This document shows positions 1 through 64,000 of a DNA stretch of 64,000 bases, piece after piece. The notes beneath the pieces were generated by a model. That model worked only from the letters and a program-made list of their open reading frames with translations. It was not told the DNA's origin and did no database searches. Position numbers and translations under genes: made by a program. The stretch comes from Hufsiella arboris. GTDB lineage: Bacteria; Bacteroidota; Bacteroidia; Sphingobacteriales; Sphingobacteriaceae. Location: NCBI RefSeq assembly GCF_009834875.1, contig NZ_WVHT01000010.1:1-64000 (forward strand), read 5' to 3'. Every line of letters starts with the position of its first letter. Positions within the stretch are counted from its first letter, which is position 1.

Positions 1-3000
1 GCTGTGGGCAGGGGGTTGACGGTGATCTTTACCACTGTAGGTGCTCCGTCACATGTGCTTGTCCGCGGTGTAACCGTATATTCAACAATTTGAGGAGTAT
101 TCGTAAGATTAAGTAACGGCTGTGCAATCACAACGCCACTCCCATCGGAATGACCCGTTACATTTTGGTTAGGAGATACCACCCAGCTAAAAGTGGTTCC
201 TGCAACATTATTGGGGTTAACTAAATTAACGCTTGTGGCTTGTCCACTACATACCGATTGGCTAATATGGTCGGCAGAAACATCCGGAACAGTATGAACT
301 ATAAAAGTAAATGTATTACTTATTGAAGGATCAATACAACTTCCCGAATAAACCAATCGTTGGTAGTAAGTAGTAGAAGTTAATATGGGATGTGTATAAT
401 CTTGGTTTGTTTCACCCTGAAGATCAGAATAATTTATTCCATCTATAGATACTTGCCATTGATAGGAATAACTGCCATTGCCACCTGTTGGAATAGATCC
501 AGTTAAAAGCTCACTCGCTGCTGCACCGCACGATGATGATGTGCCAGATATCCTGTTATTCTTGATCTCGGGAAAATCATTAATTATGACGGTATTAATA
601 ATAGGTCCGCAATCCACCTCGGCGTCATGAAGCTCTAATTGATACGTTCCAGCCTTTAAACCTGCAGGATTTGGGAGATTAGAAGTAAATCCATTAGGTC
701 CTGTCCAGGAATAAGTAAAAGTGCCACTTCCTCCACTTACGTTCGAAAGGATAGCGCCATCGCTGCCTTGATAACAACTCACGTCTTCCTGGACATAATC
801 AAATACAATTAAAGGTTTTTCTGTTATAACAATAGGTACCCATCCTGTGCTACAACCTTGTATCGCATCGGTGACATTTACATAATAAACCCCAGCTCCC
901 AATGAATTTCTTACTGGCAATATGTTGGACACATCGTCTTGCCACTGGTAAGAGTAATTGCCGCTGCCACCTGTAGGATTCACACTGATCGTCCCGTTTC
1001 TGGCGCCAAAACATTGTTGGTCGTTTACTGTGTTGGCAACTAATAAAAACGGGTATTTATTCTTTATTGTCAATAAGCCCTCGTCTGTTTGATTGCCGTC
1101 ACTCACTTCATAGGTAATATATAGCGGACCTTCAAAACGCTGGCCAGCCGTCGGGATAAATGTAAAATCACCGTTTGACTGTATTGTTACAGTTCCTTTC
1201 GCTGTATTATATCCTCCTTTTATTTTAAAAGTTAATGGATCGTTGTCTGCATCGCTATCCGGATTACCTACCGGCCCTGCCACACTGCCAGATAATGATG
1301 TCGCGCATTCGGTAATTTCATAAACATCATCAACTGCAACGGGTGTGTTATCATCGTCCAGTATGGTTAAAATATGTTGCGGTATCGCGCCGATAATAGC
1401 TTTATTGTTATCGACACTTATTAGTTTAAAAGTGACGGTTTCGGTGTTTTCTACGATCGCATCATTTACCATGTTAAGCAATACAGTTGCTTCTGATTGG
1501 CCTGGAAAAAATTCAACATAACCTGATGTACCAGCGCTTCCTGAAGGAAAAGTGTAGTCACCATTGATAACTGCCGTTCCGGGCGATGTGGAAAAATTAA
1601 CCTTCGTATATGTAGCTGCCGGTGCGGAAAGTTTTATTTTGATTTCTGCGGTCGTTGTCTCGTTTTCTCTTTTCTGGGAGGCCGCTAATTCAAATGTAAC
1701 CGAAGGAATAGGTGTGTCATCATCGATGATCAAGCCATCTGCCTTATCCGTGCTTATGTTAATTCCGGATGTGTGAATTTGTACGCTGAAAGCTTCGTCA
1801 TATTCTGCGATATTATCCTGCAATATGGGTATAAAAATATCGACATATTCGTCTCCAACTTGAATAGTCGACGAGCCAGTGGGATAACTGTTAGAAGGGA
1901 AATCTTGGGTATTGGCTACGGTTGAAGCTGCAGACTGACTAATAACATTATAGGTAAAAGTAAGGGCTGTCGTTTTGTCTATTGTTCCGCTTGGCCCTGG
2001 GTCGCGACTCACTCGAAAATAGAATGGAGTGGTAGAGCCGCCTGTTCCTTCAGCCTTCACAGCATCCAACGGTTTTATGTTGATACTTATTCCCGGGCAA
2101 ATTCCTCTCGTTACTTTAACTTCGTCAGTACATCCGGCATAATCTGATTTTAGTAAAAAATAATAATCGCCATTTACAATCATACCGGAAATGTCACCGG
2201 AGGTTGCATTAAGTCCGACATTAACGGGGTTACCGGGTTTTGCCTCCCAATGATAGCCAGTGCCGGCATCACCCAGATCGTAGGTGGTTTGAAATGAGCA
2301 GATCGATGCATCATTGCCGGCATTACCAATCTGATCACGGGTAACAGATGTGGTTGATTTACATCCTGCGGCGTTGTAAAGCTCAAAAACATAAACACCG
2401 CGCGCGGTCATTCCAGTGATGTGACCAGCATTGTTAATTGTTGCGTTTGCCGGCCCTGATAAAAAGCGCCAACTCTCAGATGGTTTAGCAGCAGCAATAT
2501 CTGTTGTGGTCGAACCATTACAAATCGAAACATTAGGAGGTGCAACAGTTTGTTCAAACGCATGTACTGTTATCTCTTTTTCCGCGGATATACTACAATC
2601 TTCACCTATTAAATTAGTTGGATCAGTCGCTATTTTTACCCGGTATTTATCACCGTCCATAGTGAGATTTATAGGAATATTTCCATAAACCGCGGTATAC
2701 ACATAGTTTTGATTCTGACTATCGTATTGTGGATTTCCCTGTTTGGGCGCGGATATATCTGTCCAGGTAGTTTCTCCTGCTTTTTTGCGTTGAAAGATGT
2801 AGTAAGAATAGGTATTGATAGAGGATTTTATTTGTGCCTCCAAAGGCAAGGTTCCATAACTGCAGAAAGGAGGATCTAATCCAGTTGCAGGATAAGTTAT
2901 ATCCAAACCACATATAGCCATAGAAATATCATCCAGTCCAAGGTCATTGCCCGTTGGTATACTAGTTGCATTGTCAATTCGCAGATCAATAGTTGCCGGG

Positions 3001-5390
3001 GGATTTGGACCTGAATACCATAAGCCACCAACTTTAACCCACTGAGGAACGTTATTAGTTGCCGCAGTTGAATAGGCAATCTTCCCGGAAGTTGCGACGT
3101 GTTCTCCGTTAATGAAAAAACTTATGTTTGGTTCTGAGCCCGGATTGTTTTGTGCTGCATATGTATTACCGGGGAGAACATTAATAACCCAAGCCGAAAA
3201 TTCATACATGGTATTAGGACAAACAGCAATGGAATTGGCTCGATAAAAAGTGGCTCCGACAGAAGTAGACGGTGAAGCACCATTAACAACCATGAAATAG
3301 CCACCATCTCCGGTATGATCAGAGGCAATCCAATCGTTTTTTAAACAATTTTTTTGTGATGTAAAAGGCACACCAATTGTTTTAAGAAACGTATATGTGC
3401 CCTCCGGACCTAAACCTCCACTTGCCGATGCATAAGTATATCCTGTTAATTCGGGATGAGGATTGCCTAAGTTTTGTGGGGGGGACGCTACATTACTTCC
3501 GTTATTAATACAATTTACTGTTGTACTGGGAACGATGTATGGCTGACTAAAAGTACCTGACGCACCTAATAAATTTGGACCTAATTGTGAGTTTTGACAT
3601 ATTGAAGATGTGCTGTTAGTTTTAACCGGTATGGTATATATCGCTGACGACGCGGAAGATAGACCTTGATTGTCTTTTACCGAAAACTTAAAAACAACGT
3701 TGCCGGGAGATGCACCGGTTACGTCATATTTCAGGTTTTTTGCATCAGCTGGTGTAAGAACTTGATTTAAAAGAACTAAAGAACCGTTAAGGTATAATTT
3801 CCCCGCTGTCGGCAATTGGGTAATTTTAAATGAACTAATTGAACCATCACTGTCATACCCGGAAAGAGGAAGAATACTTACCAATCCCGAAATATTTTGA
3901 ATAGGAAAATTGAAAACATCAGTGGCTTGAGGCGGTTGATTTACAATTGGCGGAGGATTTACGGTTACGACCACATCATAAACCGCGCTCGCACAACCAT
4001 TTGCAGTTAAAGTATATTTATACGTAACGTTTATCGGCGCTGTAGTGGTATTCACTAACGTTTCACTTATACTTCCAGATCCGGCCCCTGCAGTGTTACT
4101 AATTCCTGCAACAGCTGCCCTTGTCCATGTAAATGTTGTTCCAGATACAGAGCTAACCGGCGTATAATTAAAAACGGCATTACTTGCAGTGTTAGGAGGA
4201 CTTACGGAACTTGTTAGTTTAGGAATTGGGTTTATAGTGACCGCGACATTTTGTTTGTTTACTTTAGTCAGATTGGTTAATGTAAATTCATAGTTTAAAG
4301 TAACCGGCGAATTTGTTGTGTTAACAAGCGATTCATTGATAGACGGTCCTATACCCGTTGTCGCAGGATTGGTTATTCCGGCCACAGCATCCCGTTTCCA
4401 GGTAAAGGTGGTTCCAGCGCGGCTAGTAGCGAAATAATTAAATGTTTGGCCACTACAAATGGAAGCGGTTAGGGGACTTGTTAATAGAGGGTCGTTATCG
4501 TCATCCGCTATTGTGTAAATGAATTGGGTTATCGGGCCTAAATCAGTAATGTTGCCGTTTGCATTAGTAAGATTAAAAACAATGGTTTCATCGTTTTCCT
4601 TCAGATTGTCATTAAATATTATCAGATTAAATTCAAATTCGGCCGAGGCTGGCAAAATCCCGTTAAATCTAATTTTCTTACCAGGAGGCTCATTGGTTAT
4701 CTCGTAATCGACTCCCCTTGTAGCGGTCCCTCCAATTGTATAATCGATATCTACACCTGTTAAATTTGTGAGGTTTCGGAATAAAATCACTTTTACCCTG
4801 GAGGTAGTAATACTCTCAAATTGAACGTTTGATGACACGGCAAAGGATGCCTTCTGCTTTCCGGTACTGCTGTAATCTTCGAAGATGTTAATTGTATGTG
4901 TAGTAATAGCACCGAGTGTCGCATTTGTCGGTGTCCCTAAAGAGAGTTTAAGATTTTCATCAGGCTCTTGATACGGTAGATTATTTTTTATACTAACTGT
5001 AATAATTTTTTTAGTCTCTCCAGGGTTAAATACAACAGGGCTGGTACCACTTGAAATTGAGTAATCAGCCCCGTCTGCCGTTCCTGATAGAGTATAAGGA
5101 ACGACTACGGAAGATGCAGACGGTTCGCTTAATGTCAGGGCTATGTTGACTAGATTGGGCTCAGCAATCTCCATAACATTCGTCTGAATTATATCGAAAG
5201 AAACGGTCGGTGTTGCAAAAAACCAGTGTTTAGGTGAAAAACCTTTTGGCTTTATCAAGTAAAAAGCGTCTGATTTATCCGAAATTCGCGTTGATTTTAC
5301 TATTAGGGGACCTGCCGTAGAAACGCAATCGCCAAAAAATAAAAATATAATCCCTAATAAACTAAAGGCAATGCTTTTGCAATGTCTCAT
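1..5390 (-). CDS. giant modular surface adhesin (SprB-like), 3' end outside window
   Basis: The minus strand is open from an ATG at 5390 to the window edge: about 1,796 codons with no stop, and the C-terminus is missing. Residues 1-26 look like a signal peptide (MRHCKS, then a hydrophobic stretch). The rest is a string of extracellular beta-sandwich modules: two Calx-beta-like domains (about 59-300), two PKD-like repeats (about 305-460), a cadherin/Ig-like segment (about 470-560), a jelly-roll-like domain (about 600-825), two more Calx-beta-like domains (about 1100-1340), a cadherin-like domain (about 1345-1430), SprB-type repeats (about 1450-1540, with CFGARNGTISV and CYQGSDGAI) and further Ig/PKD-like modules. 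This is the architecture of T9SS-exported adhesins in gliding Bacteroidetes, so a CHU_C or T9SS sorting domain is expected beyond position 1. Adhesion or surface motility is inferred from family only. Module borders are estimates by eye. Confidence 0.85.
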   Translation of the reverse strand, partial: MRHCKSIAFSLLGIIFLFFGDCVSTAGPLIVKSTRISDKSDAFYLIKPKGFSPKHWFFATPTVSFDIIQTNVMEIAEPNLVNIALTLSEPSASSVVVPYTLSGTADGADYSISSGTSPVVFNPGETKKIITVSIKNNLPYQEPDENLKLSLGTPTNATLGAITTHTINIFEDYSSTGKQKASFAVSSNVQFESITTSRVKVILFRNLTNLTGVDIDYTIGGTATRGVDYEITNEPPGKKIRFNGILPASAEFEFNLIIFNDNLKENDETIVFNLTNANGNITDLGPITQFIYTIADDDNDPLLTSPLTASICSGQTFNYFATSRAGTTFTWKRDAVAGITNPATTGIGPSINESLVNTTNSPVTLNYEFTLTNLTKVNKQNVAVTINPIPKLTSSVSPPNTASNAVFNYTPVSSVSGTTFTWTRAAVAGISNTAGAGSGSISETLVNTTTAPINVTYKYTLTANGCASAVYDVVVTVNPPPIVNQPPQATDVFNFPIQNISGLVSILPLSGYDSDGSISSFKITQLPTAGKLYLNGSLVLLNQVLTPADAKNLKYDVTGASPGNVVFKFSVKDNQGLSSASSAIYTIPVKTNSTSSICQNSQLGPNLLGASGTFSQPYIVPSTTVNCINNGSNVASPPQNLGNPHPELTGYTYASASGGLGPEGTYTFLKTIGVPFTSQKNCLKNDWIASDHTGDGGYFMVVNGASPSTSVGATFYRANSIAVCPNTMYEFSAWVINVLPGNTYAAQNNPGSEPNISFFINGEHVATSGKIAYSTAATNNVPQWVKVGGLWYSGPNPPATIDLRIDNATSIPTGNDLGLDDISMAICGLDITYPATGLDPPFCSYGTLPLEAQIKSSINTYSYYIFQRKKAGETTWTDISAPKQGNPQYDSQNQNYVYTAVYGNIPINLTMDGDKYRVKIATDPTNLIGEDCSISAEKEITVHAFEQTVAPPNVSICNGSTTTDIAAAKPSESWRFLSGPANATINNAGHITGMTARGVYVFELYNAAGCKSTTSVTRDQIGNAGNDASICSFQTTYDLGDAGTGYHWEAKPGNPVNVGLNATSGDISGMIVNGDYYFLLKSDYAGCTDEVKVTRGICPGISINIKPLDAVKAEGTGGSTTPFYFRVSRDPGPSGTIDKTTALTFTYNVISQSAASTVANTQDFPSNSYPTGSSTIQVGDEYVDIFIPILQDNIAEYDEAFSVQIHTSGINISTDKADGLIIDDDTPIPSVTFELAASQKRENETTTAEIKIKLSAPAATYTKVNFSTSPGTAVINGDYTFPSGSAGTSGYVEFFPGQSEATVLLNMVNDAIVENTETVTFKLISVDNNKAIIGAIPQHILTILDDDNTPVAVDDVYEITECATSLSGSVAGPVGNPDSDADNDPLTFKIKGGYNTAKGTVTIQSNGDFTFIPTAGQRFEGPLYITYEVSDGNQTDEGLLTIKNKYPFLLVANTVNDQQCFGARNGTISVNPTGGSGNYSYQWQDDVSNILPVRNSLGAGVYYVNVTDAIQGCSTGWVPIVITEKPLIVFDYVQEDVSCYQGSDGAILSNVSGGSGTFTYSWTGPNGFTSNLPNPAGLKAGTYQLELHDAEVDCGPIINTVIINDFPEIKNNRISGTSSSCGAAASELLTGSIPTGGNGSYSYQWQVSIDGINYSDLQGETNQDYTHPILTSTTYYQRLVYSGSCIDPSISNTFTFIVHTVPDVSADHISQSVCSGQATSVNLVNPNNVAGTTFSWVVSPNQNVTGHSDGSGVVIAQPLLNLTNTPQIVEYTVTPRTSTCDGAPTVVKITVNPLPT

Positions 5391-5710
5391 TTAATTGTGA
5401 TAAGTGTGGTTTTAAGGCGTTATTCAAATTGTGCGATTATGTGCTATGAAGTAATTTCTCACAATTGCACATGAATCGATACAATATTCACAAAACAATA
5501 TACGTTAAAACCTATTGTTTTGATTCAAAAAATATTTTTTTAATGCGACTAATATTCAAAAGGTTGGTGTGAGTTGCGTTTTTCAGTTTCAATAAATCGA
5601 TTAAACTCTTCCTATATTCTAATTTTTTAAACTGAATTTGATTCGTGAAACACCTACTTAAGGCGTTTTCGTCTTTCAACTCTACGGCTATTTTTTTATT
5701 TTTGTAAGAC
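5391..5710. other. AT-rich intergenic region
   Basis: These 320 bases separate the divergent adhesin gene and the small membrane-protein gene at 5711. The region should carry promoters for both, but I see no exact TAnnTTTG box. A 66-codon minus-strand frame (5712 down to 5512) is Lys/Asn/Ile-rich and looks like chance coding in AT-rich DNA. Confidence 0.4.
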
Positions 5711-6034
5711 ATGCGAAGACGCCTGTCATACATCGTATCATTCTTATTTCTTCTTGCCTTTAGCTTGCAGGTGCTCCTTCCTGCGTTGACAGTAATGGTG
5801 GTAGAGGGGAGTGAGTTAAAACAATCTTTTGAAAAGGATGTGAACGCCGGCAACAAGACTGAGGACTCGGAGGCAGGAAAGGAAATACGCGAGCTTTATC
5901 TGCATACCGATTTGCTGAAATTACGCCTGCCTGTTTACCGGGTAATTAATATTCATTCTGTTTCAAACGATCAGCACCGCAGTCCTTCGTATTTCCCGGC
6001 AGTTCCAACTCCGCCGCCCAACCGGATGATCTGA
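5711..6034 (+). CDS. small membrane-anchored or secreted hypothetical protein
   Basis: A 107-residue protein that I do not recognise. It has a classic export N-terminus: MRRRLSY followed by about 20 hydrophobic residues (to about residue 31), either a signal anchor or a signal peptide. The rest is charged (EKDVNAGNKTEDSEAGKE) and ends in a Pro-rich tail (PAVPTPPPNRMI). It lies 47 bp upstream of the secreted S74-domain gene on the same strand and may be co-transcribed with it. Its ATG overlaps, head to head, a possible start on the other strand (CATG at 5710-5713). The signal-like N-terminus is why this frame is preferred over the minus-strand one. Function unknown. Confidence 0.55.
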   Translation: MRRRLSYIVSFLFLLAFSLQVLLPALTVMVVEGSELKQSFEKDVNAGNKTEDSEAGKEIRELYLHTDLLKLRLPVYRVINIHSVSNDQHRSPSYFPAVPTPPPNRMI

Positions 6035-6081
6035 CCCTTCAAGATCATTAATTTTCATTTTATCAATATTAATTTTTTCTT

Positions 6082-6507
6082 ATGACTAAGTTTATAAAGG
6101 TCACTTTGTTGGCCATTGCTTTATTTTCATTCAACCATCTTTCAGCCCAAACGTTAAATGACTCTCAGCTGAAACAAAATATTGTACCAATAGAGAATCC
6201 ATTATCAGTAATTAGCCGGATCAATCCGGTTATCTATCAATATAATGTAGACGAGTATCCGAAGATGAATTTACCAAAGGGAAAGCAAACAGGATTTTTA
6301 ACAGAGAACCTGAGTGCTCTGGACGCGAACCTGGTAAAGAAAACCGCACACATGGTACCTGCGGGGAAGAACTCCTTTAAAAATGTCCAGGTAGATGAGG
6401 TCAATCTTCAGGCTTTAATTCCTGTTCTTGTTGGTGCGATCCAGGATCAGCAGAAGCAGATCGAAGCTTTAAAAAGTGAGCTTCGGTCTAAAACAAGCAG
6501 TAAATAA
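6082..6507 (+). CDS. secreted stand-alone S74-type (tail-fibre chaperone) domain protein
   Basis: A 141-residue protein. Residues 1-22 form a signal peptide ending HLSA. The remainder resembles the intramolecular chaperone/peptidase S74 domain found at the C-terminus of phage tail fibres and bacterial surface proteins: NDSQLKQNI (26-34), a Y-Q-Y strand, FPKM-like YPKMNLPKGKQTGFL (about 59-73), and the C-terminal helix QALIPVLVGAIQDQQKQIEAL, a heptad-like trimerisation coil. In active S74 domains the first motif reads S-D-x-R-x-K. Here the Ser is Asn26 and the Arg is Gln29, with Asp27 and Lys31 kept, so self-cleavage is unlikely. There is no fibre in the same polypeptide, only the signal peptide. 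It may act in trans on a partner or be a structural remnant. A terminator-like hairpin follows. Confidence 0.7.
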   Translation: MTKFIKVTLLAIALFSFNHLSAQTLNDSQLKQNIVPIENPLSVISRINPVIYQYNVDEYPKMNLPKGKQTGFLTENLSALDANLVKKTAHMVPAGKNSFKNVQVDEVNLQALIPVLVGAIQDQQKQIEALKSELRSKTSSK

Positions 6508-6514
6508 TAGGTAG

Positions 6515-6542
6515 AGAGACTGTTTCGAAAGAGACGGTCTCT
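6515..6542 (+). terminator. hairpin after the S74-domain gene
   Basis: Twelve-base stem AGAGACTGTTTC / GAGACGGTCTCT (two G-U wobbles) closed by a GAAA tetraloop, 8 bp after the stop codon. There is no strong T-run behind it, so it is a weak intrinsic terminator or an RNA-stabilising hairpin. Confidence 0.45.
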
Positions 6543-6785
6543 GTTACATTGTTGCCTGGTCTGAGTTTGCGCTCTTAGGCATCCAAGCCTTGGCAGGCCC
6601 TTATAATGTTTACATCAGTGGGTTGACATTCTTCCATTCTGCGCCTGAAAAAGGGCTTATTTCGGCGGTAATTTTTTTATCTGTAGTAAGATATCAGAGA
6701 TTTTCTCCGGTAATTTTTCATTAAATATCTGTATGTAATCCGATGTTTATCCGAAGAAAATCCGAAGAAAGGAGAGATTTAAGAC

Positions 6786-9494
6786 CTATCTCGCTACCAT
6801 TACCCAGCCTGAAAGTGTGTTTTTTCCATTGCGGGGATTGATGACATAATAATAAGTACCTACAGGAACTTGTTCGGAATTCTTTTTTCCATCCCAGGGT
6901 TGCGAATAGCCGGTTGAGCTAAATACCTGCATACCGTAACGGTTATAAATGTTAACGGTTACACCGGGGTATGAATCTAGGTAATTAATAGTCCAGACAT
7001 CGTTTACGTTGTCACCATTAGGTGTAAATGTGTTCGGAATTATCACATCGGGTAGAACCTTAACCACGATCTGGTCAGAAAGCGTACAGCCTTCAGCAGT
7101 AGTGATGGTAACGGTATAAGTAACGTCTTCAGTCGGTGAGGCGGTTGGATTTTTTATGTCAGTTCTGTCGAGCCCCGTTGCGGGCGACCAGCGATAAACA
7201 AGGTTGTTTCCTTCGGCGGTTATATCAAAGGTTTTTTGTCCTCCCTTTAAGATGTAAAGTATGCCGCCTGCTTTGAGTTGCGGTGCGAAAACTTTCACCT
7301 GTTGGCCATATAAGTCGCTCTGGCAGCCTGTTGAATTAACAATGCTAAGCTGCGCATTATACGTACCTATTTGCGAATAAGTGTGCTGAAACGGCTCGCC
7401 CGAATTACGTGTTAAGATCGTATCTCCCAGATCCCAGATCCAGGAAGTAATGGCTCCTTCGGGTGTTGTTGACTGGTCGCTGAAAGTTACCGTATTGCTG
7501 GTGCAGGTGCCATCTGCTGCCATGAACATTGCTTTTGGCGGGTCTTTGATGTGTGCAGTTCTTATTGCTGGATCACCAGAGCAACCGGTGCCATTATCGA
7601 CGATTAATTTTACCTGGTAGTCTCCCGAAATTTTGAAGCTGTGTTTAGGATTTTGATCCGTTGATACTTCGCCATCGCCAAAATCCCAAAGCCAGCCAAG
7701 GATAGGCTTTCCGTTAGATACGGTTTTGTCGATAAAATCAATAGGTGTATTTGGACAAGTTGCCAGCGGCTGTTCAAAAGCAACGACGGGCGGATCGTAT
7801 ACGTCGAAGTCAAAAGAGAGTTCCTGCCCGCCCTGGTTGCATTGATTTGCATCAAGATATTTAGCCGCGATTCGTATCGTTCGCTTTCCGGGAGTTTCGA
7901 AAACTTTGGTTTTGGGAAACAAGTATTGGTAAAGAATACGGTCGCCGCGGGTAATTGGCAGTGCTCTTGGATTTGTTTGCACCACTCCAGGATCATTTTC
8001 ATCAAACCTCCAGGTTAATTCCGCCGCTTCGTCGGGCAGGATGAGCTTAAAGTTAAAGTCTTCCCTGGTACAAGCATTGGTTAATTCAATCTCTGTATTG
8101 GGTCTTATCGCGGTGATAGATTGAATTGATGCTAAATTAGTCCCTGCCGAGTATGCATACGATTCGAATGTTCCGAATCCATAAGCTATAGCGTTGAAAC
8201 CATCGTCGGCTGTCAGGTTGAAATTATTAGTGCCATAACGGTTCAGGTTGAGCTTTAAGTAGGAGTAAGCGGGGTTGGCTGCAACCGGTGTAAAGCCTGC
8301 CGTCGGGGGCGCGCCGTTGATTTTAAAACTGGCAGCTGCGGCGGTCTTTATCAGAACATTGAGATATTGCTCCTCTATATTTTCACGCCGCGATGAGTAA
8401 ACAGTGATATCTTTAATGTTGTATTCGATTGGGTTAAGAATTACCATGTCGGGGTCACTTAACCCTCCGCCCGCGCAGGATTGCGTCAATGAATATTGGG
8501 CAACGGCAACTGGTTTGCTGCTTGTTATAAATAGTGGTACGTTGCTCGGCTGGTTCGGCTCATAAAAGTTACCGCTGTTTAAGGTGCCAACGAGATTGCC
8601 GTTAACACGAACTTCTGTACCATTTTCCCTGGCGAGTACACGGTAATAATCTCCGAATATACGGGCATTAAGCCCGCCGGAGCTTTTATCGCTGAACGGA
8701 ATAAATCCATAAGTTGAACCCCAGCTTTCAACCGGGTAATTTTGCTGGTACAACGGATCCGACGACGGTTCTCCGGCGCAGGAACCTATCAAAACATTTG
8801 TATGGCCACTAAATAATGCAAATCGTTTACAGGAAGAGGTAGTTGAATCTACAACCACTTCCGTACCGGTTAAATCATTATAAGAAGTTAATTCGTAAAC
8901 ATCGCCAGCCTTGTTTAATAATACGCCGCCGCTCACCAGGTCAGAACCGCCTTTCCTGATTCTTATGCGCGTATCTGGTTCCGTTGCCACAACGATAAGA
9001 TAATTTGAGCCGCCGTCACGGTTGGGGAAATTATAATAGTTCATGCTGAAATATTGCTGTCCCATCGCCTCAACCGGTAGAATCAAAGAGGCGGCGGACC
9101 GGGCACCCGCGAAGATGTGACCGTAAACGACAATTTTTGGCTGCCCCGGATCTACTGTGATATGAATCCCCCGGTTTAAAACCTGGCCCGCCTCGCTTTC
9201 ATCAATATATGCTGCGTACCTGGGAATTGGTATTTCGGTAACCGTGTTCGCCTGAACAGAAAATGGACGTGTGTAACTGCCTACCTGGATTTTTCCTGAT
9301 GAAGCTTCCCGGCTGGTGACAAACAATGAATAGTCCGCGAGCCTGTTCTGACTTGGGACATGGGTTGGGAAAACTGCATAAAACTCGTCGCCTTCGTTAG
9401 AGGAACTTTGGGCCGTACTTATTCCGGGCAAAGATCCGACAATCATTAAGCCCAATATAAACCTGACAAGACTTTTGTAAAAAATGCTTCCCAA
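6786..9494 (-). CDS. T9SS surface protein: IgGFc-binding-like N-terminus, PKD domains, CHU_C C-terminus
   Basis: A 902-residue exported protein. Residues 1-29 form a signal peptide ending GISTAQ. Residues from about 35 to 460 resemble the IgGFc_binding N-terminal domain common in Bacteroidetes surface proteins (FYAVFPTHVPSQNRLADYSL, then repeated beta units). PKD domain 1 lies at about 576-645 (WDFGDGEVSTDQNPKHSF) and PKD 2 at about 650-730 (WIWDLGDTI). The gliding-motility-associated C-terminal domain runs from about 820 to 902 (NTFTPNGDNVNDVW ... YNRYGMQVF ... WDGKK ... VPVGTYYYVI), which is a type B T9SS sorting signal. The start is a TTG at 9494: the next in-frame ATG (residue 17) would remove the Lys/Arg part of the signal peptide, so TTG is preferred. 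Ligand binding is not established by the sequence. Confidence 0.9.
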   Translation of the reverse strand: MGSIFYKSLVRFILGLMIVGSLPGISTAQSSSNEGDEFYAVFPTHVPSQNRLADYSLFVTSREASSGKIQVGSYTRPFSVQANTVTEIPIPRYAAYIDESEAGQVLNRGIHITVDPGQPKIVVYGHIFAGARSAASLILPVEAMGQQYFSMNYYNFPNRDGGSNYLIVVATEPDTRIRIRKGGSDLVSGGVLLNKAGDVYELTSYNDLTGTEVVVDSTTSSCKRFALFSGHTNVLIGSCAGEPSSDPLYQQNYPVESWGSTYGFIPFSDKSSGGLNARIFGDYYRVLARENGTEVRVNGNLVGTLNSGNFYEPNQPSNVPLFITSSKPVAVAQYSLTQSCAGGGLSDPDMVILNPIEYNIKDITVYSSRRENIEEQYLNVLIKTAAAASFKINGAPPTAGFTPVAANPAYSYLKLNLNRYGTNNFNLTADDGFNAIAYGFGTFESYAYSAGTNLASIQSITAIRPNTEIELTNACTREDFNFKLILPDEAAELTWRFDENDPGVVQTNPRALPITRGDRILYQYLFPKTKVFETPGKRTIRIAAKYLDANQCNQGGQELSFDFDVYDPPVVAFEQPLATCPNTPIDFIDKTVSNGKPILGWLWDFGDGEVSTDQNPKHSFKISGDYQVKLIVDNGTGCSGDPAIRTAHIKDPPKAMFMAADGTCTSNTVTFSDQSTTPEGAITSWIWDLGDTILTRNSGEPFQHTYSQIGTYNAQLSIVNSTGCQSDLYGQQVKVFAPQLKAGGILYILKGGQKTFDITAEGNNLVYRWSPATGLDRTDIKNPTASPTEDVTYTVTITTAEGCTLSDQIVVKVLPDVIIPNTFTPNGDNVNDVWTINYLDSYPGVTVNIYNRYGMQVFSSTGYSQPWDGKKNSEQVPVGTYYYVINPRNGKNTLSGWVMVAR

Positions 9495-9685
9495 AGTGAT
9501 ACAGTTTATAATGTAAGATGTGGTAGGTTGTGAGGCAGGATATTAGGTTAGCTAAATTTAACCATAGCCAAAAGTAAAAGCAAGAGAAATGATGTTGCAA
9601 ATTATAATGTGTATCATAATGAGAAACCGTTCTTTTGCAAACTTTATAAGTTTCTCTGTATTTTAGTATAATCAAGCTGAGCACT

Positions 9686-9820
9686 ATGAAAACTTTTACA
9701 GACTTAGAGCAGGGACGGCCGCGGGAGGATTCAGAAATTTCTGAAAAATTCAATACTGTATTTATAGTAATGATTTTAGCGTCCGTTTTTATTGCTAGTC
9801 TCACCGCTTTTGTCAATTAG
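9686..9820 (+). CDS. tiny predicted single-pass membrane protein (44 aa)
   Basis: ATG at 9686, TAG at 9818. The product starts MKTFTDLEQGRPREDSE, a charged cytoplasmic-looking head, and ends in about 20 hydrophobic residues (VFIVMILASVFIASLTAFV) up to the stop. It lies between the divergent surface protein and the glycosyltransferase gene, where no larger gene fits. Small tail-anchored proteins of this shape are common in Bacteroidetes, but I recognise no family. It could be chance coding. Confidence 0.4.
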   Translation: MKTFTDLEQGRPREDSEISEKFNTVFIVMILASVFIASLTAFVN

Positions 9821-9902
9821 CCGTATCATTAATTTCCTTCTACATACTTAGTATTCTAATAATTTCTCCTATAATTGAGGCTGCCTTAATTCTGAATTAT
9901 TA

Positions 9903-10652
9903 ATGAAGGTCTCCATTATAACCGTAACCTACAATGCTGAACGGTTTCTTGAAAAGTGTATTAAAAGTGTTTTATCGCAATCTTATCAGAATATTGAGTA
10001 TATTATAATTGATGGAGAATCTACCGATTCTACATTGTCCGTCATTGAGCCATTTCGTAGCCATATACCAAAAGTTATTTCAGAAAAGGATGACGGCATG
10101 TATGACGCGCTTAACAAGGGAATCAGTCTTGCACAGGGAGATATAATTGGTATTTTAAACGCAGACGATTTTTTTGCATCAGATGATGTTGTGGAAAAAA
10201 TTGTGCAGAGTTTTGAAAAAAGCGGGGCAGAGGTGCTTTACGGTGATCTGGATTACGTTGATCAGTTCGATACAAATAAAATATTGAGAAAATGGCGCAC
10301 CAAACGCTATTTCAAGGGTGCTTTTCAATGGGGATGGATGCCTGCTCATCCAACTTTTTACGCAAAAAAATCCCTGTTCGAAAATTATGGTGCTTATAAT
10401 CCACAATTCGGGAGCGCCGCGGATTACGAGCTGATGCTTCGTTATATGCATAAGTTCAAGGTTAAATCGGTTTTTTTACAGGAAGTATTGGTAAAAATGC
10501 GAAACGGCGGTATGAGTAACAGTTCTCTCGGTAACAGGATAAAGGCAAATAAAAAAGATCTTTTGGCAATGAAAGTCAACCAGATACAATTTCCTCTATT
10601 AGCAGCCATTATGAAACCGCTTCGGAAAGTTCCTCAATTTATCGGCTTTTAA
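9903..10652 (+). CDS. family 2 glycosyltransferase
   Basis: A 249-residue, GT-A fold glycosyltransferase without membrane segments. The N-terminal strand VSIITVTYN, the nucleotide-site Asp in IIIDGESTDST (D37) and the metal-binding NADD (N86-D89) are all present. The mid-region EKDDGMYDALNKGI and C-terminal GSAADYELMLRYM match the WcaA/WcaE-like branch that acts in capsule, exopolysaccharide or O-antigen synthesis. The neighbouring gene encodes a lipid-linked sugar-phosphate transferase, which supports a surface-polysaccharide role. The donor and acceptor sugars cannot be read from sequence. No full polysaccharide cluster surrounds it. Confidence 0.9.
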   Translation: MKVSIITVTYNAERFLEKCIKSVLSQSYQNIEYIIIDGESTDSTLSVIEPFRSHIPKVISEKDDGMYDALNKGISLAQGDIIGILNADDFFASDDVVEKIVQSFEKSGAEVLYGDLDYVDQFDTNKILRKWRTKRYFKGAFQWGWMPAHPTFYAKKSLFENYGAYNPQFGSAADYELMLRYMHKFKVKSVFLQEVLVKMRNGGMSNSSLGNRIKANKKDLLAMKVNQIQFPLLAAIMKPLRKVPQFIGF

Positions 10653-10837
10653 AAATTAAAGGCAACTTCTTGATTAATTAGCACGTACTAGCCTTAGTTA
10701 TTGTGAATTTGTGTGAATTACGGGGAATTTTTTTCACAGGACTGAGAACTTATTGCAAGTTATTTAAAGCTAAAATGCGCCCTTCATTTTGAATCAGCTT
10801 TGGCGCGGTTTTAGAATAAAGTCGACATATAATTTTT

Positions 10838-11941
10838 ATGCTACAATACATCTCCTCGTCTGAAACCTTCAAATACATTACAATTGTTTTGTTTTCAATG
10901 GTGCTGGTATTTCTTTCAATCCCGTCTATTATCCACGTTGCGCAACAACGTTCGATCTTTGACGATATTGATGTCGAAAGAAAAAATCATAGCCATGGTA
11001 TTGCAAGGTTAGGCGGGGTAGCGATTTTTTGCAGCTTCATGATCACCTGCCTCCTCATCTCAAATATCAACGGATTGAGTGATGTTAATTATCTACTTAC
11101 AGCTTCAATGGTATTATTTGTTGTTGGTTTAAAGGATGATATGTGGGGTGTTAATCCAAGCACAAAATTCGGGATGCAGTTTATCATCGCGGCGATAATT
11201 GTGATTCTGGCGAATGTACGCCTGACAAGTTTTTACAATATCTTTTTTATTCAGGACTTGCCGTATGTACCCAGCGTGGTGTTCTCTATGCTGGTTATCA
11301 TGTTTCTTACCAATGCCTTTAACCTGATTGACGGGATTGATGGCCTTGCAGGCACTACTGGACTTATCGTTAACGCAACGCTGGGATTGATGTTCGCACG
11401 GATGGGGGAGATTAGTCTTGCCTGTATCGCCTTTTCACTGGCGGGAGCGTGTATCGGTTTTTTACGTTATAACCTCACACCGGCTAAAATATTTATGGGT
11501 GATACAGGCTCGTTGTTGCTTGGATTTGTATCTGCGGTACTTTGCATCAAATTTATAGAGCTTAATAAAACCGGTGTTAACCATGCGTTTGTTTATAAAT
11601 CTGCCCCGGCAATTGCAATGGCAGTTTTAATCGGCCCGATATTCGATGCATTCAGAGTGTTTTCGATTCGTCTCCTTAAAAGAAAATCTCCGTTTTCAGC
11701 GGATCGTAACCATGTTCATCATCGCATGCTTAACATCGGTTTTAATCATCTTCAAACAACAGGTATACTCGGCGGATTTAATGTTTTAATGATTTTCATC
11801 GCGCTCGGATTCCGGGACATCGGCAACTTTTGGTTAATAGCCCTGCTGTTTTTTATCTGTGTGCTGTTCAATTTGTTTTTGACTTTTTTTGTGCGGTCGA
11901 AAGAACGAAACAGCTATTCATTCAATAACTTCCTTTGGTAA
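10838..11941 (+). CDS. undecaprenyl-phosphate sugar-1-phosphate transferase (WecA/TagO family)
   Basis: A 367-residue polytopic membrane enzyme of the MraY/WecA (GT4) superfamily, with about 10-11 predicted membrane segments. It moves a sugar-1-phosphate, usually GlcNAc-1-P, from UDP-sugar to undecaprenyl phosphate and so primes surface-polysaccharide assembly. Visible motifs: KDD (99-101), NLIDGIDGL (162-170), KIFMGDTGS (217-225) and the cytosolic HVHH (291-294), which in WecA-type enzymes replaces the MraY pattern. The C-terminus is a hydrophobic pair of helices. It follows a GT2 gene by 185 bp, a pairing that suits polysaccharide synthesis. The true MraY is elsewhere, at 24599. The exact sugar is inferred from family. 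Confidence 0.88.
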   Translation: MLQYISSSETFKYITIVLFSMVLVFLSIPSIIHVAQQRSIFDDIDVERKNHSHGIARLGGVAIFCSFMITCLLISNINGLSDVNYLLTASMVLFVVGLKDDMWGVNPSTKFGMQFIIAAIIVILANVRLTSFYNIFFIQDLPYVPSVVFSMLVIMFLTNAFNLIDGIDGLAGTTGLIVNATLGLMFARMGEISLACIAFSLAGACIGFLRYNLTPAKIFMGDTGSLLLGFVSAVLCIKFIELNKTGVNHAFVYKSAPAIAMAVLIGPIFDAFRVFSIRLLKRKSPFSADRNHVHHRMLNIGFNHLQTTGILGGFNVLMIFIALGFRDIGNFWLIALLFFICVLFNLFLTFFVRSKERNSYSFNNFLW

Positions 11942-11971
11942 ACTTTTTTGAGCGGAGGCAGTTTGTAAGTT

Positions 11972-12796
11972 ATGAAATCTGCTGAAGTAAAAGTTAATGA
12001 TATTCTCGTTAAGTATATAGTGAAGCCGGTTATAGAGCCGGCTTTTTCTTTGGTTTTTGTCCACGGTTTTCCGTTTGATAAATCAATGTGGCATGATCAG
12101 CTTGCCAACCTTCCCGTTAATGTCCAGGGTATCGCATATGATGTAAGAGGACTTGGTGAATCAGAATCGGGGAGCAAGTTTGTAAATATGAACGTCCTTG
12201 CTGAAGATCTGATTGGTTTTATTAAAGCGCTCAATTTAACAAATGTGGTGGTTTGTGGTATTTCCATGGGCGGTTATATTATTCTAAGGACATTGCAGCT
12301 TGAGCCAAAATGGTTTAAGGCGATAATCCTTTCGGATACGACTTCTTTTGCTGATACGAACGAGTCGAAGCTTAATCGTTTTGCAGGTATTGAAACTTTG
12401 CAAAACAGCGGAACGGAGGTTTATGCGGAAAATTCACTTAAAAACCTTTTTGCAAAATCTACTTTCGATTCGCAACCAGGAGCGGTATCAAAAATCAGGG
12501 AAGCTATCTTTAGAAATTCGGTGGACGGTATGTGCGCAACATTGCTTGCGCTGGCTTCAAGAACCGATACCACGGATGTGCTTGAACGAATTACAGTGCC
12601 CACTTTGATTATGCGGGGTGAAGAAGATCAAATCATAAAATCTGAACAGGCGAATGATCTGCACGAAAAGATTGGCGGCTCTGAATTGGTTATAATTCCT
12701 TCTGCGGGTCACTTGCCCAACCTTGAAAATGCCAGGGCCTTTAACAGTGCAGTAGCGAACTTCTTAAGCAAAAATTTTCTACTGGCATCCGGATAA
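11972..12796 (+). CDS. alpha/beta-fold hydrolase
   Basis: A 274-residue soluble hydrolase without a signal peptide. The oxyanion HGFP motif (31-34), nucleophile elbow GISMG with Ser98, an acid in RGEEDQ (about D219) and a catalytic His in SAGHLPNLE give a complete Ser-Asp-His triad. The RGEEDxI and GHLPNLE motifs place it with 3-oxoadipate enol-lactonase/esterase-like proteins, but no aromatic-degradation genes are nearby, so the substrate is unknown. It starts 30 bp after the WecA-like gene behind AGCGGAGG, one of the few Shine-Dalgarno-like sequences in the window. It is followed after 10 bp by topoisomerase IB. Confidence 0.85.
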   Translation: MKSAEVKVNDILVKYIVKPVIEPAFSLVFVHGFPFDKSMWHDQLANLPVNVQGIAYDVRGLGESESGSKFVNMNVLAEDLIGFIKALNLTNVVVCGISMGGYIILRTLQLEPKWFKAIILSDTTSFADTNESKLNRFAGIETLQNSGTEVYAENSLKNLFAKSTFDSQPGAVSKIREAIFRNSVDGMCATLLALASRTDTTDVLERITVPTLIMRGEEDQIIKSEQANDLHEKIGGSELVIIPSAGHLPNLENARAFNSAVANFLSKNFLLASG

Positions 12797-12806
12797 AACA
12801 ATTCTT

Positions 12807-13883
12807 ATGAAAATTGTTATTGGCAGTATGACTAGTATTGAACAATTGCTTGATGAAAATAAGCTGGTTTATCTCACTGATTCTGCACCTGGAATCAGCC
12901 GGGTAAAAAAAGGGGCTGAGTTCATCTATCTCGATAAAAAAGGCGAAAAAATAACCGATGAAAAACTGCTTAAGCGTATAAAAAGCCTCGTTTTGCCTCC
13001 CGCATGGACAAATGTGTGGATTGCGCCCAAGGCGAATGCGCATTTGCAGGCAACGGGGATTGACCAGGCAGGCCGGAAACAATACCGATATCACCAATCC
13101 TGGTGCCAGTCGCGAAATGAAAACAAGTTTTTTCACCTGCTCGAATTTGGAAAAAACCTGCCCGATATACGCCGGACGCTCGAATCGGATATAAAAAGGA
13201 AATCGTTCGATGAAAGGAAAGTGCTGGCTATTTCCGTGAGTTTTATGGCAAAAACACTTGTCAGAATAGGCAATGAATCATATAAGCAGCTTTACGGAAG
13301 CTATGGACTAAGCACACTCCGAGATAAGCATGTTAAAATTTCGGGTTCTAATTTGAAGATATCATTTAAAGGAAAAAAAGGAGTGATGCATGATATCGAC
13401 CTGAAAGATAAGCGCCTTGCTAATCTTGTAAAGAAATGCCGGGATATTCCCGGGCAGGAACTTTTTCAATATTACACCGCGGCAGGTGAACACCGTTCTA
13501 TCGATTCTGGTATGGTGAACAATTATATCAGGGAGATAACCGGCTGTGACTTTACTGCCAAAGATTTCAGAACCTGGTCTGGAACAATGGAAGCATTACG
13601 TAATTATGCTGTTTACGAGTACCCGGAAAACGAAACGAAGCGCAAAAAAGTAACTGTCGCCGTATTGGATGAAGTCGCGAAAAAGCTTGGTAATACCCGC
13701 AGTGTCTGTAAAAAATACTATGTTTTTCCGGCACTCACAGAAGCGTATGAGCACGGCGATCTTGAACCTTTTCTGAAGAAGATTCGAAACAATTCGCGCC
13801 TCACTGCTGATGTGGGGTTAAATGCTGATGAAAAAGTCTTGTTAAGTTTCCTCAGATCAGAGCAAAAGAAAAAAGCTGCGTAA
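12807..13883 (+). CDS. DNA topoisomerase IB
   Basis: A 358-residue type IB topoisomerase of the compact bacterial/poxvirus class. It relaxes supercoils by a 3'-phosphotyrosyl nick. The N-terminal beta domain contains SRVKKGAEFIYLDKKG and LVLPPAWTNVWIA. The catalytic domain shows RIGNESY, LRDKHVK (catalytic Lys loop), FRTWSGT (catalytic Arg) and, near residues 295-310, LGNTRSVCKKYY, which carries the nucleophilic Tyr. The length matches the family. An in-frame ATG at 12828 (MTSIEQLL) is a likely alternative start because family members usually begin there. It lies 10 bp after the hydrolase gene and converges with the small minus-strand gene at 13886, 2 bp away. Confidence 0.9.
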   Translation: MKIVIGSMTSIEQLLDENKLVYLTDSAPGISRVKKGAEFIYLDKKGEKITDEKLLKRIKSLVLPPAWTNVWIAPKANAHLQATGIDQAGRKQYRYHQSWCQSRNENKFFHLLEFGKNLPDIRRTLESDIKRKSFDERKVLAISVSFMAKTLVRIGNESYKQLYGSYGLSTLRDKHVKISGSNLKISFKGKKGVMHDIDLKDKRLANLVKKCRDIPGQELFQYYTAAGEHRSIDSGMVNNYIREITGCDFTAKDFRTWSGTMEALRNYAVYEYPENETKRKKVTVAVLDEVAKKLGNTRSVCKKYYVFPALTEAYEHGDLEPFLKKIRNNSRLTADVGLNADEKVLLSFLRSEQKKKAA

Positions 13884-13885
13884 CA

Positions 13886-14107
13886 TTAAACGTCTTTAGG
13901 TTTAGAATTTTGATCACCAGGTTTTACCGGCTGTTCTTCCGTCTCATGCCGTTTAGCAACGTTGCCGAAGTTCGCGTTATCCTGGTCATAAGTTTTATCG
14001 TCGGGTTTAACAACAGCTTCGTTATCGTCTTGCGGGTGTTTTATTTTCTTTTCGCCTGAATCTTTTGGTTCGAATTTTTCTGGTTTATCGCTTTGATTAT
14101 TGATCAT
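13886..14107 (-). CDS. small hydrophilic, probably disordered protein
   Basis: A 73-residue very polar protein (MINNQSDKPEKFEPKDSGEK..., rich in Asp, Lys, Glu, Asn, Pro) with no hydrophobic core. It looks intrinsically disordered and I recognise no family. The frame stays open upstream to an ATG at 14239 (117 residues), but that start would lie 13 bp from the gap start and on top of its -7 promoter box (14226-14233), so the ATG at 14107 is preferred. The longer form, which adds MRQSYYFFSDRWSGKRIFYF and more, cannot be excluded. Function unknown. Confidence 0.55.
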   Translation of the reverse strand: MINNQSDKPEKFEPKDSGEKKIKHPQDDNEAVVKPDDKTYDQDNANFGNVAKRHETEEQPVKPGDQNSKPKDV

Positions 14108-14225
14108 CGTTTTTCTTTTACAAACTTGCTGTGGCGGAAAATGTTTGCTTCCTATAAACTGTTGCAACGCTTCGTCGTTGAAGTAAAATATACGTTTTCC
14201 TGACCAGCGATCGCTGAAAAAGTAA

Positions 14226-14233
14226 TAGCTTTG
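14226..14233 (+). promoter_or_regulatory. -7 box of the gap-GNAT-pgk promoter
   Basis: TAGCTTTG is an exact match to the Bacteroidetes -7 consensus TAnnTTTG. Transcription would begin near 14240, about 12 nt before the gap start codon. No clear TTTG box is seen at -33. Confidence 0.5.
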
Positions 14234-14252
14234 CCTCATTGAATATAGTATA

Positions 14253-15281
14253 ATGAGAGTCGCTATTAATGGGTTTGGACGGATCGGGCGGAATGCACTG
14301 AGAGCTCTTTTGGAGAAAAAAGGTGTGGATGTTATCGCTGTAAATGATCTTTCCGATACCCGGACGCTCGCACACCTTTTTAAATATGATTCTGTTCATG
14401 GAATATTTAACGGCGAGGTATTTTCTGATGACCAGTCGCTTTTTGTAAACGGAAAAGCCATCCGGGTATTTGCAGAAAAAGATCCCGCCAAACTGCCATG
14501 GTTGCAGCTTGATATCGACATTGTCATCGAATCAACCGGTAAATTCCTTAGCAGGGATCTTGCGTCAAAACACCTCGCAGCAGGCGCGCATCAGGTAATT
14601 ATTTCAGCCCCTCCGACAGATAAAAGCATCCCAACAGTTGTTCTGGGTGTAAATGATAAGGATATCGATCTCACGGAATCCATTTTATCAAATGCGTCAT
14701 GTACGACGAATAATGTTGCTCCAATGGTAAAAGTGCTCCATGAGAACTGGAAGATTATCGACGGATATATTACAACCGTTCATTCAATGACCGGCGATCA
14801 GAGCCTGCATGACGCCCCGCATAAAGATTTAAGAAGAGCAAGGGCGGCTTCGGCATCGATTATTCCAACAACAACTGGCGCTGCAAAGGCCATCACAGCA
14901 ATATTTCCGCAATTGGAAGGAAAACTTGGCGGTGCGGGAATCCGCGTTCCGGTGTTAAACGGCTCATTAACCGACTTTACCTGTATACTTGAACATCAAC
15001 CGACCGTTGAAGAGATTAACGCAGCTTTCAAAACAGCATCGGAAACGAGTCTGAAAGGTATCTTAAAATATACGGAAGATCCAATCGTATCTGTGGATAT
15101 AATTGATAATCCGTATTCATGCACATTTGATTCATTATTGACATCGGTAGTCGGCGACCTGGTAAAGGTTGTAGGATGGTATGACAATGAATCGGGGTAT
15201 TCCAATCGCCTGGCCGACCTGGTACAGAAAATCGCTAACCATAAAGCCGCTTCCACACTGGAAGAATCGCATATAAAATGA
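14253..15281 (+). CDS. gap: glyceraldehyde-3-phosphate dehydrogenase, first paralogue
   Basis: A 342-residue type I GAPDH, which makes 1,3-bisphosphoglycerate from glyceraldehyde-3-phosphate and NAD(P)+. The Rossmann start is INGFGRIGR with the adenosine-binding acid in NDL (31-33). Catalytic Cys150 lies in NASCTTNN: the usual second Cys (CTTNC) is Asn154 here. The S-loop reads HKDLRRARAASASIIPTTTGAAKA, the subclass different from E. coli GapA ([10 protein letters not shown]). The second paralogue, at 55986, has the E. coli-like form. This gene overlaps the GNAT gene by 4 bp (ATGA) and is followed by pgk, the next glycolytic step. A gluconeogenic or NADP role for one paralogue is possible but not shown here. 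Confidence 0.93.
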   Translation: MRVAINGFGRIGRNALRALLEKKGVDVIAVNDLSDTRTLAHLFKYDSVHGIFNGEVFSDDQSLFVNGKAIRVFAEKDPAKLPWLQLDIDIVIESTGKFLSRDLASKHLAAGAHQVIISAPPTDKSIPTVVLGVNDKDIDLTESILSNASCTTNNVAPMVKVLHENWKIIDGYITTVHSMTGDQSLHDAPHKDLRRARAASASIIPTTTGAAKAITAIFPQLEGKLGGAGIRVPVLNGSLTDFTCILEHQPTVEEINAAFKTASETSLKGILKYTEDPIVSVDIIDNPYSCTFDSLLTSVVGDLVKVVGWYDNESGYSNRLADLVQKIANHKAASTLEESHIK

Positions 15282-15754
15282 TAAAATTTATTTCAGGAGA
15301 AGATACTCTTCACATTCGGAATCAGGTATTACGGAACAACTTATTAACGCCACAGGAATGCATTTTTTCGGGGGATGATGAAGCCGGATCATTCCATCTC
15401 GGTTATTTTGATGATGAAAAACTGGTTTGCATCGCAACATTCCACAAGCAGAATATAGTTGAACGTCCCGAATTGTTTCCTCAGGTTTCCAGTCATTTAA
15501 ATAATGACAATAAAAACGTTTACCGTTTACGGGGAATGGCAACGCTGCCGGAGTATCGTGGAAAAGGAATCGGAAACCAATTAGTTAATTTTGCAATTGT
15601 ATATTTACGCGGCCAAAAAGTAAACGATTTGTGGTGCGACGCCCGAAAAGTTGCTTACCGGTTTTACAAAAGCCTGGGCTTCGAATTCATCTCCGAGGAA
15701 TTCGAAATCCCGAATATCGGCCCGCATAAAGTAATGTATCTGAAAATTCAATAA
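15278..15754 (+). CDS. GNAT-family N-acetyltransferase
   Basis: A 158-residue GNAT protein with the acetyl-CoA-binding motif A as [17 protein letters not shown] (Q/RxxGxG/A loop RGKGIG) and the C-terminal [19 protein letters not shown], a hallmark of GNAT motif B. The substrate is not readable. It is translationally coupled to gap (4-bp overlap, ATGA) and followed 13 bp later by pgk. It therefore sits inside a glycolytic operon and could modify a metabolite or a glycolytic enzyme. That last point is inference from context only. Confidence 0.88.
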
Positions 15755-15767
15755 TTACACTTTCAAA

Positions 15768-16958
15768 ATGAAAACAATCGACAATCTTAACTTCTCTGGA
15801 AAAAAAGCTTTGATACGCGTTGATTTCAACGTTCCGTTGGATGAAAACTATAATATTACCGATGACAACCGGATTCAGGGCGCTTTGCCAACAATTAAAA
15901 AGATATTAAAAGACGGCGGTTCTGTTATCCTGATGTCGCATTTAGGCCGGCCAAAAGACGGACCGACCGAAAAATATTCGTTAAAGCATATTGTGAAACA
16001 TTTATCGGATGTACTGGGCGTTGACGTGCAGTTTGCAGACGATTGCATTGGTGAGCAGGCGAAAGAAAAAGCTGCCAATCTGAAAGCGGGTGAAGTTCTG
16101 TTATTGGAGAATCTTCGCTTTTATAAAGAAGAAGAAAAAGGAGATGAAGCGTTCGCTGAAAAGCTTTCCAAATTAGGCGAAGTTTATGTGAATGACGCTT
16201 TTGGTACCGCTCACCGCGCTCATGCTTCTACAGCAGTTATCGCCAAATTCTTCCCTGACGCAAAATATTTCGGCTACCTGATGGCCGCTGAATTGAATAA
16301 TGCAGAAAAGGTATTAAACGGTGCCGAAAAGCCTTTCACAGCGATCATGGGTGGCGCAAAGGTTTCTGATAAAATTGAGTTAATCGAGCAATTGCTTGGG
16401 AAAGTTGATAATCTGCTTATCGGCGGCGGTATGGCTTACACGTTCTTTAAAGCGCAAGGTGGAAAAATTGGCAATTCACTGGTAGAAGCTGACAAACTCG
16501 ACCTGGCGTCAAGCCTGATTGAAAAAGCGAAGGCAAAAGGTGTGAAACTGATCCTTCCGGTTGATTCGATTGTTGCAGATAAATTTTCGAACGACGCGGC
16601 CACAGATATCGCCAAAAACGATGATATAAAAGATGGCTGGATGGGATTGGATATCGGTCCGGAAGCCGTTGAGCAATATGAATCGGTGATCGCAAGTTCA
16701 AAAACGATCTTATGGAACGGTCCGATGGGCGTTTTCGAAATGAGCAAGTTCGAATCGGGAACAAAATCAGTAGCCGAAGCAGTTGTAAAAGCGACAAAAG
16801 ATGGTGCATTCTCATTGATCGGTGGCGGCGATTCTGCTGCAGCAGTGGCGAAATTTGGATTTGAAGATGAAGTGAGTTACGTATCAACCGGTGGCGGTGC
16901 GCTGCTGGAATACATGGAAGGAAAAGAACTTCCGGGAGTTAAGGCAATAAACGACTAA
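15768..16958 (+). CDS. pgk: phosphoglycerate kinase
   Basis: A 396-residue cytosolic phosphoglycerate kinase, which transfers phosphate from 1,3-bisphosphoglycerate to ADP. Visible features are the substrate-binding N-terminal domain ([45 protein letters not shown]) and the nucleotide-binding C-terminal domain ([35 protein letters not shown]). The length is typical. It is the third gene of the gap-GNAT-pgk unit and is followed by a strong hairpin terminator at 16980. Confidence 0.97.
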
Positions 16959-16979
16959 GTAATAAATCAATAAAGCATC

Positions 16980-17013
16980 AGAATCGCCGGCTTAATTTAA
17001 GCAGGCGATTCTT
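16980..17013 (+). terminator. intrinsic terminator after pgk
   Basis: Long stem with arms GAATCGCC.GCTTAA and TTAAGC.GGCGATTC (one G/A mismatch) followed by TTGTTT, 22 bp after the pgk stop. Confidence 0.7.
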
Positions 17014-17206
17014 GTTTACGCGCATTGCGTTGGTGTACTAATATTTTAAACCTTATCCGATAAATTATCGGACGTGCCGAAAAAACCGCAACACTTTCAG
17101 AGCAAAACGTAACCGCTTGTTGATTTCTGCCGCGCCTGCCATTTTTAAAATTATCTTATCTTTCGCGTTATTTCAAAAAGAATCAAACAAGCTGCAAATA
17201 CATTCA

Positions 17207-19072
17207 ATGAAAAAAAATCTATTCCTTTTTATATTAATTATCGCCGCTCAATTACGGCCGGCCTTTTCCCAAACTGACGATGCGGCTTTCGTAAAAGAGA
17301 ATTACCAAAAGTTCGAATACCAAATACCGATGCGCGACGGGAAAAAGTTATTTACCTCAGTATATGTACCGAAAGACAGGTCGCAGAAATATCCCATCAT
17401 GATGGATCGCACACCTTATAGTGTTGCGCCTTATGGAAAAGATGTTTACAAGCGATCCCTCGGGCCGTCCGAGCTGTTTTTGCATGACAAATTTATTTTT
17501 GTTTACCAGGATGTTCGCGGCCGTTGGATGTCCGAAGGGATATATGAGGAGATGACGCCGCAAAAACCTGCCTACAACTCTCTGAAAGATGTAGACGAAA
17601 GTACAGATACTTACGACACCATCGATTGGCTTGTCAAAAACCTTCCCAACAATAGCGGAAAAGTAGGTGTGTGGGGGATTTCATATCCCGGTTTTTATAC
17701 CACAACATCATTGATAAGCCGGCATCCTGCCCTGGTTTGCGCTTCGCCGCAGGCACCAATCGCCGATTTATACCGCGACGACGCTTATCATAACGGCGCT
17801 TTCATGCTTGCCGCTAATTTTGGTTTTTATCCTTTTTTTACCAACAGGCAAGATAGCATACCAACACAGCGGCGAGGCTCGTCTTTCGATCCGGGAACGG
17901 AAGACGGTTATTCCTTCTACCTGCGTGCAAATAATCTAAAAGATCTTAACACAACGTATTACAAAGACAGTATTCGTTTGTGGAACGAGATGGTTGATCA
18001 TCCGAATTACGATGAACACTGGCAAAAACGTAATGTGCTGAATCATTTGAAAAATATTAAAACAGCCGTTCTGGTGACTGGTGGGTGGTATGATGCTGAA
18101 GATCTGTATGGAGCGATTAAAACCTACAAAACTATTGCAAAAAACAACCCTGCCACACCAGCCTATTTTGTTATGGGGCCATGGGTACACGGGGGTTGGG
18201 CGAGGGGAGACGGTGACCATCTTGGAGATGTTGACTTCGGCCAAAAAACCGGGCCATTTTACCGCCAGGATATTGAGTTTAAATTTTTCAGCCACTATTT
18301 AAAGGGGACGGCGGCTTTAGATCTTCCAAAGGCAATCATGTTTGAAACTGGAACAAATCAGTGGAAGAAGTATGACACATGGCCGCCCGCAGAAGCCAAA
18401 GAAGAGAAACTGTTTCTGATTCCTGGCGGAAAGTTGTCATTCTCCGCTCCAACCCAAACGGCAGCATTTGACGAATATATTTCGGACCCCAATAAACCGG
18501 TGCCATTTATTAATTCGACAGATATGGATATGAAACGGGAATATATGACAGCCGATCAACGCTTTGCTTCATCAAGGCCCGATGTGCTTACTTATCAAAC
18601 GGAAGTTTTAGATCATAATATTACAATTGCAGGTGACATCTGGGCAAATCTGAAGGTGTCGATTACTGGAACCGATGCTGATTTTGACGTGAAAGTGATC
18701 GACGTTTACCCGGATTCAGCCAAAAATAATCAGTATACCGGAAAAGATGTATACATGTCGGGCTACCAGCAAATGGTACGCAGTGAAGCGATGCGCGGAA
18801 AGTTCAGAAACAGTTTTTCCAAACCAGAACCGTTTATTCCTGGAAAGGTAACGCCGGTAAATTTTGAACTGCAGGATGTGCTTCACACTTTTAAAAAAGG
18901 TCACCGGATTATGGTGCAGATACAAAGCACCTGGTTCCCGCTAACCGACCGGAATCCACAGCAATTTCTTGATATACCAAAAGCAAAAACGTCTGACTTT
19001 AAAAAATCCACCAATCGCGTTTACAGCACGAAAACACAGCCAAGTTTTCTTACTGTACGAACACTGAATTAG
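17207..19072 (+). CDS. secreted CocE/NonD-family hydrolase (X-Pro dipeptidyl-peptidase S15)
   Basis: A 621-residue exported serine hydrolase. The start at 17207 gives a good signal peptide (MKKNLFLFILIIAAQLRPAFSQ). The frame is open 30 codons further up, but that extension has no purpose. The catalytic domain shows RMSEG-type QDVRGRWMSEG, the nucleophile WGISYPG (Ser159), an Asp region in VTGGWYDAEDLYG and a His in MGPWVHGGW. The C-terminal beta-jelly-roll (X-Pro dipeptidyl-peptidase C-terminal domain) covers about the last 200 residues and ends near HTFKKGHRIMVQIQSTWFPLTDRNP. Relatives hydrolyse acyl-peptide, beta-lactam side-chain or ester bonds, and the substrate is unknown. It stands alone between two terminators. 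Confidence 0.9.
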   Translation: MKKNLFLFILIIAAQLRPAFSQTDDAAFVKENYQKFEYQIPMRDGKKLFTSVYVPKDRSQKYPIMMDRTPYSVAPYGKDVYKRSLGPSELFLHDKFIFVYQDVRGRWMSEGIYEEMTPQKPAYNSLKDVDESTDTYDTIDWLVKNLPNNSGKVGVWGISYPGFYTTTSLISRHPALVCASPQAPIADLYRDDAYHNGAFMLAANFGFYPFFTNRQDSIPTQRRGSSFDPGTEDGYSFYLRANNLKDLNTTYYKDSIRLWNEMVDHPNYDEHWQKRNVLNHLKNIKTAVLVTGGWYDAEDLYGAIKTYKTIAKNNPATPAYFVMGPWVHGGWARGDGDHLGDVDFGQKTGPFYRQDIEFKFFSHYLKGTAALDLPKAIMFETGTNQWKKYDTWPPAEAKEEKLFLIPGGKLSFSAPTQTAAFDEYISDPNKPVPFINSTDMDMKREYMTADQRFASSRPDVLTYQTEVLDHNITIAGDIWANLKVSITGTDADFDVKVIDVYPDSAKNNQYTGKDVYMSGYQQMVRSEAMRGKFRNSFSKPEPFIPGKVTPVNFELQDVLHTFKKGHRIMVQIQSTWFPLTDRNPQQFLDIPKAKTSDFKKSTNRVYSTKTQPSFLTVRTLN

Positions 19073-19090
19073 TGAGTTAGCAATACATAC

Positions 19091-19125
19091 ACAAAAGCCG
19101 GCCAGTATGCCGGCTTTTGTCGTTT
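19091..19125 (+). terminator. intrinsic terminator upstream of the dcw cluster
   Basis: Perfect 12-bp stem ACAAAAGCCGGC / GCCGGCTTTTGT with loop CAGTAT, followed by CGTTTTT. It separates the S15 hydrolase from mraZ. Confidence 0.85.
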
Positions 19126-19166
19126 TTAAGGTGAAGTGGGAAAAATAATCTTGTTGAAAACTTTTT

Positions 19167-19190
19167 GTGGGGAAAAGTGGTAGTATGTGG
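19167..19190 (+). promoter_or_regulatory. probable MraZ operator: three GTGG boxes at 10-bp spacing
   Basis: GTGG occurs at 19167, 19177 and 19187, exactly one helical turn apart, 48-71 bp upstream of mraZ. A further GTGGG sits at 19136. MraZ proteins of other phyla bind tandem short G-rich repeats with 10-bp period ahead of their own gene, so this is the expected autoregulatory site of the dcw cluster. No convincing TAnnTTTG box is seen between the boxes and the ATG (TATATTTA at 19197 is the nearest). Confidence 0.6.
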
Positions 19191-19237
19191 AAATAATATA
19201 TTTATTTTTACATAAGATTTAATGGATAAAACTATAC

Positions 19238-19702
19238 ATGTCCCACTTCTTAGGAGAGTTTGATTGTAAGCTTGATGCTAAAGGCAGGTTGATGATACCA
19301 TCAAACCTGAAAAAGCAACTTCCTGATGCAGAGAAGGATGGGCTTGTAGTGAACCGTGGTTTTGAGAAGCACCTGGTGGTTTATACCCGCAAGGAATGGG
19401 ATAAGATCGTTGATGATTTGTCCAAATTGAATCAATATGAAAAGAAAACCAGGGAATTTATAAGGTATTTCACTCGTGGCGCTACTGAGCTTTCGCTTGA
19501 CGCCTCAAATCGCGTTTTGTTCCCCAAGGCTTTATTGGATTATGCTGGAATCGGTTCTGAAGTAGTTCTATCTTGTCAATTTAACAAGATAGAGGTGTGG
19601 GATAAAAACGCCTACGATAGCCAGATGGATAACGAACCTGAAAATTTTGCTAACCTGGCCGAGGAGGTGATGGGTAATCTGGGAAGGAGGATCGATGAGT
19701 AA
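19238..19702 (+). CDS. mraZ: transcriptional regulator MraZ
   Basis: A 154-residue MraZ with two SpoVT/AbrB-like swapped-hairpin domains. Each carries the family motif: DCKLDAKGRLMIPSNLK (about 10-26) and ELSLDASNRVLFPKALLDYAG (about 87-107). MraZ is a ring-forming DNA-binding regulator of the division and cell-wall cluster. It is the first gene of the dcw operon and its probable operator lies just upstream. The gene overlaps rsmH by 8 bp. An ATG at 19222 is out of frame. Confidence 0.95.
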   Translation: MSHFLGEFDCKLDAKGRLMIPSNLKKQLPDAEKDGLVVNRGFEKHLVVYTRKEWDKIVDDLSKLNQYEKKTREFIRYFTRGATELSLDASNRVLFPKALLDYAGIGSEVVLSCQFNKIEVWDKNAYDSQMDNEPENFANLAEEVMGNLGRRIDE

Positions 19703-20615
19703 TTACCATACCCCGGTTATGTTGCGTGAATGTATTGATGCGCTGGCTATTAAGCCGGATGGTGTGTATGTTGATGTGACTTTTGGCGGCGGCGGTCATT
19801 CACGTGAAATTTTAAAACACTTAACTGAAAAGGGCAGATTGCTGGCTTTTGACCAGGACGTAGATGCCCAGCAGAATATTCCAAACGATGATCGGTTAAC
19901 CTTTATAGATCAGAACTTCCGCTATTTGAAAAACAACTGCCGTTTACACGGGGCTCCAACCGTTGATGGTATTCTGGCTGATCTTGGTGTTTCGTCACAC
20001 CAGTTTGATCAGCCAGAGCGGGGGTTTTCTACGCGTTTTGATGCAGACCTGGATATGCGGATGGATCAGCAATCGGCTTTGACTGCCAGGGAAGTTGTTA
20101 ATAATTACGGAGAAGATCAGCTTCATAAGATTTTTGGTATTTACGGCGAGATTCAAAATGCAAAAAGCCTCGCCCGTTCTATTGTAACAGCGCGGCTGAA
20201 TCAGTCAATTGATACGATAGTGGATTTGAAATCGGCAATTGTTAATCATATTCCCAAGGGAAAAGAAAACAAATATCTGGCGCAGGTTTTTCAGGCGCTT
20301 CGTATCGAAGTAAATCAGGAACTCGAGGCTTTGCAGGATTTTTTAAGCCAGTCGGTGGATGTTTTGAAGCCGGGCGGGAGATTGGTGGTAATGTCTTATC
20401 ATTCTCTTGAAGACAGGCTGGTAAAAAATTTTATTGCTAAAGGGAAATTTCGCGGAGAGGTGGAAAAGGACTTTTTTGGCAACGAAATAAAGCCACTTGT
20501 TGCAGTATCGCGAAAAGCCATTACAGCAGGTGAAGAAGAAATTAAGTTAAATAACAGGGCACGGAGTGCGAAGCTCAGAGTTGCTGAAAAAATAATAAAC
20601 AGTCGGAGAGACTAA
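19695..20615 (+). CDS. rsmH: 16S rRNA (cytosine-1402-N4) methyltransferase
   Basis: A 306-residue RsmH (MraW), which uses SAM to methylate N4 of C1402 in the ribosomal P-site region. The SAM motif is VDVTFGGGGHS (about 21-31). The family sequences LADLGVSSHQFDQPERGFS and LRIEVNQELEAL, and the late VMSYHSLEDRLVKNF, are present. It overlaps mraZ by 8 bp and is followed by ftsL after 10 bp, the standard dcw order. Confidence 0.96.
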   Translation: MSNYHTPVMLRECIDALAIKPDGVYVDVTFGGGGHSREILKHLTEKGRLLAFDQDVDAQQNIPNDDRLTFIDQNFRYLKNNCRLHGAPTVDGILADLGVSSHQFDQPERGFSTRFDADLDMRMDQQSALTAREVVNNYGEDQLHKIFGIYGEIQNAKSLARSIVTARLNQSIDTIVDLKSAIVNHIPKGKENKYLAQVFQALRIEVNQELEALQDFLSQSVDVLKPGGRLVVMSYHSLEDRLVKNFIAKGKFRGEVEKDFFGNEIKPLVAVSRKAITAGEEEIKLNNRARSAKLRVAEKIINSRRD

Positions 20616-20625
20616 TTTTTAAGGT

Positions 20626-21033
20626 ATGAGTAATCGTTTTAAAAACGAATTATTTGAGGGGGAAGTGGAGCAGGAAGTTCAGTCTGAGTTGAAAAATGAA
20701 AAGACTGAACTTCCGCGAAACTTCGTGACGAATTTTTTTTCTGACGGTTTCATTTCTAAAGATTACGCTACGCAGATGCTGCCTTTTATCATTTTTCTGG
20801 CCTTCTTGTGTATGATATATATCGGTAACAGGCATTTCGCCGAAACCAATATCAGGAATATCGACAAGGTTAGTAAAGAGGTGAAGGAGCTGAGTTGGGA
20901 TTTCAAAACGCTGAAGGCCGAACTAATGCTTAAAAGCACGCAGACAGAAGTTGCCAGGCGTGTGGATACTCTGGGATTAAAAGAGCCGGTTGAACCGCCG
21001 GTAAAGATTGTTTTAAACGAACAGGAGCAATAA
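20626..21033 (+). CDS. ftsL: FtsL-like cell-division protein
   Basis: A 135-residue bitopic membrane protein: a cytoplasmic head of about 45 residues, one membrane helix (about 48-68, TQMLPFIIFLAFLCMIYIGN) and a periplasmic part with a heptad-like coiled coil (IDKVSKEVKELSWDFKTLKAELMLKSTQTEVARRVDTL, shown only in outline). Position between rsmH and ftsI, topology and the coiled coil identify it as the FtsL-like subunit that pairs with FtsB/FtsQ. Sequence similarity to characterised FtsL is weak, as is usual. Its TAA overlaps the ftsI ATG (TAATG). Confidence 0.85.
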   Translation: MSNRFKNELFEGEVEQEVQSELKNEKTELPRNFVTNFFSDGFISKDYATQMLPFIIFLAFLCMIYIGNRHFAETNIRNIDKVSKEVKELSWDFKTLKAELMLKSTQTEVARRVDTLGLKEPVEPPVKIVLNEQEQ

Positions 21034-23126
21034 TGAATATTCGTACCGACATATTGTTGCGTGTATACATCGCCTTCGGGTTGATTGTTTTGTTTGCGTT
21101 TGCCGTAGTGGCGAAACTGTTCCATGTACAGTTTGTCCAGGGGAAAAAATGGACGGCAATGGCCGACAGCCTTTCAACAAAATATGTAAATGTCGAAGCT
21201 GTTCGGGGTAACATTTATTCTGTTGATGGAAGTTTGCTGGCTACATCGGTGCCAGAGTACGAATTAAGAATGGATCTTCTTGCCGGAGGTATTGAAAAGG
21301 ACGATGTTTTTTATGAGAAAGTTGATTCACTTGCCTATAAAATGTCGGCTTTCTTTGGTGATAAATCTGCAAGGCAATATTCCCGTATGCTTCGCGAGGC
21401 GCGCCGCGAACGCTCGAGGTATTTTCTGATCAGGCGCAAGGTAACGCATAACGAGCTTTCAAAAATTAAGAAATTCCCGATTTTCAATTTGGGAAGATAT
21501 AAAGGCGGGTTGATCACTGTTCAGATGAACAAGCGAATACTGCCATTTCAAACTTTGGCGGCCAGAACGATCGGGTATAAAAACGAAAATGTTCAACCTG
21601 TCGGTTTGGAAGGCGCTTACGGCCGTTATATTGATGGTGAAACAGGTAAGCGCCTGATGCAGCGTATTGCTGGTGGAATCTGGATGCCGGTAAATCGGGA
21701 CATCGAAATTGCGCCGAAAGACGGAGCGGATATTATTTCGACAATTGATATCAATATGCAGGATGTCGCGCAAAATGCATTGTTGAAGCAATTAGAAAAA
21801 AGTCAGGCTGATCACGGTTGTGTGGTGATGATGGAAGTGGCTACCGGCGAGATCAGGGCTATAGCGAATTATACAAGAACTGTTGACGGCGATTATAAGG
21901 AAAAATTTAATTACGCCATTGCCGGCAACCAGGATCCTGGGTCAACTTTTAAGGTCGCATCGTATATGTCGTTGCTAGAAGATCACAAGGTTGATACAAA
22001 TACCCGTGTCGAAACTGGTAATTACAAAATACCAGGGCACCTTATCAAAGATTCGCACGGAAGCATCGGCGTTGTGTCGGTGAAAAGAGCCTTTGAGGAG
22101 TCGTCAAATTCGGCGGTTGCAAAACTGATTAATACGGCATATCATGATAATCAATCACAGTTTACTGACCACCTGTATGAGTGGGGTTTGAACGAGAAGT
22201 TAGGCCTTCAAATACCCGGGGAAGCGCAACCAGTTGTTAAAAATCCCAAAAACCGGAGCTGGAATAAAAATATGACATTGCCGCAAATGGCTTATGGTTA
22301 TGAGATGCAGCTTACGCCACTCAAAATGTTAACATTTTATAATGCGATTGCTAATAACGGTAAATATGTCTCCCCTATATTTGTCCGCGAAATTCGAAGG
22401 TTGGGTAATACCGTTGAGCAATTCAAAGCCAGGGTCATAAATGATAAAATATGCTCTGATGTGACGTTAAAGAAAATGAAGGAGATGCTTGAAGGCGTTA
22501 TTACGGAAGGAACGGGAAAAGGAATTATTTACAATCCGGCGTATAAAATCGCGGGCAAAACTGGTACCGCGCAGGTTGCAGACGCTAACAAGGGTTATAA
22601 AGCAAAGAAACAATACCAAGCATCATTTTGCGGCTATTTTCCTGCCGACAAGCCGAAATATTCGTTGATCGTTGTGATCAACGACCCTAAAAATGAATAC
22701 TACGCCGCATTGGTAGCAGGTCCTCCTTTCCGCGAGATAGCTGATAAAGTTTATGCCAGCGATCTGGACCTGTATGAATCACCTGTGCGGGAAAAGTTCG
22801 TCGGAAATACCAAGATGCCGTCATCGAAACTTGGGTCAAAGCACGCTACCCAGCAGGTTTACAGCGCTTTTGGAATTAAAGCTTTTTACGCTTCCAATAA
22901 TACCAACTCGATAGATACTAACAATGGCGTTTACATTAAGGATGTTGATTACAGGGAAGGTAGTGTGCCAAATGTTGTGGGTATGGGATTGCGGGACGCC
23001 TTATTCGCAATAGGCAATGCCGGACTAAAGCCTGTTGTAAAAGGAAGTGGAAAAGTTGTGAGCCAGTCGGTAGCTCCCGGGATGAGAGTTGGAATGCATT
23101 ACCCCTTACAAATTGAGTTACAATGA
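21033..23126 (+). CDS. ftsI: penicillin-binding protein / septal transpeptidase FtsI with PASTA domain
   Basis: A 697-residue class B PBP that cross-links septal peptidoglycan. It has an N-terminal membrane anchor (about 7-27), a PBP dimerisation domain, then the transpeptidase domain with S304-TFK, S357-SN and K509-TG motifs. A C-terminal PASTA domain (about 640-697, VPNVVGMGLRDALFAIGNAGL) is typical of Bacteroidetes FtsI but absent from E. coli FtsI. It starts inside the ftsL stop (TAATG) and overlaps murE by 4 bp (ATGA). Confidence 0.95.
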   Translation: MNIRTDILLRVYIAFGLIVLFAFAVVAKLFHVQFVQGKKWTAMADSLSTKYVNVEAVRGNIYSVDGSLLATSVPEYELRMDLLAGGIEKDDVFYEKVDSLAYKMSAFFGDKSARQYSRMLREARRERSRYFLIRRKVTHNELSKIKKFPIFNLGRYKGGLITVQMNKRILPFQTLAARTIGYKNENVQPVGLEGAYGRYIDGETGKRLMQRIAGGIWMPVNRDIEIAPKDGADIISTIDINMQDVAQNALLKQLEKSQADHGCVVMMEVATGEIRAIANYTRTVDGDYKEKFNYAIAGNQDPGSTFKVASYMSLLEDHKVDTNTRVETGNYKIPGHLIKDSHGSIGVVSVKRAFEESSNSAVAKLINTAYHDNQSQFTDHLYEWGLNEKLGLQIPGEAQPVVKNPKNRSWNKNMTLPQMAYGYEMQLTPLKMLTFYNAIANNGKYVSPIFVREIRRLGNTVEQFKARVINDKICSDVTLKKMKEMLEGVITEGTGKGIIYNPAYKIAGKTGTAQVADANKGYKAKKQYQASFCGYFPADKPKYSLIVVINDPKNEYYAALVAGPPFREIADKVYASDLDLYESPVREKFVGNTKMPSSKLGSKHATQQVYSAFGIKAFYASNNTNSIDTNNGVYIKDVDYREGSVPNVVGMGLRDALFAIGNAGLKPVVKGSGKVVSQSVAPGMRVGMHYPLQIELQ

Positions 23127-24595
23127 AGCTGCTGAAAGACATATTGTTCGGAGTTAATGTGCTGGAAATTCTGGGGCCCGAGTCAGCTGAAATATCTGAG
23201 ATCATTTTCGATTCGCGTAAAGCGACACATGGAGTTTTGTTTGTAGCTGTAAGAGGTACGGTTACAGATGGACATCAATATATCGGTCAGGTTATAAATG
23301 AGGGTGTTAAGGCTATAGTTTGTGAAAGCGCACCTGGCGATATACAGCCTGAAATTACCTATGTGCTGGTATCAAATTCCGCTAAGGCGCTGGGGGTAAT
23401 GGCATCGAACTTCTATGACCAGCCATCGGCGAAACTGAAACTTGTTGGTGTTACCGGAACCAACGGGAAAACGACAATTGCAACCCTGCTCTACAAGCTT
23501 TTTATTGAGCTGGGTTATAAAACTGGTCTCCTTTCAACGGTAGAAAACCAGATTAACGGAGTAATTATCCCGTCAACGCATACGACGCCGGATCAAATCG
23601 CTTTGAATGCCTTACTTCATGACATGGTGACCGCAGGTTGCGATTACTGCTTTATGGAAGTAAGCTCCCATGCCGTAGCTCAATCACGCATCGAGGGATT
23701 GTATTTTACAGGTGCGGTGTTTTCAAATCTTACACATGATCATCTCGATTTTCATAAAACTTTCAGTGAATACCTGAAAGCAAAAAAAGCTTTTTTCGAT
23801 GGCCTAGACCGTTCGGCTTTTGCTTTAACGAATGCCGACGACAAAAACGGGGCGGTCATGCTGCAAAATACAAGGGCGCATAAAAAAACATACGGCTTGA
23901 AAAATCTTGCCGACTTTAAGGGAAAGCTGGTTGAAAATCATTTTAGCGGGCTGCTTTTAAATATCGACGGCGAAGAAGTCTGGTTTAAACTGGTAGGAAG
24001 TTTTAATGCCTATAACTTACTGGCTGTTTACGGTGCAAGTATGCTGCTGGAACAGGACAGGAACAAGGTTTTGACAATTCTTAGTCGTTTAAGCGGGGCG
24101 GAAGGCCGATTTGACTATGTCTCCTCGGGAAGCGGAATAATTGGCATTGTCGATTACGCACATACTCCGGATGCCGTTCAGAATGTTCTGAGCACGATTC
24201 ACGATATCCGCAAGGGAAATGAGCAATTGATTACCATTATAGGCTGTGGCGGCGACCGTGATAAAACCAAACGTCCGGTTATGGCGCAAACTGCCTGCGA
24301 CTGGAGCGACAAGGTTATCCTGACATCTGATAATCCACGAACTGAAGATCCGGAAGCAATTCTTGCCGATATGGAGGAAGGAGTAACTCCTAACAACAAG
24401 CGGAAGGTTCTTCATATTACCGATCGTAAAGAAGCTATTCGAACAGCTGTTCACCTTGCCAAGCCTGGGGATATAATTCTTCTTGCCGGTAAGGGACATG
24501 AAAAATACCAGGAAATAAAAGGAGTTAAACACCCTTTCGACGATAAAAAGATATTAAGTGAACAGTTAAACCTAATTACCCATCAGGAAAACTAA
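23123..24595 (+). CDS. murE: UDP-MurNAc-tripeptide ligase (meso-diaminopimelate-adding)
   Basis: A 490-residue Mur ligase that adds the third amino acid to UDP-MurNAc-L-Ala-D-Glu using ATP. The ATP P-loop is GVTGTNGKTT (about 110-119). The central domain includes SSHAV and NLTHDHLDFHKT (carbamylated-Lys region nearby). The C-terminal DNPRTEDP carries the DNPR motif that marks meso-diaminopimelate specificity, in agreement with dapA at 36734. It overlaps ftsI by 4 bp and precedes mraY by 3 bp. The usual next gene in proteobacteria, murF, is not in this cluster. Confidence 0.96.
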   Translation: MKLLKDILFGVNVLEILGPESAEISEIIFDSRKATHGVLFVAVRGTVTDGHQYIGQVINEGVKAIVCESAPGDIQPEITYVLVSNSAKALGVMASNFYDQPSAKLKLVGVTGTNGKTTIATLLYKLFIELGYKTGLLSTVENQINGVIIPSTHTTPDQIALNALLHDMVTAGCDYCFMEVSSHAVAQSRIEGLYFTGAVFSNLTHDHLDFHKTFSEYLKAKKAFFDGLDRSAFALTNADDKNGAVMLQNTRAHKKTYGLKNLADFKGKLVENHFSGLLLNIDGEEVWFKLVGSFNAYNLLAVYGASMLLEQDRNKVLTILSRLSGAEGRFDYVSSGSGIIGIVDYAHTPDAVQNVLSTIHDIRKGNEQLITIIGCGGDRDKTKRPVMAQTACDWSDKVILTSDNPRTEDPEAILADMEEGVTPNNKRKVLHITDRKEAIRTAVHLAKPGDIILLAGKGHEKYQEIKGVKHPFDDKKILSEQLNLITHQEN

Positions 24596-24598
24596 GCG

Positions 24599-25840
24599 AT
24601 GCTATATTACCTTTTCACATATCTCAATAAAGAATTTCATCTTCCGGGATCGGGAGTATTTCAATATATATCATTCCGCACAGCGATGGCGGTTATCTTC
24701 TCATTGTTCATAACTACCGTTTACGGAAGCAGGTTGATCAGATTTTTGAGAGCCCAGCAGGTCGGTGAAACGGTTCGTAACCTCGGGCTGGAAGGCCAGA
24801 TGCAAAAACAAGGCACCCCAACAATGGGTGGACTAATTATTTTGCTCGGTATCCTGGTGCCGACGTTATTGTTCGCCAAGCTGGATAATATCTATGTTAT
24901 CCTGATGATCGTAACCACGGTATGGACAGGTATAATCGGCTTTGTTGATGATTATATTAAGGTTTTTAAGAAAGACAAAGAAGGCTTAGCGGGACGTTTT
25001 AAGATTATGGGGCAGGTTGGTCTAGCCCTTATCATCGGCTGGACAATGTATTTTCATCCTGATATCGTAGTCCGCCAACAGGTGACCTTGCCGACAACCA
25101 ATACCGCGCCGCTTGAAGTGCAGCAGCGCGGAACCGATTATTACTTCACGCAGAACGTCAAGTCGACCAAAACAAACATTCCATTTTATAAAAATAATGA
25201 GTTCGATTACGCCAAGGTGCTGAAGTTTATCGGTCCTGGTTATGAGAAATATGCCTTGCTTGTATTTCTCATTTTTGTAATCGTGATCATTACCGCTGTT
25301 TCAAACGGTGCAAACATAACGGATGGAATTGATGGCCTGGCCACGGGAACATCGGCGATAATAGGGATTACCCTGGCAATACTAGCGTATGTATCCGGCA
25401 ATACTGTAATAGCCGATTACCTGAACATTATGTATATCCCAAATTCGGGTGAACTGGTGGTTTTTGCGGGCGCGTTCGTTGGTGCATGCGTCGGCTTTTT
25501 ATGGTATAACTCTTATCCGGCCCAGGTTTTTATGGGCGATACGGGAAGCTTAGCGATCGGCGGGATTATTGCCGCGTTCGCGATCATGATTCGTAAAGAA
25601 TTGCTGATTCCGATTCTTTGCGGAATTTTCCTGATCGAAAATTTGTCTGTCATTATACAGGTATCATATTTCAAATACACTAAAAAGAAATTTGGGGAGG
25701 GAAGAAGAATATTTCTGATGTCGCCGCTGCATCACCATTATCAAAAAAAGGGTTATCACGAGTCCAAGATCGTTACCCGTTTTTGGATCGTCGGAATTAT
25801 CCTGGCAGTTATCACGATTGTAACGCTTAAACTACGTTAA
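24599..25840 (+). CDS. mraY: phospho-MurNAc-pentapeptide transferase
   Basis: A 413-residue, about 10-TM enzyme that makes lipid I from UDP-MurNAc-pentapeptide and undecaprenyl phosphate. Motifs: [45 protein letters not shown] and [10 protein letters not shown]. It is about 50 residues longer than E. coli MraY because of an extra extracytoplasmic segment after the fourth helix (about residues 155-210, containing [17 protein letters not shown]). I recall this insertion as a feature of Bacteroidetes MraY. Its stop overlaps the murD ATG by one base (TAATG). Confidence 0.96.
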
Positions 25841-27186
25841 TGAACGAGAAGAAACTCATAGCTATAATAGGCGCCGGCGAAAGCGGAACGGGTGCTGCTA
25901 TTCTTGCTAAAAAGCAGGGCTATGAAGTTTTCGTATCTGATTTTGGAGAAATTGCGGAGGTGTACAAGCGGGAGCTTTCTGAGAATTCTATCCAGTTTGA
26001 AGAGAAAAAGCATTCGGAGGATACCATATTCCAGGCTGTTGAAGTAATAAAAAGTCCAGGTATCGCAGACAAGGCGCCGATAATAAAAAAATTGCAGGCC
26101 AGAAATATTCCTGTGATCTCGGAAATTGAATTTGCAGGCAGATATACCCAGGCTAAAATGATCTGCATAACTGGTTCGAACGGTAAATCAACCACGACAT
26201 TGCTTACCTATCACATTCTAAAAAATGCCGGATTAAATGTCGGTTTGGCTGGAAATATCGGTAAAAGCTTTGCCAGGCAGGTCGCGCATGAAAATTTCGA
26301 ATGTTACGTTCTGGAGATTAGCAGCTTCATGCTCGATAACATGTACCAGTTTAAAGCCGACGTTGCGGTTTTACTAAACATTACCCCCGATCACCTTGAC
26401 CGATACGATTACAAAATGGAAAATTACATTGCTTCCAAATTGCGTATTGTTCAAAATCAGCAAGCTGATGACGTTTTTATTTACTGTGAAGATGATCCTG
26501 AAACGGTAGCAGCGCTTAAGCATTGCAATCTTAAATCAAAAGACTATCCATTTAGCATACAGAGCAAGCCTGTTGAAGGAGCTTATCTGGATAATAACCA
26601 ATTAATCATTAACCTGAAAAATCAAAATCAATTCACCATGTCAATCAACGAACTAGCTTTACAGGGCAAGCACAACATTTACAATTCAATGGCTTCAGGA
26701 ATTGTAGCAAAGGTGCTTGAGCTGCGCAACGAATCCATCCGCGAAAGCATGGGGAATTTTAAAAATATTGAACACCGGCTGGAGCATGTTGCCCGGATTT
26801 CAGGTATCGATTTTATAAACGACTCTAAAGCCACGAATGTCAATTCAACCTGGTACGCTCTTGAAAGTATGACGACAGATGTTGTCTTGATTCTTGGCGG
26901 AGTGGATAAAGGGAACGATTACAACATGCTGAAAGACCTGGTAAAGAGTAAAGTTCGCTCCATCGTTTGCCTTGGCAAAGATAACAAGCGTATTCACGAT
27001 GCATTTGAAGACGACGTAGATGTAATCGTAAATACGTTTTCAGCTCATGAGGCCGTAAATATGGCCTACCATATGGCCCGTAAAGGCGACACTGTTTTAC
27101 TTTCGCCGGCATGTGCAAGCTTCGATCTTTTCAGAAATTACGAAGATCGCGGCAACCAGTTTAAAAAAGCAGTAATGGAACTCTAA
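25840..27186 (+). CDS. murD: UDP-MurNAc-L-alanine:D-glutamate ligase
   Basis: A 448-residue Mur ligase adding D-Glu to UDP-MurNAc-L-Ala. The N-terminal UDP-binding domain starts IAIIGAGESGTGAA. The P-loop is ITGSNGKSTTT (about 109-119). The central signature LEISSFMLD and LLNITPDHLDRYDY and the C-terminal NDSKATNVNSTWYALE and LLSPACASFDLFRNYEDRG are all typical of MurD. Its start overlaps the mraY stop (TAATG) and it precedes ftsW by 11 bp. Confidence 0.96.
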   Translation: MNEKKLIAIIGAGESGTGAAILAKKQGYEVFVSDFGEIAEVYKRELSENSIQFEEKKHSEDTIFQAVEVIKSPGIADKAPIIKKLQARNIPVISEIEFAGRYTQAKMICITGSNGKSTTTLLTYHILKNAGLNVGLAGNIGKSFARQVAHENFECYVLEISSFMLDNMYQFKADVAVLLNITPDHLDRYDYKMENYIASKLRIVQNQQADDVFIYCEDDPETVAALKHCNLKSKDYPFSIQSKPVEGAYLDNNQLIINLKNQNQFTMSINELALQGKHNIYNSMASGIVAKVLELRNESIRESMGNFKNIEHRLEHVARISGIDFINDSKATNVNSTWYALESMTTDVVLILGGVDKGNDYNMLKDLVKSKVRSIVCLGKDNKRIHDAFEDDVDVIVNTFSAHEAVNMAYHMARKGDTVLLSPACASFDLFRNYEDRGNQFKKAVMEL

Positions 27187-27197
27187 ACGTATAAACT

Positions 27198-28400
27198 ATG
27201 AATCAGCTTATACAAAACATGCTTAATAAGACCAAGGGCGATCGCTGGATATGGCTTATCGTGATCCTTCTTTCCATTTGGTCGTTGCTGGCAGTTTACA
27301 GTGCTACAGGAACGCTGGCTTATAAACGCGGTGTAGGTACGGAGGCTATCCTGATGAAGCACTTAATGTTTGTAGTGGGCGGTTTAGCGTTGATGTATTT
27401 TTCGCATTTGCTTGATTACAAGTATTACGCCGGAATTTCTAAGCTGCTAATGGTAATTACGATCCCATTGCTGCTGTATACTTTGCTTTTTGGCGCTAAC
27501 GTGAATGAAGCGAGCCGCTGGGTTACTATTCCGTTGATTAACCAAACGTTCCAGACTTCCGATATGGCTAAACTGGCGCTGATTACTTTTCTTGCCAGGA
27601 CCTTAACCCGGAAACAGGAAAATATCAAGGATGTAAAAAAAGCCTTTTTGCCGATTATGGGTTCGGTTTGCGTGGTATTTATTTTGATCGCATTAGCTAA
27701 CCTTTCAACGGCTCTGATGCTGTTCGGCGTAAGTATTTTGCTGCTGATCATCGGACGTATCAGCGTAAAGCAAATTGCGATTGTCTGTCTGGGTGGCTTG
27801 GTGTTGCTTACGGCAGTGGTTTTTTTAGGGCCGCGACGTAAGACTTACGTATCCCGTATCGAGGTATTTATGCATCCCGAAAAGGCAGATCCTGATAAAT
27901 CGTTCCAGGCAAACCAGTCGAAAATTGCGATTGCTACCGGCGGTATTATGGGTAAAGGGCCAGGCAATAGTACTCAACGTAATTTTTTACCGCATCCGTA
28001 CTCCGACTTTGTTTATGCACTGATTATCGAAGAATACGGACTTGTCGGCGGTCTGGCACTCGTTGTTTTGTACCTGTTGTTTTTGTGGCGTTGCATATTG
28101 ATTGTCACACAAAGTCCGAAAGCATTCGGTGCACTCCTTGCGGCAGGACTAAGTTTTAGTCTCACCATACAGGCATTTGCCAATATGGCGGTTGCCGTGG
28201 GTTTAGGACCTGTAACGGGTGTTCCGCTGCCTTTAGTAAGTATGGGAGGAACTTCGATCCTTTTCACTAGCGTGGCATTCGGAATTATTCTTAGCGTTAG
28301 CCGCGATATTGATGAGAAAAAAGCGGACAGCACAACATCTGATAAAGAAAAGAATAAAGAGAAAAAAGTAATCATTGGAGAAATTCCAGCGATGGCTTAA
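27198..28400 (+). CDS. ftsW: septal peptidoglycan polymerase FtsW (SEDS family)
   Basis: A 400-residue SEDS-family glycosyltransferase with about 10 membrane helices that polymerises lipid II at the septum together with FtsI. Recognisable family sequence: DKSFQANQSKIAIATGG, PHPYSDFVYALIIEEYG and the late PLPLVSMGGTSILFTSVAFGIILSVS. The cytoplasmic tail is highly charged (DEKKADSTTSDKEKNKEKK). Order between murD and murG is standard. Confidence 0.96.
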   Translation: MNQLIQNMLNKTKGDRWIWLIVILLSIWSLLAVYSATGTLAYKRGVGTEAILMKHLMFVVGGLALMYFSHLLDYKYYAGISKLLMVITIPLLLYTLLFGANVNEASRWVTIPLINQTFQTSDMAKLALITFLARTLTRKQENIKDVKKAFLPIMGSVCVVFILIALANLSTALMLFGVSILLLIIGRISVKQIAIVCLGGLVLLTAVVFLGPRRKTYVSRIEVFMHPEKADPDKSFQANQSKIAIATGGIMGKGPGNSTQRNFLPHPYSDFVYALIIEEYGLVGGLALVVLYLLFLWRCILIVTQSPKAFGALLAAGLSFSLTIQAFANMAVAVGLGPVTGVPLPLVSMGGTSILFTSVAFGIILSVSRDIDEKKADSTTSDKEKNKEKKVIIGEIPAMA

Positions 28401-28407
28401 TTGATAT

Positions 28408-29520
28408 ATGGCACTAAAAGTAATCATAAGCGGTGGAGGTACTGGCGGACATATTTTTCCGGCGGTTGCAATTGCGAATGCTTTAAAGCGTTTGCAGCCC
28501 GACATTGAATTGCTTTTTGTTGGCGCCAACGGACGAATGGAAATGGAGAAAGTTCCCGCGGCCGGTTACCAGATCATCGGTTTGGATATCCAGGGATTTC
28601 AACGGAAATCTTTATTGAAGAATTTGCTTCTTCCAATAAAAATCGTGAAGAGCTTATTAAAGGCCCGCTCTGTTATAAAAAATTTCAAACCCGATGCGGC
28701 TGTCGGCGTGGGAGGATATGCTTCCGGGCCATTGCTTTATGCAGCTTCCGGGTTAAAAATTCCGTACCTAATCCAGGAGCAAAATTCCTATGCGGGAGTT
28801 ACGAATAAGTTGCTGGGGAAAAAGGCCGAAAAAATATGTGTCGCTTTTGATGGCATGGAAAAGTTTTTTCCGGCTGACAAACTGATCCTGACAGGAAATC
28901 CCGTAAGGAAAGATTCGGTTGATTTTGAAGGTAAGAAGGAAGAGGCCTTGCAGTTTTTTGAACTTTCCGCGGAGAAAAAAACAATTCTTGTCATGGGCGG
29001 CAGTCTTGGAGCCGGAACATTGAACAAAACTATGCAGGCCGGCCTTGCGAGGTTAATAGAAGCTGGAGTGCAGTTGATCTGGCAAACGGGCAAAGTGTAT
29101 TACAAAGGAATCATTGAACAGTATGGAAATCAGCCAAAGGATCTGGGAATAAGGATCGTTGAATTTTTAAACAGAATGGATCTTGCTTACGCCGCTGCAG
29201 ACGTTATTATTTCAAGAGCGGGCGCCGGAAGCATTGCTGAGCTTTGTATGGTCGCAAAACCATTGGTACTGGTTCCTTCGCCGAATGTCGCGGAAGATCA
29301 TCAAACTAAAAATGCAATGTCGCTGGTCAGTAAAAACGCAGCAATATTGGTAAAGGATGCGAATGCTGAATCGGAGATTATTGACCTGGCGCTGGATCTG
29401 ATTTTAAACGAAAAAAAAGGAGAGGTGCTGAGCGACAACCTAAAGTCACTTGCTTTGCCGGAAGCTGATATAATTATTGCAAAAGAAGTACTAAAAATAG
29501 CGGAAAGAAAAGTTGATTAG
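28408..29520 (+). CDS. murG: UDP-GlcNAc:lipid I N-acetylglucosaminyltransferase
   Basis: A 370-residue GT28 enzyme that adds GlcNAc to lipid I on the inner face of the membrane, giving lipid II. N-terminal GGGTGGHIFPAVAIA, mid VGVGGYASGP and IQEQNSYAGVTNKLL, and C-terminal ISRAGAGSIAELCMVAKPLVLVP are the family motifs. It lies 7 bp after ftsW and 10 bp before murC. Confidence 0.97.
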   Translation: MALKVIISGGGTGGHIFPAVAIANALKRLQPDIELLFVGANGRMEMEKVPAAGYQIIGLDIQGFQRKSLLKNLLLPIKIVKSLLKARSVIKNFKPDAAVGVGGYASGPLLYAASGLKIPYLIQEQNSYAGVTNKLLGKKAEKICVAFDGMEKFFPADKLILTGNPVRKDSVDFEGKKEEALQFFELSAEKKTILVMGGSLGAGTLNKTMQAGLARLIEAGVQLIWQTGKVYYKGIIEQYGNQPKDLGIRIVEFLNRMDLAYAAADVIISRAGAGSIAELCMVAKPLVLVPSPNVAEDHQTKNAMSLVSKNAAILVKDANAESEIIDLALDLILNEKKGEVLSDNLKSLALPEADIIIAKEVLKIAERKVD

Positions 29521-29530
29521 CCGAAGCGTA

Positions 29531-30889
29531 ATGAAACTGGATAATATTGAAAAGGTATATTTAATCGGCATCGGTGGTATCGGGATGAGCGGACTGGCAC
29601 GGTATTTTAAAAACCGTGGCTGCTTTGTTGCCGGTTACGACCGTACCGCAACGCCTTTGACAGATCGACTGATTGATGAAGGTATGGATATCAGTTTCGT
29701 TGATTCGGCAAAAAGCATTCCGGACGCTTTTAAAATTGCCGATAACGAGCGCGTTCTTATTATTTACACGCCGGCAATACCTGGCAGTTCGCCGATTTTA
29801 AATCATTTTAAAAACGCCGGCTTTGACCTGAAAAAACGTTCGCAGGTGCTGGGTATCATAAGTGAGGGAATGTTTACAATCGCTGTAGCCGGAACTCATG
29901 GAAAAACCACGACCTCCAGCATGGTCGCTCATTTGCTTCGTAGTAATGGAAATGATTGCACAGCATTCCTGGGGGGCATTGCAGCGAATTATAAAACCAA
30001 CTTTTTAATCGGAAGCAACAATGTAATGGTTGTTGAAGCGGATGAATATGATCGGTCTTTTTTGACACTTCACCCGGATATTGCCATTGTAACAAGCATG
30101 GACGCCGATCACCTGGATATTTATGGCGATGTAAATCACCTGGAAGAATCCTTCAAATTGTTTGTTTCTCAAATAAAGGAGGACGGCGATTTGATTAACC
30201 ACTCAAGCCTGCCATTAGTGAATGGGCTCACTTATTCTTCAGAAGGCAATGCCGATATAAAAGCAAAGAATATACGCATTGAAAACGGTAGCTTTTACTT
30301 CGATTTTGTAAGTAATGGTGTGCTTATAGAAAATATTCATATAGGCTTGCCGGGAATTCATAATATCGAAAATGCAACCGCGGCTATACAAGCGGCTTTG
30401 TTTTTGAAAATCGAACCGGCGGGAATCAAAGAGGCATTGGGCAGTTTTAAAGGGGTCAATCGCCGTTTTGAATATATCGTTAAGACAGACAAACATATCT
30501 ACATTGATGACTATGCGCATCATCCGGAAGAACTGAGAGCTTGCATCACTGCAGTGAAAAGCTTATATCCTGATAAGAAGCTTACCACGATTTTTCAACC
30601 GCATTTGTTTAGCCGCACGCGTGATTTTGTTGGTGGTTTTGCAGAAGTGCTGGCAATGACCGACGAACTGATCTTACTTGATATTTATCCCGCAAGGGAA
30701 CTTCCGATTGAAGGCGTCACGTCGGAAATGCTGCTGAATAAGATTAACCTGGCTGACAAGAGCTTGCAAAGTAAGGAAGGCGTATTGGAATATGTCCGTG
30801 ACGCAAGGCCGGAATTGCTTCTTACGGTTGGTGCCGGAGACATTGATACATTGGTTAAACCTTTAAGAGACATTCTGAATCATGCTTAA
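29531..30889 (+). CDS. murC: UDP-MurNAc:L-alanine ligase
   Basis: A 452-residue Mur ligase that attaches L-Ala to UDP-MurNAc. The N-terminal Rossmann motif is YLIGIGGIGMSGLA, the P-loop AGTHGKTTTSSM (about 118-129), and later EADEYDRSFL, TSMDADHLDIYG and DDYAHHPEEL are seen. The frame is open to a TTG at 29513 inside murG, but the ATG at 29531 puts the Rossmann motif at the usual distance from the N-terminus. It overlaps ftsQ by 8 bp. Confidence 0.96.
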   Translation: MKLDNIEKVYLIGIGGIGMSGLARYFKNRGCFVAGYDRTATPLTDRLIDEGMDISFVDSAKSIPDAFKIADNERVLIIYTPAIPGSSPILNHFKNAGFDLKKRSQVLGIISEGMFTIAVAGTHGKTTTSSMVAHLLRSNGNDCTAFLGGIAANYKTNFLIGSNNVMVVEADEYDRSFLTLHPDIAIVTSMDADHLDIYGDVNHLEESFKLFVSQIKEDGDLINHSSLPLVNGLTYSSEGNADIKAKNIRIENGSFYFDFVSNGVLIENIHIGLPGIHNIENATAAIQAALFLKIEPAGIKEALGSFKGVNRRFEYIVKTDKHIYIDDYAHHPEELRACITAVKSLYPDKKLTTIFQPHLFSRTRDFVGGFAEVLAMTDELILLDIYPARELPIEGVTSEMLLNKINLADKSLQSKEGVLEYVRDARPELLLTVGAGDIDTLVKPLRDILNHA

Positions 30890-31778
30890 GCGGATTAACT
30901 GGAAAGCGATTTTATTTGGTTTTATCTGGCTCGTTAGCCTAAGCGGACTTGTTGTACTCATGAGTTTCGTCAATGCTAAAAAGAACGAAGTGAGATGTAC
31001 CGATCTTAAAGTGCTGATACCGGGTAGTGGAAACCTGGTTGAACGCACCGAGGTTGACAAAATTTTGCTTGAGAATCAGGGGCCGCTCGTGGGAAGGCTG
31101 CTTGAAAAAATAAACATTCAGCAACTGGAAAAGGCGCTGAGATCAAATCCGTTTATTGAAAACGCCCGGGTTTACGCCGATATGAACGGGGTGATTAGCG
31201 TGCAGGTAAGTCAGCGCGTGCCGGTTCTGCGAATTTTAAATTACACAAACCAGGATTTTTATATTGATAAAAACGGATTAAAAATGCCTGTCTCACCAAA
31301 TTTCACTGTACCTGTGCTGGTTGCAAACGGAAGCATTATGGAAGATTTTTCCGGAAAAGTTGATACGCTTAAAACTAAAATAGCCCGTGGTCTGTTCGCA
31401 ACGGCAGTTTTCATAGAAAAGGATTCGCTTTGGAACAGCCAGATAGAGCAGCTGTACGTAAATGATAAAAAGGAAATAGAGATGATCCCGAGAGTTGGCA
31501 ATCACCGCATCATTTTAGGTGATGCTGATTCATTGGAAAATAAATTCCGGAACCTTATGGCATTTTACAAAAAAGCGCTTCCAAAAGTGGGATGGGATGC
31601 ATATAAAACGATCAGCATAAAATATGCTGACCAGATTGTTTGCGTGAAAAATACGGCGGCTGATAGCGCCAGGATGGACAGCATGGCAGCCAATATAATT
31701 ATCGATCAGCTTAAAAAGGCAAATGCCGCTGACAGTTTAAACGAGAAAAAAGATTCAACAAGTAATATAACGCATTAA
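30882..31778 (+). CDS. ftsQ: cell-division protein FtsQ
   Basis: A 298-residue bitopic protein: a short cytoplasmic start, one membrane helix (about 8-30, AILFGFIWLVSLSGLVVLMS), a POTRA-like segment (KNEVRCTDLKVLIPGSGNLVERTEV, outline only) and a FtsQ-type beta domain (SNPFIENARVYADMNGVISVQVSQRVPVLRI, outline only). Its location between murC and ftsA and the R-V-P-V-L motif identify it. The polar tail after about 270 is Ala/Asp-rich. It links the FtsL/FtsB subcomplex to the divisome. Confidence 0.92.
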   Translation: MLKRINWKAILFGFIWLVSLSGLVVLMSFVNAKKNEVRCTDLKVLIPGSGNLVERTEVDKILLENQGPLVGRLLEKINIQQLEKALRSNPFIENARVYADMNGVISVQVSQRVPVLRILNYTNQDFYIDKNGLKMPVSPNFTVPVLVANGSIMEDFSGKVDTLKTKIARGLFATAVFIEKDSLWNSQIEQLYVNDKKEIEMIPRVGNHRIILGDADSLENKFRNLMAFYKKALPKVGWDAYKTISIKYADQIVCVKNTAADSARMDSMAANIIIDQLKKANAADSLNEKKDSTSNITH

Positions 31779-31780
31779 TT

Positions 31781-33133
31781 ATGGAAAAAGGTGCATCTAC
31801 ACAGGCCAAAAGTTCCCCAATTGTAGTTGGATTGGATATAGGAACAACCAAAATTTGTGTAACCGTTGGACGCAGAAGTTCGCACGGAAAAATTGAGATT
31901 TTAGGAATAGGAAAGGCGGAATCGGCCGGCGTTACACGTGGTGTTGTGTCAAATATTCAAAAAACTGTTCAGGGTATTTCCCAAGCAGTTGATGATGCCA
32001 GCTCGCAATCGAATGTAGACGTGAAAATTGTAAATGTTGGTATTGCAGGACAGCATATCAAAAGCTTGCAGCATCGTGGAATTCTGACAAGGAAGGACCT
32101 TCAGAATGAGATCCAGCGGAAAGATATTGAAAAGCTGATCGAGGACATGTATAAACTGGTGATGCCTCCTGGAGAAGAGATCATCCATGTTTTGCCGCAG
32201 GAATTTACCGTGGACAATGAGCCGGGAATTAAAGATCCGATCGGGATGGCAGGCGTACGTCTTGAGGCTAACTTTCATATCATTTCGGGGCATGTAAGTG
32301 CTGTTAAAAACATCCTGAAATGCGTAAGCAATGCGGGATTGGAAACCCAGGAGCTGATCCTTGAGCCTCTGGCCTCCTCCGAGTCGGTATTAAGCGACGA
32401 AGAAAAGGAAGCTGGCGTTGTATTGGTTGATATTGGTGGTGGCACAACTGATTTAGCCATTTTCCACGAAGGCATTATTCGTCATACGGCCGTTATTCCG
32501 TTCGGTGGAAACAGTGTAACGGAAGATATTCGCGAAGGTTGTTCAGTAATGCGTAACCAGGCTGAATTGCTGAAAACTCGCTTTGGTTCAGCTTTGGCCG
32601 ATGAAAATAAGGAAAATGAAATTATCTGCGTTCCGGGATTGCGTGGCCGCGAACCAAAGGAAATCTCTGTAAAAAACCTTGCCTACGTTATCCAGGCACG
32701 GATGGAGGAAATCATCGAACACGTTTATTACGAAATCAAAGCATCAGGTTACGAGAAGAAATTGATTGCGGGTATCGTGATCACTGGTGGAGGCTCACAA
32801 CTAAAGCATTTACCACAACTTGTTGAATATGTTACGGGATTAGATTGCCGCGTCGGTTACCCAAATGAACACCTCGCAAAGAATGAAACCTTGCCAAAAA
32901 ATATTTATGAAGATTTGAGAAGCCCGATGTTTGCAACCGGTATCGGTTTGCTCATTAAGGGGATACAAAAAGCTGAGGAAGTGGAAGAAATGCTGAAACA
33001 GCCGGGTGTTTATATGGAGAAGCAAAAGCCTGTTGAAAAGAGTAAAAAATCGTTTGGCTTGTTTGATAAATTACTCCAAAGCGGTGCCAAATTTATCAAG
33101 GACGATATCAAGGATGAGGATTATATCCGATAA
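31781..33133 (+). CDS. ftsA: cell-division protein FtsA
   Basis: A 450-residue actin-like ATPase that tethers FtsZ to the membrane. Phosphate-1 motif VVGLDIGTTKICVTVG (about 15-30), phosphate-2 VLVDIGGGTTDLAIF (about 213-227), adenosine motif GIVITGGGSQLKHL (about 329-342), and a 1C domain. The C-terminus (KKSFGLFDKLLQSGAKFI) is an amphipathic membrane-targeting helix candidate, though about 12 acidic residues follow it. It starts 2 bp after ftsQ. Confidence 0.96.
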   Translation: MEKGASTQAKSSPIVVGLDIGTTKICVTVGRRSSHGKIEILGIGKAESAGVTRGVVSNIQKTVQGISQAVDDASSQSNVDVKIVNVGIAGQHIKSLQHRGILTRKDLQNEIQRKDIEKLIEDMYKLVMPPGEEIIHVLPQEFTVDNEPGIKDPIGMAGVRLEANFHIISGHVSAVKNILKCVSNAGLETQELILEPLASSESVLSDEEKEAGVVLVDIGGGTTDLAIFHEGIIRHTAVIPFGGNSVTEDIREGCSVMRNQAELLKTRFGSALADENKENEIICVPGLRGREPKEISVKNLAYVIQARMEEIIEHVYYEIKASGYEKKLIAGIVITGGGSQLKHLPQLVEYVTGLDCRVGYPNEHLAKNETLPKNIYEDLRSPMFATGIGLLIKGIQKAEEVEEMLKQPGVYMEKQKPVEKSKKSFGLFDKLLQSGAKFIKDDIKDEDYIR

Positions 33134-33160
33134 TTTTCAACAACAGGAAAGTTTTCAACA
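33134..33160 (+). repeat. direct repeat TTTTCAACA x2 between ftsA and ftsZ
   Basis: TTTTCAACA occurs at 33134 and 33152, starts 18 bp apart, just after the ftsA stop and upstream of the ftsZ promoter. A related TTGTGGAAAA follows at 33171. These could be regulator sites for ftsZ or chance AT-rich repeats. Confidence 0.35.
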
Positions 33161-33183
33161 TTCTTAACAATTGTGGAAAACCC

Positions 33184-33212
33184 TTGTGCAAAATTCTCTA
33201 ATATTACGTTTG
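33184..33212 (+). promoter_or_regulatory. ftsZ promoter (-33 TTGTG, -7 TACGTTTG)
   Basis: TACGTTTG at 33205-33212 matches the Bacteroidetes -7 box exactly, and TTG at 33184-33186 sits 18 bp upstream at the -33 position. Transcription would start near 33219, giving a leader of about 40 nt. It lets ftsZ be expressed separately from the rest of the dcw operon. Confidence 0.6.
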
Positions 33213-33259
33213 GAAGATAGTACACATGAACGAAATCTACTTAATTCATTATTAACGAT

Positions 33260-34906
33260 ATGCAGTTTGAAATGCTCAAAGAAAAATCATCGATCATCAA
33301 AGTGATCGGTGTTGGTGGTGGCGGTGGCAATGCCGTTAATCATATGTACAGGCAGGGGATTACCGGTGTCGACTTTATAATTTGTAACACCGATGCCCAG
33401 GCTCTTGAGTTAAGCCCGATACCTAATAAAGTTCAGTTAGGTGCAAGTTTAACAGAAGGAATGGGTGCCGGATCTATACCTGAGGTTGGGAAAAACTCTG
33501 CTATTGAGAATATTGATGATATTAAGCAGATGCTTGGGAACAACACGAAAATGTTGTTTATCACTGCCGGAATGGGCGGTGGAACAGGAACCGGTGCAAG
33601 CCCTATTATAGCTAAAGCAGCTAAAGAACTTGATATATTAACCGTCGGAATTATAACCACCCCGTTTTCATTTGAAGGAAAGCGCCGTAAACTACAAGCG
33701 GAGGAAGGCTTAAATGAATTCAAGAAATATGTGGATTCATATCTGGTAATTTCAAATGACAGGTTGCGTGAAATTTTTGGAAATCTTACGCTTAGTTCCG
33801 CGTTTGCTGAAGCTGATAACATTTTAACTACGGCCGCGAAAGGAATCGCAGAGATCATCACCATTCCCGGTTATATAAACGTCGACTTTAAAGATGTTCG
33901 TACCGTGATGCAGGAAAGCGGAGTTGCTATAATGGGTAGCTACTCGGCTGAGGGTGAAAGCCGTGCCTTGCGTGCGGTTGAAGGAGCGCTTGCTTCACCG
34001 TTGTTGAAGGATAATGAAATTGAAGGCGCTCGTTATATTTTATTAAATATCAGTTCAGGGTCGAAAGAAGTTTCGATGGACGAAGTGAGCATCATAACAG
34101 ATTATATCCAGCAGGAGGCAGGTTTAGCTGCTGATCTGATCTGGGGAAACTGTATTGATGAAAATCTGGGTGAAAAGATATCTGTAACGATTATCGCTAC
34201 CGGATTTCAAACCAAGGAAGAGCGTGAAGTTGAAAAGAGCCAGCAGCGTAAAGTTTCGATGCTGACACCGGATAATACGCCGCTTATTAAACCGGTGCAC
34301 AATTCATTTATTGAAGAAGCACAGCCGGAGAAGGCAGCCGAGCCGGTATTGAAACCCCAGGTTCGTGAACCTCAGGCGGATCTATTTGGTGGCGGTTATA
34401 CTTCACAGCCAGAGCCGGTAAAAGCTGATAACGAGCGGGTAGTAAAGCATAATCTTATAGAGGAAGAAAAAGAGCCTGTCGCGCCGGTTGAACCAGTGTT
34501 TGAATTTGGTTTGAAAATTACTGAATCAGAGTTTTCGTTCAGCGAGACTATAAACGAAGTAAAGGAAGTCGAAACTCCAGGATTCGAGTTCCAGCAACCC
34601 GAGCCGGAATTGCCAACACCGCAGGCATATAATCCTGACGAAAATAAAACTGACGAATCGATCGAAGAACAGCTTCGGAAATCTAAGGAACGTATTCTTC
34701 GCCTGAAAGATTTGAGCATGAAGTTACGTTCTGCAAATGGCTTGCAGGAGCTTGAAAATGAGCCAGCATATAAACGCAAGCAAATGTCATTACAGCAGGT
34801 GCCGCATTCATCGGAATCGCAGGTTTCACGTTTTACTTTGTCTAACGAAGAAGGGATTACCGAAATCCGCCCTAATAACTCTTTTCTGCATGATAATGTA
34901 GACTAA
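33260..34906 (+). CDS. ftsZ: cell-division GTPase FtsZ
   Basis: A 548-residue tubulin-like GTPase that forms the Z ring. The N-terminal core carries VIGVGGGGGNAVNHM, the tubulin signature GGGTGTG (in AGMGGGTGTGASP), FEGKRR and NDRL, and the polymerisation T7 loop NVDFKDVRTVM. After about residue 325 comes a long acidic Glu/Pro-rich linker (about 200 residues), which makes the protein far longer than E. coli FtsZ (383). The final residues NNSFLHDNVD look like a lineage-specific C-terminal peptide in place of the E. coli-type DYLDIPAFL motif, so its partners may differ. It has its own promoter and a strong terminator. Confidence 0.97.
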   Translation: MQFEMLKEKSSIIKVIGVGGGGGNAVNHMYRQGITGVDFIICNTDAQALELSPIPNKVQLGASLTEGMGAGSIPEVGKNSAIENIDDIKQMLGNNTKMLFITAGMGGGTGTGASPIIAKAAKELDILTVGIITTPFSFEGKRRKLQAEEGLNEFKKYVDSYLVISNDRLREIFGNLTLSSAFAEADNILTTAAKGIAEIITIPGYINVDFKDVRTVMQESGVAIMGSYSAEGESRALRAVEGALASPLLKDNEIEGARYILLNISSGSKEVSMDEVSIITDYIQQEAGLAADLIWGNCIDENLGEKISVTIIATGFQTKEEREVEKSQQRKVSMLTPDNTPLIKPVHNSFIEEAQPEKAAEPVLKPQVREPQADLFGGGYTSQPEPVKADNERVVKHNLIEEEKEPVAPVEPVFEFGLKITESEFSFSETINEVKEVETPGFEFQQPEPELPTPQAYNPDENKTDESIEEQLRKSKERILRLKDLSMKLRSANGLQELENEPAYKRKQMSLQQVPHSSESQVSRFTLSNEEGITEIRPNNSFLHDNVD

Positions 34907-34923
34907 TTATCACAACAAAGAAG

Positions 34924-34954
34924 AAGCCTTTACAAACATTGTAAGGGCTTTTTT
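34924..34954 (+). terminator. intrinsic terminator after ftsZ
   Basis: Stem AAGCCTTTACAA / TTGTAAGGGCTT (one G-U wobble), loop ACA, then TTTT. It closes the dcw cluster. Confidence 0.85.
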
Positions 34955-35021
34955 AGTATTTATATCTAGGATTGTGAACCAGTTTTGAAAACGGTTTATT
35001 TTTATGTAAAGTAATAAATCG

Positions 35022-35029
35022 TAAATTTG
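35022..35029 (+). promoter_or_regulatory. -7 box upstream of the alpha-oxoamine synthase gene
   Basis: TAAATTTG is an exact TAnnTTTG match. Its last three bases are the TTG that opens the longest reading frame, so that codon lies in the promoter and cannot start translation. The expected transcript start is near 35036. Confidence 0.55.
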
Positions 35030-35062
35030 CATTCCTTTTTTATTAACTTAAATAACAGAGCG

Positions 35063-36307
35063 TTGGATTTATTCGAAAAGATTTCTAAAAATATGGGCCC
35101 TCTCGGCCAGCACCTTAAATGGTCTCATGGATATTTTTCATTTCCTAAGTTAGAAGGTGATATAGCCCCTCATATGAAATTTCGGGGAAAAGAACATTTG
35201 GTATGGAGCCTGAATAATTACCTTGGTTTAGCAAACGATCCGGAAGTGCGCGAAGCGGATGCTAAAGCCGCTGCAGAATTCGGGATGGCTTATCCAATGG
35301 GTGCGCGCATGATGTCGGGTAACTCAAACCACCATGAGGCGCTTGAGAAAGATCTTGCCGAATTTGTAGGTAAACAGGATGCGTTTCTATTGAACTATGG
35401 TTACCAGGGAATGGTTTCTATCATTGATACGCTGGTTGATCGCAATGATGTAGTTGTATATGACGCTGAGTCGCACGCATGTATCATAGACGGCGTTCGT
35501 CTGCATATGGGTAAACGTTTTGTTTATCAGCACAACGATATCGACAGCTGCCGCAAACAGCTTGAAAGGGCTACAAAACTTGTTGAACAAACTGGGGGCG
35601 GTATCCTTGTAATCACCGAAGGTGTTTTTGGAATGTCAGGAGCGCAGGGGAAATTGAAAGAAATTGTCGATCTGAAAAATGAATTCAATTTCCGTTTGCT
35701 TGTTGACGACGCGCATGGATTCGGTACAATGGGAAAAACAGGAGCCGGTACACACGAAGCCCAGGATTGTATTGACGGCGTTGACGTTTATTTTGGAACG
35801 TTCGCAAAAGCAATGGCCGGGATTGGCGCGTTTGTCGCGTCGACAGAAGATACTGTTAATTACCTTCGTTATAATATGCGTTCTCAAACCTTCGCTAAAT
35901 CATTGCCAATGCCAATGGTATTGGGATTACGTAAGCGTTTGGAACTATTGAAAGGTCGTCCGGAGCTTAGAGAGCGGTTGTGGACGGTAGCTATGGCATT
36001 ACAGAAAGGATTACGTGAAAAAGGTTTCGATCTTGGCGCTACGAATTCGATGGTGACTCCGGTATTCGTGAAAGGCGAATTGAGTGAAGCCACAGCGATC
36101 ACTATGGATCTACGTGAAAATTACGGTATATTTTGTTCAATAGTAGTTTATCCTGTAATTCCTAAAGGCCTGATTGAGCTTAGAATAATTCCAACAGCTA
36201 TGCACACGCTGGAAGACGTTGAACGTACAGTAAGCGCGTTCTCAGAGGTAAAAGAGAAATTAAATCAGGGCTTTTATAAAGAGATGAATCCTGCGTTAAG
36301 CGTGTAA
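35063..36307 (+). CDS. PLP-dependent alpha-oxoamine synthase (KBL / serine palmitoyltransferase-like)
   Basis: A 414-residue fold-type I PLP enzyme that condenses an amino acid with an acyl-CoA. Visible: NNYLGLANDP, AYPMGARMMSGNS, the PLP-stacking ESHACIIDG, the VDDAHGFG Asp-His pair and the PLP-binding Lys249 in GTFAKAMAGIGA. Family members are 2-amino-3-ketobutyrate CoA ligase, 8-amino-7-oxononanoate synthase and serine palmitoyltransferase. The Bacteroidetes setting makes a lipid role (sphingolipid long-chain base) possible, but there is no decisive residue or neighbour. Start: there is no ATG before residue 11 of this product. TTG at 35063 gives MDLFEKISKNMGPLGQHLKW, the usual start of this family, and lies downstream of the promoter box. 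Confidence 0.87.
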   Translation: MDLFEKISKNMGPLGQHLKWSHGYFSFPKLEGDIAPHMKFRGKEHLVWSLNNYLGLANDPEVREADAKAAAEFGMAYPMGARMMSGNSNHHEALEKDLAEFVGKQDAFLLNYGYQGMVSIIDTLVDRNDVVVYDAESHACIIDGVRLHMGKRFVYQHNDIDSCRKQLERATKLVEQTGGGILVITEGVFGMSGAQGKLKEIVDLKNEFNFRLLVDDAHGFGTMGKTGAGTHEAQDCIDGVDVYFGTFAKAMAGIGAFVASTEDTVNYLRYNMRSQTFAKSLPMPMVLGLRKRLELLKGRPELRERLWTVAMALQKGLREKGFDLGATNSMVTPVFVKGELSEATAITMDLRENYGIFCSIVVYPVIPKGLIELRIIPTAMHTLEDVERTVSAFSEVKEKLNQGFYKEMNPALSV

Positions 36308-36324
36308 TCTGAATAAAGATACAG

Positions 36325-36349
36325 AACCCGGTCCAGGCCGGGTTTTTTT
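36325..36349 (+). terminator. intrinsic terminator
   Basis: Perfect stem AACCCGG / CCGGGTT with loop TCCAGG and a seven-T tail, 17 bp after the oxoamine synthase stop. Confidence 0.88.
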
Positions 36350-36495
36350 GTTTTCGGTTGATAAAAAATGTGGAAAAATAATTGATAATGGGACTTTATT
36401 TTATAAAAGGAACTATTTCTTTTTACAAAAAAAGCCTTTACATTAGCTTAAAGCATTAATTAACAAAACCTCATCAAACTAAAGAGTAACTGAAA

Positions 36496-36684
36496 ATGAA
36501 AAAATTTAATGAAGTGAAAAGCCTGATTGCCAGCCTTGAAGCTGATGCCGACAAATTTTACAACAAAGGTAACAGTGCAGCAGGAACGCGTGTACGAAAA
36601 GGCATGCAGGATTTAAAAAACTTGGCTCAGTCTATCAGACTTGAAGTTCAGGAATCAAAAAACAAAGAAACTGCAAAGAAATAG
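36496..36684 (+). CDS. histone H1-like DNA-binding protein
   Basis: A 62-residue Lys-rich protein, MKKFNEVKSLIASLEADADKFYNKGNSAAGTRVRKGMQ and onward (outlined), of the Hc1/histone H1-like family common in Bacteroidetes. The predicted structure is helical with a basic C-terminus (NKETAKK). Chlamydial Hc1 compacts DNA. The short Bacteroidetes version probably binds DNA as a nucleoid protein, which is an inference. It is a single-gene unit bounded by terminators, with an AT-rich leader of about 145 bp in which no exact -7 box was found. Confidence 0.88.
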   Translation: MKKFNEVKSLIASLEADADKFYNKGNSAAGTRVRKGMQDLKNLAQSIRLEVQESKNKETAKK

Positions 36685-36701
36685 CCAGTATCAGATATAA
36701 A

Positions 36702-36733
36702 AGTAAAATGCCCGTTATTGCGGGCATTTACTT
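36702..36733. terminator. bidirectional terminator between the H1-like gene and dapA
   Basis: Arms AAGTAAAATGCCCG and CGGGCATTTACTT (one-base bulge), loop TTATTG. It serves two convergent genes; the dapA stop codon begins at 36734. Confidence 0.8.
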
Positions 36734-37612
36734 TTATAAGAATTTTACAAGTTCCTTCGCAATGAGCTGGGAAGTTTGATCGCTAGCCGGTACCAACGGC
36801 AGACGTACGAAATTTTTACATATTTCCCGTTGCTGTAATGCAGCTTTTACACCAGCCGGATTTCCTTCCACAAAACACAAACGGGTAATTTCAAGTAAGT
36901 CGAAATGTGCCTGCCTTGCTTCAGCAAATTTTCCGTCCAGGCATAAATTAACCATATCAGAAAGTACTTTAGGTAAAGCATTGCCGACAACCGAGATAAT
37001 TCCCGCTGCTCCCATAGCTATCAGGGGCAACGTCACCGGGTCATCACCCGAAATAAACAGGAAATCCTCTGGCTTATCTCTAAGAATCTCACTGAACTGT
37101 TCGAAATTTCCAGCAGCCTCTTTTATGGCGATGATGTTGTCAAAGTCATGAGCAAGGCGTAAGGTTGTTTGCGATGTCATATTTGAGCCTGTTCGTCCCG
37201 GCACATTATAAAGTATGACAGGAAGCTCTGATGCCTCGGCTATTGCCTTATAATGCTGGTAAATGCCTTCCTGCGTTGGCTTGTTATAATAAGGGCTTAC
37301 AGAAAGCACCGCGTCAAAGCCAGCGCTGTCAAAGCCTTTAATAGCGTCAATGATTTCGGTTGTGTTATTTCCACCAATTCCGGCGACAATGGGAACACGG
37401 CCCGCAACTGTTTCTGAAGTAAAATCCCAAATGTCCTTCTTTTCTTCCTTAGTTAAGGTAGCGGTTTCGCCGGTTGTGCCTAATGACACCAAATAGTTTA
37501 CACCCCCGTCAATCTGGAAGTCGATAAGTTTTTTAAGCCCCTGGTAATCAACGGAGCCATTTTCGTTGAACGGAGTAACTAGTGCGACTCCGGTTCCATA
37601 AAATTTGTTCAT
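36734..37612 (-). CDS. dapA: 4-hydroxy-tetrahydrodipicolinate synthase
   Basis: A 292-residue TIM-barrel aldolase that condenses pyruvate with aspartate semialdehyde, the first committed step to diaminopimelate and lysine. The start GVALVTPFNENGSVD, TTGE motif (GTTGETATL), catalytic Tyr in ILYNVPGRTG and Schiff-base Lys in IAIKEAAGN are present. It feeds the meso-DAP used by the MurE of this window. It lies 52 bp downstream of ligA on the same strand but has its own -7 box at 37652-37659. Confidence 0.95.
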   Translation of the reverse strand: MNKFYGTGVALVTPFNENGSVDYQGLKKLIDFQIDGGVNYLVSLGTTGETATLTKEEKKDIWDFTSETVAGRVPIVAGIGGNNTTEIIDAIKGFDSAGFDAVLSVSPYYNKPTQEGIYQHYKAIAEASELPVILYNVPGRTGSNMTSQTTLRLAHDFDNIIAIKEAAGNFEQFSEILRDKPEDFLFISGDDPVTLPLIAMGAAGIISVVGNALPKVLSDMVNLCLDGKFAEARQAHFDLLEITRLCFVEGNPAGVKAALQQREICKNFVRLPLVPASDQTSQLIAKELVKFL

Positions 37613-37651
37613 TTGGTTTATTCAATTATAGCCGAACTGAAAATCGGCGCG

Positions 37652-37659
37652 CAAATTTA
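37652..37659 (-). promoter_or_regulatory. -7 box of the dapA promoter
   Basis: On the minus strand TAAATTTG matches TAnnTTTG exactly, starting 5 bp after the ligA stop. The predicted leader is about 33 nt. The -33 box would lie inside the ligA end and is not clear. Confidence 0.5.
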
Positions 37660-37664
37660 AAGTA

Positions 37665-39698
<2,034 letters not shown>

Positions 39699-39902
39699 TT
39701 ATGATTGTGTGATGTAAACTTGAATTTAGCAGTTCTGGAAACCCACTTAAAACGTTTGCAATGCCGATGAAAACGAACCGTTCGGCAATAAATCGGAAGA
39801 AAGGTAATTATTCGTTTGTTTTTAATTCGCGTCTAGTGCCAGTTCAAATATATAGTTCATCACTTCTTAGATTCGCATGGTAAATTGCATTTCCACTTTG
39901 AA

Positions 39903-39910
39903 TATCTTTG
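39903..39910 (+). promoter_or_regulatory. -7 box upstream of the MBL-fold hydrolase
   Basis: TATCTTTG is an exact consensus match, 34 bp before the ATG at 39945. The predicted leader is about 27 nt. Confidence 0.5.
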
Positions 39911-39944
39911 CCGGCAGTAAATTTATCGTCTAGCACAAACTTTT

Positions 39945-40979
39945 ATGTTTAAAGCCTTTGGGCAATTGCCATCCGGTTCCAGGTTAAGCCGTATTAAAAG
40001 ATCGCCTCATTATAGGTCAGGTGCGTTTCAAAATCAGGAACCAACGGATGTGATGCTGAAAACCGCATCGTTTTTCAAAGTAATGCTTGATTTTTTAAAC
40101 AAGCCGAAAAATACACAGCCATCGGCCGAACTTCCATCCGTTAACACAGATTTAAGAAAGCTTGAGAACGGCAAAATCAATATCGTTTGGTTTGGGCATT
40201 CTTCTTATCTGCTCGATGTAAATGGCATAAAATTGCTTATCGATCCGGTTTTTAGCGGGCATGCGTCACCGTTTGATTTTTTTGGAAAAGCTTTTCCCGG
40301 AAGCAATACTTACCAGGCTGATGACATGCCTGATCTGGACGCCGTTATTTTAACGCATGATCATTATGACCACCTGGACTATGAGACAATTTTAAAGCTT
40401 AAATCCAGGACCAGGCATTTTTTTACCTCACTTGGCGTTGGTTCTCATTTGGAATATTGGGGAATAAAACCGGCTTCGATAACCGAACTGGATTGGTGGG
40501 AAAGTGTAAAAATTACTCATTCTATCGAGCTTACAGCGGCACCAGCCAGGCATTTTTCAGGTCGTGGGATAAAACGGTTTCAAACGCTCTGGTCGTCTTT
40601 TATCTTGAAAGCCGGGGATTCAAAAATCTTTCTTGGAGGCGATTCTGGCTATGATGACACTTTTAAGCAGGTTGGCGAAAAGTATGGACCGTTCGATATT
40701 GCTTTGCTCGAATGCGGGCAATACGGGGATAGCTGGCCCTATATCCACATGACGCCGGAAGAAACCGTTCAGGCAGCCATCGACTTAAAGGCACAGGTTT
40801 TGATGCCTGTACACTGGGCGAAATTTACACTGGCGCTTCATTCCTGGCATGATTCCGCTGATCGTGTAACGGCTGAGGCAAAAAGGAAGAATCTAAAAAC
40901 TACTACACCTTTAATTGGCGAAATTGTAACACTTCACGAATCTTATCCCAACAAGAGATGGTGGGACATTAATCATTAA
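39945..40979 (+). CDS. MBL-fold metallohydrolase (NAPE-PLD/UlaG-like)
   Basis: A 344-residue metallo-beta-lactamase-fold protein. The zinc motif THDHYDH (HxHxDH: H138, H140, D142, H143), a later His in APARHFSGRG, Asp in LGGDSGY and His in MPVHWAKF complete a two-metal site. The layout (VWFGHSSYLLDVNGIKLLIDPVFSGHASP, in outline) matches the NAPE-type phospholipase D and UlaG lactonase branch. The substrate may be an N-acyl phospholipid or a lactone and is unknown. Residues 1-70 form a basic lead that could associate with membranes. Its end overlaps the convergent ACP phosphodiesterase gene by 11 bp. Confidence 0.88.
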   Translation: MFKAFGQLPSGSRLSRIKRSPHYRSGAFQNQEPTDVMLKTASFFKVMLDFLNKPKNTQPSAELPSVNTDLRKLENGKINIVWFGHSSYLLDVNGIKLLIDPVFSGHASPFDFFGKAFPGSNTYQADDMPDLDAVILTHDHYDHLDYETILKLKSRTRHFFTSLGVGSHLEYWGIKPASITELDWWESVKITHSIELTAAPARHFSGRGIKRFQTLWSSFILKAGDSKIFLGGDSGYDDTFKQVGEKYGPFDIALLECGQYGDSWPYIHMTPEETVQAAIDLKAQVLMPVHWAKFTLALHSWHDSADRVTAEAKRKNLKTTTPLIGEIVTLHESYPNKRWWDINH

Positions 40980-41646
40980 TCTCCGATTCTATCTGGTCGA
41001 AAATTAACTGGTAATCTTTTAACAAGACCTCCTGGTAAGCATTAAAAGTATCCGTTAATTGTGATTTCTGAGCAATCGTAAATGGCTTGTTCCAAAGGCG
41101 CATGCATATCTTTTCAAGCGCGTAGGTGATACTTTCATAGTCACTGTAAGAATGAAGATAGGCTGAGGAAATAAACTCTTCAAAAAAGTCAAAAAAACTG
41201 TTCGTGTGAAAAATCTGGTTAACCTTTAAAAAATTGTCGACTTTCTTGCTGTTTACGGAAGCGATTAATGTGTAAAAGTTATGTGCATCCAGTTGATTTT
41301 GTGTGATTAATAGACTATCAAGCATGAGTTCCAAACCTATATGCGCCAGGAATGAGGGGCGAACGGGAGAGTCGGTAATTAACGGCGCGATTGCCGTTCG
41401 TATTTGCTGCGTGTGCCTGTAGAAAAAATCCGAAGAATGGAAGTAAGCGTCTACGGCTAGGTGCCGGTTCCATCCTTCTAAAATGTTATTCAGATCCTTA
41501 TCTGCCCGCAGAGCTGCATGATGACGGTTGGGGTGGATGACCCATTTTTTGTTCGCATTTTTTAGAAGGTCAGGCAGTACCATTCCCAGTATCCTTTCGG
41601 GATTGGTCACTTCGCGATCAAAATAGTAATGCGACAAAAAGTTCAT
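40969..41646 (-). CDS. acyl carrier protein phosphodiesterase (AcpH family)
   Basis: A 225-residue mostly helical protein of the DUF479/AcpH family, which removes 4'-phosphopantetheine from ACP. Family sequences MNFLSHYYFD, LGMVLPDLLK, HRHHAAL-like HPNRHHAALRADKD, and the metal-site D-H segment HLAVDAYFHSSDFF are present. The start at ATG 41646 is preferred over an upstream TTG (41655). It lies 17 bp after the Nudix gene on the same strand. Family members in Bacteroidetes are little studied, so the ACP activity is by homology. Confidence 0.8.
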   Translation of the reverse strand: MNFLSHYYFDREVTNPERILGMVLPDLLKNANKKWVIHPNRHHAALRADKDLNNILEGWNRHLAVDAYFHSSDFFYRHTQQIRTAIAPLITDSPVRPSFLAHIGLELMLDSLLITQNQLDAHNFYTLIASVNSKKVDNFLKVNQIFHTNSFFDFFEEFISSAYLHSYSDYESITYALEKICMRLWNKPFTIAQKSQLTDTFNAYQEVLLKDYQLIFDQIESEIND

Positions 41647-41663
41647 TAGCTGCAATATACGAA

Positions 41664-42248
41664 TTATATAGCTATAATGCCCTGTAACATAGCGTATTGT
41701 AAAAGTATGATGGTTTTTGCATCGTTAATTTTACCGCTTTCAAGCGCTTTTTTTGCATCCTCAAATGTTAGTTCGAGCGTTTCAACATCTTCACCTTCAT
41801 TCTCCAGTCCACCGCCGGCAGAAACGTTTAAATCAGGGCTATACCGCCCCACATAAAAATGCATTAGTTCGGTCAATGACGCAGGCGACAAGTATGCTTC
41901 GTATATCTTCCTGATTTCAGAAATACGGTAACCGGTTTCTTCTTCTACTTCACGGATAATGGTTTGTTCCGGAAGCTCGCCTTCATCGATTAATCCCGCA
42001 CAAGCTTCGATCAGCGTTCCATCATTGTGCTGACGCAGGTATACCGGCAACCTGAACTGCTTGGTAAAAAGAACGGTCTTACGGGATTCATCATAAAGCA
42101 AAATACTTGTACTGGCTCCGCGCCGGTAAACTTCCCGTTTCTGGCTTATTTCCTTGCCCTTGGAATTTGTTCTTTTAAATGAAACTTCCTCGAGCTTGTA
42201 CTTTTTATCACTTAGCGTTTTGGTATCAGTTATTTCAATTCCGGCCAT
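41664..42248 (-). CDS. Nudix hydrolase (ADP-sugar / GDP-mannose pyrophosphatase type)
   Basis: A 194-residue Nudix hydrolase with an intact Nudix box at residues 85-107 (GLIDEGELPEQTIIREVEEE then TGY): all metal-binding glutamates are present. The N-terminal KYKLEEVSFKRTNSKGKEIS and the FTKQFRLPVYL segment put it in the YffH/AdpP family (NDP-sugar pyrophosphatases). The exact nucleotide sugar is not readable. It may be co-transcribed with the AcpH-like gene. It provides a useful contrast to the degenerate Nudix protein at 58944. Confidence 0.9.
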   Translation of the reverse strand: MAGIEITDTKTLSDKKYKLEEVSFKRTNSKGKEISQKREVYRRGASTSILLYDESRKTVLFTKQFRLPVYLRQHNDGTLIEACAGLIDEGELPEQTIIREVEEETGYRISEIRKIYEAYLSPASLTELMHFYVGRYSPDLNVSAGGGLENEGEDVETLELTFEDAKKALESGKINDAKTIILLQYAMLQGIIAI

Positions 42249-42294
42249 GACTTTATAACGTAAACGAACGGTATGGGGTTTTAATTGATTCTCC

Positions 42295-42302
42295 TATCTT
42301 TG
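42295..42302 (+). promoter_or_regulatory. -7 box of the tyrS promoter
   Basis: TATCTTTG, exact consensus, 24 bp before the tyrS ATG. The predicted leader is about 17 nt, too short for a T-box or other riboswitch. Confidence 0.55.
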
Positions 42303-42326
42303 CAGCCTTAAAAGCAATTATATCGT

Positions 42327-43610
42327 ATGAATTTTGTTGAAGAATTACGCTGGAGAGGCATGTTACAGGATATCATGCCCGGAACGGAAGACGAACTGAA
42401 TAAAGGAATGGTTTCCGGTTATATCGGGTTCGATCCAACAGCTGATTCATTACATGTAGGGCATTTAACACAGATTATGACGCTGATCCACTTTCAGCGC
42501 GCCGGCCATAAGCCTTACGCTTTAGTGGGAGGTGCTACCGGAATGGTGGGCGACCCGTCAGGGAAATCTGCCGAGCGTAATTTGCTTTCAGAAGACGTGC
42601 TTAATCACAATGTGGCGCGCCTGGAAGATCAGCTTAAGAAATTCCTCGATTTTAATTGTGATACCAACAGCGCCGAAATGGTCAATAATTACGATTGGTT
42701 TAAATCATTTAATTTCCTTGACTTTATCCGCGACGTGGGAAAGCATATTACTGTAAATTACATGATGGCAAAAGACTCCGTTAAAAAGCGCCTGGAGGGC
42801 GAAACGGGCATGTCATTTACCGAGTTTTCTTACCAGTTGGTTCAGGGTTATGATTTTTACTGGCTCTGGAAAAATAAGGATTGTAAAGTTCAGATGGGCG
42901 GTTCCGACCAATGGGGAAATATCGTGACCGGTACGGAACTGATTCGTCGTAAAGATTCGGGAACTGCTTTCGCCATTACTACACAGCTTATCAAAAAAGC
43001 CGACGGTACGAAATTCGGTAAAACTGAAAGCGGTGCGGTTTGGCTGGATCCAAAAAAGACATCACCGTATAAATTCTACCAGTTTTGGTTAAATGCCAGT
43101 GATGACGATGCAAAAAACTGGATCCGGATATTCTCGTTAAAAACTAAGGAGGAAATCGAAGCAATCGAAGCCGGACATACCGTGGCGCCACACCAGCGTG
43201 CTTTGCAAAAGGCATTAGCCGAAGAGATAACCGTTCGTACTCACTCTGAGGAGGCGTTGAAAACGGCCTTGAAAACATCCGATTTTTTGTTTGGAAATGG
43301 ATCCCTCGAGTTCTTAAAAGACCTGGATAATGAAGAGGTTTTAGAAGTGTTCGACGGCATTCCGCAATATTCTTATGCAAAATCTGACTTGGCCGATGGT
43401 ATCAATGTCGTAGATCTGCTCGCTGAAAAGTCGGCAGTATTTGCCTCAAAGGGCGAAGCAAAAAAAATGATCCAGGGTGGTGGCGTTTCGGTAAATAAAG
43501 AAAAAGTAACCGGACCTGATCAACTGTACAACACAGATGACCTGATCAACGGCCGATTTATTGTCGCACAAAAGGGTAAGAAAAATTATTTTTTATTAAT
43601 AGCCGACTAA
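42327..43610 (+). CDS. tyrS: tyrosyl-tRNA synthetase
   Basis: A 427-residue class I aminoacyl-tRNA synthetase that charges tRNA-Tyr. HIGH-type motif HVGH in [17 protein letters not shown], Tyr-binding YQLVQGYDF and [16 protein letters not shown]-type KFGKT in [15 protein letters not shown], and a C-terminal S4 RNA-binding domain ([21 protein letters not shown] in outline). The length matches the bacterial TyrRS of the TyrS type. Confidence 0.97.
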
Positions 43611-43670
43611 TTGCCTGATAAACAATCAATCCCGCCAGATGTTATTAGCTGTACATCTAACAATACAGCT

Positions 43671-43952
43671 ATGAGCACATCAAATCAAACGCACGATCAT
43701 AACAAGATCAAAGCCTGGGCGGAGGAGCGTGGCGGCGTTCCTGCAAAAATTAAAGGCACTGGTAAGGATGAAGATGAAGGCGTACTGCGTATTCATTTTC
43801 CTGATAAAAGCAGTGACGATGATAATTTTGAAAAGATAGACTGGGATGATTTTTTCCAGAACTTTGACGACAACAAACTGGATTTTCTTTACCAGGATAA
43901 GAAAGCTGACGGCGAAGAAAGTACCTTTCACAAATTCGTAAAGCGTCAATAA
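43671..43952 (+). CDS. small acidic conserved protein (often mislabelled glucan branching enzyme)
   Basis: A 93-residue, very acidic protein: IKAWAEERGGVPAKIKGTG, then EGVLRIHFPD, then IDWDDFFQNFDDNKLDFLYQDK. This matches a widespread small family of unknown function that many databases carry as 1,4-alpha-glucan branching enzyme, although it has no amylase barrel. The frame is open from a TTG at 43611 directly after the tyrS stop, but the ATG at 43671 starts just before the conserved block and is preferred. It lies 60 bp after tyrS and is probably co-transcribed with it. The real GlgB is at 50514. Confidence 0.75.
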   Translation: MSTSNQTHDHNKIKAWAEERGGVPAKIKGTGKDEDEGVLRIHFPDKSSDDDNFEKIDWDDFFQNFDDNKLDFLYQDKKADGEESTFHKFVKRQ

Positions 43953-43958
43953 CTAATG

Positions 43959-43988
43959 AATAAGGCAGTCGGAAAGGCTGCCTTTATT
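43959..43988. terminator. convergent hairpin after the small acidic protein gene
   Basis: AATAAGGCAG and CTGCCTTTATT arms (one bulged A) around TCGGAAAGG. It overlaps the stop codon of the minus-strand LuxE-like gene and probably ends transcription from both sides. Confidence 0.6.
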
Positions 43989-44970
43989 GTACCAGCAAAT
44001 TACAACCGCGTATATCGCTGTTATCAAAGCGGCCCAAAACTTCAAAGCGGCCGTCTTCACGCAGTTTTCCTAAGTCCTGTGTGGCGATAAAGGAACACGA
44101 GTTAATATTTGCCAGGTCGATTACATTTATTCCACCCGTAGCGCCGGTGCCAAGAATACTTAACGGATCATTTGTGTCACGTACCAGGACCTTCATCCAG
44201 GCCGGGCAATGAAATATCCCATCACCCAATGAATATGCCTGTGATAGAAGTTCTGTCATTCCGTATTCCGAGTGTATAGAAGGAACGCCAAAGCCTTCGC
44301 ACAAAATTGCGTGCAGCTCTTCCCGGATCATTTCTTTTCTCCGTCCTTTCATTCCGCCGGTTTCCATAATTACAAGTTCAGGAAAATCGATCGAATAGGT
44401 TTCAATAAAATCCAGCAGGGCAAATGTTACGCCCATAAGAATAGTTGGCGTTTTTGAGTTTTTCAGCGACTGTAGAATCTCAAAAAGCTCCTGGTGATTA
44501 TATAAGAAATATCCGCTTTGCGAATGGCCGCTTTCCCTTATCAGATCATCAATCATGTATATCAACGACGATCCCTCACGCTCCAGGTACGAAGGCAACA
44601 GCGCCAGGAACGCAAAATCTTTAATGTTGCCGTAAAATTGCTTAAATCCTTGTCTGAAGCTCTTAATATACCAGGAAACATCCGACACAAGATGGCGGCT
44701 TTGCGACGTGCCCGTAGTGCCGGAGCTGGTAAAGATGACTTCCGCAGAATTATTAGTTGATACAACCTGGTGATTCTTGAAAAACTCGATAGGCAGAAAC
44801 GGAATGTCCCCGATCGACTTAATCATTTGAGGTTTAATTCCCAGGTTAGTTACGAAGTCGCTGTAAACCTTGCAATGTTTATACTGGTGAAAAAATACCC
44901 GCAAGGCGAGTTTTTCGAATTCTTTATGAGATTTGATTGAAAAAATTTCTTCCTGAGTGATCGTGTTCAC
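43984..44970 (-). CDS. LuxE-like acyl-protein synthetase / acyl-activating enzyme
   Basis: A 328-residue protein of the LuxE/acyl-protein synthetase family (ANL-like adenylate-forming fold). The P-loop-like motif FTSSGTTGTSQSRH matches the ATP-binding S-S-G-T-T-G of adenylating enzymes. IHSEYGMTELLSQAYS is the acidic A5-type motif, and the C-terminal TQDLGKLREDGRFEVLGRFDNSDIRGCNL carries the (T)D-G hinge and G-R-x-D motifs. Such proteins activate a carboxylic acid as acyl-AMP. The start is a GTG at 44970 (VNTITQEEIF), 16 bp after the upstream gene. The longer frame would overlap it by 47 bp. It is the last gene of an operon with a membrane protein and a penicillin-acylase-family enzyme. Confidence 0.85.
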   Translation of the reverse strand: MNTITQEEIFSIKSHKEFEKLALRVFFHQYKHCKVYSDFVTNLGIKPQMIKSIGDIPFLPIEFFKNHQVVSTNNSAEVIFTSSGTTGTSQSRHLVSDVSWYIKSFRQGFKQFYGNIKDFAFLALLPSYLEREGSSLIYMIDDLIRESGHSQSGYFLYNHQELFEILQSLKNSKTPTILMGVTFALLDFIETYSIDFPELVIMETGGMKGRRKEMIREELHAILCEGFGVPSIHSEYGMTELLSQAYSLGDGIFHCPAWMKVLVRDTNDPLSILGTGATGGINVIDLANINSCSFIATQDLGKLREDGRFEVLGRFDNSDIRGCNLLVQ

Positions 44971-44986
44971 CCTGCAAAGATAATTG

Positions 44987-45358
44987 TTAGGCTTTATTCG
45001 AAGCAGTTTGTTTAGGTAAAAGCTGGCCAGCATAATACCCGGCCAATCCGGAAAATCCGGCGACCAAAGCGCCCAATAAACAGCTTACTAACAATATCGC
45101 TATCCAGCTAAATTTAGTGTCGGGCAACATAAATAGCTGCGCAACTCTGTTGGCCAGTATATTTTGATTGGGAAGTGTCTGATACAGGCAAACGGCCAGC
45201 CAAAGGATAAATATGGCCCAAAACGCGGCTCGAAAAGCAATTTTTGAGCTTGTAGCCAGCCACGCAGACAAAATAAAGCTAACGATGGCGATCATCCACC
45301 AGGGTAAAAACAGCTGTAATAAAAATGAGGATGCCAGTATCAGAACAAATAGTTTCAT
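44987..45358 (-). CDS. four-helix membrane protein of unknown function
   Basis: A 123-residue integral membrane protein with about four hydrophobic segments (about 3-19, 20-36, 46-62, 83-108) and short polar loops. I recognise no named family. It begins inside the stop of the penicillin acylase gene (ATGA, 4-bp overlap), so it is translationally coupled. It is followed by the LuxE-like gene after 16 bp. Its small size and position suggest a partner or membrane anchor for the flanking enzymes, which is inference. Confidence 0.75.
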   Translation of the reverse strand: MKLFVLILASSFLLQLFLPWWMIAIVSFILSAWLATSSKIAFRAAFWAIFILWLAVCLYQTLPNQNILANRVAQLFMLPDTKFSWIAILLVSCLLGALVAGFSGLAGYYAGQLLPKQTASNKA

Positions 45359-47796
45359 TTGCTTTTTAGATTTACAGTTCGAATTATTTTTACAGACTTT
45401 TCGCCTGGTGTTTGCATGAAATGTAAGGTATTTAGTTTCCCTGTCATCCAGGTGTTCACCATATCGTCATAATAAAAACTGCCCGGATTGCCCGATTGTC
45501 CGCCCGGGTAAACGCCATAACCGGTTGAAGTTTTTCCTAACGCCACAACCATCCGCCACGAAGGGCCATGATTATCACTCATCGCGTTGATTGAAGCGGA
45601 AGAACCTCCATTCAGTATTTTTTTCGAACCGAATCCTGGCATCGCCGCAAGATGATTTATTGGCCGGGATTTGACATTACCCCATTCCCAGGACTTTCCG
45701 ATCGGCCCAAATTTTCGCTCAAGACTGTCAACGGCGAACTTGAATGATTTTTCGATATCATCCTGCATAGTTTCTTTTTGCGGGGTATGAATATTGTCGA
45801 ACCATTTGGAATTCGGTTCCTTCAACAGGAGCTGAACCATTCTCGCACGCAAAGGAAAACGCATGGGCAGATCCGTGTCGTCAAAATCATCTTTCCATAT
45901 TTCCAGTTTCAAAGCCGCTTGCCATATTTCAAAAATGCTGGCGCCGATCTCTCCGCTGTTATAAAATTTATTCCATTTTCTCACGCGATAAAAAGCTTCG
46001 CCTTCGCTGGCAGAAAGATTCTCCCGGTTTACGTTCGATAGGAGTACAGGCATCATATTTTCAGCAAGAACGCTGTAATTGTCATCCTGCATCAATCTCA
46101 TTGAGTCGATGGTCGCCTTGTCCATAACGGTCAGCTTTCGGTTTATTCGCTGTGCCCGGTCATTTGGCGCATATTCCCACCCCAGGTAATAGGGATAAGT
46201 TTGATCAGTTAAAACCTGGTTCGCCGAGCTGACGAACTTCCGTTTCGGATTTTTAACAGTCGGGTTTTGCTCTACCGGAATACGCCCCTGCCAGTCGTTA
46301 ACCGGGTTTGAGCCGTCGAGCAGGAATTTTCCCTGCTCTTTCCATTTAATGGGAAAGTAGCCATTGGAAGTGATGGCGATATCGTTTTTGTTATCCGCGA
46401 AAGCGAAATTTTGTGCGGGCGACGAGTAATAAGTTAAGGCCTTCCTGTAATCTTCATAATTTTTGGCGCGGTTGAGGTAATAGAAGGTTGCCACGTCGAT
46501 GTTTGGAGCGTCGTGAGCGATCCAGCGCAGAGCATAACCCGTCGGAACATTTTGTGCCCGGCGGAGCTGTTTTGGTTTTTGCTTATCGAGATAAACCACC
46601 GGCCCGTGGTTTGTATAAATAACAGTGTCCTTAATCGTTTTTCCTCCACGAACTGCAATCGTTTCGATCCGCCTTTTTACATTAAGCCATTTGTTGTCAT
46701 ATTTGTACTGGTTTTGGCTGGCATCCTTAAACGTTACGCTGTACCAGTCTAACACATCCGAACCGGTATTCGTAACGCCCCAGGCCACATCCTGGTTGAA
46801 TCCAATCACTACGCAGGGCGACCCCGGCAATGAAACGCCGTAGACATTCATTTGCGGAGTATGTAACTGAACCTGGAACCAGATCGATGGAAGGCTCAGA
46901 TCGAGGTGCGGGTCGTTGCAAAGAATTGGTAATCCGCTCGCTGACTTTTCTCCAGAGATTGCCCAGTTATTACTGCCAATGCCTTCACGACGTTCCGCAG
47001 TATGAACATCAGTCGTATTTAAGGGATAACCGGCCGGCACAACAGGTGATTTGATCGGTTTGAAATCCCATTTAATACCTTTTGGAATGATCGGATCGTC
47101 CTGGAACGTTACATCGGGGAAAAGATTTGTTGTAACATCTTTGCCGAATTTTTTCAGGATATTGCTCATGTAAAATTCATCAGAACCTCCCGCCAGTGTT
47201 GCCGACATCATCTTAAGAAGGTAGGCAGTGTTTATTGGTTTCCACAGCTCTGGATTGTAATCGAGTATTTTAAATTCAATTGGATAATTCTTGGGGCTCA
47301 ACGAACGTATATAACTATTCACACCGTCTGCGTAGGCGTTTATTATAGCCTTCATTTCAGGGTTCTTTTCAAGAGCTTTCATCAAATTTTCGGCTCCGTA
47401 ACCCATACCCATTCTTCGCTGATATTTGTCGAGTTCTATCGCCGCGGGCCCAACAACTTCACTAAGTCTTCCGGCTGCAAAACGCGTCTGAAAATCCATT
47501 TGCCACAGGCGATATTTCGCTGTAATGTAACCTTGCGCGTAATAAGCATCATAGTCGTTTTGCGCAAATATGTGCGGAACAAGATGTTCATCGAAAACAA
47601 TTTCGACATTTTCTTTAAGCCCTTTCATTGCTAAATTTTCGGAACCGTTAATTTCTCCTGGTTCAGCATTTTGCCAGAAACCTGCAAATGGGTCAAGAAA
47701 ACGCAGAAGCGGGGGGATTTTGCCAAATTTTGTATTTAAAACGATTACCAAAATCAATGCAAAAACAAAGAAAGCAGCGGCTTTGACGATTTTCAT
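45355..47796 (-). CDS. penicillin acylase family (Ntn) amidohydrolase
   Basis: An 813-residue precursor of an N-terminal-nucleophile amidohydrolase. Residues 1-22 form a membrane anchor or signal peptide. The alpha chain has VEIVFDEHLVPHIFA and YITAKYRLWQMDFQTRFAAGRLSE. A spacer ends at RREGIG, and self-cleavage before Ser275 in GSNNWAISG would free the catalytic beta chain, which continues ILCNDPHLDLSLPSIWFQVQLH. Relatives cleave penicillin G, cephalosporins or N-acyl-homoserine lactones. The natural substrate here is probably an N-acyl compound in the periplasm. It is the first gene of the acylase / membrane protein / LuxE-like operon. Confidence 0.93.
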   Translation of the reverse strand: MKIVKAAAFFVFALILVIVLNTKFGKIPPLLRFLDPFAGFWQNAEPGEINGSENLAMKGLKENVEIVFDEHLVPHIFAQNDYDAYYAQGYITAKYRLWQMDFQTRFAAGRLSEVVGPAAIELDKYQRRMGMGYGAENLMKALEKNPEMKAIINAYADGVNSYIRSLSPKNYPIEFKILDYNPELWKPINTAYLLKMMSATLAGGSDEFYMSNILKKFGKDVTTNLFPDVTFQDDPIIPKGIKWDFKPIKSPVVPAGYPLNTTDVHTAERREGIGSNNWAISGEKSASGLPILCNDPHLDLSLPSIWFQVQLHTPQMNVYGVSLPGSPCVVIGFNQDVAWGVTNTGSDVLDWYSVTFKDASQNQYKYDNKWLNVKRRIETIAVRGGKTIKDTVIYTNHGPVVYLDKQKPKQLRRAQNVPTGYALRWIAHDAPNIDVATFYYLNRAKNYEDYRKALTYYSSPAQNFAFADNKNDIAITSNGYFPIKWKEQGKFLLDGSNPVNDWQGRIPVEQNPTVKNPKRKFVSSANQVLTDQTYPYYLGWEYAPNDRAQRINRKLTVMDKATIDSMRLMQDDNYSVLAENMMPVLLSNVNRENLSASEGEAFYRVRKWNKFYNSGEIGASIFEIWQAALKLEIWKDDFDDTDLPMRFPLRARMVQLLLKEPNSKWFDNIHTPQKETMQDDIEKSFKFAVDSLERKFGPIGKSWEWGNVKSRPINHLAAMPGFGSKKILNGGSSASINAMSDNHGPSWRMVVALGKTSTGYGVYPGGQSGNPGSFYYDDMVNTWMTGKLNTLHFMQTPGEKSVKIIRTVNLKSK

Positions 47797-47927
47797 ACTG
47801 ATAATTTGTGTTAAGATATTTAAAACATTTAGTATGTCATAGCCATTAAATTGAAAGGCTGTTTCTTTCAGGGATTCAAAAACTTGGCAGTCAGATTGTT
47901 ATCGAAAAGCTTAAATTTATAAGCTAA

Positions 47928-47954
47928 TATCAATTAAAGTCACAAAAATTGATA
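47928..47954. promoter_or_regulatory. inverted repeat upstream of the GH31 glucosidase gene
   Basis: TATCAATT and AATTGATA, perfect 8-bp arms separated by 11 bp, lie 25-51 bp before the ATG. The size and spacing suit a dimeric regulator site. The region is AT-rich, so chance is possible. Confidence 0.4.
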
Positions 47955-47978
47955 AAATTGTAGCGTAAAGAATTGACT

Positions 47979-50447
47979 ATGGATGAATTGAACCCACCTG
48001 CAGCACCTGATGTAAATCCCGAATTAACAATCGATCAACTAGATGACGGTATTCAGCACGTAAATAACCCGATTGTCGGCTTAACAGCGATCGAAAAGAA
48101 ATACCTTACTAAAATTGTTGAATACTCTCAAAATAATAACAATTTCTATTTTTCTGATGGCGTAGCTAAAGTAGAAGTTAGAGTGGTAAGCGATGAAATA
48201 ATCAGGATCAGGCTCGCTCCGCACGGTGCTTTTTTGGAAGAATTCTCTTATGCAGTCCCCGAGAACACCAAGCGCGTCACCGTATTTTCATTTCGGGAAG
48301 ACGAGAAAAATTACCGCGTATCTACCAATACGGTAACCTGTATCATCGACAAAGAGACGTGCCTGATCTCGTTCGCCGATAACCAGGACGTGATAATTAA
48401 CCAGGATCAGGCTCCGATGCACTGGGAAGAAAACAGTGATTTTGGTGGTTATTACGTGTACGCTACAAAAAAGGCGAGCGCTGAGGAAAGCTTTTTTGGG
48501 CTGGGGGATAAAACTGCCAACTTCAATTTACGTGGAAAGCGCCTTGTCAACTGGAATTCGGATACCTATTCATTCGCTAAAGACCAGGATCCCTTATACC
48601 GGTCGATACCTTTTTACATAGGCCTTAGCGATGAAACCGCGTACGGCATTTTCTTCGACAATACATTTAAATCTTACTTTGATTTTGCTCATGAAGACAA
48701 CGGTAAAACGAGTTTCTGGGCAGACGGCGGGGAGCTGCAGTACTATTATATCCATGGTCCGAAAATGATGGACGTAGTTAAACGTTATCATTCGTTGACA
48801 GGTACACATCCAATGCCGCCGTTATGGGCCCTTGGATTTCACCAATGTCGCTGGAGCTACTATCCGGAAAGTAAAATAAAAGACCTGGCACGCAATTTTA
48901 GGGAACGCAAGATTCCTTGTGATGCCATTTACCTGGATATCGATTACATGGATGGCTACAGGTGTTTTACCTGGAATAAAAAATACTTCCCGGATCCTAA
49001 ACGAATGGTTAAGGAACTGGCAGACGACGGTTTTAGAACGGTCGTTATTATTGACCCGGGAATTAAAGTGGATGATAATTACTGGGTTTTCCGCGAAGGA
49101 AAGGAGAAGAAATATTTCTGCCGCCGCTGTGACGATTACTTTATGGAAGGCTATGTATGGCCCGGACGATGTCAGTTTCCGGATTTTACAAATCCTGAAG
49201 TTCGCGATTGGTGGGGAACATTGTTTGAAGGATTGGTTGACGCCGGTGTTGCGGGTGTATGGAACGATATGAATGAGCCGGCCGTTTTTGGTTCAGGAAC
49301 CTTCCCGGTTGATGTTCGCCATAACTTTGACGGCCATCGCGGATCACATCGTAAAGCGCACAACGTGTACGGCATGCAAATGGTTAGGGCGACCTATAAT
49401 GGCTTGAAAAAACTATATAAAAACAAACGGCCTTTCACAATAACACGCGCCGGTTATTCGGGAGTGCAGCGATATTCATCAGTTTGGACTGGTGACAATG
49501 TTGCTTCCTGGGAACACCTGAAGTTAGGAAGCGTTCAGTTGCAGCGTCTTTCCGTCTCAGGAATATCATTCTGCGGAACTGATATCGGCGGTTTCAGCGG
49601 CGAGCCCGATGCCGAGCTTTTTACACGTTGGATACAGTTCGGAGTGTTCTCGCCCTTCATGCGCGCACATTCGGCCGGAGACACCCGCGAACGCGAACCA
49701 TGGAGTTTTGGCGAGGTATACGAAGCGATAAACAGGAAATTTATCGAGCTGCGCTATCGCCTTCTTCCCTATATTTATTCTGCTTTCTGGGAGCATCACA
49801 AATACGGTTTTCCGATTTTACGTCCAGTAGTAATGCTTGAGCAGGAGGATAAAACCAATCATTACCGGGAAAATGAATTTACATTCGGCGACAAAATACT
49901 TGTAGCACCTGTTACTGAGCCAGGCATTCAGCAGATGGTTGTATATCTGCCGAAAGGAAAATGGTATGATTACTGGACACACGAACTGATTGAGGGTGGC
50001 CGGGAAATAACTGTTGCAACTCCGCTGGACAGTTTGCCAATCTTCGTAAAAGCGGGATCTGTAATTCCTGAATCACCGCTTATGCAATACGTCAACGAAT
50101 TTGAGGTTGATGAGTTTATGTTCCAGGTTTATTACTCTGATTACGAAGTCAGGTCTTTTTATTACGAGGACCATGGCGATACGTTTGCATACGAGCAGGA
50201 TATCTACATGGAAAAGAAATTCCTTGTCAATGGAGACGCTACCTCAATGACCATCAAGCAATCTATCGAAGGTCTGTTCACGCCAAGATATGAAACTTAT
50301 GATTTGAAAATCATCAGTCTTCCTTTTACGCCTTCTCGCGTGATAATTGACAACCGCGATTATACAGGGTCATTGGAAGTTGACGACTTGCATCGTATTC
50401 GGATTCAGGCGAGTAAAAATTTCAGGAATATTCAGATATTGGCTTAA
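47979..50447 (+). CDS. alpha-glucosidase, glycoside hydrolase family 31
   Basis: An 822-residue retaining GH31 enzyme, probably cytoplasmic since there is no signal peptide. After a polar lead (about 1-40) comes the N-terminal galactose-mutarotase-like domain, then the TIM barrel with nucleophile Asp430 in GVWNDMNEPAVFGS and acid/base Asp506 in WTGDNVASW, then a C-terminal DUF5110-like beta domain. PPLWALGFHQCRWSYYPE is typical of GH31 alpha-glucosidases. It would release glucose from malto-oligosaccharides. The ATG at 47979 is preferred over TTG at 47973. It is followed after 66 bp by glgB, so the pair points to alpha-glucan or glycogen turnover. A possible regulator palindrome lies upstream. 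Confidence 0.94.
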   Translation: MDELNPPAAPDVNPELTIDQLDDGIQHVNNPIVGLTAIEKKYLTKIVEYSQNNNNFYFSDGVAKVEVRVVSDEIIRIRLAPHGAFLEEFSYAVPENTKRVTVFSFREDEKNYRVSTNTVTCIIDKETCLISFADNQDVIINQDQAPMHWEENSDFGGYYVYATKKASAEESFFGLGDKTANFNLRGKRLVNWNSDTYSFAKDQDPLYRSIPFYIGLSDETAYGIFFDNTFKSYFDFAHEDNGKTSFWADGGELQYYYIHGPKMMDVVKRYHSLTGTHPMPPLWALGFHQCRWSYYPESKIKDLARNFRERKIPCDAIYLDIDYMDGYRCFTWNKKYFPDPKRMVKELADDGFRTVVIIDPGIKVDDNYWVFREGKEKKYFCRRCDDYFMEGYVWPGRCQFPDFTNPEVRDWWGTLFEGLVDAGVAGVWNDMNEPAVFGSGTFPVDVRHNFDGHRGSHRKAHNVYGMQMVRATYNGLKKLYKNKRPFTITRAGYSGVQRYSSVWTGDNVASWEHLKLGSVQLQRLSVSGISFCGTDIGGFSGEPDAELFTRWIQFGVFSPFMRAHSAGDTREREPWSFGEVYEAINRKFIELRYRLLPYIYSAFWEHHKYGFPILRPVVMLEQEDKTNHYRENEFTFGDKILVAPVTEPGIQQMVVYLPKGKWYDYWTHELIEGGREITVATPLDSLPIFVKAGSVIPESPLMQYVNEFEVDEFMFQVYYSDYEVRSFYYEDHGDTFAYEQDIYMEKKFLVNGDATSMTIKQSIEGLFTPRYETYDLKIISLPFTPSRVIIDNRDYTGSLEVDDLHRIRIQASKNFRNIQILA

Positions 50448-50513
50448 AATATGGTTACCGACAAACATTTTACGGTAAAACACTATTCCATTAATAGCCA
50501 GTAAAACCTCTAA

Positions 50514-52454
50514 ATGAACCTTAAAAAAAACCAGGCTGTAAAGGCCTCCAAACCTGTTGAGCCGGTTTCACGCTTCAGCGATTTTGATGTCGACTTGTTT
50601 AAAAGCGGCAAGCATTTTAAACTTTATGAAAAGTTTGGATCGCATGTAATTGCGCATGAAGGTGTAACGGGTACGTATTTTGCCGTATGGGCGCCCAATG
50701 CGAAAATCGTTTCCGTGATGGGCAATTTCAACGGTTGGAATAAGGCTGAACACCAGTTATTTGTCCGTTGGGATGGATCGGGTATTTGGGAAGGGTTCGT
50801 GCCGAATGTAGGAAACGGCGAAGTTTATAAATATTATATTACTTCCTTTGATGGCACTGGCCACGAAAAAGGTGATCCTTTCGCTTTGAAGTGGGAGGAG
50901 GCTCCTGCTACTGCATCAATTGTTTGGGATACATGGTATGAGTGGAAGGATAAAGAATGGATGGACACGCGTTATGAAGTTAACGCGCTGAACAAGCCTT
51001 TTTCCGTTTATGAGGTGCATTTTGGTTCTTGGGCACGTAGTCCTGAATCGCCTGACCAGTTTTTTAGTTATCGCTTAATGGCGGATAAACTCGTTCCGTA
51101 TGTAAAGGAAATGGGTTTTACACACGTCGAATTTCTGCCATTAATGGAACATCCGTATTACCCTTCCTGGGGTTACCAGATAACAGGGTATTTTGCGGCA
51201 TCTGCCCGTTACGGTAGTCCGCAGGATCTGATGTACCTCATTGAACAGTTCCATTTAAACGGTATCGGCGTAATTATGGACTGGGTGCCGTCGCATTTTC
51301 CTGGAGACGCGCACGGCTTGTATAACTTTGATGGTACACATCTTTATGAACATGCTGATGTTCGTAAGGGATTCCACCCCGATTGGAAATCATATATCTT
51401 TAATTACGGACGCAGCGAAGTGCGGTCTTTTCTTATCAGCAATGCACTTTTCTGGCTGGATCGTTATCATACTGACGGTTTGAGGGTAGATGCCGTGGCT
51501 TCCATGTTATATCTCGACTACTCGCGTAAAGAAGGGGAGTGGATACCTAACGAATATGGAGGACGTGAAAACCTGGAAGCAATAAGCTTTTTGAAGGAGT
51601 TGAATATAGCCGTTTATGGTAATTTCCCTGATGTGCAGACTATTGCCGAAGAGTCGACGGCATGGGGAGGGGTAAGCAAACCAACGTTCCAGAGCGGGTT
51701 GGGCTTTGGCATGAAGTGGATGATGGGTTGGATGAATGATACCCTGGACTATTTCAGCGAAGATCCGCTGCACCGGAAATACCATCACCGCAGCATTACT
51801 TTCAGTACCGTTTACGCGTTTACAGAAAATTTCATGCTCCCTTTGTCCCATGACGAAGTGGTGCATGGGAAAAAATCACTTCTTTATAAAATGCCAGGGG
51901 ATGAATGGCAACAGTACGCCAATTTAAGGTTGCTGTTTAGCTACATGTTCACCCATCCCGGAACAAAGTTGCTTTTTATGGGCGATGAATTCGGGCAGAG
52001 CAGTGAATGGAATTTCTCCAATTCTCTCGACTGGCATTTGCTTGAATTTGAGCCGCACCTTGGAATCCAGGAACTGGTAAAAGGGTTAAATAAATTGTAT
52101 CGTACAGAGCCCGCCTTATACGAGCGGTCATTTTCTGCAGATGGCTTTGAATGGCTTGATGTAAATGACGCTGAAAATTCTGTCCTGGTTTACGCGAGGA
52201 AAGGTAACGAAGAGTCGGACGAACTGGTTATTGTTTTAAACATGACGCCTGTTGTGAGGGCTGACTATCGCTTTGGCTTGCCATCAGGTGGAAACTGGAA
52301 GGTGATTTTTAACAGCGATGATAAGAAATATTACGGCAGTGGGGCCGATCTGAAAGAATCGTCGGCTGCCGACAGTATTCCCTGGATGAATAAGGTTCAT
52401 TCCATGACAGTTAATTTGCCGCCTTTGGGAGGGATTATATTAAAAAAGGCCTGA
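50514..52454 (+). CDS. glgB: 1,4-alpha-glucan branching enzyme
   Basis: A 646-residue GH13 enzyme that makes alpha-1,6 branches in glycogen. An N-terminal CBM48 domain (about 40-125, GTYFAVWAPNAKIVSVMGNF in outline) precedes the barrel with GVIMDWVPSHF, nucleophile Asp326 in GLRVDAVASMLYLDYSR, acid/base Glu379 in TIAEESTAWGG and LPLSHDEVVHG. The all-beta C-terminal domain is complete. No glgA, glgC or glgP lies in the window. It converges with the truncated haemoglobin gene, 9 bp apart. Confidence 0.96.
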   Translation: MNLKKNQAVKASKPVEPVSRFSDFDVDLFKSGKHFKLYEKFGSHVIAHEGVTGTYFAVWAPNAKIVSVMGNFNGWNKAEHQLFVRWDGSGIWEGFVPNVGNGEVYKYYITSFDGTGHEKGDPFALKWEEAPATASIVWDTWYEWKDKEWMDTRYEVNALNKPFSVYEVHFGSWARSPESPDQFFSYRLMADKLVPYVKEMGFTHVEFLPLMEHPYYPSWGYQITGYFAASARYGSPQDLMYLIEQFHLNGIGVIMDWVPSHFPGDAHGLYNFDGTHLYEHADVRKGFHPDWKSYIFNYGRSEVRSFLISNALFWLDRYHTDGLRVDAVASMLYLDYSRKEGEWIPNEYGGRENLEAISFLKELNIAVYGNFPDVQTIAEESTAWGGVSKPTFQSGLGFGMKWMMGWMNDTLDYFSEDPLHRKYHHRSITFSTVYAFTENFMLPLSHDEVVHGKKSLLYKMPGDEWQQYANLRLLFSYMFTHPGTKLLFMGDEFGQSSEWNFSNSLDWHLLEFEPHLGIQELVKGLNKLYRTEPALYERSFSADGFEWLDVNDAENSVLVYARKGNEESDELVIVLNMTPVVRADYRFGLPSGGNWKVIFNSDDKKYYGSGADLKESSAADSIPWMNKVHSMTVNLPPLGGIILKKA

Positions 52455-52463
52455 GTTCACGAA

Positions 52464-52859
52464 TCAAAGTATGAACCCGGGGTTTTCGCTGGCCTTTATC
52501 TTGATCTTCATTAACACCTCCATAGATTCGACCTTCGCTTTTGCTTCATTTACTTTTGGACCGGAAAAAAGCTCATCAAGTGTCATGAAAAACAATTCTT
52601 TCCATCGTGAGAAATGGCTATCGGTAAGTGGGACGCGCCGGTTCAGCTCAATATGCGTACGTACTGGATTGCCTTTGTAACCTGTTTTGGCAAATAGAAG
52701 CGTTTCCCAAAAATTGTACATTATGGGAATGTGAGTATCCCAGTTGAAATTTTCGGCCTTATTGAAAACAGGGCCTAGTGTTTCATCCGCCTGAACCTTT
52801 GTATAAAAGGAATCGATTAGGATTTTTATGTCTTCGATTGTCTTTAGGTCATGCTTCAT
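52464..52859 (-). CDS. group III truncated haemoglobin
   Basis: A 131-residue globin of the 2-over-2 fold, group III. IKILIDSFYTKVQADETLGPVF (outline) covers helices A-B, YNFWETLLFAKTGYKGNP the E-helix region, and HIELNRRVPLTDSHFSRWKELF the F-helix region. The His that ligates haem on the proximal side lies in the LTDSHFSRW segment. Group III globins bind O2 or NO; their role is poorly known. The start is ATG 52859, and the TTG at 52862 is not needed. It lies 11 bp after the CPBP protease gene, so the two are probably one operon. Confidence 0.88.
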   Translation of the reverse strand: MKHDLKTIEDIKILIDSFYTKVQADETLGPVFNKAENFNWDTHIPIMYNFWETLLFAKTGYKGNPVRTHIELNRRVPLTDSHFSRWKELFFMTLDELFSGPKVNEAKAKVESMEVLMKIKIKASENPGFIL

Positions 52860-52870
52860 CAATGAGTGCT

Positions 52871-53584
52871 TTAATGTTTTGCCACCATTCCAAATGATAA
52901 AATGGCGCCGATCAGGTTCAGCAGCGAGTGAGTGAGTATTGAAAGCCGCAGGTCGCGGGTTTTAACGACAAGATAGATCATTGGTAACAGTGCCAGAAAC
53001 AACGTCAGGTAAATATAGGGCTGCCAGAAATGGTAAAGCGAAAAAAGTAAACAGTTTACCAGGAAAGCATATTTTCCAAAACCTTGCATCCGCGGGAGCA
53101 GATAGCCTCGGAAATATAATTCTTCGATATAGGGTGCCATAAAGCCGTTCAGCACTAAATTAAATATCAGCGTAACAACGATCTTATCATGAGAGTAGCC
53201 GTGGAAATCCTGGACCGTATACCATGAAGGAAGCCAGTTTGAAAGTTTGGCGGTAATCAGATTGCTTACACGCTGAGTTATTCCCCAAATAATAAAAGCG
53301 AAAATCACCAGTCCTGAAGAATATAAAATCAATCTCACTAACGGCAGCTTTTCTTTAAAACCATTGAGGTCGGATATATGGGATTTTTCTTCTAACCGCT
53401 TTGCCGCCCGCATATGAAAAAACAGGATTGGAACGGCGACCACGATAATGGATAACAGCATTCCAAATTGAGGCGGAAACCCGTACTTAATCGCGAGCGG
53501 GGCAAAAATGACAAACCCGGCAGTGATCAGTAAGCCGGGATACAAATGGTAGATGATAGCTTTAAAGTTTTCTAACTGTTTCAT
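52871..53584 (-). CDS. CPBP-family intramembrane metalloprotease
   Basis: A 237-residue protein with about seven membrane segments and the Abi/CPBP motifs: EExxxR as E154-E155-LYFR159, a second His in YHFWQP (H185) and HSLLN (H219, N223). The family includes Rce1-type CaaX proteases and bacterial Abi proteins linked to bacteriocin self-immunity. No bacteriocin gene is nearby. It is co-directional with the globin gene and the DUF3050 gene. Confidence 0.88.
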   Translation of the reverse strand: MKQLENFKAIIYHLYPGLLITAGFVIFAPLAIKYGFPPQFGMLLSIIVVAVPILFFHMRAAKRLEEKSHISDLNGFKEKLPLVRLILYSSGLVIFAFIIWGITQRVSNLITAKLSNWLPSWYTVQDFHGYSHDKIVVTLIFNLVLNGFMAPYIEELYFRGYLLPRMQGFGKYAFLVNCLLFSLYHFWQPYIYLTLFLALLPMIYLVVKTRDLRLSILTHSLLNLIGAILSFGMVAKH

Positions 53585-53654
53585 TTAACTTGTTTATCGT
53601 CAGTTGGTTACTAAATCTACAACTTCTCTCACAAGTCTTCAGCGGTTTGAAAAA

Positions 53655-54440
53655 TTAATTTGCTATCGACTCCTGGCAAACGGAATGATAAATGGCATTC
53701 CAGAGTTCAATCCGGGCCTGCAGGGATTCTTTTACATACTTTATAGCCTCGTTCCATTTATTTCCGTCCTGACCGCAGAGTTTTTCGGTCATCCGGTAAC
53801 CAAGATGTGAGTGATGGTCGCCGTCAACTTCGATATGACGATGCAGGTAGTAATTTAAAATATTAACGTCGTCCGACTGCCGGCTTAGCTTATTTACAAA
53901 TGATATGAACATACCCGGAATCAGGTCTTCACGTCCGAAAGTGAAAGCAGCAGCTTGTATATGAACTTTTTTAGTTGAAATGATTTCAAAGGTCTTATTA
54001 ACGAAAGCCGCCGTGTGTTCCGGAACTAAGCAAGCTGTAAGAGCTTCCGCTACGGATTGTCCATTTTTCAGACTATCGATAAACTGGTTAATTGTGTTTA
54101 CTGATGCGCCGGCCTGTTCCATCGCCTTGATATAAAGTTCGAAATGACTGCTTCGGTTTCCTTCCTCATCGATATCGCTTTCCTCCCCTGCAACTATCTC
54201 GTTGATCAGGTAACGGGTTTCAGCATCACCGACCGGTATCCAGGGAACATTAACGCAGGTAAGTTCTCGTTGTAACGTTTTCAATAGCGACATGAAATCC
54301 CAAACAGCAAAAATGTGATGCTCCATGAAAATCTGCAGATCCGCCACCGTTTTTATCGATGAATAAACCGGGTGATTAATTAGCTGCTGTCTTAATGGTT
54401 CAATCTCGTGTTTAAGTCTGCTGATATGTTCTGACGTCAT
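53655..54440 (-). CDS. DUF3050 family protein
   Basis: A 261-residue helical protein matching DUF3050: [62 protein letters not shown] and [19 protein letters not shown]. Many His and acidic pairs (HH, EVDGDHH) suggest a di-iron or haem-oxygenase-like fold. It has no known function. The frame is open to a TTG at 54461, but ATG 54440 (MTSEHISRL) is preferred. It lies 70 bp upstream of the CPBP gene on the same strand. Confidence 0.85.
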
Positions 54441-54528
54441 TTCCTTGCAATTATCCTGCAAAAATAAAGCACTCGTGGCATTACGTAAGGAAGATTTCGG
54501 TCATATTTATGTAGCAAACAATCTGCCG

Positions 54529-55674
54529 TCAGGCTTTGGTGAGCAGGTTTAGAAATGTCCTGTCAAGCTTGTGCCCGTACCAGTTTTCGTAATCTACATC
54601 GCTTCTTCCCGAATCCAATACCCCAAAATCGCCGATAAAATTCCATATTGCGAAACCGATTTTATTCTTAGACAGAATATCAGTTACGTCACTGAACCAG
54701 GCAATGAAAACATCATGTGGTGTTTTATTCCAGCACCCGCATTCACCGCAATGTACGCCGACGCCCTGCTTCGAAAGATTAATCCATGGCTGATAATATT
54801 CTTCCAGCATCTGTCGGCTTAAGTATTTGTCGCCCACTTGTCCCGGCCATTTGGGCAACGGCAGGTTGTCAATATCTTTATTCGCCCAGGGCGCTTTATA
54901 GTGTGATATTGCGTGAGGGTAATATCCCCTGCAGCTTTGCGCGATATTCAGATCGACGATTTCCGGAATTACTGAGTTACCTACATTATTCCCGTCTGCT
55001 ATCACCAGGTGCTTTGGATTTTCTTTTCTGATAGCCTCTGCAGCTGCTTTGGCAACTTTTCGGTATATGTCGCCAGGTACTGCACTCTGCTTTGAATGCT
55101 GATCGTTCATATCTTCGCGCATGCTTGGTTCATTCAGTAAATCAAAACTTATCTTCTTATCTGAGACGTTCTTGAATCGCTTTGCCCACATTGTCCAGTG
55201 ATAGTAAAAGGCTTTCTGAGCTTCTTCGTCTGTCCACAGGTTATAAGGCTCATGGAAGCCTGCGTTAATGCAATATCCGGGTGCACGATGAAGATTCAGG
55301 CTTACATGCATACCGTATTTTTGAGCCGTGGTAACCAGTTCGCTTATCTGGTCGACAACTTGTTCATCAATATGGTAAACCTCTTCGGCGGTAATGTTCC
55401 TGCTGCGGTCAAATTTCAAATAGCAGGGATAAGCAATTGGTATACGAACAAAATCAAATCCCCAATCCTGCATCCATTTTAAGTGTTCTGCGGTAGTTTT
55501 TTGTTTTCCTGAGGGCACGTTAGGGGAGAAGTAATCCAGCAGGTTAAACCCTTTCCATGCAGGCAGCGGATTTTGCGGAGGAAGCAAAAAATTCTCTGTT
55601 CCGTATGTTAGTTCGGATAAGCCTGCGGCAAGCGAAACCAAGCCTGCTGTTTTAATAAAGTTTCTGCGTTGCAT
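54529..55674 (-). CDS. secreted glycoside hydrolase family 5 (endoglucanase-like)
   Basis: A 381-residue GH5 enzyme, probably exported by the Tat pathway: the N-terminus MQRRNFIKTAGLVSLAAGLS has twin Arg. The TIM barrel includes DFVRIPIAYP, LHRAPGYC, acid/base Glu182 in DLLNEPS and nucleophile Glu311 in HCGECGC. It is expected to cut beta-1,4-glucans or related beta-linked polysaccharides; the substrate is not certain. It lacks a carbohydrate-binding module and a T9SS tail. It is a single-gene unit. A TTGG-N5-CCAA palindrome lies shortly upstream (about 55700-55713). Confidence 0.9.
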   Translation of the reverse strand: MQRRNFIKTAGLVSLAAGLSELTYGTENFLLPPQNPLPAWKGFNLLDYFSPNVPSGKQKTTAEHLKWMQDWGFDFVRIPIAYPCYLKFDRSRNITAEEVYHIDEQVVDQISELVTTAQKYGMHVSLNLHRAPGYCINAGFHEPYNLWTDEEAQKAFYYHWTMWAKRFKNVSDKKISFDLLNEPSMREDMNDQHSKQSAVPGDIYRKVAKAAAEAIRKENPKHLVIADGNNVGNSVIPEIVDLNIAQSCRGYYPHAISHYKAPWANKDIDNLPLPKWPGQVGDKYLSRQMLEEYYQPWINLSKQGVGVHCGECGCWNKTPHDVFIAWFSDVTDILSKNKIGFAIWNFIGDFGVLDSGRSDVDYENWYGHKLDRTFLNLLTKA

Positions 55675-55985
55675 AACATCGTATTGGTTTAGAATGATTG
55701 GTTAAGCCAATTTACTCAGGAAATGGTTATGCCTGCAATACGATTTTATCAGAACATGCGAAGATTCAAAGAAAAGATAAACAAAAAAACCTTACCGCAA
55801 GGCAAGGTCTTTATGTTTGAACGCTGATTATAAACCTGATTGAAATGGATACCGGCATGTGGCTAATGCCTGTGCAGTATGAATGAAAAGCAGGGCTACA
55901 TTTGATAGTAAATTAAACTTATATTTCCATAAGCCTCACTGATCCATTAGTCGTTTATAATTACTCACGTTTGTTAATTGTTAAA
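55675..55985. other. intergenic region between gapA and the GH5 gene
   Basis: About 311 bases without a gene. It holds the gapA-side terminator (55782-55808) and a short TTGG-N5-CCAA inverted repeat near 55703. Nothing else is recognised. Confidence 0.5.
55782..55808 (-). terminator. intrinsic terminator of the pfkA-BadF-gapA operon
   Basis: On the minus strand, stem ACCTTGCC / GGTAAGGT (one G-U pair) with loop TTGC followed by seven T's. It lies about 180 bp after the gapA stop. Confidence 0.75.
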
Positions 55986-56987
<1,002 letters not shown>

Positions 56988-57836
56988 TTAATTTTTATTG
57001 ATGTAATAATTTAAAACGTTGTTAATAGGTGCTTTTAATACCGTTGAAACCTGAAGTCCATGCTTTTGCGCGGTGTCCTTCAGCAGATTTTCAAAAGTAA
57101 AAGCTACTGTTCCTGCAAAATGTATTTTTTCGCCCGGGTGCTTTTCACTTAATGGAACAATACATTTGTTCAGAAAAGAGTTAAAGCCCTCTGTGACAAT
57201 CTGTCTTACATACTTATTGTCTTTGTTATCTCTCAGGAAGCCTGAAAAAGAGCTCAAAAATAACACAGGCTGAGGATTTCGGTACACTTTTTCTAAAATT
57301 TGCTTGCGGTCAAGCCCATATTTTTGATGAAATTTCTCCCGGAAGTCCATTGGCATGGTTTGAGTCAGAAAATTCTTAAGCAATTTACGTCCTAACCAGT
57401 TCGACGAACCCTCATCACTAAGCACAAAACCCAGGCCGTAGTTGTTTTTTTCTATCTTTTTTCCGTCATAATATGCAGCATTTGAGCCACTGCCGATAAT
57501 GCCTACAATGCCGGTAGTGTCTCCGCAAGTTGCCAGCGCAGCGGCTTTCAGGTCATGCTGAATGCTCACTTTGGCGTTTCTGAAAAACGTTTTTAACGCA
57601 TTGGCGATTACCTGTCTGCGCTCTTTGGATGATGCGCCTGCACCAAAAAAATAGATTCTTTTGATACGCTCTGCATGTGTTATCAGCTCGTTGGTTTTAT
57701 TCATTAAACTGATAATTAGCTGCTCGTTGTCGAAATAAGGATTAATGCCAACTGTTCTGAATTCAGAAACAAGCTTGCCTCTGTCAGCCAGTTCCCAGGT
57801 TGCATATCTAGATCCGCTATAAACAACCGCTATCAT
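56988..57836 (-). CDS. BadF/GlcNAc-kinase-like protein with lost phosphate-1 motif (probable pseudokinase)
   Basis: A 282-residue ASKHA-fold protein. It aligns without gaps over the first 150 residues with the BadF-family protein at 60689. There residues 6-13 read DGGSTKTN; here they read YSGSRYAT, so the Asp, the Thr and the Lys of the phosphate-1 loop are gone. Kept are HD (94-95, where the catalytic Asp is expected), the phosphate-2 loop GIIGSGSN (112-119) and DEGSS. Normal ATP-dependent sugar phosphorylation is therefore doubtful, and sugar or nucleotide sensing is possible. Its ATG overlaps the pfkA stop by one base (TGATG) and gapA follows 6 bp later, so it is embedded in a glycolytic operon. 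Confidence 0.85.
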   Translation of the reverse strand: MIAVVYSGSRYATWELADRGKLVSEFRTVGINPYFDNEQLIISLMNKTNELITHAERIKRIYFFGAGASSKERRQVIANALKTFFRNAKVSIQHDLKAAALATCGDTTGIVGIIGSGSNAAYYDGKKIEKNNYGLGFVLSDEGSSNWLGRKLLKNFLTQTMPMDFREKFHQKYGLDRKQILEKVYRNPQPVLFLSSFSGFLRDNKDNKYVRQIVTEGFNSFLNKCIVPLSEKHPGEKIHFAGTVAFTFENLLKDTAQKHGLQVSTVLKAPINNVLNYYINKN

Positions 57837-58822
57837 CAAATAGTAAGCACATGTGACATTTCAAGCAGGTCTTCTTCCAGCTTGAATTCACTGTGATTAA
57901 TAGCAATTTCGAGGTTTGTTAATACGATTTCGTTGCCCTTCAGGCCAGTCATTTTCCTGGTTTCACCAACCAGAAGTGCGTTAACAGCCGCGTAGCCCAT
58001 ACGGCTCGCCAGTACTCTGTCAAAACTGGTTGGACTGCCCCCGCGTTGCAGGTGTCCGAGAATGGTTACTTTAATATCAAAGCTGTCGCCTAATTTTTCT
58101 TTAACGTGTTTGGCTACGTTATAAGCGCCGCCGTTCTTATCGCCTTCAGCGATAATAACAATACTGGAAGTTTTATTACAATCAACACCCTGCTCAAGTT
58201 TACCGATCAGGTCGTCGATGCCGGTATCTTTTTCCGGTAGCAATACTGCCTCCGCGCCTCCGGCGATTCCGGCTTGTAAAGCAATACAGCCCGAATCGCG
58301 CCCCATCACTTCAACGAAGAACAGGCGGTCATGCGAAGCCGCCGTATCACGGATTTTATCAATCGCTTCAATTACCGTATTATTCGCGGTATCATAACCG
58401 ATCGTATAATCAGTGCCGGATAGGTCGTTGTCTATCGTTCCTGGTATTCCGATAACCGGAATATTGTATTCTTTTGATAATAGCTCGGCTCCTGTGAATG
58501 TACCGTCGCCGCCAATGGCAACAAGTGCATCGATGCCCTTTTCTTTTAAGTTTTCGTAAGCAAGCTTCCGTCCCTCAGGCGTGCGGAACTCCATACAGCG
58601 CGCGGTTTTTAAAACCGTTCCGCCTTTCTGGATAATATTGCAAACTGAACGGGCACCCATATCAATAAAGTTCTTTTCCATCATGCCTTGGTAACCCTGC
58701 ATGATGCCCACCATTTCCTTGCCCATGTAAATACCGGTACGAACAACGGCCCTTATGGCAGCATTCATTCCCGGAGCGTCGCCCCCCGATGTATAAACTC
58801 CTATTTTTTTTATGGCTGTCAC
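57836..58822 (-). CDS. pfkA: 6-phosphofructokinase
   Basis: A 328-residue ATP-dependent phosphofructokinase, which turns fructose-6-phosphate into fructose-1,6-bisphosphate. Motifs: IGVYTSGGDAPGMNAAIRAVV at the N-terminus (outline), GGDGTFTGAELL (ATP/Mg), PGTIDNDLSGTDYTIGYDTA (catalytic Asp in TIDND), EVMGRDSGCIAL and LGHLQRGGSPTSFDR. Start: the frame is open to an ATG at 58903, but that ATG is upstream of the probable -7 box (58848-58855). The GTG at 58822 (VTAIKKIGVYTSGG) gives the standard family length. It is the first gene of pfkA-BadF-gapA. Confidence 0.94.
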   Translation of the reverse strand: MTAIKKIGVYTSGGDAPGMNAAIRAVVRTGIYMGKEMVGIMQGYQGMMEKNFIDMGARSVCNIIQKGGTVLKTARCMEFRTPEGRKLAYENLKEKGIDALVAIGGDGTFTGAELLSKEYNIPVIGIPGTIDNDLSGTDYTIGYDTANNTVIEAIDKIRDTAASHDRLFFVEVMGRDSGCIALQAGIAGGAEAVLLPEKDTGIDDLIGKLEQGVDCNKTSSIVIIAEGDKNGGAYNVAKHVKEKLGDSFDIKVTILGHLQRGGSPTSFDRVLASRMGYAAVNALLVGETRKMTGLKGNEIVLTNLEIAINHSEFKLEEDLLEMSHVLTI

Positions 58823-58847
58823 GTGTGTTTGAGGTTTATTTAGACTA

Positions 58848-58855
58848 CGAATATA
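58848..58855 (-). promoter_or_regulatory. -7 box of the pfkA operon promoter
   Basis: On the minus strand TATATTCG (TAnnTTTG with one T to C change), 25 bp before the GTG start. No clean -33 TTTG was seen, which would fit a promoter under regulator control. Confidence 0.45.
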
Positions 58856-58857
58856 GT

Positions 58858-58872
58858 GTGTAATTTTTACAC
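58858..58872. promoter_or_regulatory. perfect palindrome, likely operator between pfkA and the Nudix regulator
   Basis: GTGTAA-TTT-TTACAC, a perfect 6+3+6 inverted repeat, lies two bases upstream of the pfkA -7 box in the divergent promoter region. The placement between -7 and -33 is that of a repressor site. Confidence 0.6.
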
Positions 58873-58943
58873 TAAGGGAATATTTTTCAATAATTTTTTC
58901 CAACTATGCCTAATCACTATATTTAACATTTTAAAGAATACTG

Positions 58944-59639
58944 GTGATAGAAGTCCTGCATAAAATAGATTCCGTATTTACGATAGATTGTGTCATTTTC
59001 GGCTTTGATGAGGGTGAACTTAAAATCCTCATGATCGAGAGAAATGAAGAGCCTTATAAGAACTGGTGGGCATTGCCTGGTTACTATGTAGGACAGGACG
59101 AGGGCATTGACCATGCTGCTGAGCGTATTCTTTATGAACTGACAGGCCTGCGAGATATTTATATGGAGCAACTCTACACGTTCGGAGATGTACACCGCCA
59201 CCCTAATGGGCGTGTGATCACGGTGGCTTATTACGCGATGATCCGGCTTAACGGGCAAAAGGACCTGAAGCCCGTTACAAATTACGCACGTAAAGCATTT
59301 TGGGCACCTGTAAATGAATTGCCGGAACTCGCATACGATCACTCCCAGATATTTAAGAAAAGCCTGGAAAAGGTTAGGAGGAAGATCAGCTATCAGCCGA
59401 TTGCTTTTGAACTGCTGCCCGAAAAATTCACGCTTACGCAGTTGCAGCATTTGTATGAAGTGATTTTAAACAAGAAGCTCGATAAACGCAACTTCCGTAA
59501 AAAGATGCTTAACTATGGAATTTTACGGGAGCTCAACGAGAAACAGCGTGGAGTATCATACAGGGCGGCTAAGCTGTATAAATTCGACCGCAAGAAATAT
59601 ATGAAGTTGTTTCAGAAGGAGCTGTCGTTTAGCAGGTAG
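58944..59639 (+). CDS. Nudix-related transcriptional regulator (NrtR/AraR type), degenerate Nudix box
   Basis: A 231-residue two-domain protein. The N-terminal Nudix fold (about 8-140, DCVIFGFDEGELKILMIER, NWWALPGYYV) has an altered Nudix box at 47-69 (...DEGIDHAAERILYELTGL): two catalytic glutamates are Ile62 and Leu66. The C-terminal winged helix (about 150-220, FTLTQLQHLYEVILNKKLD, RNFRKKMLNYGILREL) is of the NrtR kind. Such proteins bind a sugar or nucleotide ligand in the Nudix pocket and control transcription; in Bacteroidetes some regulate sugar use (AraR). It starts with GTG, since stops bar any upstream start. It is transcribed divergently from pfkA, with a palindrome between them, and so probably regulates the pfkA operon. 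Confidence 0.88.
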   Translation: MIEVLHKIDSVFTIDCVIFGFDEGELKILMIERNEEPYKNWWALPGYYVGQDEGIDHAAERILYELTGLRDIYMEQLYTFGDVHRHPNGRVITVAYYAMIRLNGQKDLKPVTNYARKAFWAPVNELPELAYDHSQIFKKSLEKVRRKISYQPIAFELLPEKFTLTQLQHLYEVILNKKLDKRNFRKKMLNYGILRELNEKQRGVSYRAAKLYKFDRKKYMKLFQKELSFSR

Positions 59640-59665
59640 TGTAGTGATCGGATGACCGCTGCTCG

Positions 59666-59777
59666 TCGGGATTTGCAATCCCGATGTAATAACCGCAGAT
59701 TTTTAATCCGCATACAAGATTGATTTTTTATGCGGATTAAAAATCCGCTCTTGAATGTGCCGGGATTACAAATCCCG
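59666..59777. repeat. REP-like hairpin cluster, left of the RAYT pseudogene
   Basis: Four small hairpins with 3-nt loops: 59666-59684 (TCGGGATT-TGC-AATCCCGA), 59695-59711 (one mismatch), 59732-59748 (GCGGATT-AAA-AATCCGC) and 59761-59777 (CGGGATT-ACA-AATCCCG). The second and third also form an AATCCGCAT / ATGCGGATT outer repeat. This paired arrangement is like BIMEs. Confidence 0.75.
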
Positions 59778-59860
59778 ACAAGCATAAATCCCGCAATCAT
59801 CCCCCGACAATATCAGGCATTATCCCGATTTCCGTCTACACATTATCCCGCTAATATCCA

Positions 59861-60408
59861 TTAAACTAAGACTACATCAAGCAATCCCTTACCTTCGGCG
59901 TAATCTATAGCTGAACTGTAGCGATAATGGTGTGGTTTGTCCACGTATTCGGCAGTAACCGGGTTCATATGGATATAGTCGATCTTTTGCTGCAAAATTC
60001 AGGAGTATGAATTTCTTTAGCCTCATTGCCGTCTTGCCAGAATTTATAATCTTTAATTTTTGGATTGTATCGCCCTGCGAACTCAAATTGGTTCAGCATC
60101 CATTTTTTCCGGCTTTCAGTTTCTGTATTTATCTTCTCAATTATTTTTTTGTTTGTAATTTTTTTAAAGTCACGAAGGATATCAGACAACGTAAATTCAT
60201 TGTCTTCTTTTACTCCTGCAATAAAATGCAAATGGTTACTCATTAAACACCATGCGTAAATTTCAAGTCCCTTAATTTGTTGACAATGCTTTAGTGCATC
60301 AACGATTATATGCTTATAAACTGGTCTGGTAAATACATCAACCCAGTCAATAACGGTCAGTGTTAAGAAGTACAAATAGCCTTGGTTGATTTTGTTATTG
60401 ATCCCCAT
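59861..60408 (-). pseudogene. REP-associated tyrosine transposase (RAYT, IS200-like), frameshifted
   Basis: An ATG at 60408 starts a Y1 transposase of the RAYT group: YFLTLTVIDWVDVFTRPVYKHI, the HUH motif in WCLMSNHLHFIAG, and FKKITNKKI...RKKWMLNQFEFAGRYNPKIKDYKFWQDGNEAKEIHTPEF. At 59994-59997 four T's (minus strand) stand where five are needed. The frame then fails at a TGA (59965), but the next frame continues without a stop to 59861 as LQQKIDYIHMNPVTAEYVDK, PHHYRYSSAIDYAEGKG and on, the expected C-terminus. With one T restored the protein is 182 residues, the usual size. It is flanked by REP-like hairpins on both sides, the hallmark of this family. A sequencing error in a homopolymer cannot be excluded. 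Confidence 0.85.
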
Positions 60409-60489
60409 GCTATTAAGATCGGATAAAGTCGATATTTCAAAAAGGTCTTTAAACTTTTGGAAACCCATAAAGGAAGTGCGGTGGACATT

Positions 60490-60606
60490 GCGGATTACAA
60501 ATCCGCTTTTAAATGTGCCAAGATTGCAAATCTCGGCAAGCACAAATATTTACTAGACGCTCATCAGGTTTGTAATCCTGATATAGAAAGCGGATTTTTA
60601 ATCCGC
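60490..60606. repeat. REP-like hairpin cluster, right of the RAYT pseudogene
   Basis: Four hairpins of the same family as on the left: 60490-60506 (GCGGATT-ACA-AATCCGC), 60517-60537 (GCCAAGATT-GCA-AATCTCGGC, one mismatch), 60563-60582 (ATCAGG core, one mismatch) and 60590-60606 (GCGGATT-TTT-AATCCGC). Confidence 0.75.
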
Positions 60607-60633
60607 CCTTATCGCGTCAGCTTAAGCATCCAC

Positions 60634-60672
60634 AAAAAAGCCCTTTCATAATTATCATGAAAGGGCTTTTTT
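60634..60672. terminator. strong bidirectional terminator next to the BadF kinase gene
   Basis: Perfect 16-bp stem AAAAAAGCCCTTTCAT / ATGAAAGGGCTTTTTT with a 7-nt loop. It closes the minus-strand BadF-family gene (stop at 60689). Confidence 0.9.
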
Positions 60673-60688
60673 ACTTTTGATAGTATGT

Positions 60689-61549
60689 TTATTGTTTCGC
60701 CAGGGCTTCGTCAACGTGGAACTGAACCAAGTCGTCGATCGGCGAACGCATGATCTTCCCTATTTGCATGCCATACTCTTCCGCTACCTCCTGTAAAATA
60801 TTGCGGAAGTTATATCCAACAGAACCAATACAGTTAAAAGTATAGCTTTGGTAGTTTGGATAATGACTTACGAGGTTTCTGAAAAAATCTTCAAAAGATG
60901 ATTTTACAACGTTGCGGGTATATTCGATATGAACATTGTTATCATAAGCAAATTTGCTGAAGCTTGCGCAAAAGCGGTTTGCGAGCGGCTGGGTATAAAC
61001 CCGGTCGTTTACTTCATCAGGAGTAAGCTTATATGTTTCCCAGAAATTCTGACGAACAGGCTCAGGCATATAACCACGAAGGTAATCTGTCAGAAGTTTC
61101 TTGCCAATGTAACAGCCGCTTCCTTCATCACCTAAAATGTATGATGCCGAGTCGATATTATGAGCGATATCTTCACCGTCGTAAACGCAGGTATTGGTTC
61201 CGGTTCCTAAGATCGCCGCGAATCCTTTTTCTTTTCCAAGAAGTGCGCGCGCTGCTGCAAGTAAGTCGTGGCTTACGAAAACTTTGCTGGCTGGGAAGAT
61301 TACTTTCAGTGCCTTTTCAATGATATGAGCTTTCTCCTCATTGTGAACGCCGGCGCCGTAAAAGTTTACTTCTGTTACTTTTGACGATTCGATATCCTGT
61401 GGCAGGTTTTTTCTTAACGAATCGATGATGTATTCGGTACTAACGAAAAAGGGATTATAGCCTTCTGTGTTGAAGTAATCTTTTTGTCCGTTATCATTTA
61501 GCAGGCACCAGTTAGTTTTGGTTGAGCCGCCATCAGCAATGAGGATCAT
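60689..61549 (-). CDS. BadF/BadG/BcrA/BcrD family ATPase, N-acetylglucosamine-kinase-like
   Basis: A 286-residue ASKHA-fold protein with an intact active site: phosphate-1 loop ADGGSTKTNWC (5-15), HD (94-95, catalytic Asp candidate), phosphate-2 AILGTGTNT (112-120) and LGDEGSGCYIGKKLL. The family includes GlcNAc/glucosamine kinases and the ATPases that activate benzoyl-CoA reductase. The absence of CxxC Fe-S motifs and the short length favour an amino-sugar kinase. It is the intact paralogue of the degenerate protein at 56988. It is a single-gene unit with its own promoter and terminator. Confidence 0.85.
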   Translation of the reverse strand: MILIADGGSTKTNWCLLNDNGQKDYFNTEGYNPFFVSTEYIIDSLRKNLPQDIESSKVTEVNFYGAGVHNEEKAHIIEKALKVIFPASKVFVSHDLLAAARALLGKEKGFAAILGTGTNTCVYDGEDIAHNIDSASYILGDEGSGCYIGKKLLTDYLRGYMPEPVRQNFWETYKLTPDEVNDRVYTQPLANRFCASFSKFAYDNNVHIEYTRNVVKSSFEDFFRNLVSHYPNYQSYTFNCIGSVGYNFRNILQEVAEEYGMQIGKIMRSPIDDLVQFHVDEALAKQ

Positions 61550-61564
61550 ATCTAAAAATTTTTG

Positions 61565-61595
61565 CGAAGGTAAAAATTAAAGCTAATTGTACAAA
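61565..61595 (-). promoter_or_regulatory. promoter of the BadF-family kinase gene
   Basis: On the minus strand TTTG (61592-61595), a 19-bp spacer, then TACCTTCG (61565-61572, one change from TAnnTTTG). The ATG is 15 bp downstream of the -7 box. Confidence 0.55.
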
Positions 61596-61690
61596 TAACA
61601 CTAAGTAATATAAGTCAAAAATGTTACGGTTAATTGGTGCCGTGTTATTTATAATTGTAAAGCTAAAATTATTTCTGAAAACTTTATAAA

Positions 61691-62713
61691 ATGATCATTG
61701 ATTTACGAAGCGATACGGTGACAAGGCCAACCAGTGGCATGCTCGATGCGATGTTTTCGGCGAAGGTAGGCGACGATGTTTTCGGGGAAGATGAGGCAGT
61801 TAATGCGCTGGAGGATAAAGCGGCGAGCATGTTTGGAATGGACTCCGCTATGTTCTGTCCTTCCGGAACAATGACCAATCAGATTGCTATTAAATGCTTC
61901 ACACAGCCGCTTGACGAAGTGATTGCAGATGAAACCGCTCATGTATATCGGTATGAGGGAGGCGGGATCGCTTTCAACTCTTCAGCTTCCGTGCGGCTGC
62001 TTAATGGTGATCGCGGAAGGCTTAATCCTGAACTTATCAAATCTCATATCAACCCGGATAATGTGCATCATCCAAAGTCGAGCCTGGTGGTCCTTGAAAA
62101 TACGGTTAACCGGGGCGGCGGCAGTATTTATACCATCGGACAAATAAAGCCTGTCGCTGATCTGTGCAAAGCCGAAGGCTTGAAACTGCATCTCGATGGC
62201 GCGCGACTTTTTAATGCATTGGTTGAGACAAATGACGATCCTAAAGAATACGGTAAACTATTTGATGGGATTTCTATCTGCCTTTCGAAAGGGCTCGGCG
62301 CTCCGGTAGGCTCGTTGCTGTTAGGAAGTAAGGAAACGATAAAATATGCCCGGAGAGTACGAAAAGTATTGGGCGGAGGCATGCGCCAGGCCGGGTTTCT
62401 GGCTGCAGCGGGAATTTATGCTTTAGACAATCATATCGACAGACTCAAAGAAGATCACCGGCATGCTAAAATGCTGGGCGAGGTCCTTACCGGATTGCCT
62501 TTTATTAAATCAGTAATGCCGGTGGATACGAACATCGTCATTTTCGAATTGGATGATACGTTCCCGGCTGAAGAATTCGTGATCAAACTGAATGAGCAAA
62601 ATGTAAAATGTAACACGTTTGGCCATCAGATGATTCGTTTTGTAACGCATCTGGATGTAAACAGCGAAATGATCGACCAGGTAATAAATGTGCTAAAAAA
62701 GATAGATGTTTAG
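61691..62713 (+). CDS. ltaE: low-specificity threonine aldolase
   Basis: A 340-residue fold-type I PLP enzyme that splits threonine or allo-threonine into glycine and acetaldehyde. DLRSDTVTRPT (4-14) is the family start. FCPSGTMTNQIAI, LENTVNRGGGSIY, HLDGARLFNA and the PLP-binding Lys200 in ICLSKGLGAPVGS follow. The closing VKCNTFGHQMIRFVTH is typical. It stands alone, with a GC-rich hairpin downstream. The gene for the oxoamine synthase/KBL-like enzyme, which could also act in threonine-glycine metabolism, is far away at 35063. Confidence 0.93.
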   Translation: MIIDLRSDTVTRPTSGMLDAMFSAKVGDDVFGEDEAVNALEDKAASMFGMDSAMFCPSGTMTNQIAIKCFTQPLDEVIADETAHVYRYEGGGIAFNSSASVRLLNGDRGRLNPELIKSHINPDNVHHPKSSLVVLENTVNRGGGSIYTIGQIKPVADLCKAEGLKLHLDGARLFNALVETNDDPKEYGKLFDGISICLSKGLGAPVGSLLLGSKETIKYARRVRKVLGGGMRQAGFLAAAGIYALDNHIDRLKEDHRHAKMLGEVLTGLPFIKSVMPVDTNIVIFELDDTFPAEEFVIKLNEQNVKCNTFGHQMIRFVTHLDVNSEMIDQVINVLKKIDV

Positions 62714-62755
62714 TATGGTAAGCAATCCTTATCGATCCTTATGTACATTCGTTTT

Positions 62756-62772
62756 GCCGGACGCGGTCCGGC
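62756..62772. terminator. hairpin between convergent ltaE and the pentapeptide gene
   Basis: Perfect stem GCCGGAC / GTCCGGC with loop GCG. There is no T-run on either side, so it may be a weak terminator or a dispersed repeat hairpin. Confidence 0.4.
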
Positions 62773-62863
62773 ATCTGTAAATCGTTTTAATTTCTATCGG
62801 ATTCGTTTCCCGAAAAGTGCATAACTGGGTTTGCGGCCCGATAATTATCGATGCATCACTTCT

Positions 62864-63421
62864 TCAGTCGATCAAAATATTAAACGTGTCAAGCAATCCC
62901 GAAAGGTTATTATTTGAAAACCTGGCCTTCGTTATAGAATTTTTACCCGGATCGATCGAGAAATGTACTGCGCTCCGGAAATCACAGCCGTCCAGAACAG
63001 ACTGGTCAAAAATTGCTCCCGAAAGATCGCAGTTTCCGAATATCGAACCGCTCATGTCGCTTTCTGAAAAATCCACGTCGACCAGTTTGCAGTCATTGAA
63101 CGAAGTGTTTTTTAGTTTAAGTCTATAAAACGAGGAATAGCTTAGCATGCAATTGCTGAACATAAATGAAAGAAGGAAAGTATGGCAATGTTGAAAATGC
63201 AGGCCGAGAAGCTTGCAATTTTTAAAGCTTACTTCCCTGAACGCGGCACCCCTTAGTTTAGCCATGCTCAGGTCGCAGTTTTCGAATATGCAATCAGTAA
63301 AATAGAAACCCGACAGGTCATAATTGCTTAGCTGGCAACCGTCGAACCTGCATTTTTCATATTCTCCCTTAACCAGCGGTTTTGAATTGCCTGTATAAGT
63401 TTTGTTTTCAAAAGATTCCAT
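62864..63421 (-). CDS. pentapeptide-repeat protein
   Basis: A 185-residue protein made almost wholly of pentapeptide-like repeats in A(D/N)LxF style: CRFDGCQLSNYDLSGFYF, CIFENCDLSMAKLRGAAF, FKNCKLLGLHF, SFNDCKLVDVDFSESDMSGSIF, NCDLSGAIFDQ. It should form a right-handed quadrilateral beta-helix without a catalytic site. Size and Cys/Phe-rich repeats resemble Qnr-like proteins, some of which mimic DNA and protect gyrase, but nothing here proves that role. The ATG at 63421 is preferred: the open frame above it runs through the repeat hairpin at 63475. Confidence 0.87.
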   Translation of the reverse strand: MESFENKTYTGNSKPLVKGEYEKCRFDGCQLSNYDLSGFYFTDCIFENCDLSMAKLRGAAFREVSFKNCKLLGLHFQHCHTFLLSFMFSNCMLSYSSFYRLKLKNTSFNDCKLVDVDFSESDMSGSIFGNCDLSGAIFDQSVLDGCDFRSAVHFSIDPGKNSITKARFSNNNLSGLLDTFNILID

Positions 63422-63474
63422 ACTGTTCTCTGGTGATAAATTATGCTTTACAATCCGTTGATAGCTCGCTGACG

Positions 63475-63501
63475 GCCTACCTGCTTGACCAGTAGGCAGG
63501 C
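63475..63501. repeat. dispersed hairpin repeat (LPTGQAG element)
   Basis: GCCTACCTGC and GTAGGCAGGC arms around TTGACCA (two A-C mismatches). Read on the minus strand it encodes LPTGQAG, which often appears as a false extension of Bacteroidetes proteins because this repeat is scattered through genomes. Confidence 0.6.
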
Positions 63502-63766
63502 AAATTTTTGGCATTATGGATACACGGATAAAGTTTGTTGGCATTTTGCAGGTCGGCATGAAATCCGGCGAGCGGTGGGTCGAAAAGAAATGCGGGCCAC
63601 GCGTTTGACTTTGCGGCTGAAGCTTATTTCTTTTCTTGACTTTTTGCCCACTTTTTCGTCAAGGAAACCGACCAAAGGGAGCTCATGAAAGCCTTTGAAA
63701 AACAATTAATAACCTGAATAAAAGTGGGTGCCTCGCGGCGTAGAGCGGTCCCTCAAATCTGTCGCC

Positions 63767-63788
63767 ATGGTGTGTCCGCACGCACCAT
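63767..63788. repeat. palindromic repeat copy 1 (shortened)
   Basis: ATGGTG-TG-TCCG-CACGCACCAT. Same unit as 63829 but lacking two bases (CG) in the left arm, and also preceded by GCC. Confidence 0.6.
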
Positions 63789-63828
63789 CAAGTAACGTAA
63801 TTCAGGTTGATCTTAGGATGCTATTGCC

Positions 63829-63852
63829 ATGGTGCGTGTCCGCACGCACCAT
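63829..63852. repeat. palindromic repeat copy 2 (perfect)
   Basis: Perfect 10-bp stem ATGGTGCGTG / CACGCACCAT with a TCCG loop, 62 bp from copy 1. Confidence 0.65.
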
Positions 63853-64000
63853 TTGGTATTTGCGCTTGCTTCCAAACTAGTCATAACTTTCTTTGCGGTC
63901 ATAAAGCTATTTCACAAGATTTAATACCTCAGCAGTTACTTACCCCTCGGTAGATTATACTTTACTGATAACAATCAGCCCTGTCGACCAGTTCAACCTG

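Follow-up and report, generated by a model that had tools for sequence, protein, structure and literature searches.

A gene for a Nudix-fold protein lies divergent from a glycolytic operon in Hufsiella arboris, and the question raised by this locus is which genes such a protein controls and what signal it senses. The window, i.e. the whole stretch of DNA that was analysed, covers 64,000 nucleotides of contig NZ_WVHT01000010.1. A preliminary description of the gene had proposed a dead Nudix hydrolase that serves as a ligand sensor and acts as a local switch for the adjacent pfkA-BadF-gapA genes. The genes of the locus are listed below.

58944..59639, plus strand: regulator gene, GTG start, 231 aa; Nudix-fold effector domain at aa ~11-148 and winged-helix DNA-binding domain at aa ~150-215
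57836..58823, minus strand: pfkA, ATP-dependent 6-phosphofructokinase (TIGR02482; conserved start GTG 58823)
56988..57839, minus strand: BadF-fold sugar kinase 1 (MurK/NagK-like), in the pfkA operon (profile and PDB matches)
55986..56981, minus strand: gapA, type I glyceraldehyde-3-phosphate dehydrogenase, third gene of the putative target operon (TIGR01534)
60689..61549, minus strand: BadF-fold sugar kinase 2 (NagK-like), conserved neighbour (synteny; operators in many Pedobacter)

The start of the regulator at 58944 was accepted because this GTG is the sole in-frame start and because GTG, TTG or ATG recurs at or near the same position in most relatives. In most genera the start codon was seemingly GTG or TTG (58944, L005-L029) and seldom ATG, and such starts may keep translation of the regulator weak. 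Profile searches placed a NUDIX domain (PF00293) at residues 14-136 with an E value of 2.5e-11 and NrtR_WHD (PF21906) at residues 154-214 with an E value of 1e-28, which confirmed the winged helix that had been described after the Nudix domain. This order of domains, both above the gathering cut-offs, and the agreement of the fold over the whole chain assign the protein to the NrtR/AraR superfamily. The AlphaFold model (mean pLDDT 86.5) had its top PDB match in AraR with L-arabinose (5deq; Z 24.8, 2.7 A, 211 residues), with full-length SoNrtR ranking behind, and the closest solved relative by sequence was BtAraR (5bs6, E 2.4e-58). The source genome belongs to the Sphingobacteriaceae group, and its nearest named relative was Pedobacter sp. 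BS3, whose regulator is 82% identical. In NCBIfam, the top match was the ADPR-responsive NtrR model with 161.7 bits against a cut-off of 400 bits; the name TransRepNtr was dropped since the score is so far under this cut-off.

Two segments of the protein bear on its function.

59079..59150, plus strand: inactivated Nudix box, residues 46-69 (sequence; substitutions conserved in 34/34 clade members)
59481..59510, plus strand: recognition helix D180-L189, DKRNFRKKML (alignment; contacts from PMC4666351)

The box reads G46-YYVGQD-E53-GIDHAAE-R61-I62-L63-Y64-E65-L66-T67-G68-L69. As had been noted earlier, it retains E53, R61, E65 and G68, and the glutamates at box positions 16 and 20 are replaced by I62 and L66. 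The box glycine G1 is also lost (Y47), so that the intact signature of an active hydrolase (GX5EX7REUXEEXGU) is broken in the window protein at G1, E16 and E20. Position 62 was isoleucine in all 34 members of the clade of pfkA-linked orthologues and position 66 was L, H, F, M or N in every one of them, supporting the proposal of a dead hydrolase as a probable sensor. Both E16 and E20 were retained in all 12 relatives of the NAD type, which come from Bacteroidota, Planctomycetes, Verrucomicrobia, Cyanobacteria and others, and a residue other than glycine at G1 (Y, N, F, D or H) was confined to the pfkA-linked clade and the sister group from Saprospiraceae. AraR proteins lack two or three of the glutamates of the box (PMC4666351). 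Since BtAraR is without both E16 and E20 whereas the NAD-type relatives keep both, their loss marks the sugar-sensing branch including AraR and, judging from these sequences, the dead box is not special by itself. The earlier label of an NrtR-type design thus stood with regard to the domain architecture, but the comparison with NrtR was imprecise, as the box is intact in the nearest NrtRs of the NAD type. In the recognition helix, K181, R182, N183 and K186 align with the AraR base contacts K179, R180, N181 and K184 (PMC4666351).

Phylogenetic comparison with NrtR and AraR, a check suggested in the preliminary description, set the regulator apart from both. In a tree with the very long branch of SoNrtR as its root, with two AraR rows that were also long and with XylR left out, the pfkA-linked proteins formed one clade with support of 100/100 and the AraR rows fell outside it. 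The sister of this clade was a Saprospiraceae group (95/82), followed by AraR, and the whole sugar branch was split from the NAD-type NrtRs (99/97). A second family member, an araR paralogue, was found in the same genome at the araB-araD-araA locus; this separate paralogue sits with the arabinose genes while the regulator is linked to pfkA. The neighbours of the regulator and the operator targets found by the scans described below are glycolytic and differ from the context of NrtR sensu stricto. By sequence and gene context, the regulator is neither NrtR sensu stricto nor AraR and represents a clade of its own in the sugar-sensing branch.

AraR (BT0354 of Bacteroides thetaiotaomicron; 5bs6, 5deq, 5ddg) was the best match in both sequence and fold. 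The two proteins have in common the dead positions 16 and 20, the base-contacting residues, the GTGT-N7-ACAC operator core and three sugar-hydroxyl ligands. However, the regulator belongs to another clade, its predicted targets are those of central glycolysis and not arabinose genes, and its pocket differs from that of AraR at F36 (E35), at G48 (Y, N or F47) and at F49, which is variable in the regulator clade. NrtR of Shewanella oneidensis (3gz5/3gz6/3gz8) has the same domain architecture and fold, but the regulator lacks the ADP-ribose phosphate contacts and the NAD-gene context and is on a separate branch. XylR (BT0791, Bacteroides) belongs to the sugar-responsive branch that the NrtR family has in Bacteroidetes (PMC3878776, PMC4666351). 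It regulates a xylose operon, whereas the context of the regulator is glycolysis, and the two were set apart by this context. The proposed mode of control resembles that of CggR (Bacillus), Cra/FruR (enterobacteria) and HexR (proteobacteria), each of which presides over several central glycolytic genes; these proteins are of unrelated families (SorC, LacI, RpiR) and their effectors are sugar phosphates or keto-acid phosphates. As a separate observation, operator-like CTTAGTGTACTTTTTACACCACA was found beside a nicotinate phosphoribosyltransferase-like ORF upstream of an NAD-type NrtR (L289, ~2254), which suggests that members of the NrtR family share the GTGT-N7-ACAC code. A perfect TTTAGTGTAAATTTTACACTAAA palindrome was found upstream of the gene of a Bacteroidales NAD-type NrtR (L284, ~3876).

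The region between the regulator and pfkA contained a candidate binding site and two candidate promoter elements.

58854..58876, no strand: putative operator, 23 bp, core GTGTAATTTTTACAC at 58858-58872 (sequence, conservation in relatives)
58848..58855, minus strand: putative pfkA -7 element TATATTCG, TAnnTTTG-like (TATATT.GT invariant in the 8-genus alignment; presumed function)
58918..58925, plus strand: putative -7 element TATATTTA of the regulator's own promoter (recurs in the intergenic regions of relatives; presumed function)

The start of pfkA is very likely GTG 58823, which is conserved in relatives, and not TTG 58903 of the ORF; with the start moved, the site is located upstream of pfkA and not within its ORF. 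Positions 58858-58872 form an exact GTGTA-N5-TACAC palindrome, the single exact match within the window, but on its own this match proves little since the chance mean in the window is 0.85 with one mismatch permitted. Comparative footprinting of the pfkA upstream region, also suggested earlier, was more informative. In an alignment with a mean identity of 52%, TAGTGTA..A.TACAC..TATATT.GT was nearly invariant across 8 genera. The intergenic regions of relatives have in common CTTAGTGTA-N5-TACAC-NN-TATATTCGT, the form in the window is CTTAGTGTA-N5-TACAC-NN-TATATTCG, and the surrounding upstream sequence has diverged. With up to two mismatches this composite motif occurred about once per genome, and 25 of its 29 matches in 60 genomes were pfkA promoters. 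Variant palindromes were found at other places in the same intergenic region in genera g4 and g7 (L030-L033). A chance palindrome was ruled out by the conserved footprint and by recurrence at several genes, and the 58858-58872 site looks like a genuine operator. It abuts the putative -7 box and lies ~32 bp upstream of the corrected pfkA start. The promoter boxes were assigned by consensus only. An E. coli-type promoter scan is uninformative for Bacteroidota. TATATTTA forms an inverted repeat with the pfkA -7 box.

Members of the family were present in 42 of the 60 genomes, mostly in the same family as H. arboris. Among 30 orthologue loci, the regulator was divergent from pfkA in 27, divergent from gapA in two and displaced in one (G001). 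In a set of named genomes partly the same as the 60, 40 of 43 orthologue loci were divergent from pfkA; the genera included Pedobacter, Mucilaginibacter, Sphingobacterium, Parapedobacter, Olivibacter, Arcticibacter and Albibacterium. This synteny, together with the conserved footprint, supports the earlier suggestion that the pfkA-BadF-gapA genes are the probable target through the 58858-58872 site. In two genomes of 1.7-1.8 Mb (G005 and G029), the regulator was directly divergent from gapA and pfkA was absent at the locus, and in G029 the composite motif was found upstream of pyk. These streamlined genomes, in which the regulator adjoins gapA (L018 and L013), belong to the same family as H. 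arboris.

Breaks in the linkage were also found. In G001 the regulator was ~53 kb from pfkA, and the operator was still at pfkA. The regulator has been lost in G022, where the pfkA operator had 2 mismatches but was recognisable and the eno and pyk regions scored under the threshold given below. In the Saprospiraceae sister group, an operator was located ~33 bp ahead of a BadF kinase-pfkA operon (L338) and another ~30 bp ahead of a BadF kinase (L343); as the regulator is unlinked there, the link between operator and target is independent of adjacency to the regulator.

On the other side of the regulator, 59650-60680 contained a REP-associated transposase ORF (Y1/IS200-like, PF01797) with REP-type palindromes GCGGATTAAAAATCCGC. 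It separates the regulator from the second BadF kinase; both genes are near each other in most relatives. The two BadF-fold kinases in and beside the glycolytic locus are paralogous, with NagK and a putative MurNAc kinase as PDB relatives, and the pfkA operon may include an amino-sugar or hexose kinase.

The idea of a local switch proved too narrow. The same operator was found elsewhere in the genome ahead of pyk, eno and fba, indicating a glycolysis regulon. The sites of the H. arboris genome had 0 mismatches at pfkA, 1 each at pyk and eno and 2 at fba (class II aldolase), and those of pyk, eno and fba ended 39-52 bp ahead of the start codon. A search of this genome with TAGTGTAN5TACACNNTA and up to two mismatches gave 19 matches, which do not exceed the 23 of the reversed control, so the match list alone proves nothing. 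An NrdJ-like gene (L036) and a transketolase gene (L041) were rejected as targets, their sites having 1-2 mismatches, lying ~140 bp from the start and being probable chance matches.

Stronger evidence came from the relatives. A matrix trained on 24 pfkA sites only was run over the 300 bp ahead of the eno, pyk and fba genes, and the threshold, 12, was picked once the scores were seen; for shuffled sequence (600 trials) the 99% level was 9.3 and the highest score 14.9. The eno operator was detected in 15 of 20 genomes with the orthologue and 0 of 10 without (Fisher p 2e-4), and the pyk operator in 16 of 20 and 1 of 10 (Fisher p 4e-4), contrasts that are confounded with kinship because the genomes without the orthologue are mostly from other families, G022 being the sole clean loss within the family. 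Among the genomes that carry the orthologue, some 20-25% of the eno and pyk promoters were without a strong site (e.g. eno in G020 and pyk in G019), and a pyk site was present in G010 though a close orthologue is missing. By the same matrix, the fba operator was found in 3 of 19 genomes; a pgk operator was found only in G006 and G011, and tpiA had a strong site in none of the scanned genomes. Strong operators also preceded the second BadF kinase in many Pedobacter, and in the window one weak candidate was found at this gene.

61583..61605, minus strand: weak candidate operator CTTAGTGTTATTTGTACAATTAG upstream of kinase 2 (score 8.6, just under the shuffled 99% level)

An unbiased scan of 14 genomes with RGTGTAN5TACACY yielded 48 sites, of which 21 were upstream of pfkA, eno, pyk or fba; the reversed control gave 17. 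No target clearly recurred among the remaining 27 (galK, GH3, MFS transporters and others), most of which may be chance matches. Among the operator-like palindromes were those preceding galactokinase, a GH3 glycosidase and AraJ-like MFS transporters (L192 of G001, L199 of G002, L188, L194), which are possibly AraR or lineage-specific targets.

The reading that we favour, with a probability of roughly 0.8, is that the protein is a homodimeric repressor of glycolysis from the sugar branch of the NrtR family. Its winged helix would bind CTTAGTGTA-N5-TACACTAAG operators situated within the core promoter or immediately downstream of it, at pfkA-BadF-gapA, pyk and eno and, depending on the lineage, also at the second BadF kinase, fba and pgk. 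The Nudix domain, catalytically dead, would bind a small sugar-type signal of carbohydrate availability. By analogy with AraR, the ligand would rotate the winged helices and DNA would be released, and glycolysis would be de-repressed when sugar is present. The comparisons speak directly for the architecture of the protein, the conservation of the operator, the membership of the regulon and the identity of the clade; binding to DNA, repression, dimerisation, the nature of the effector and the direction in which it acts are predictions.

The signal was considered from the pocket. The AraR ligands R34, R86 and H131 correspond to R33, R85 and H133 here and are invariant, but they are not diagnostic alone, being invariant in the NAD-type relatives as well. 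The ADP-ribose phosphate contacts of SoNrtR, N43, K76 and R98 (roles from PMC4666351), are replaced by E35, L66 and N88 and in the clade mostly by E, L and Q, and the arginine of R98 is retained in all 12 NAD-type relatives. With the sugar-hydroxyl ligands kept and the phosphate contacts absent, a small sugar or amino sugar is likelier than ADP-ribose, and a sugar-type inducer is our best guess. Since both BadF kinases match NagK and MurNAc kinase structures, the inducer to consider first would reasonably be a hexose or an N-acetyl-hexosamine.

A tentative but serious alternative keeps the same regulon and makes the effector a phosphorylated intermediate (fructose-1,6-bisphosphate or a hexose phosphate), the protein being a flux sensor like CggR. 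The predicted targets, central glycolysis and not the catabolic operon of one sugar, point in this direction. CggR and Cra sense fructose phosphates, which also fits a flux sensor. However, the pocket retains the sugar-hydroxyl ligands of AraR, and the acidic residue 35, E in 28 of the 34 clade members where SoNrtR has a phosphate-contacting Asn, disfavours phosphate, although this is not decisive.

It is unlikely that the protein activates the glycolysis genes. The positions of the operators suggest repression: the eno operators are downstream of a TATATTTG-like -7 box and the pfkA operators abut or overlap the -7 box, as would suit steric repression.

An NAD- or ADP-ribose-responsive NrtR whose regulon drifted to NAD(H)-consuming glycolysis, with gapA as the redox link, is very unlikely. 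It would agree with membership of the same family, with gapA as an NAD-dependent target and with the distant NCBIfam match, but the replaced phosphate contacts and the grouping with AraR away from the NAD-type NrtRs argue against it. The glycolytic targets, the missing phosphate contacts and the separate araR are likewise consistent with the earlier claim of a probable role outside NAD or arabinose control. That the AraR paralogue occupies the operator, the glycolytic sites then serving arabinose control and the window protein having another role, is highly improbable, for although the recognition helix and the spacing of the half-sites are the same in AraR and the window protein and the genome does carry araR at the arabinose locus, strong pfkA, eno and pyk sites occur in G016 and G021 with the pfkA-linked orthologue as the only family member, so that the sites do not require AraR, and they follow the orthologue and its synteny, not araR.

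Within the reading of a sugar-responsive repressor, we lean slightly towards a fuller account, in which a sugar-sensing Nudix-fold master repressor of PFK, GAPDH, enolase, pyruvate kinase and NagK/MurK-type kinases would have arisen in the AraR-type branch before the Sphingobacteriaceae/Saprospiraceae split and acquired a new ligand specificity.

To our knowledge, no regulator dedicated to core glycolysis has been described in Bacteroidota; neither such a regulator nor a glycolysis regulator of the NrtR family was found in openly licensed papers. The comparisons provide a candidate protein and an operator sequence, a list of targets in ~20 genus-level groups, and residues of the pocket that can be tested. 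The protein appears to be an NrtR-family regulator of the sugar branch whose target set, core glycolysis, is new. If this is true, glycolysis would join NAD, arabinose and xylose among the known roles of the NrtR family, and the regulator would illustrate the re-tuning of a dead Nudix domain. It would also bear on how polysaccharide-degrading bacteria match glycolysis to sugar supply.
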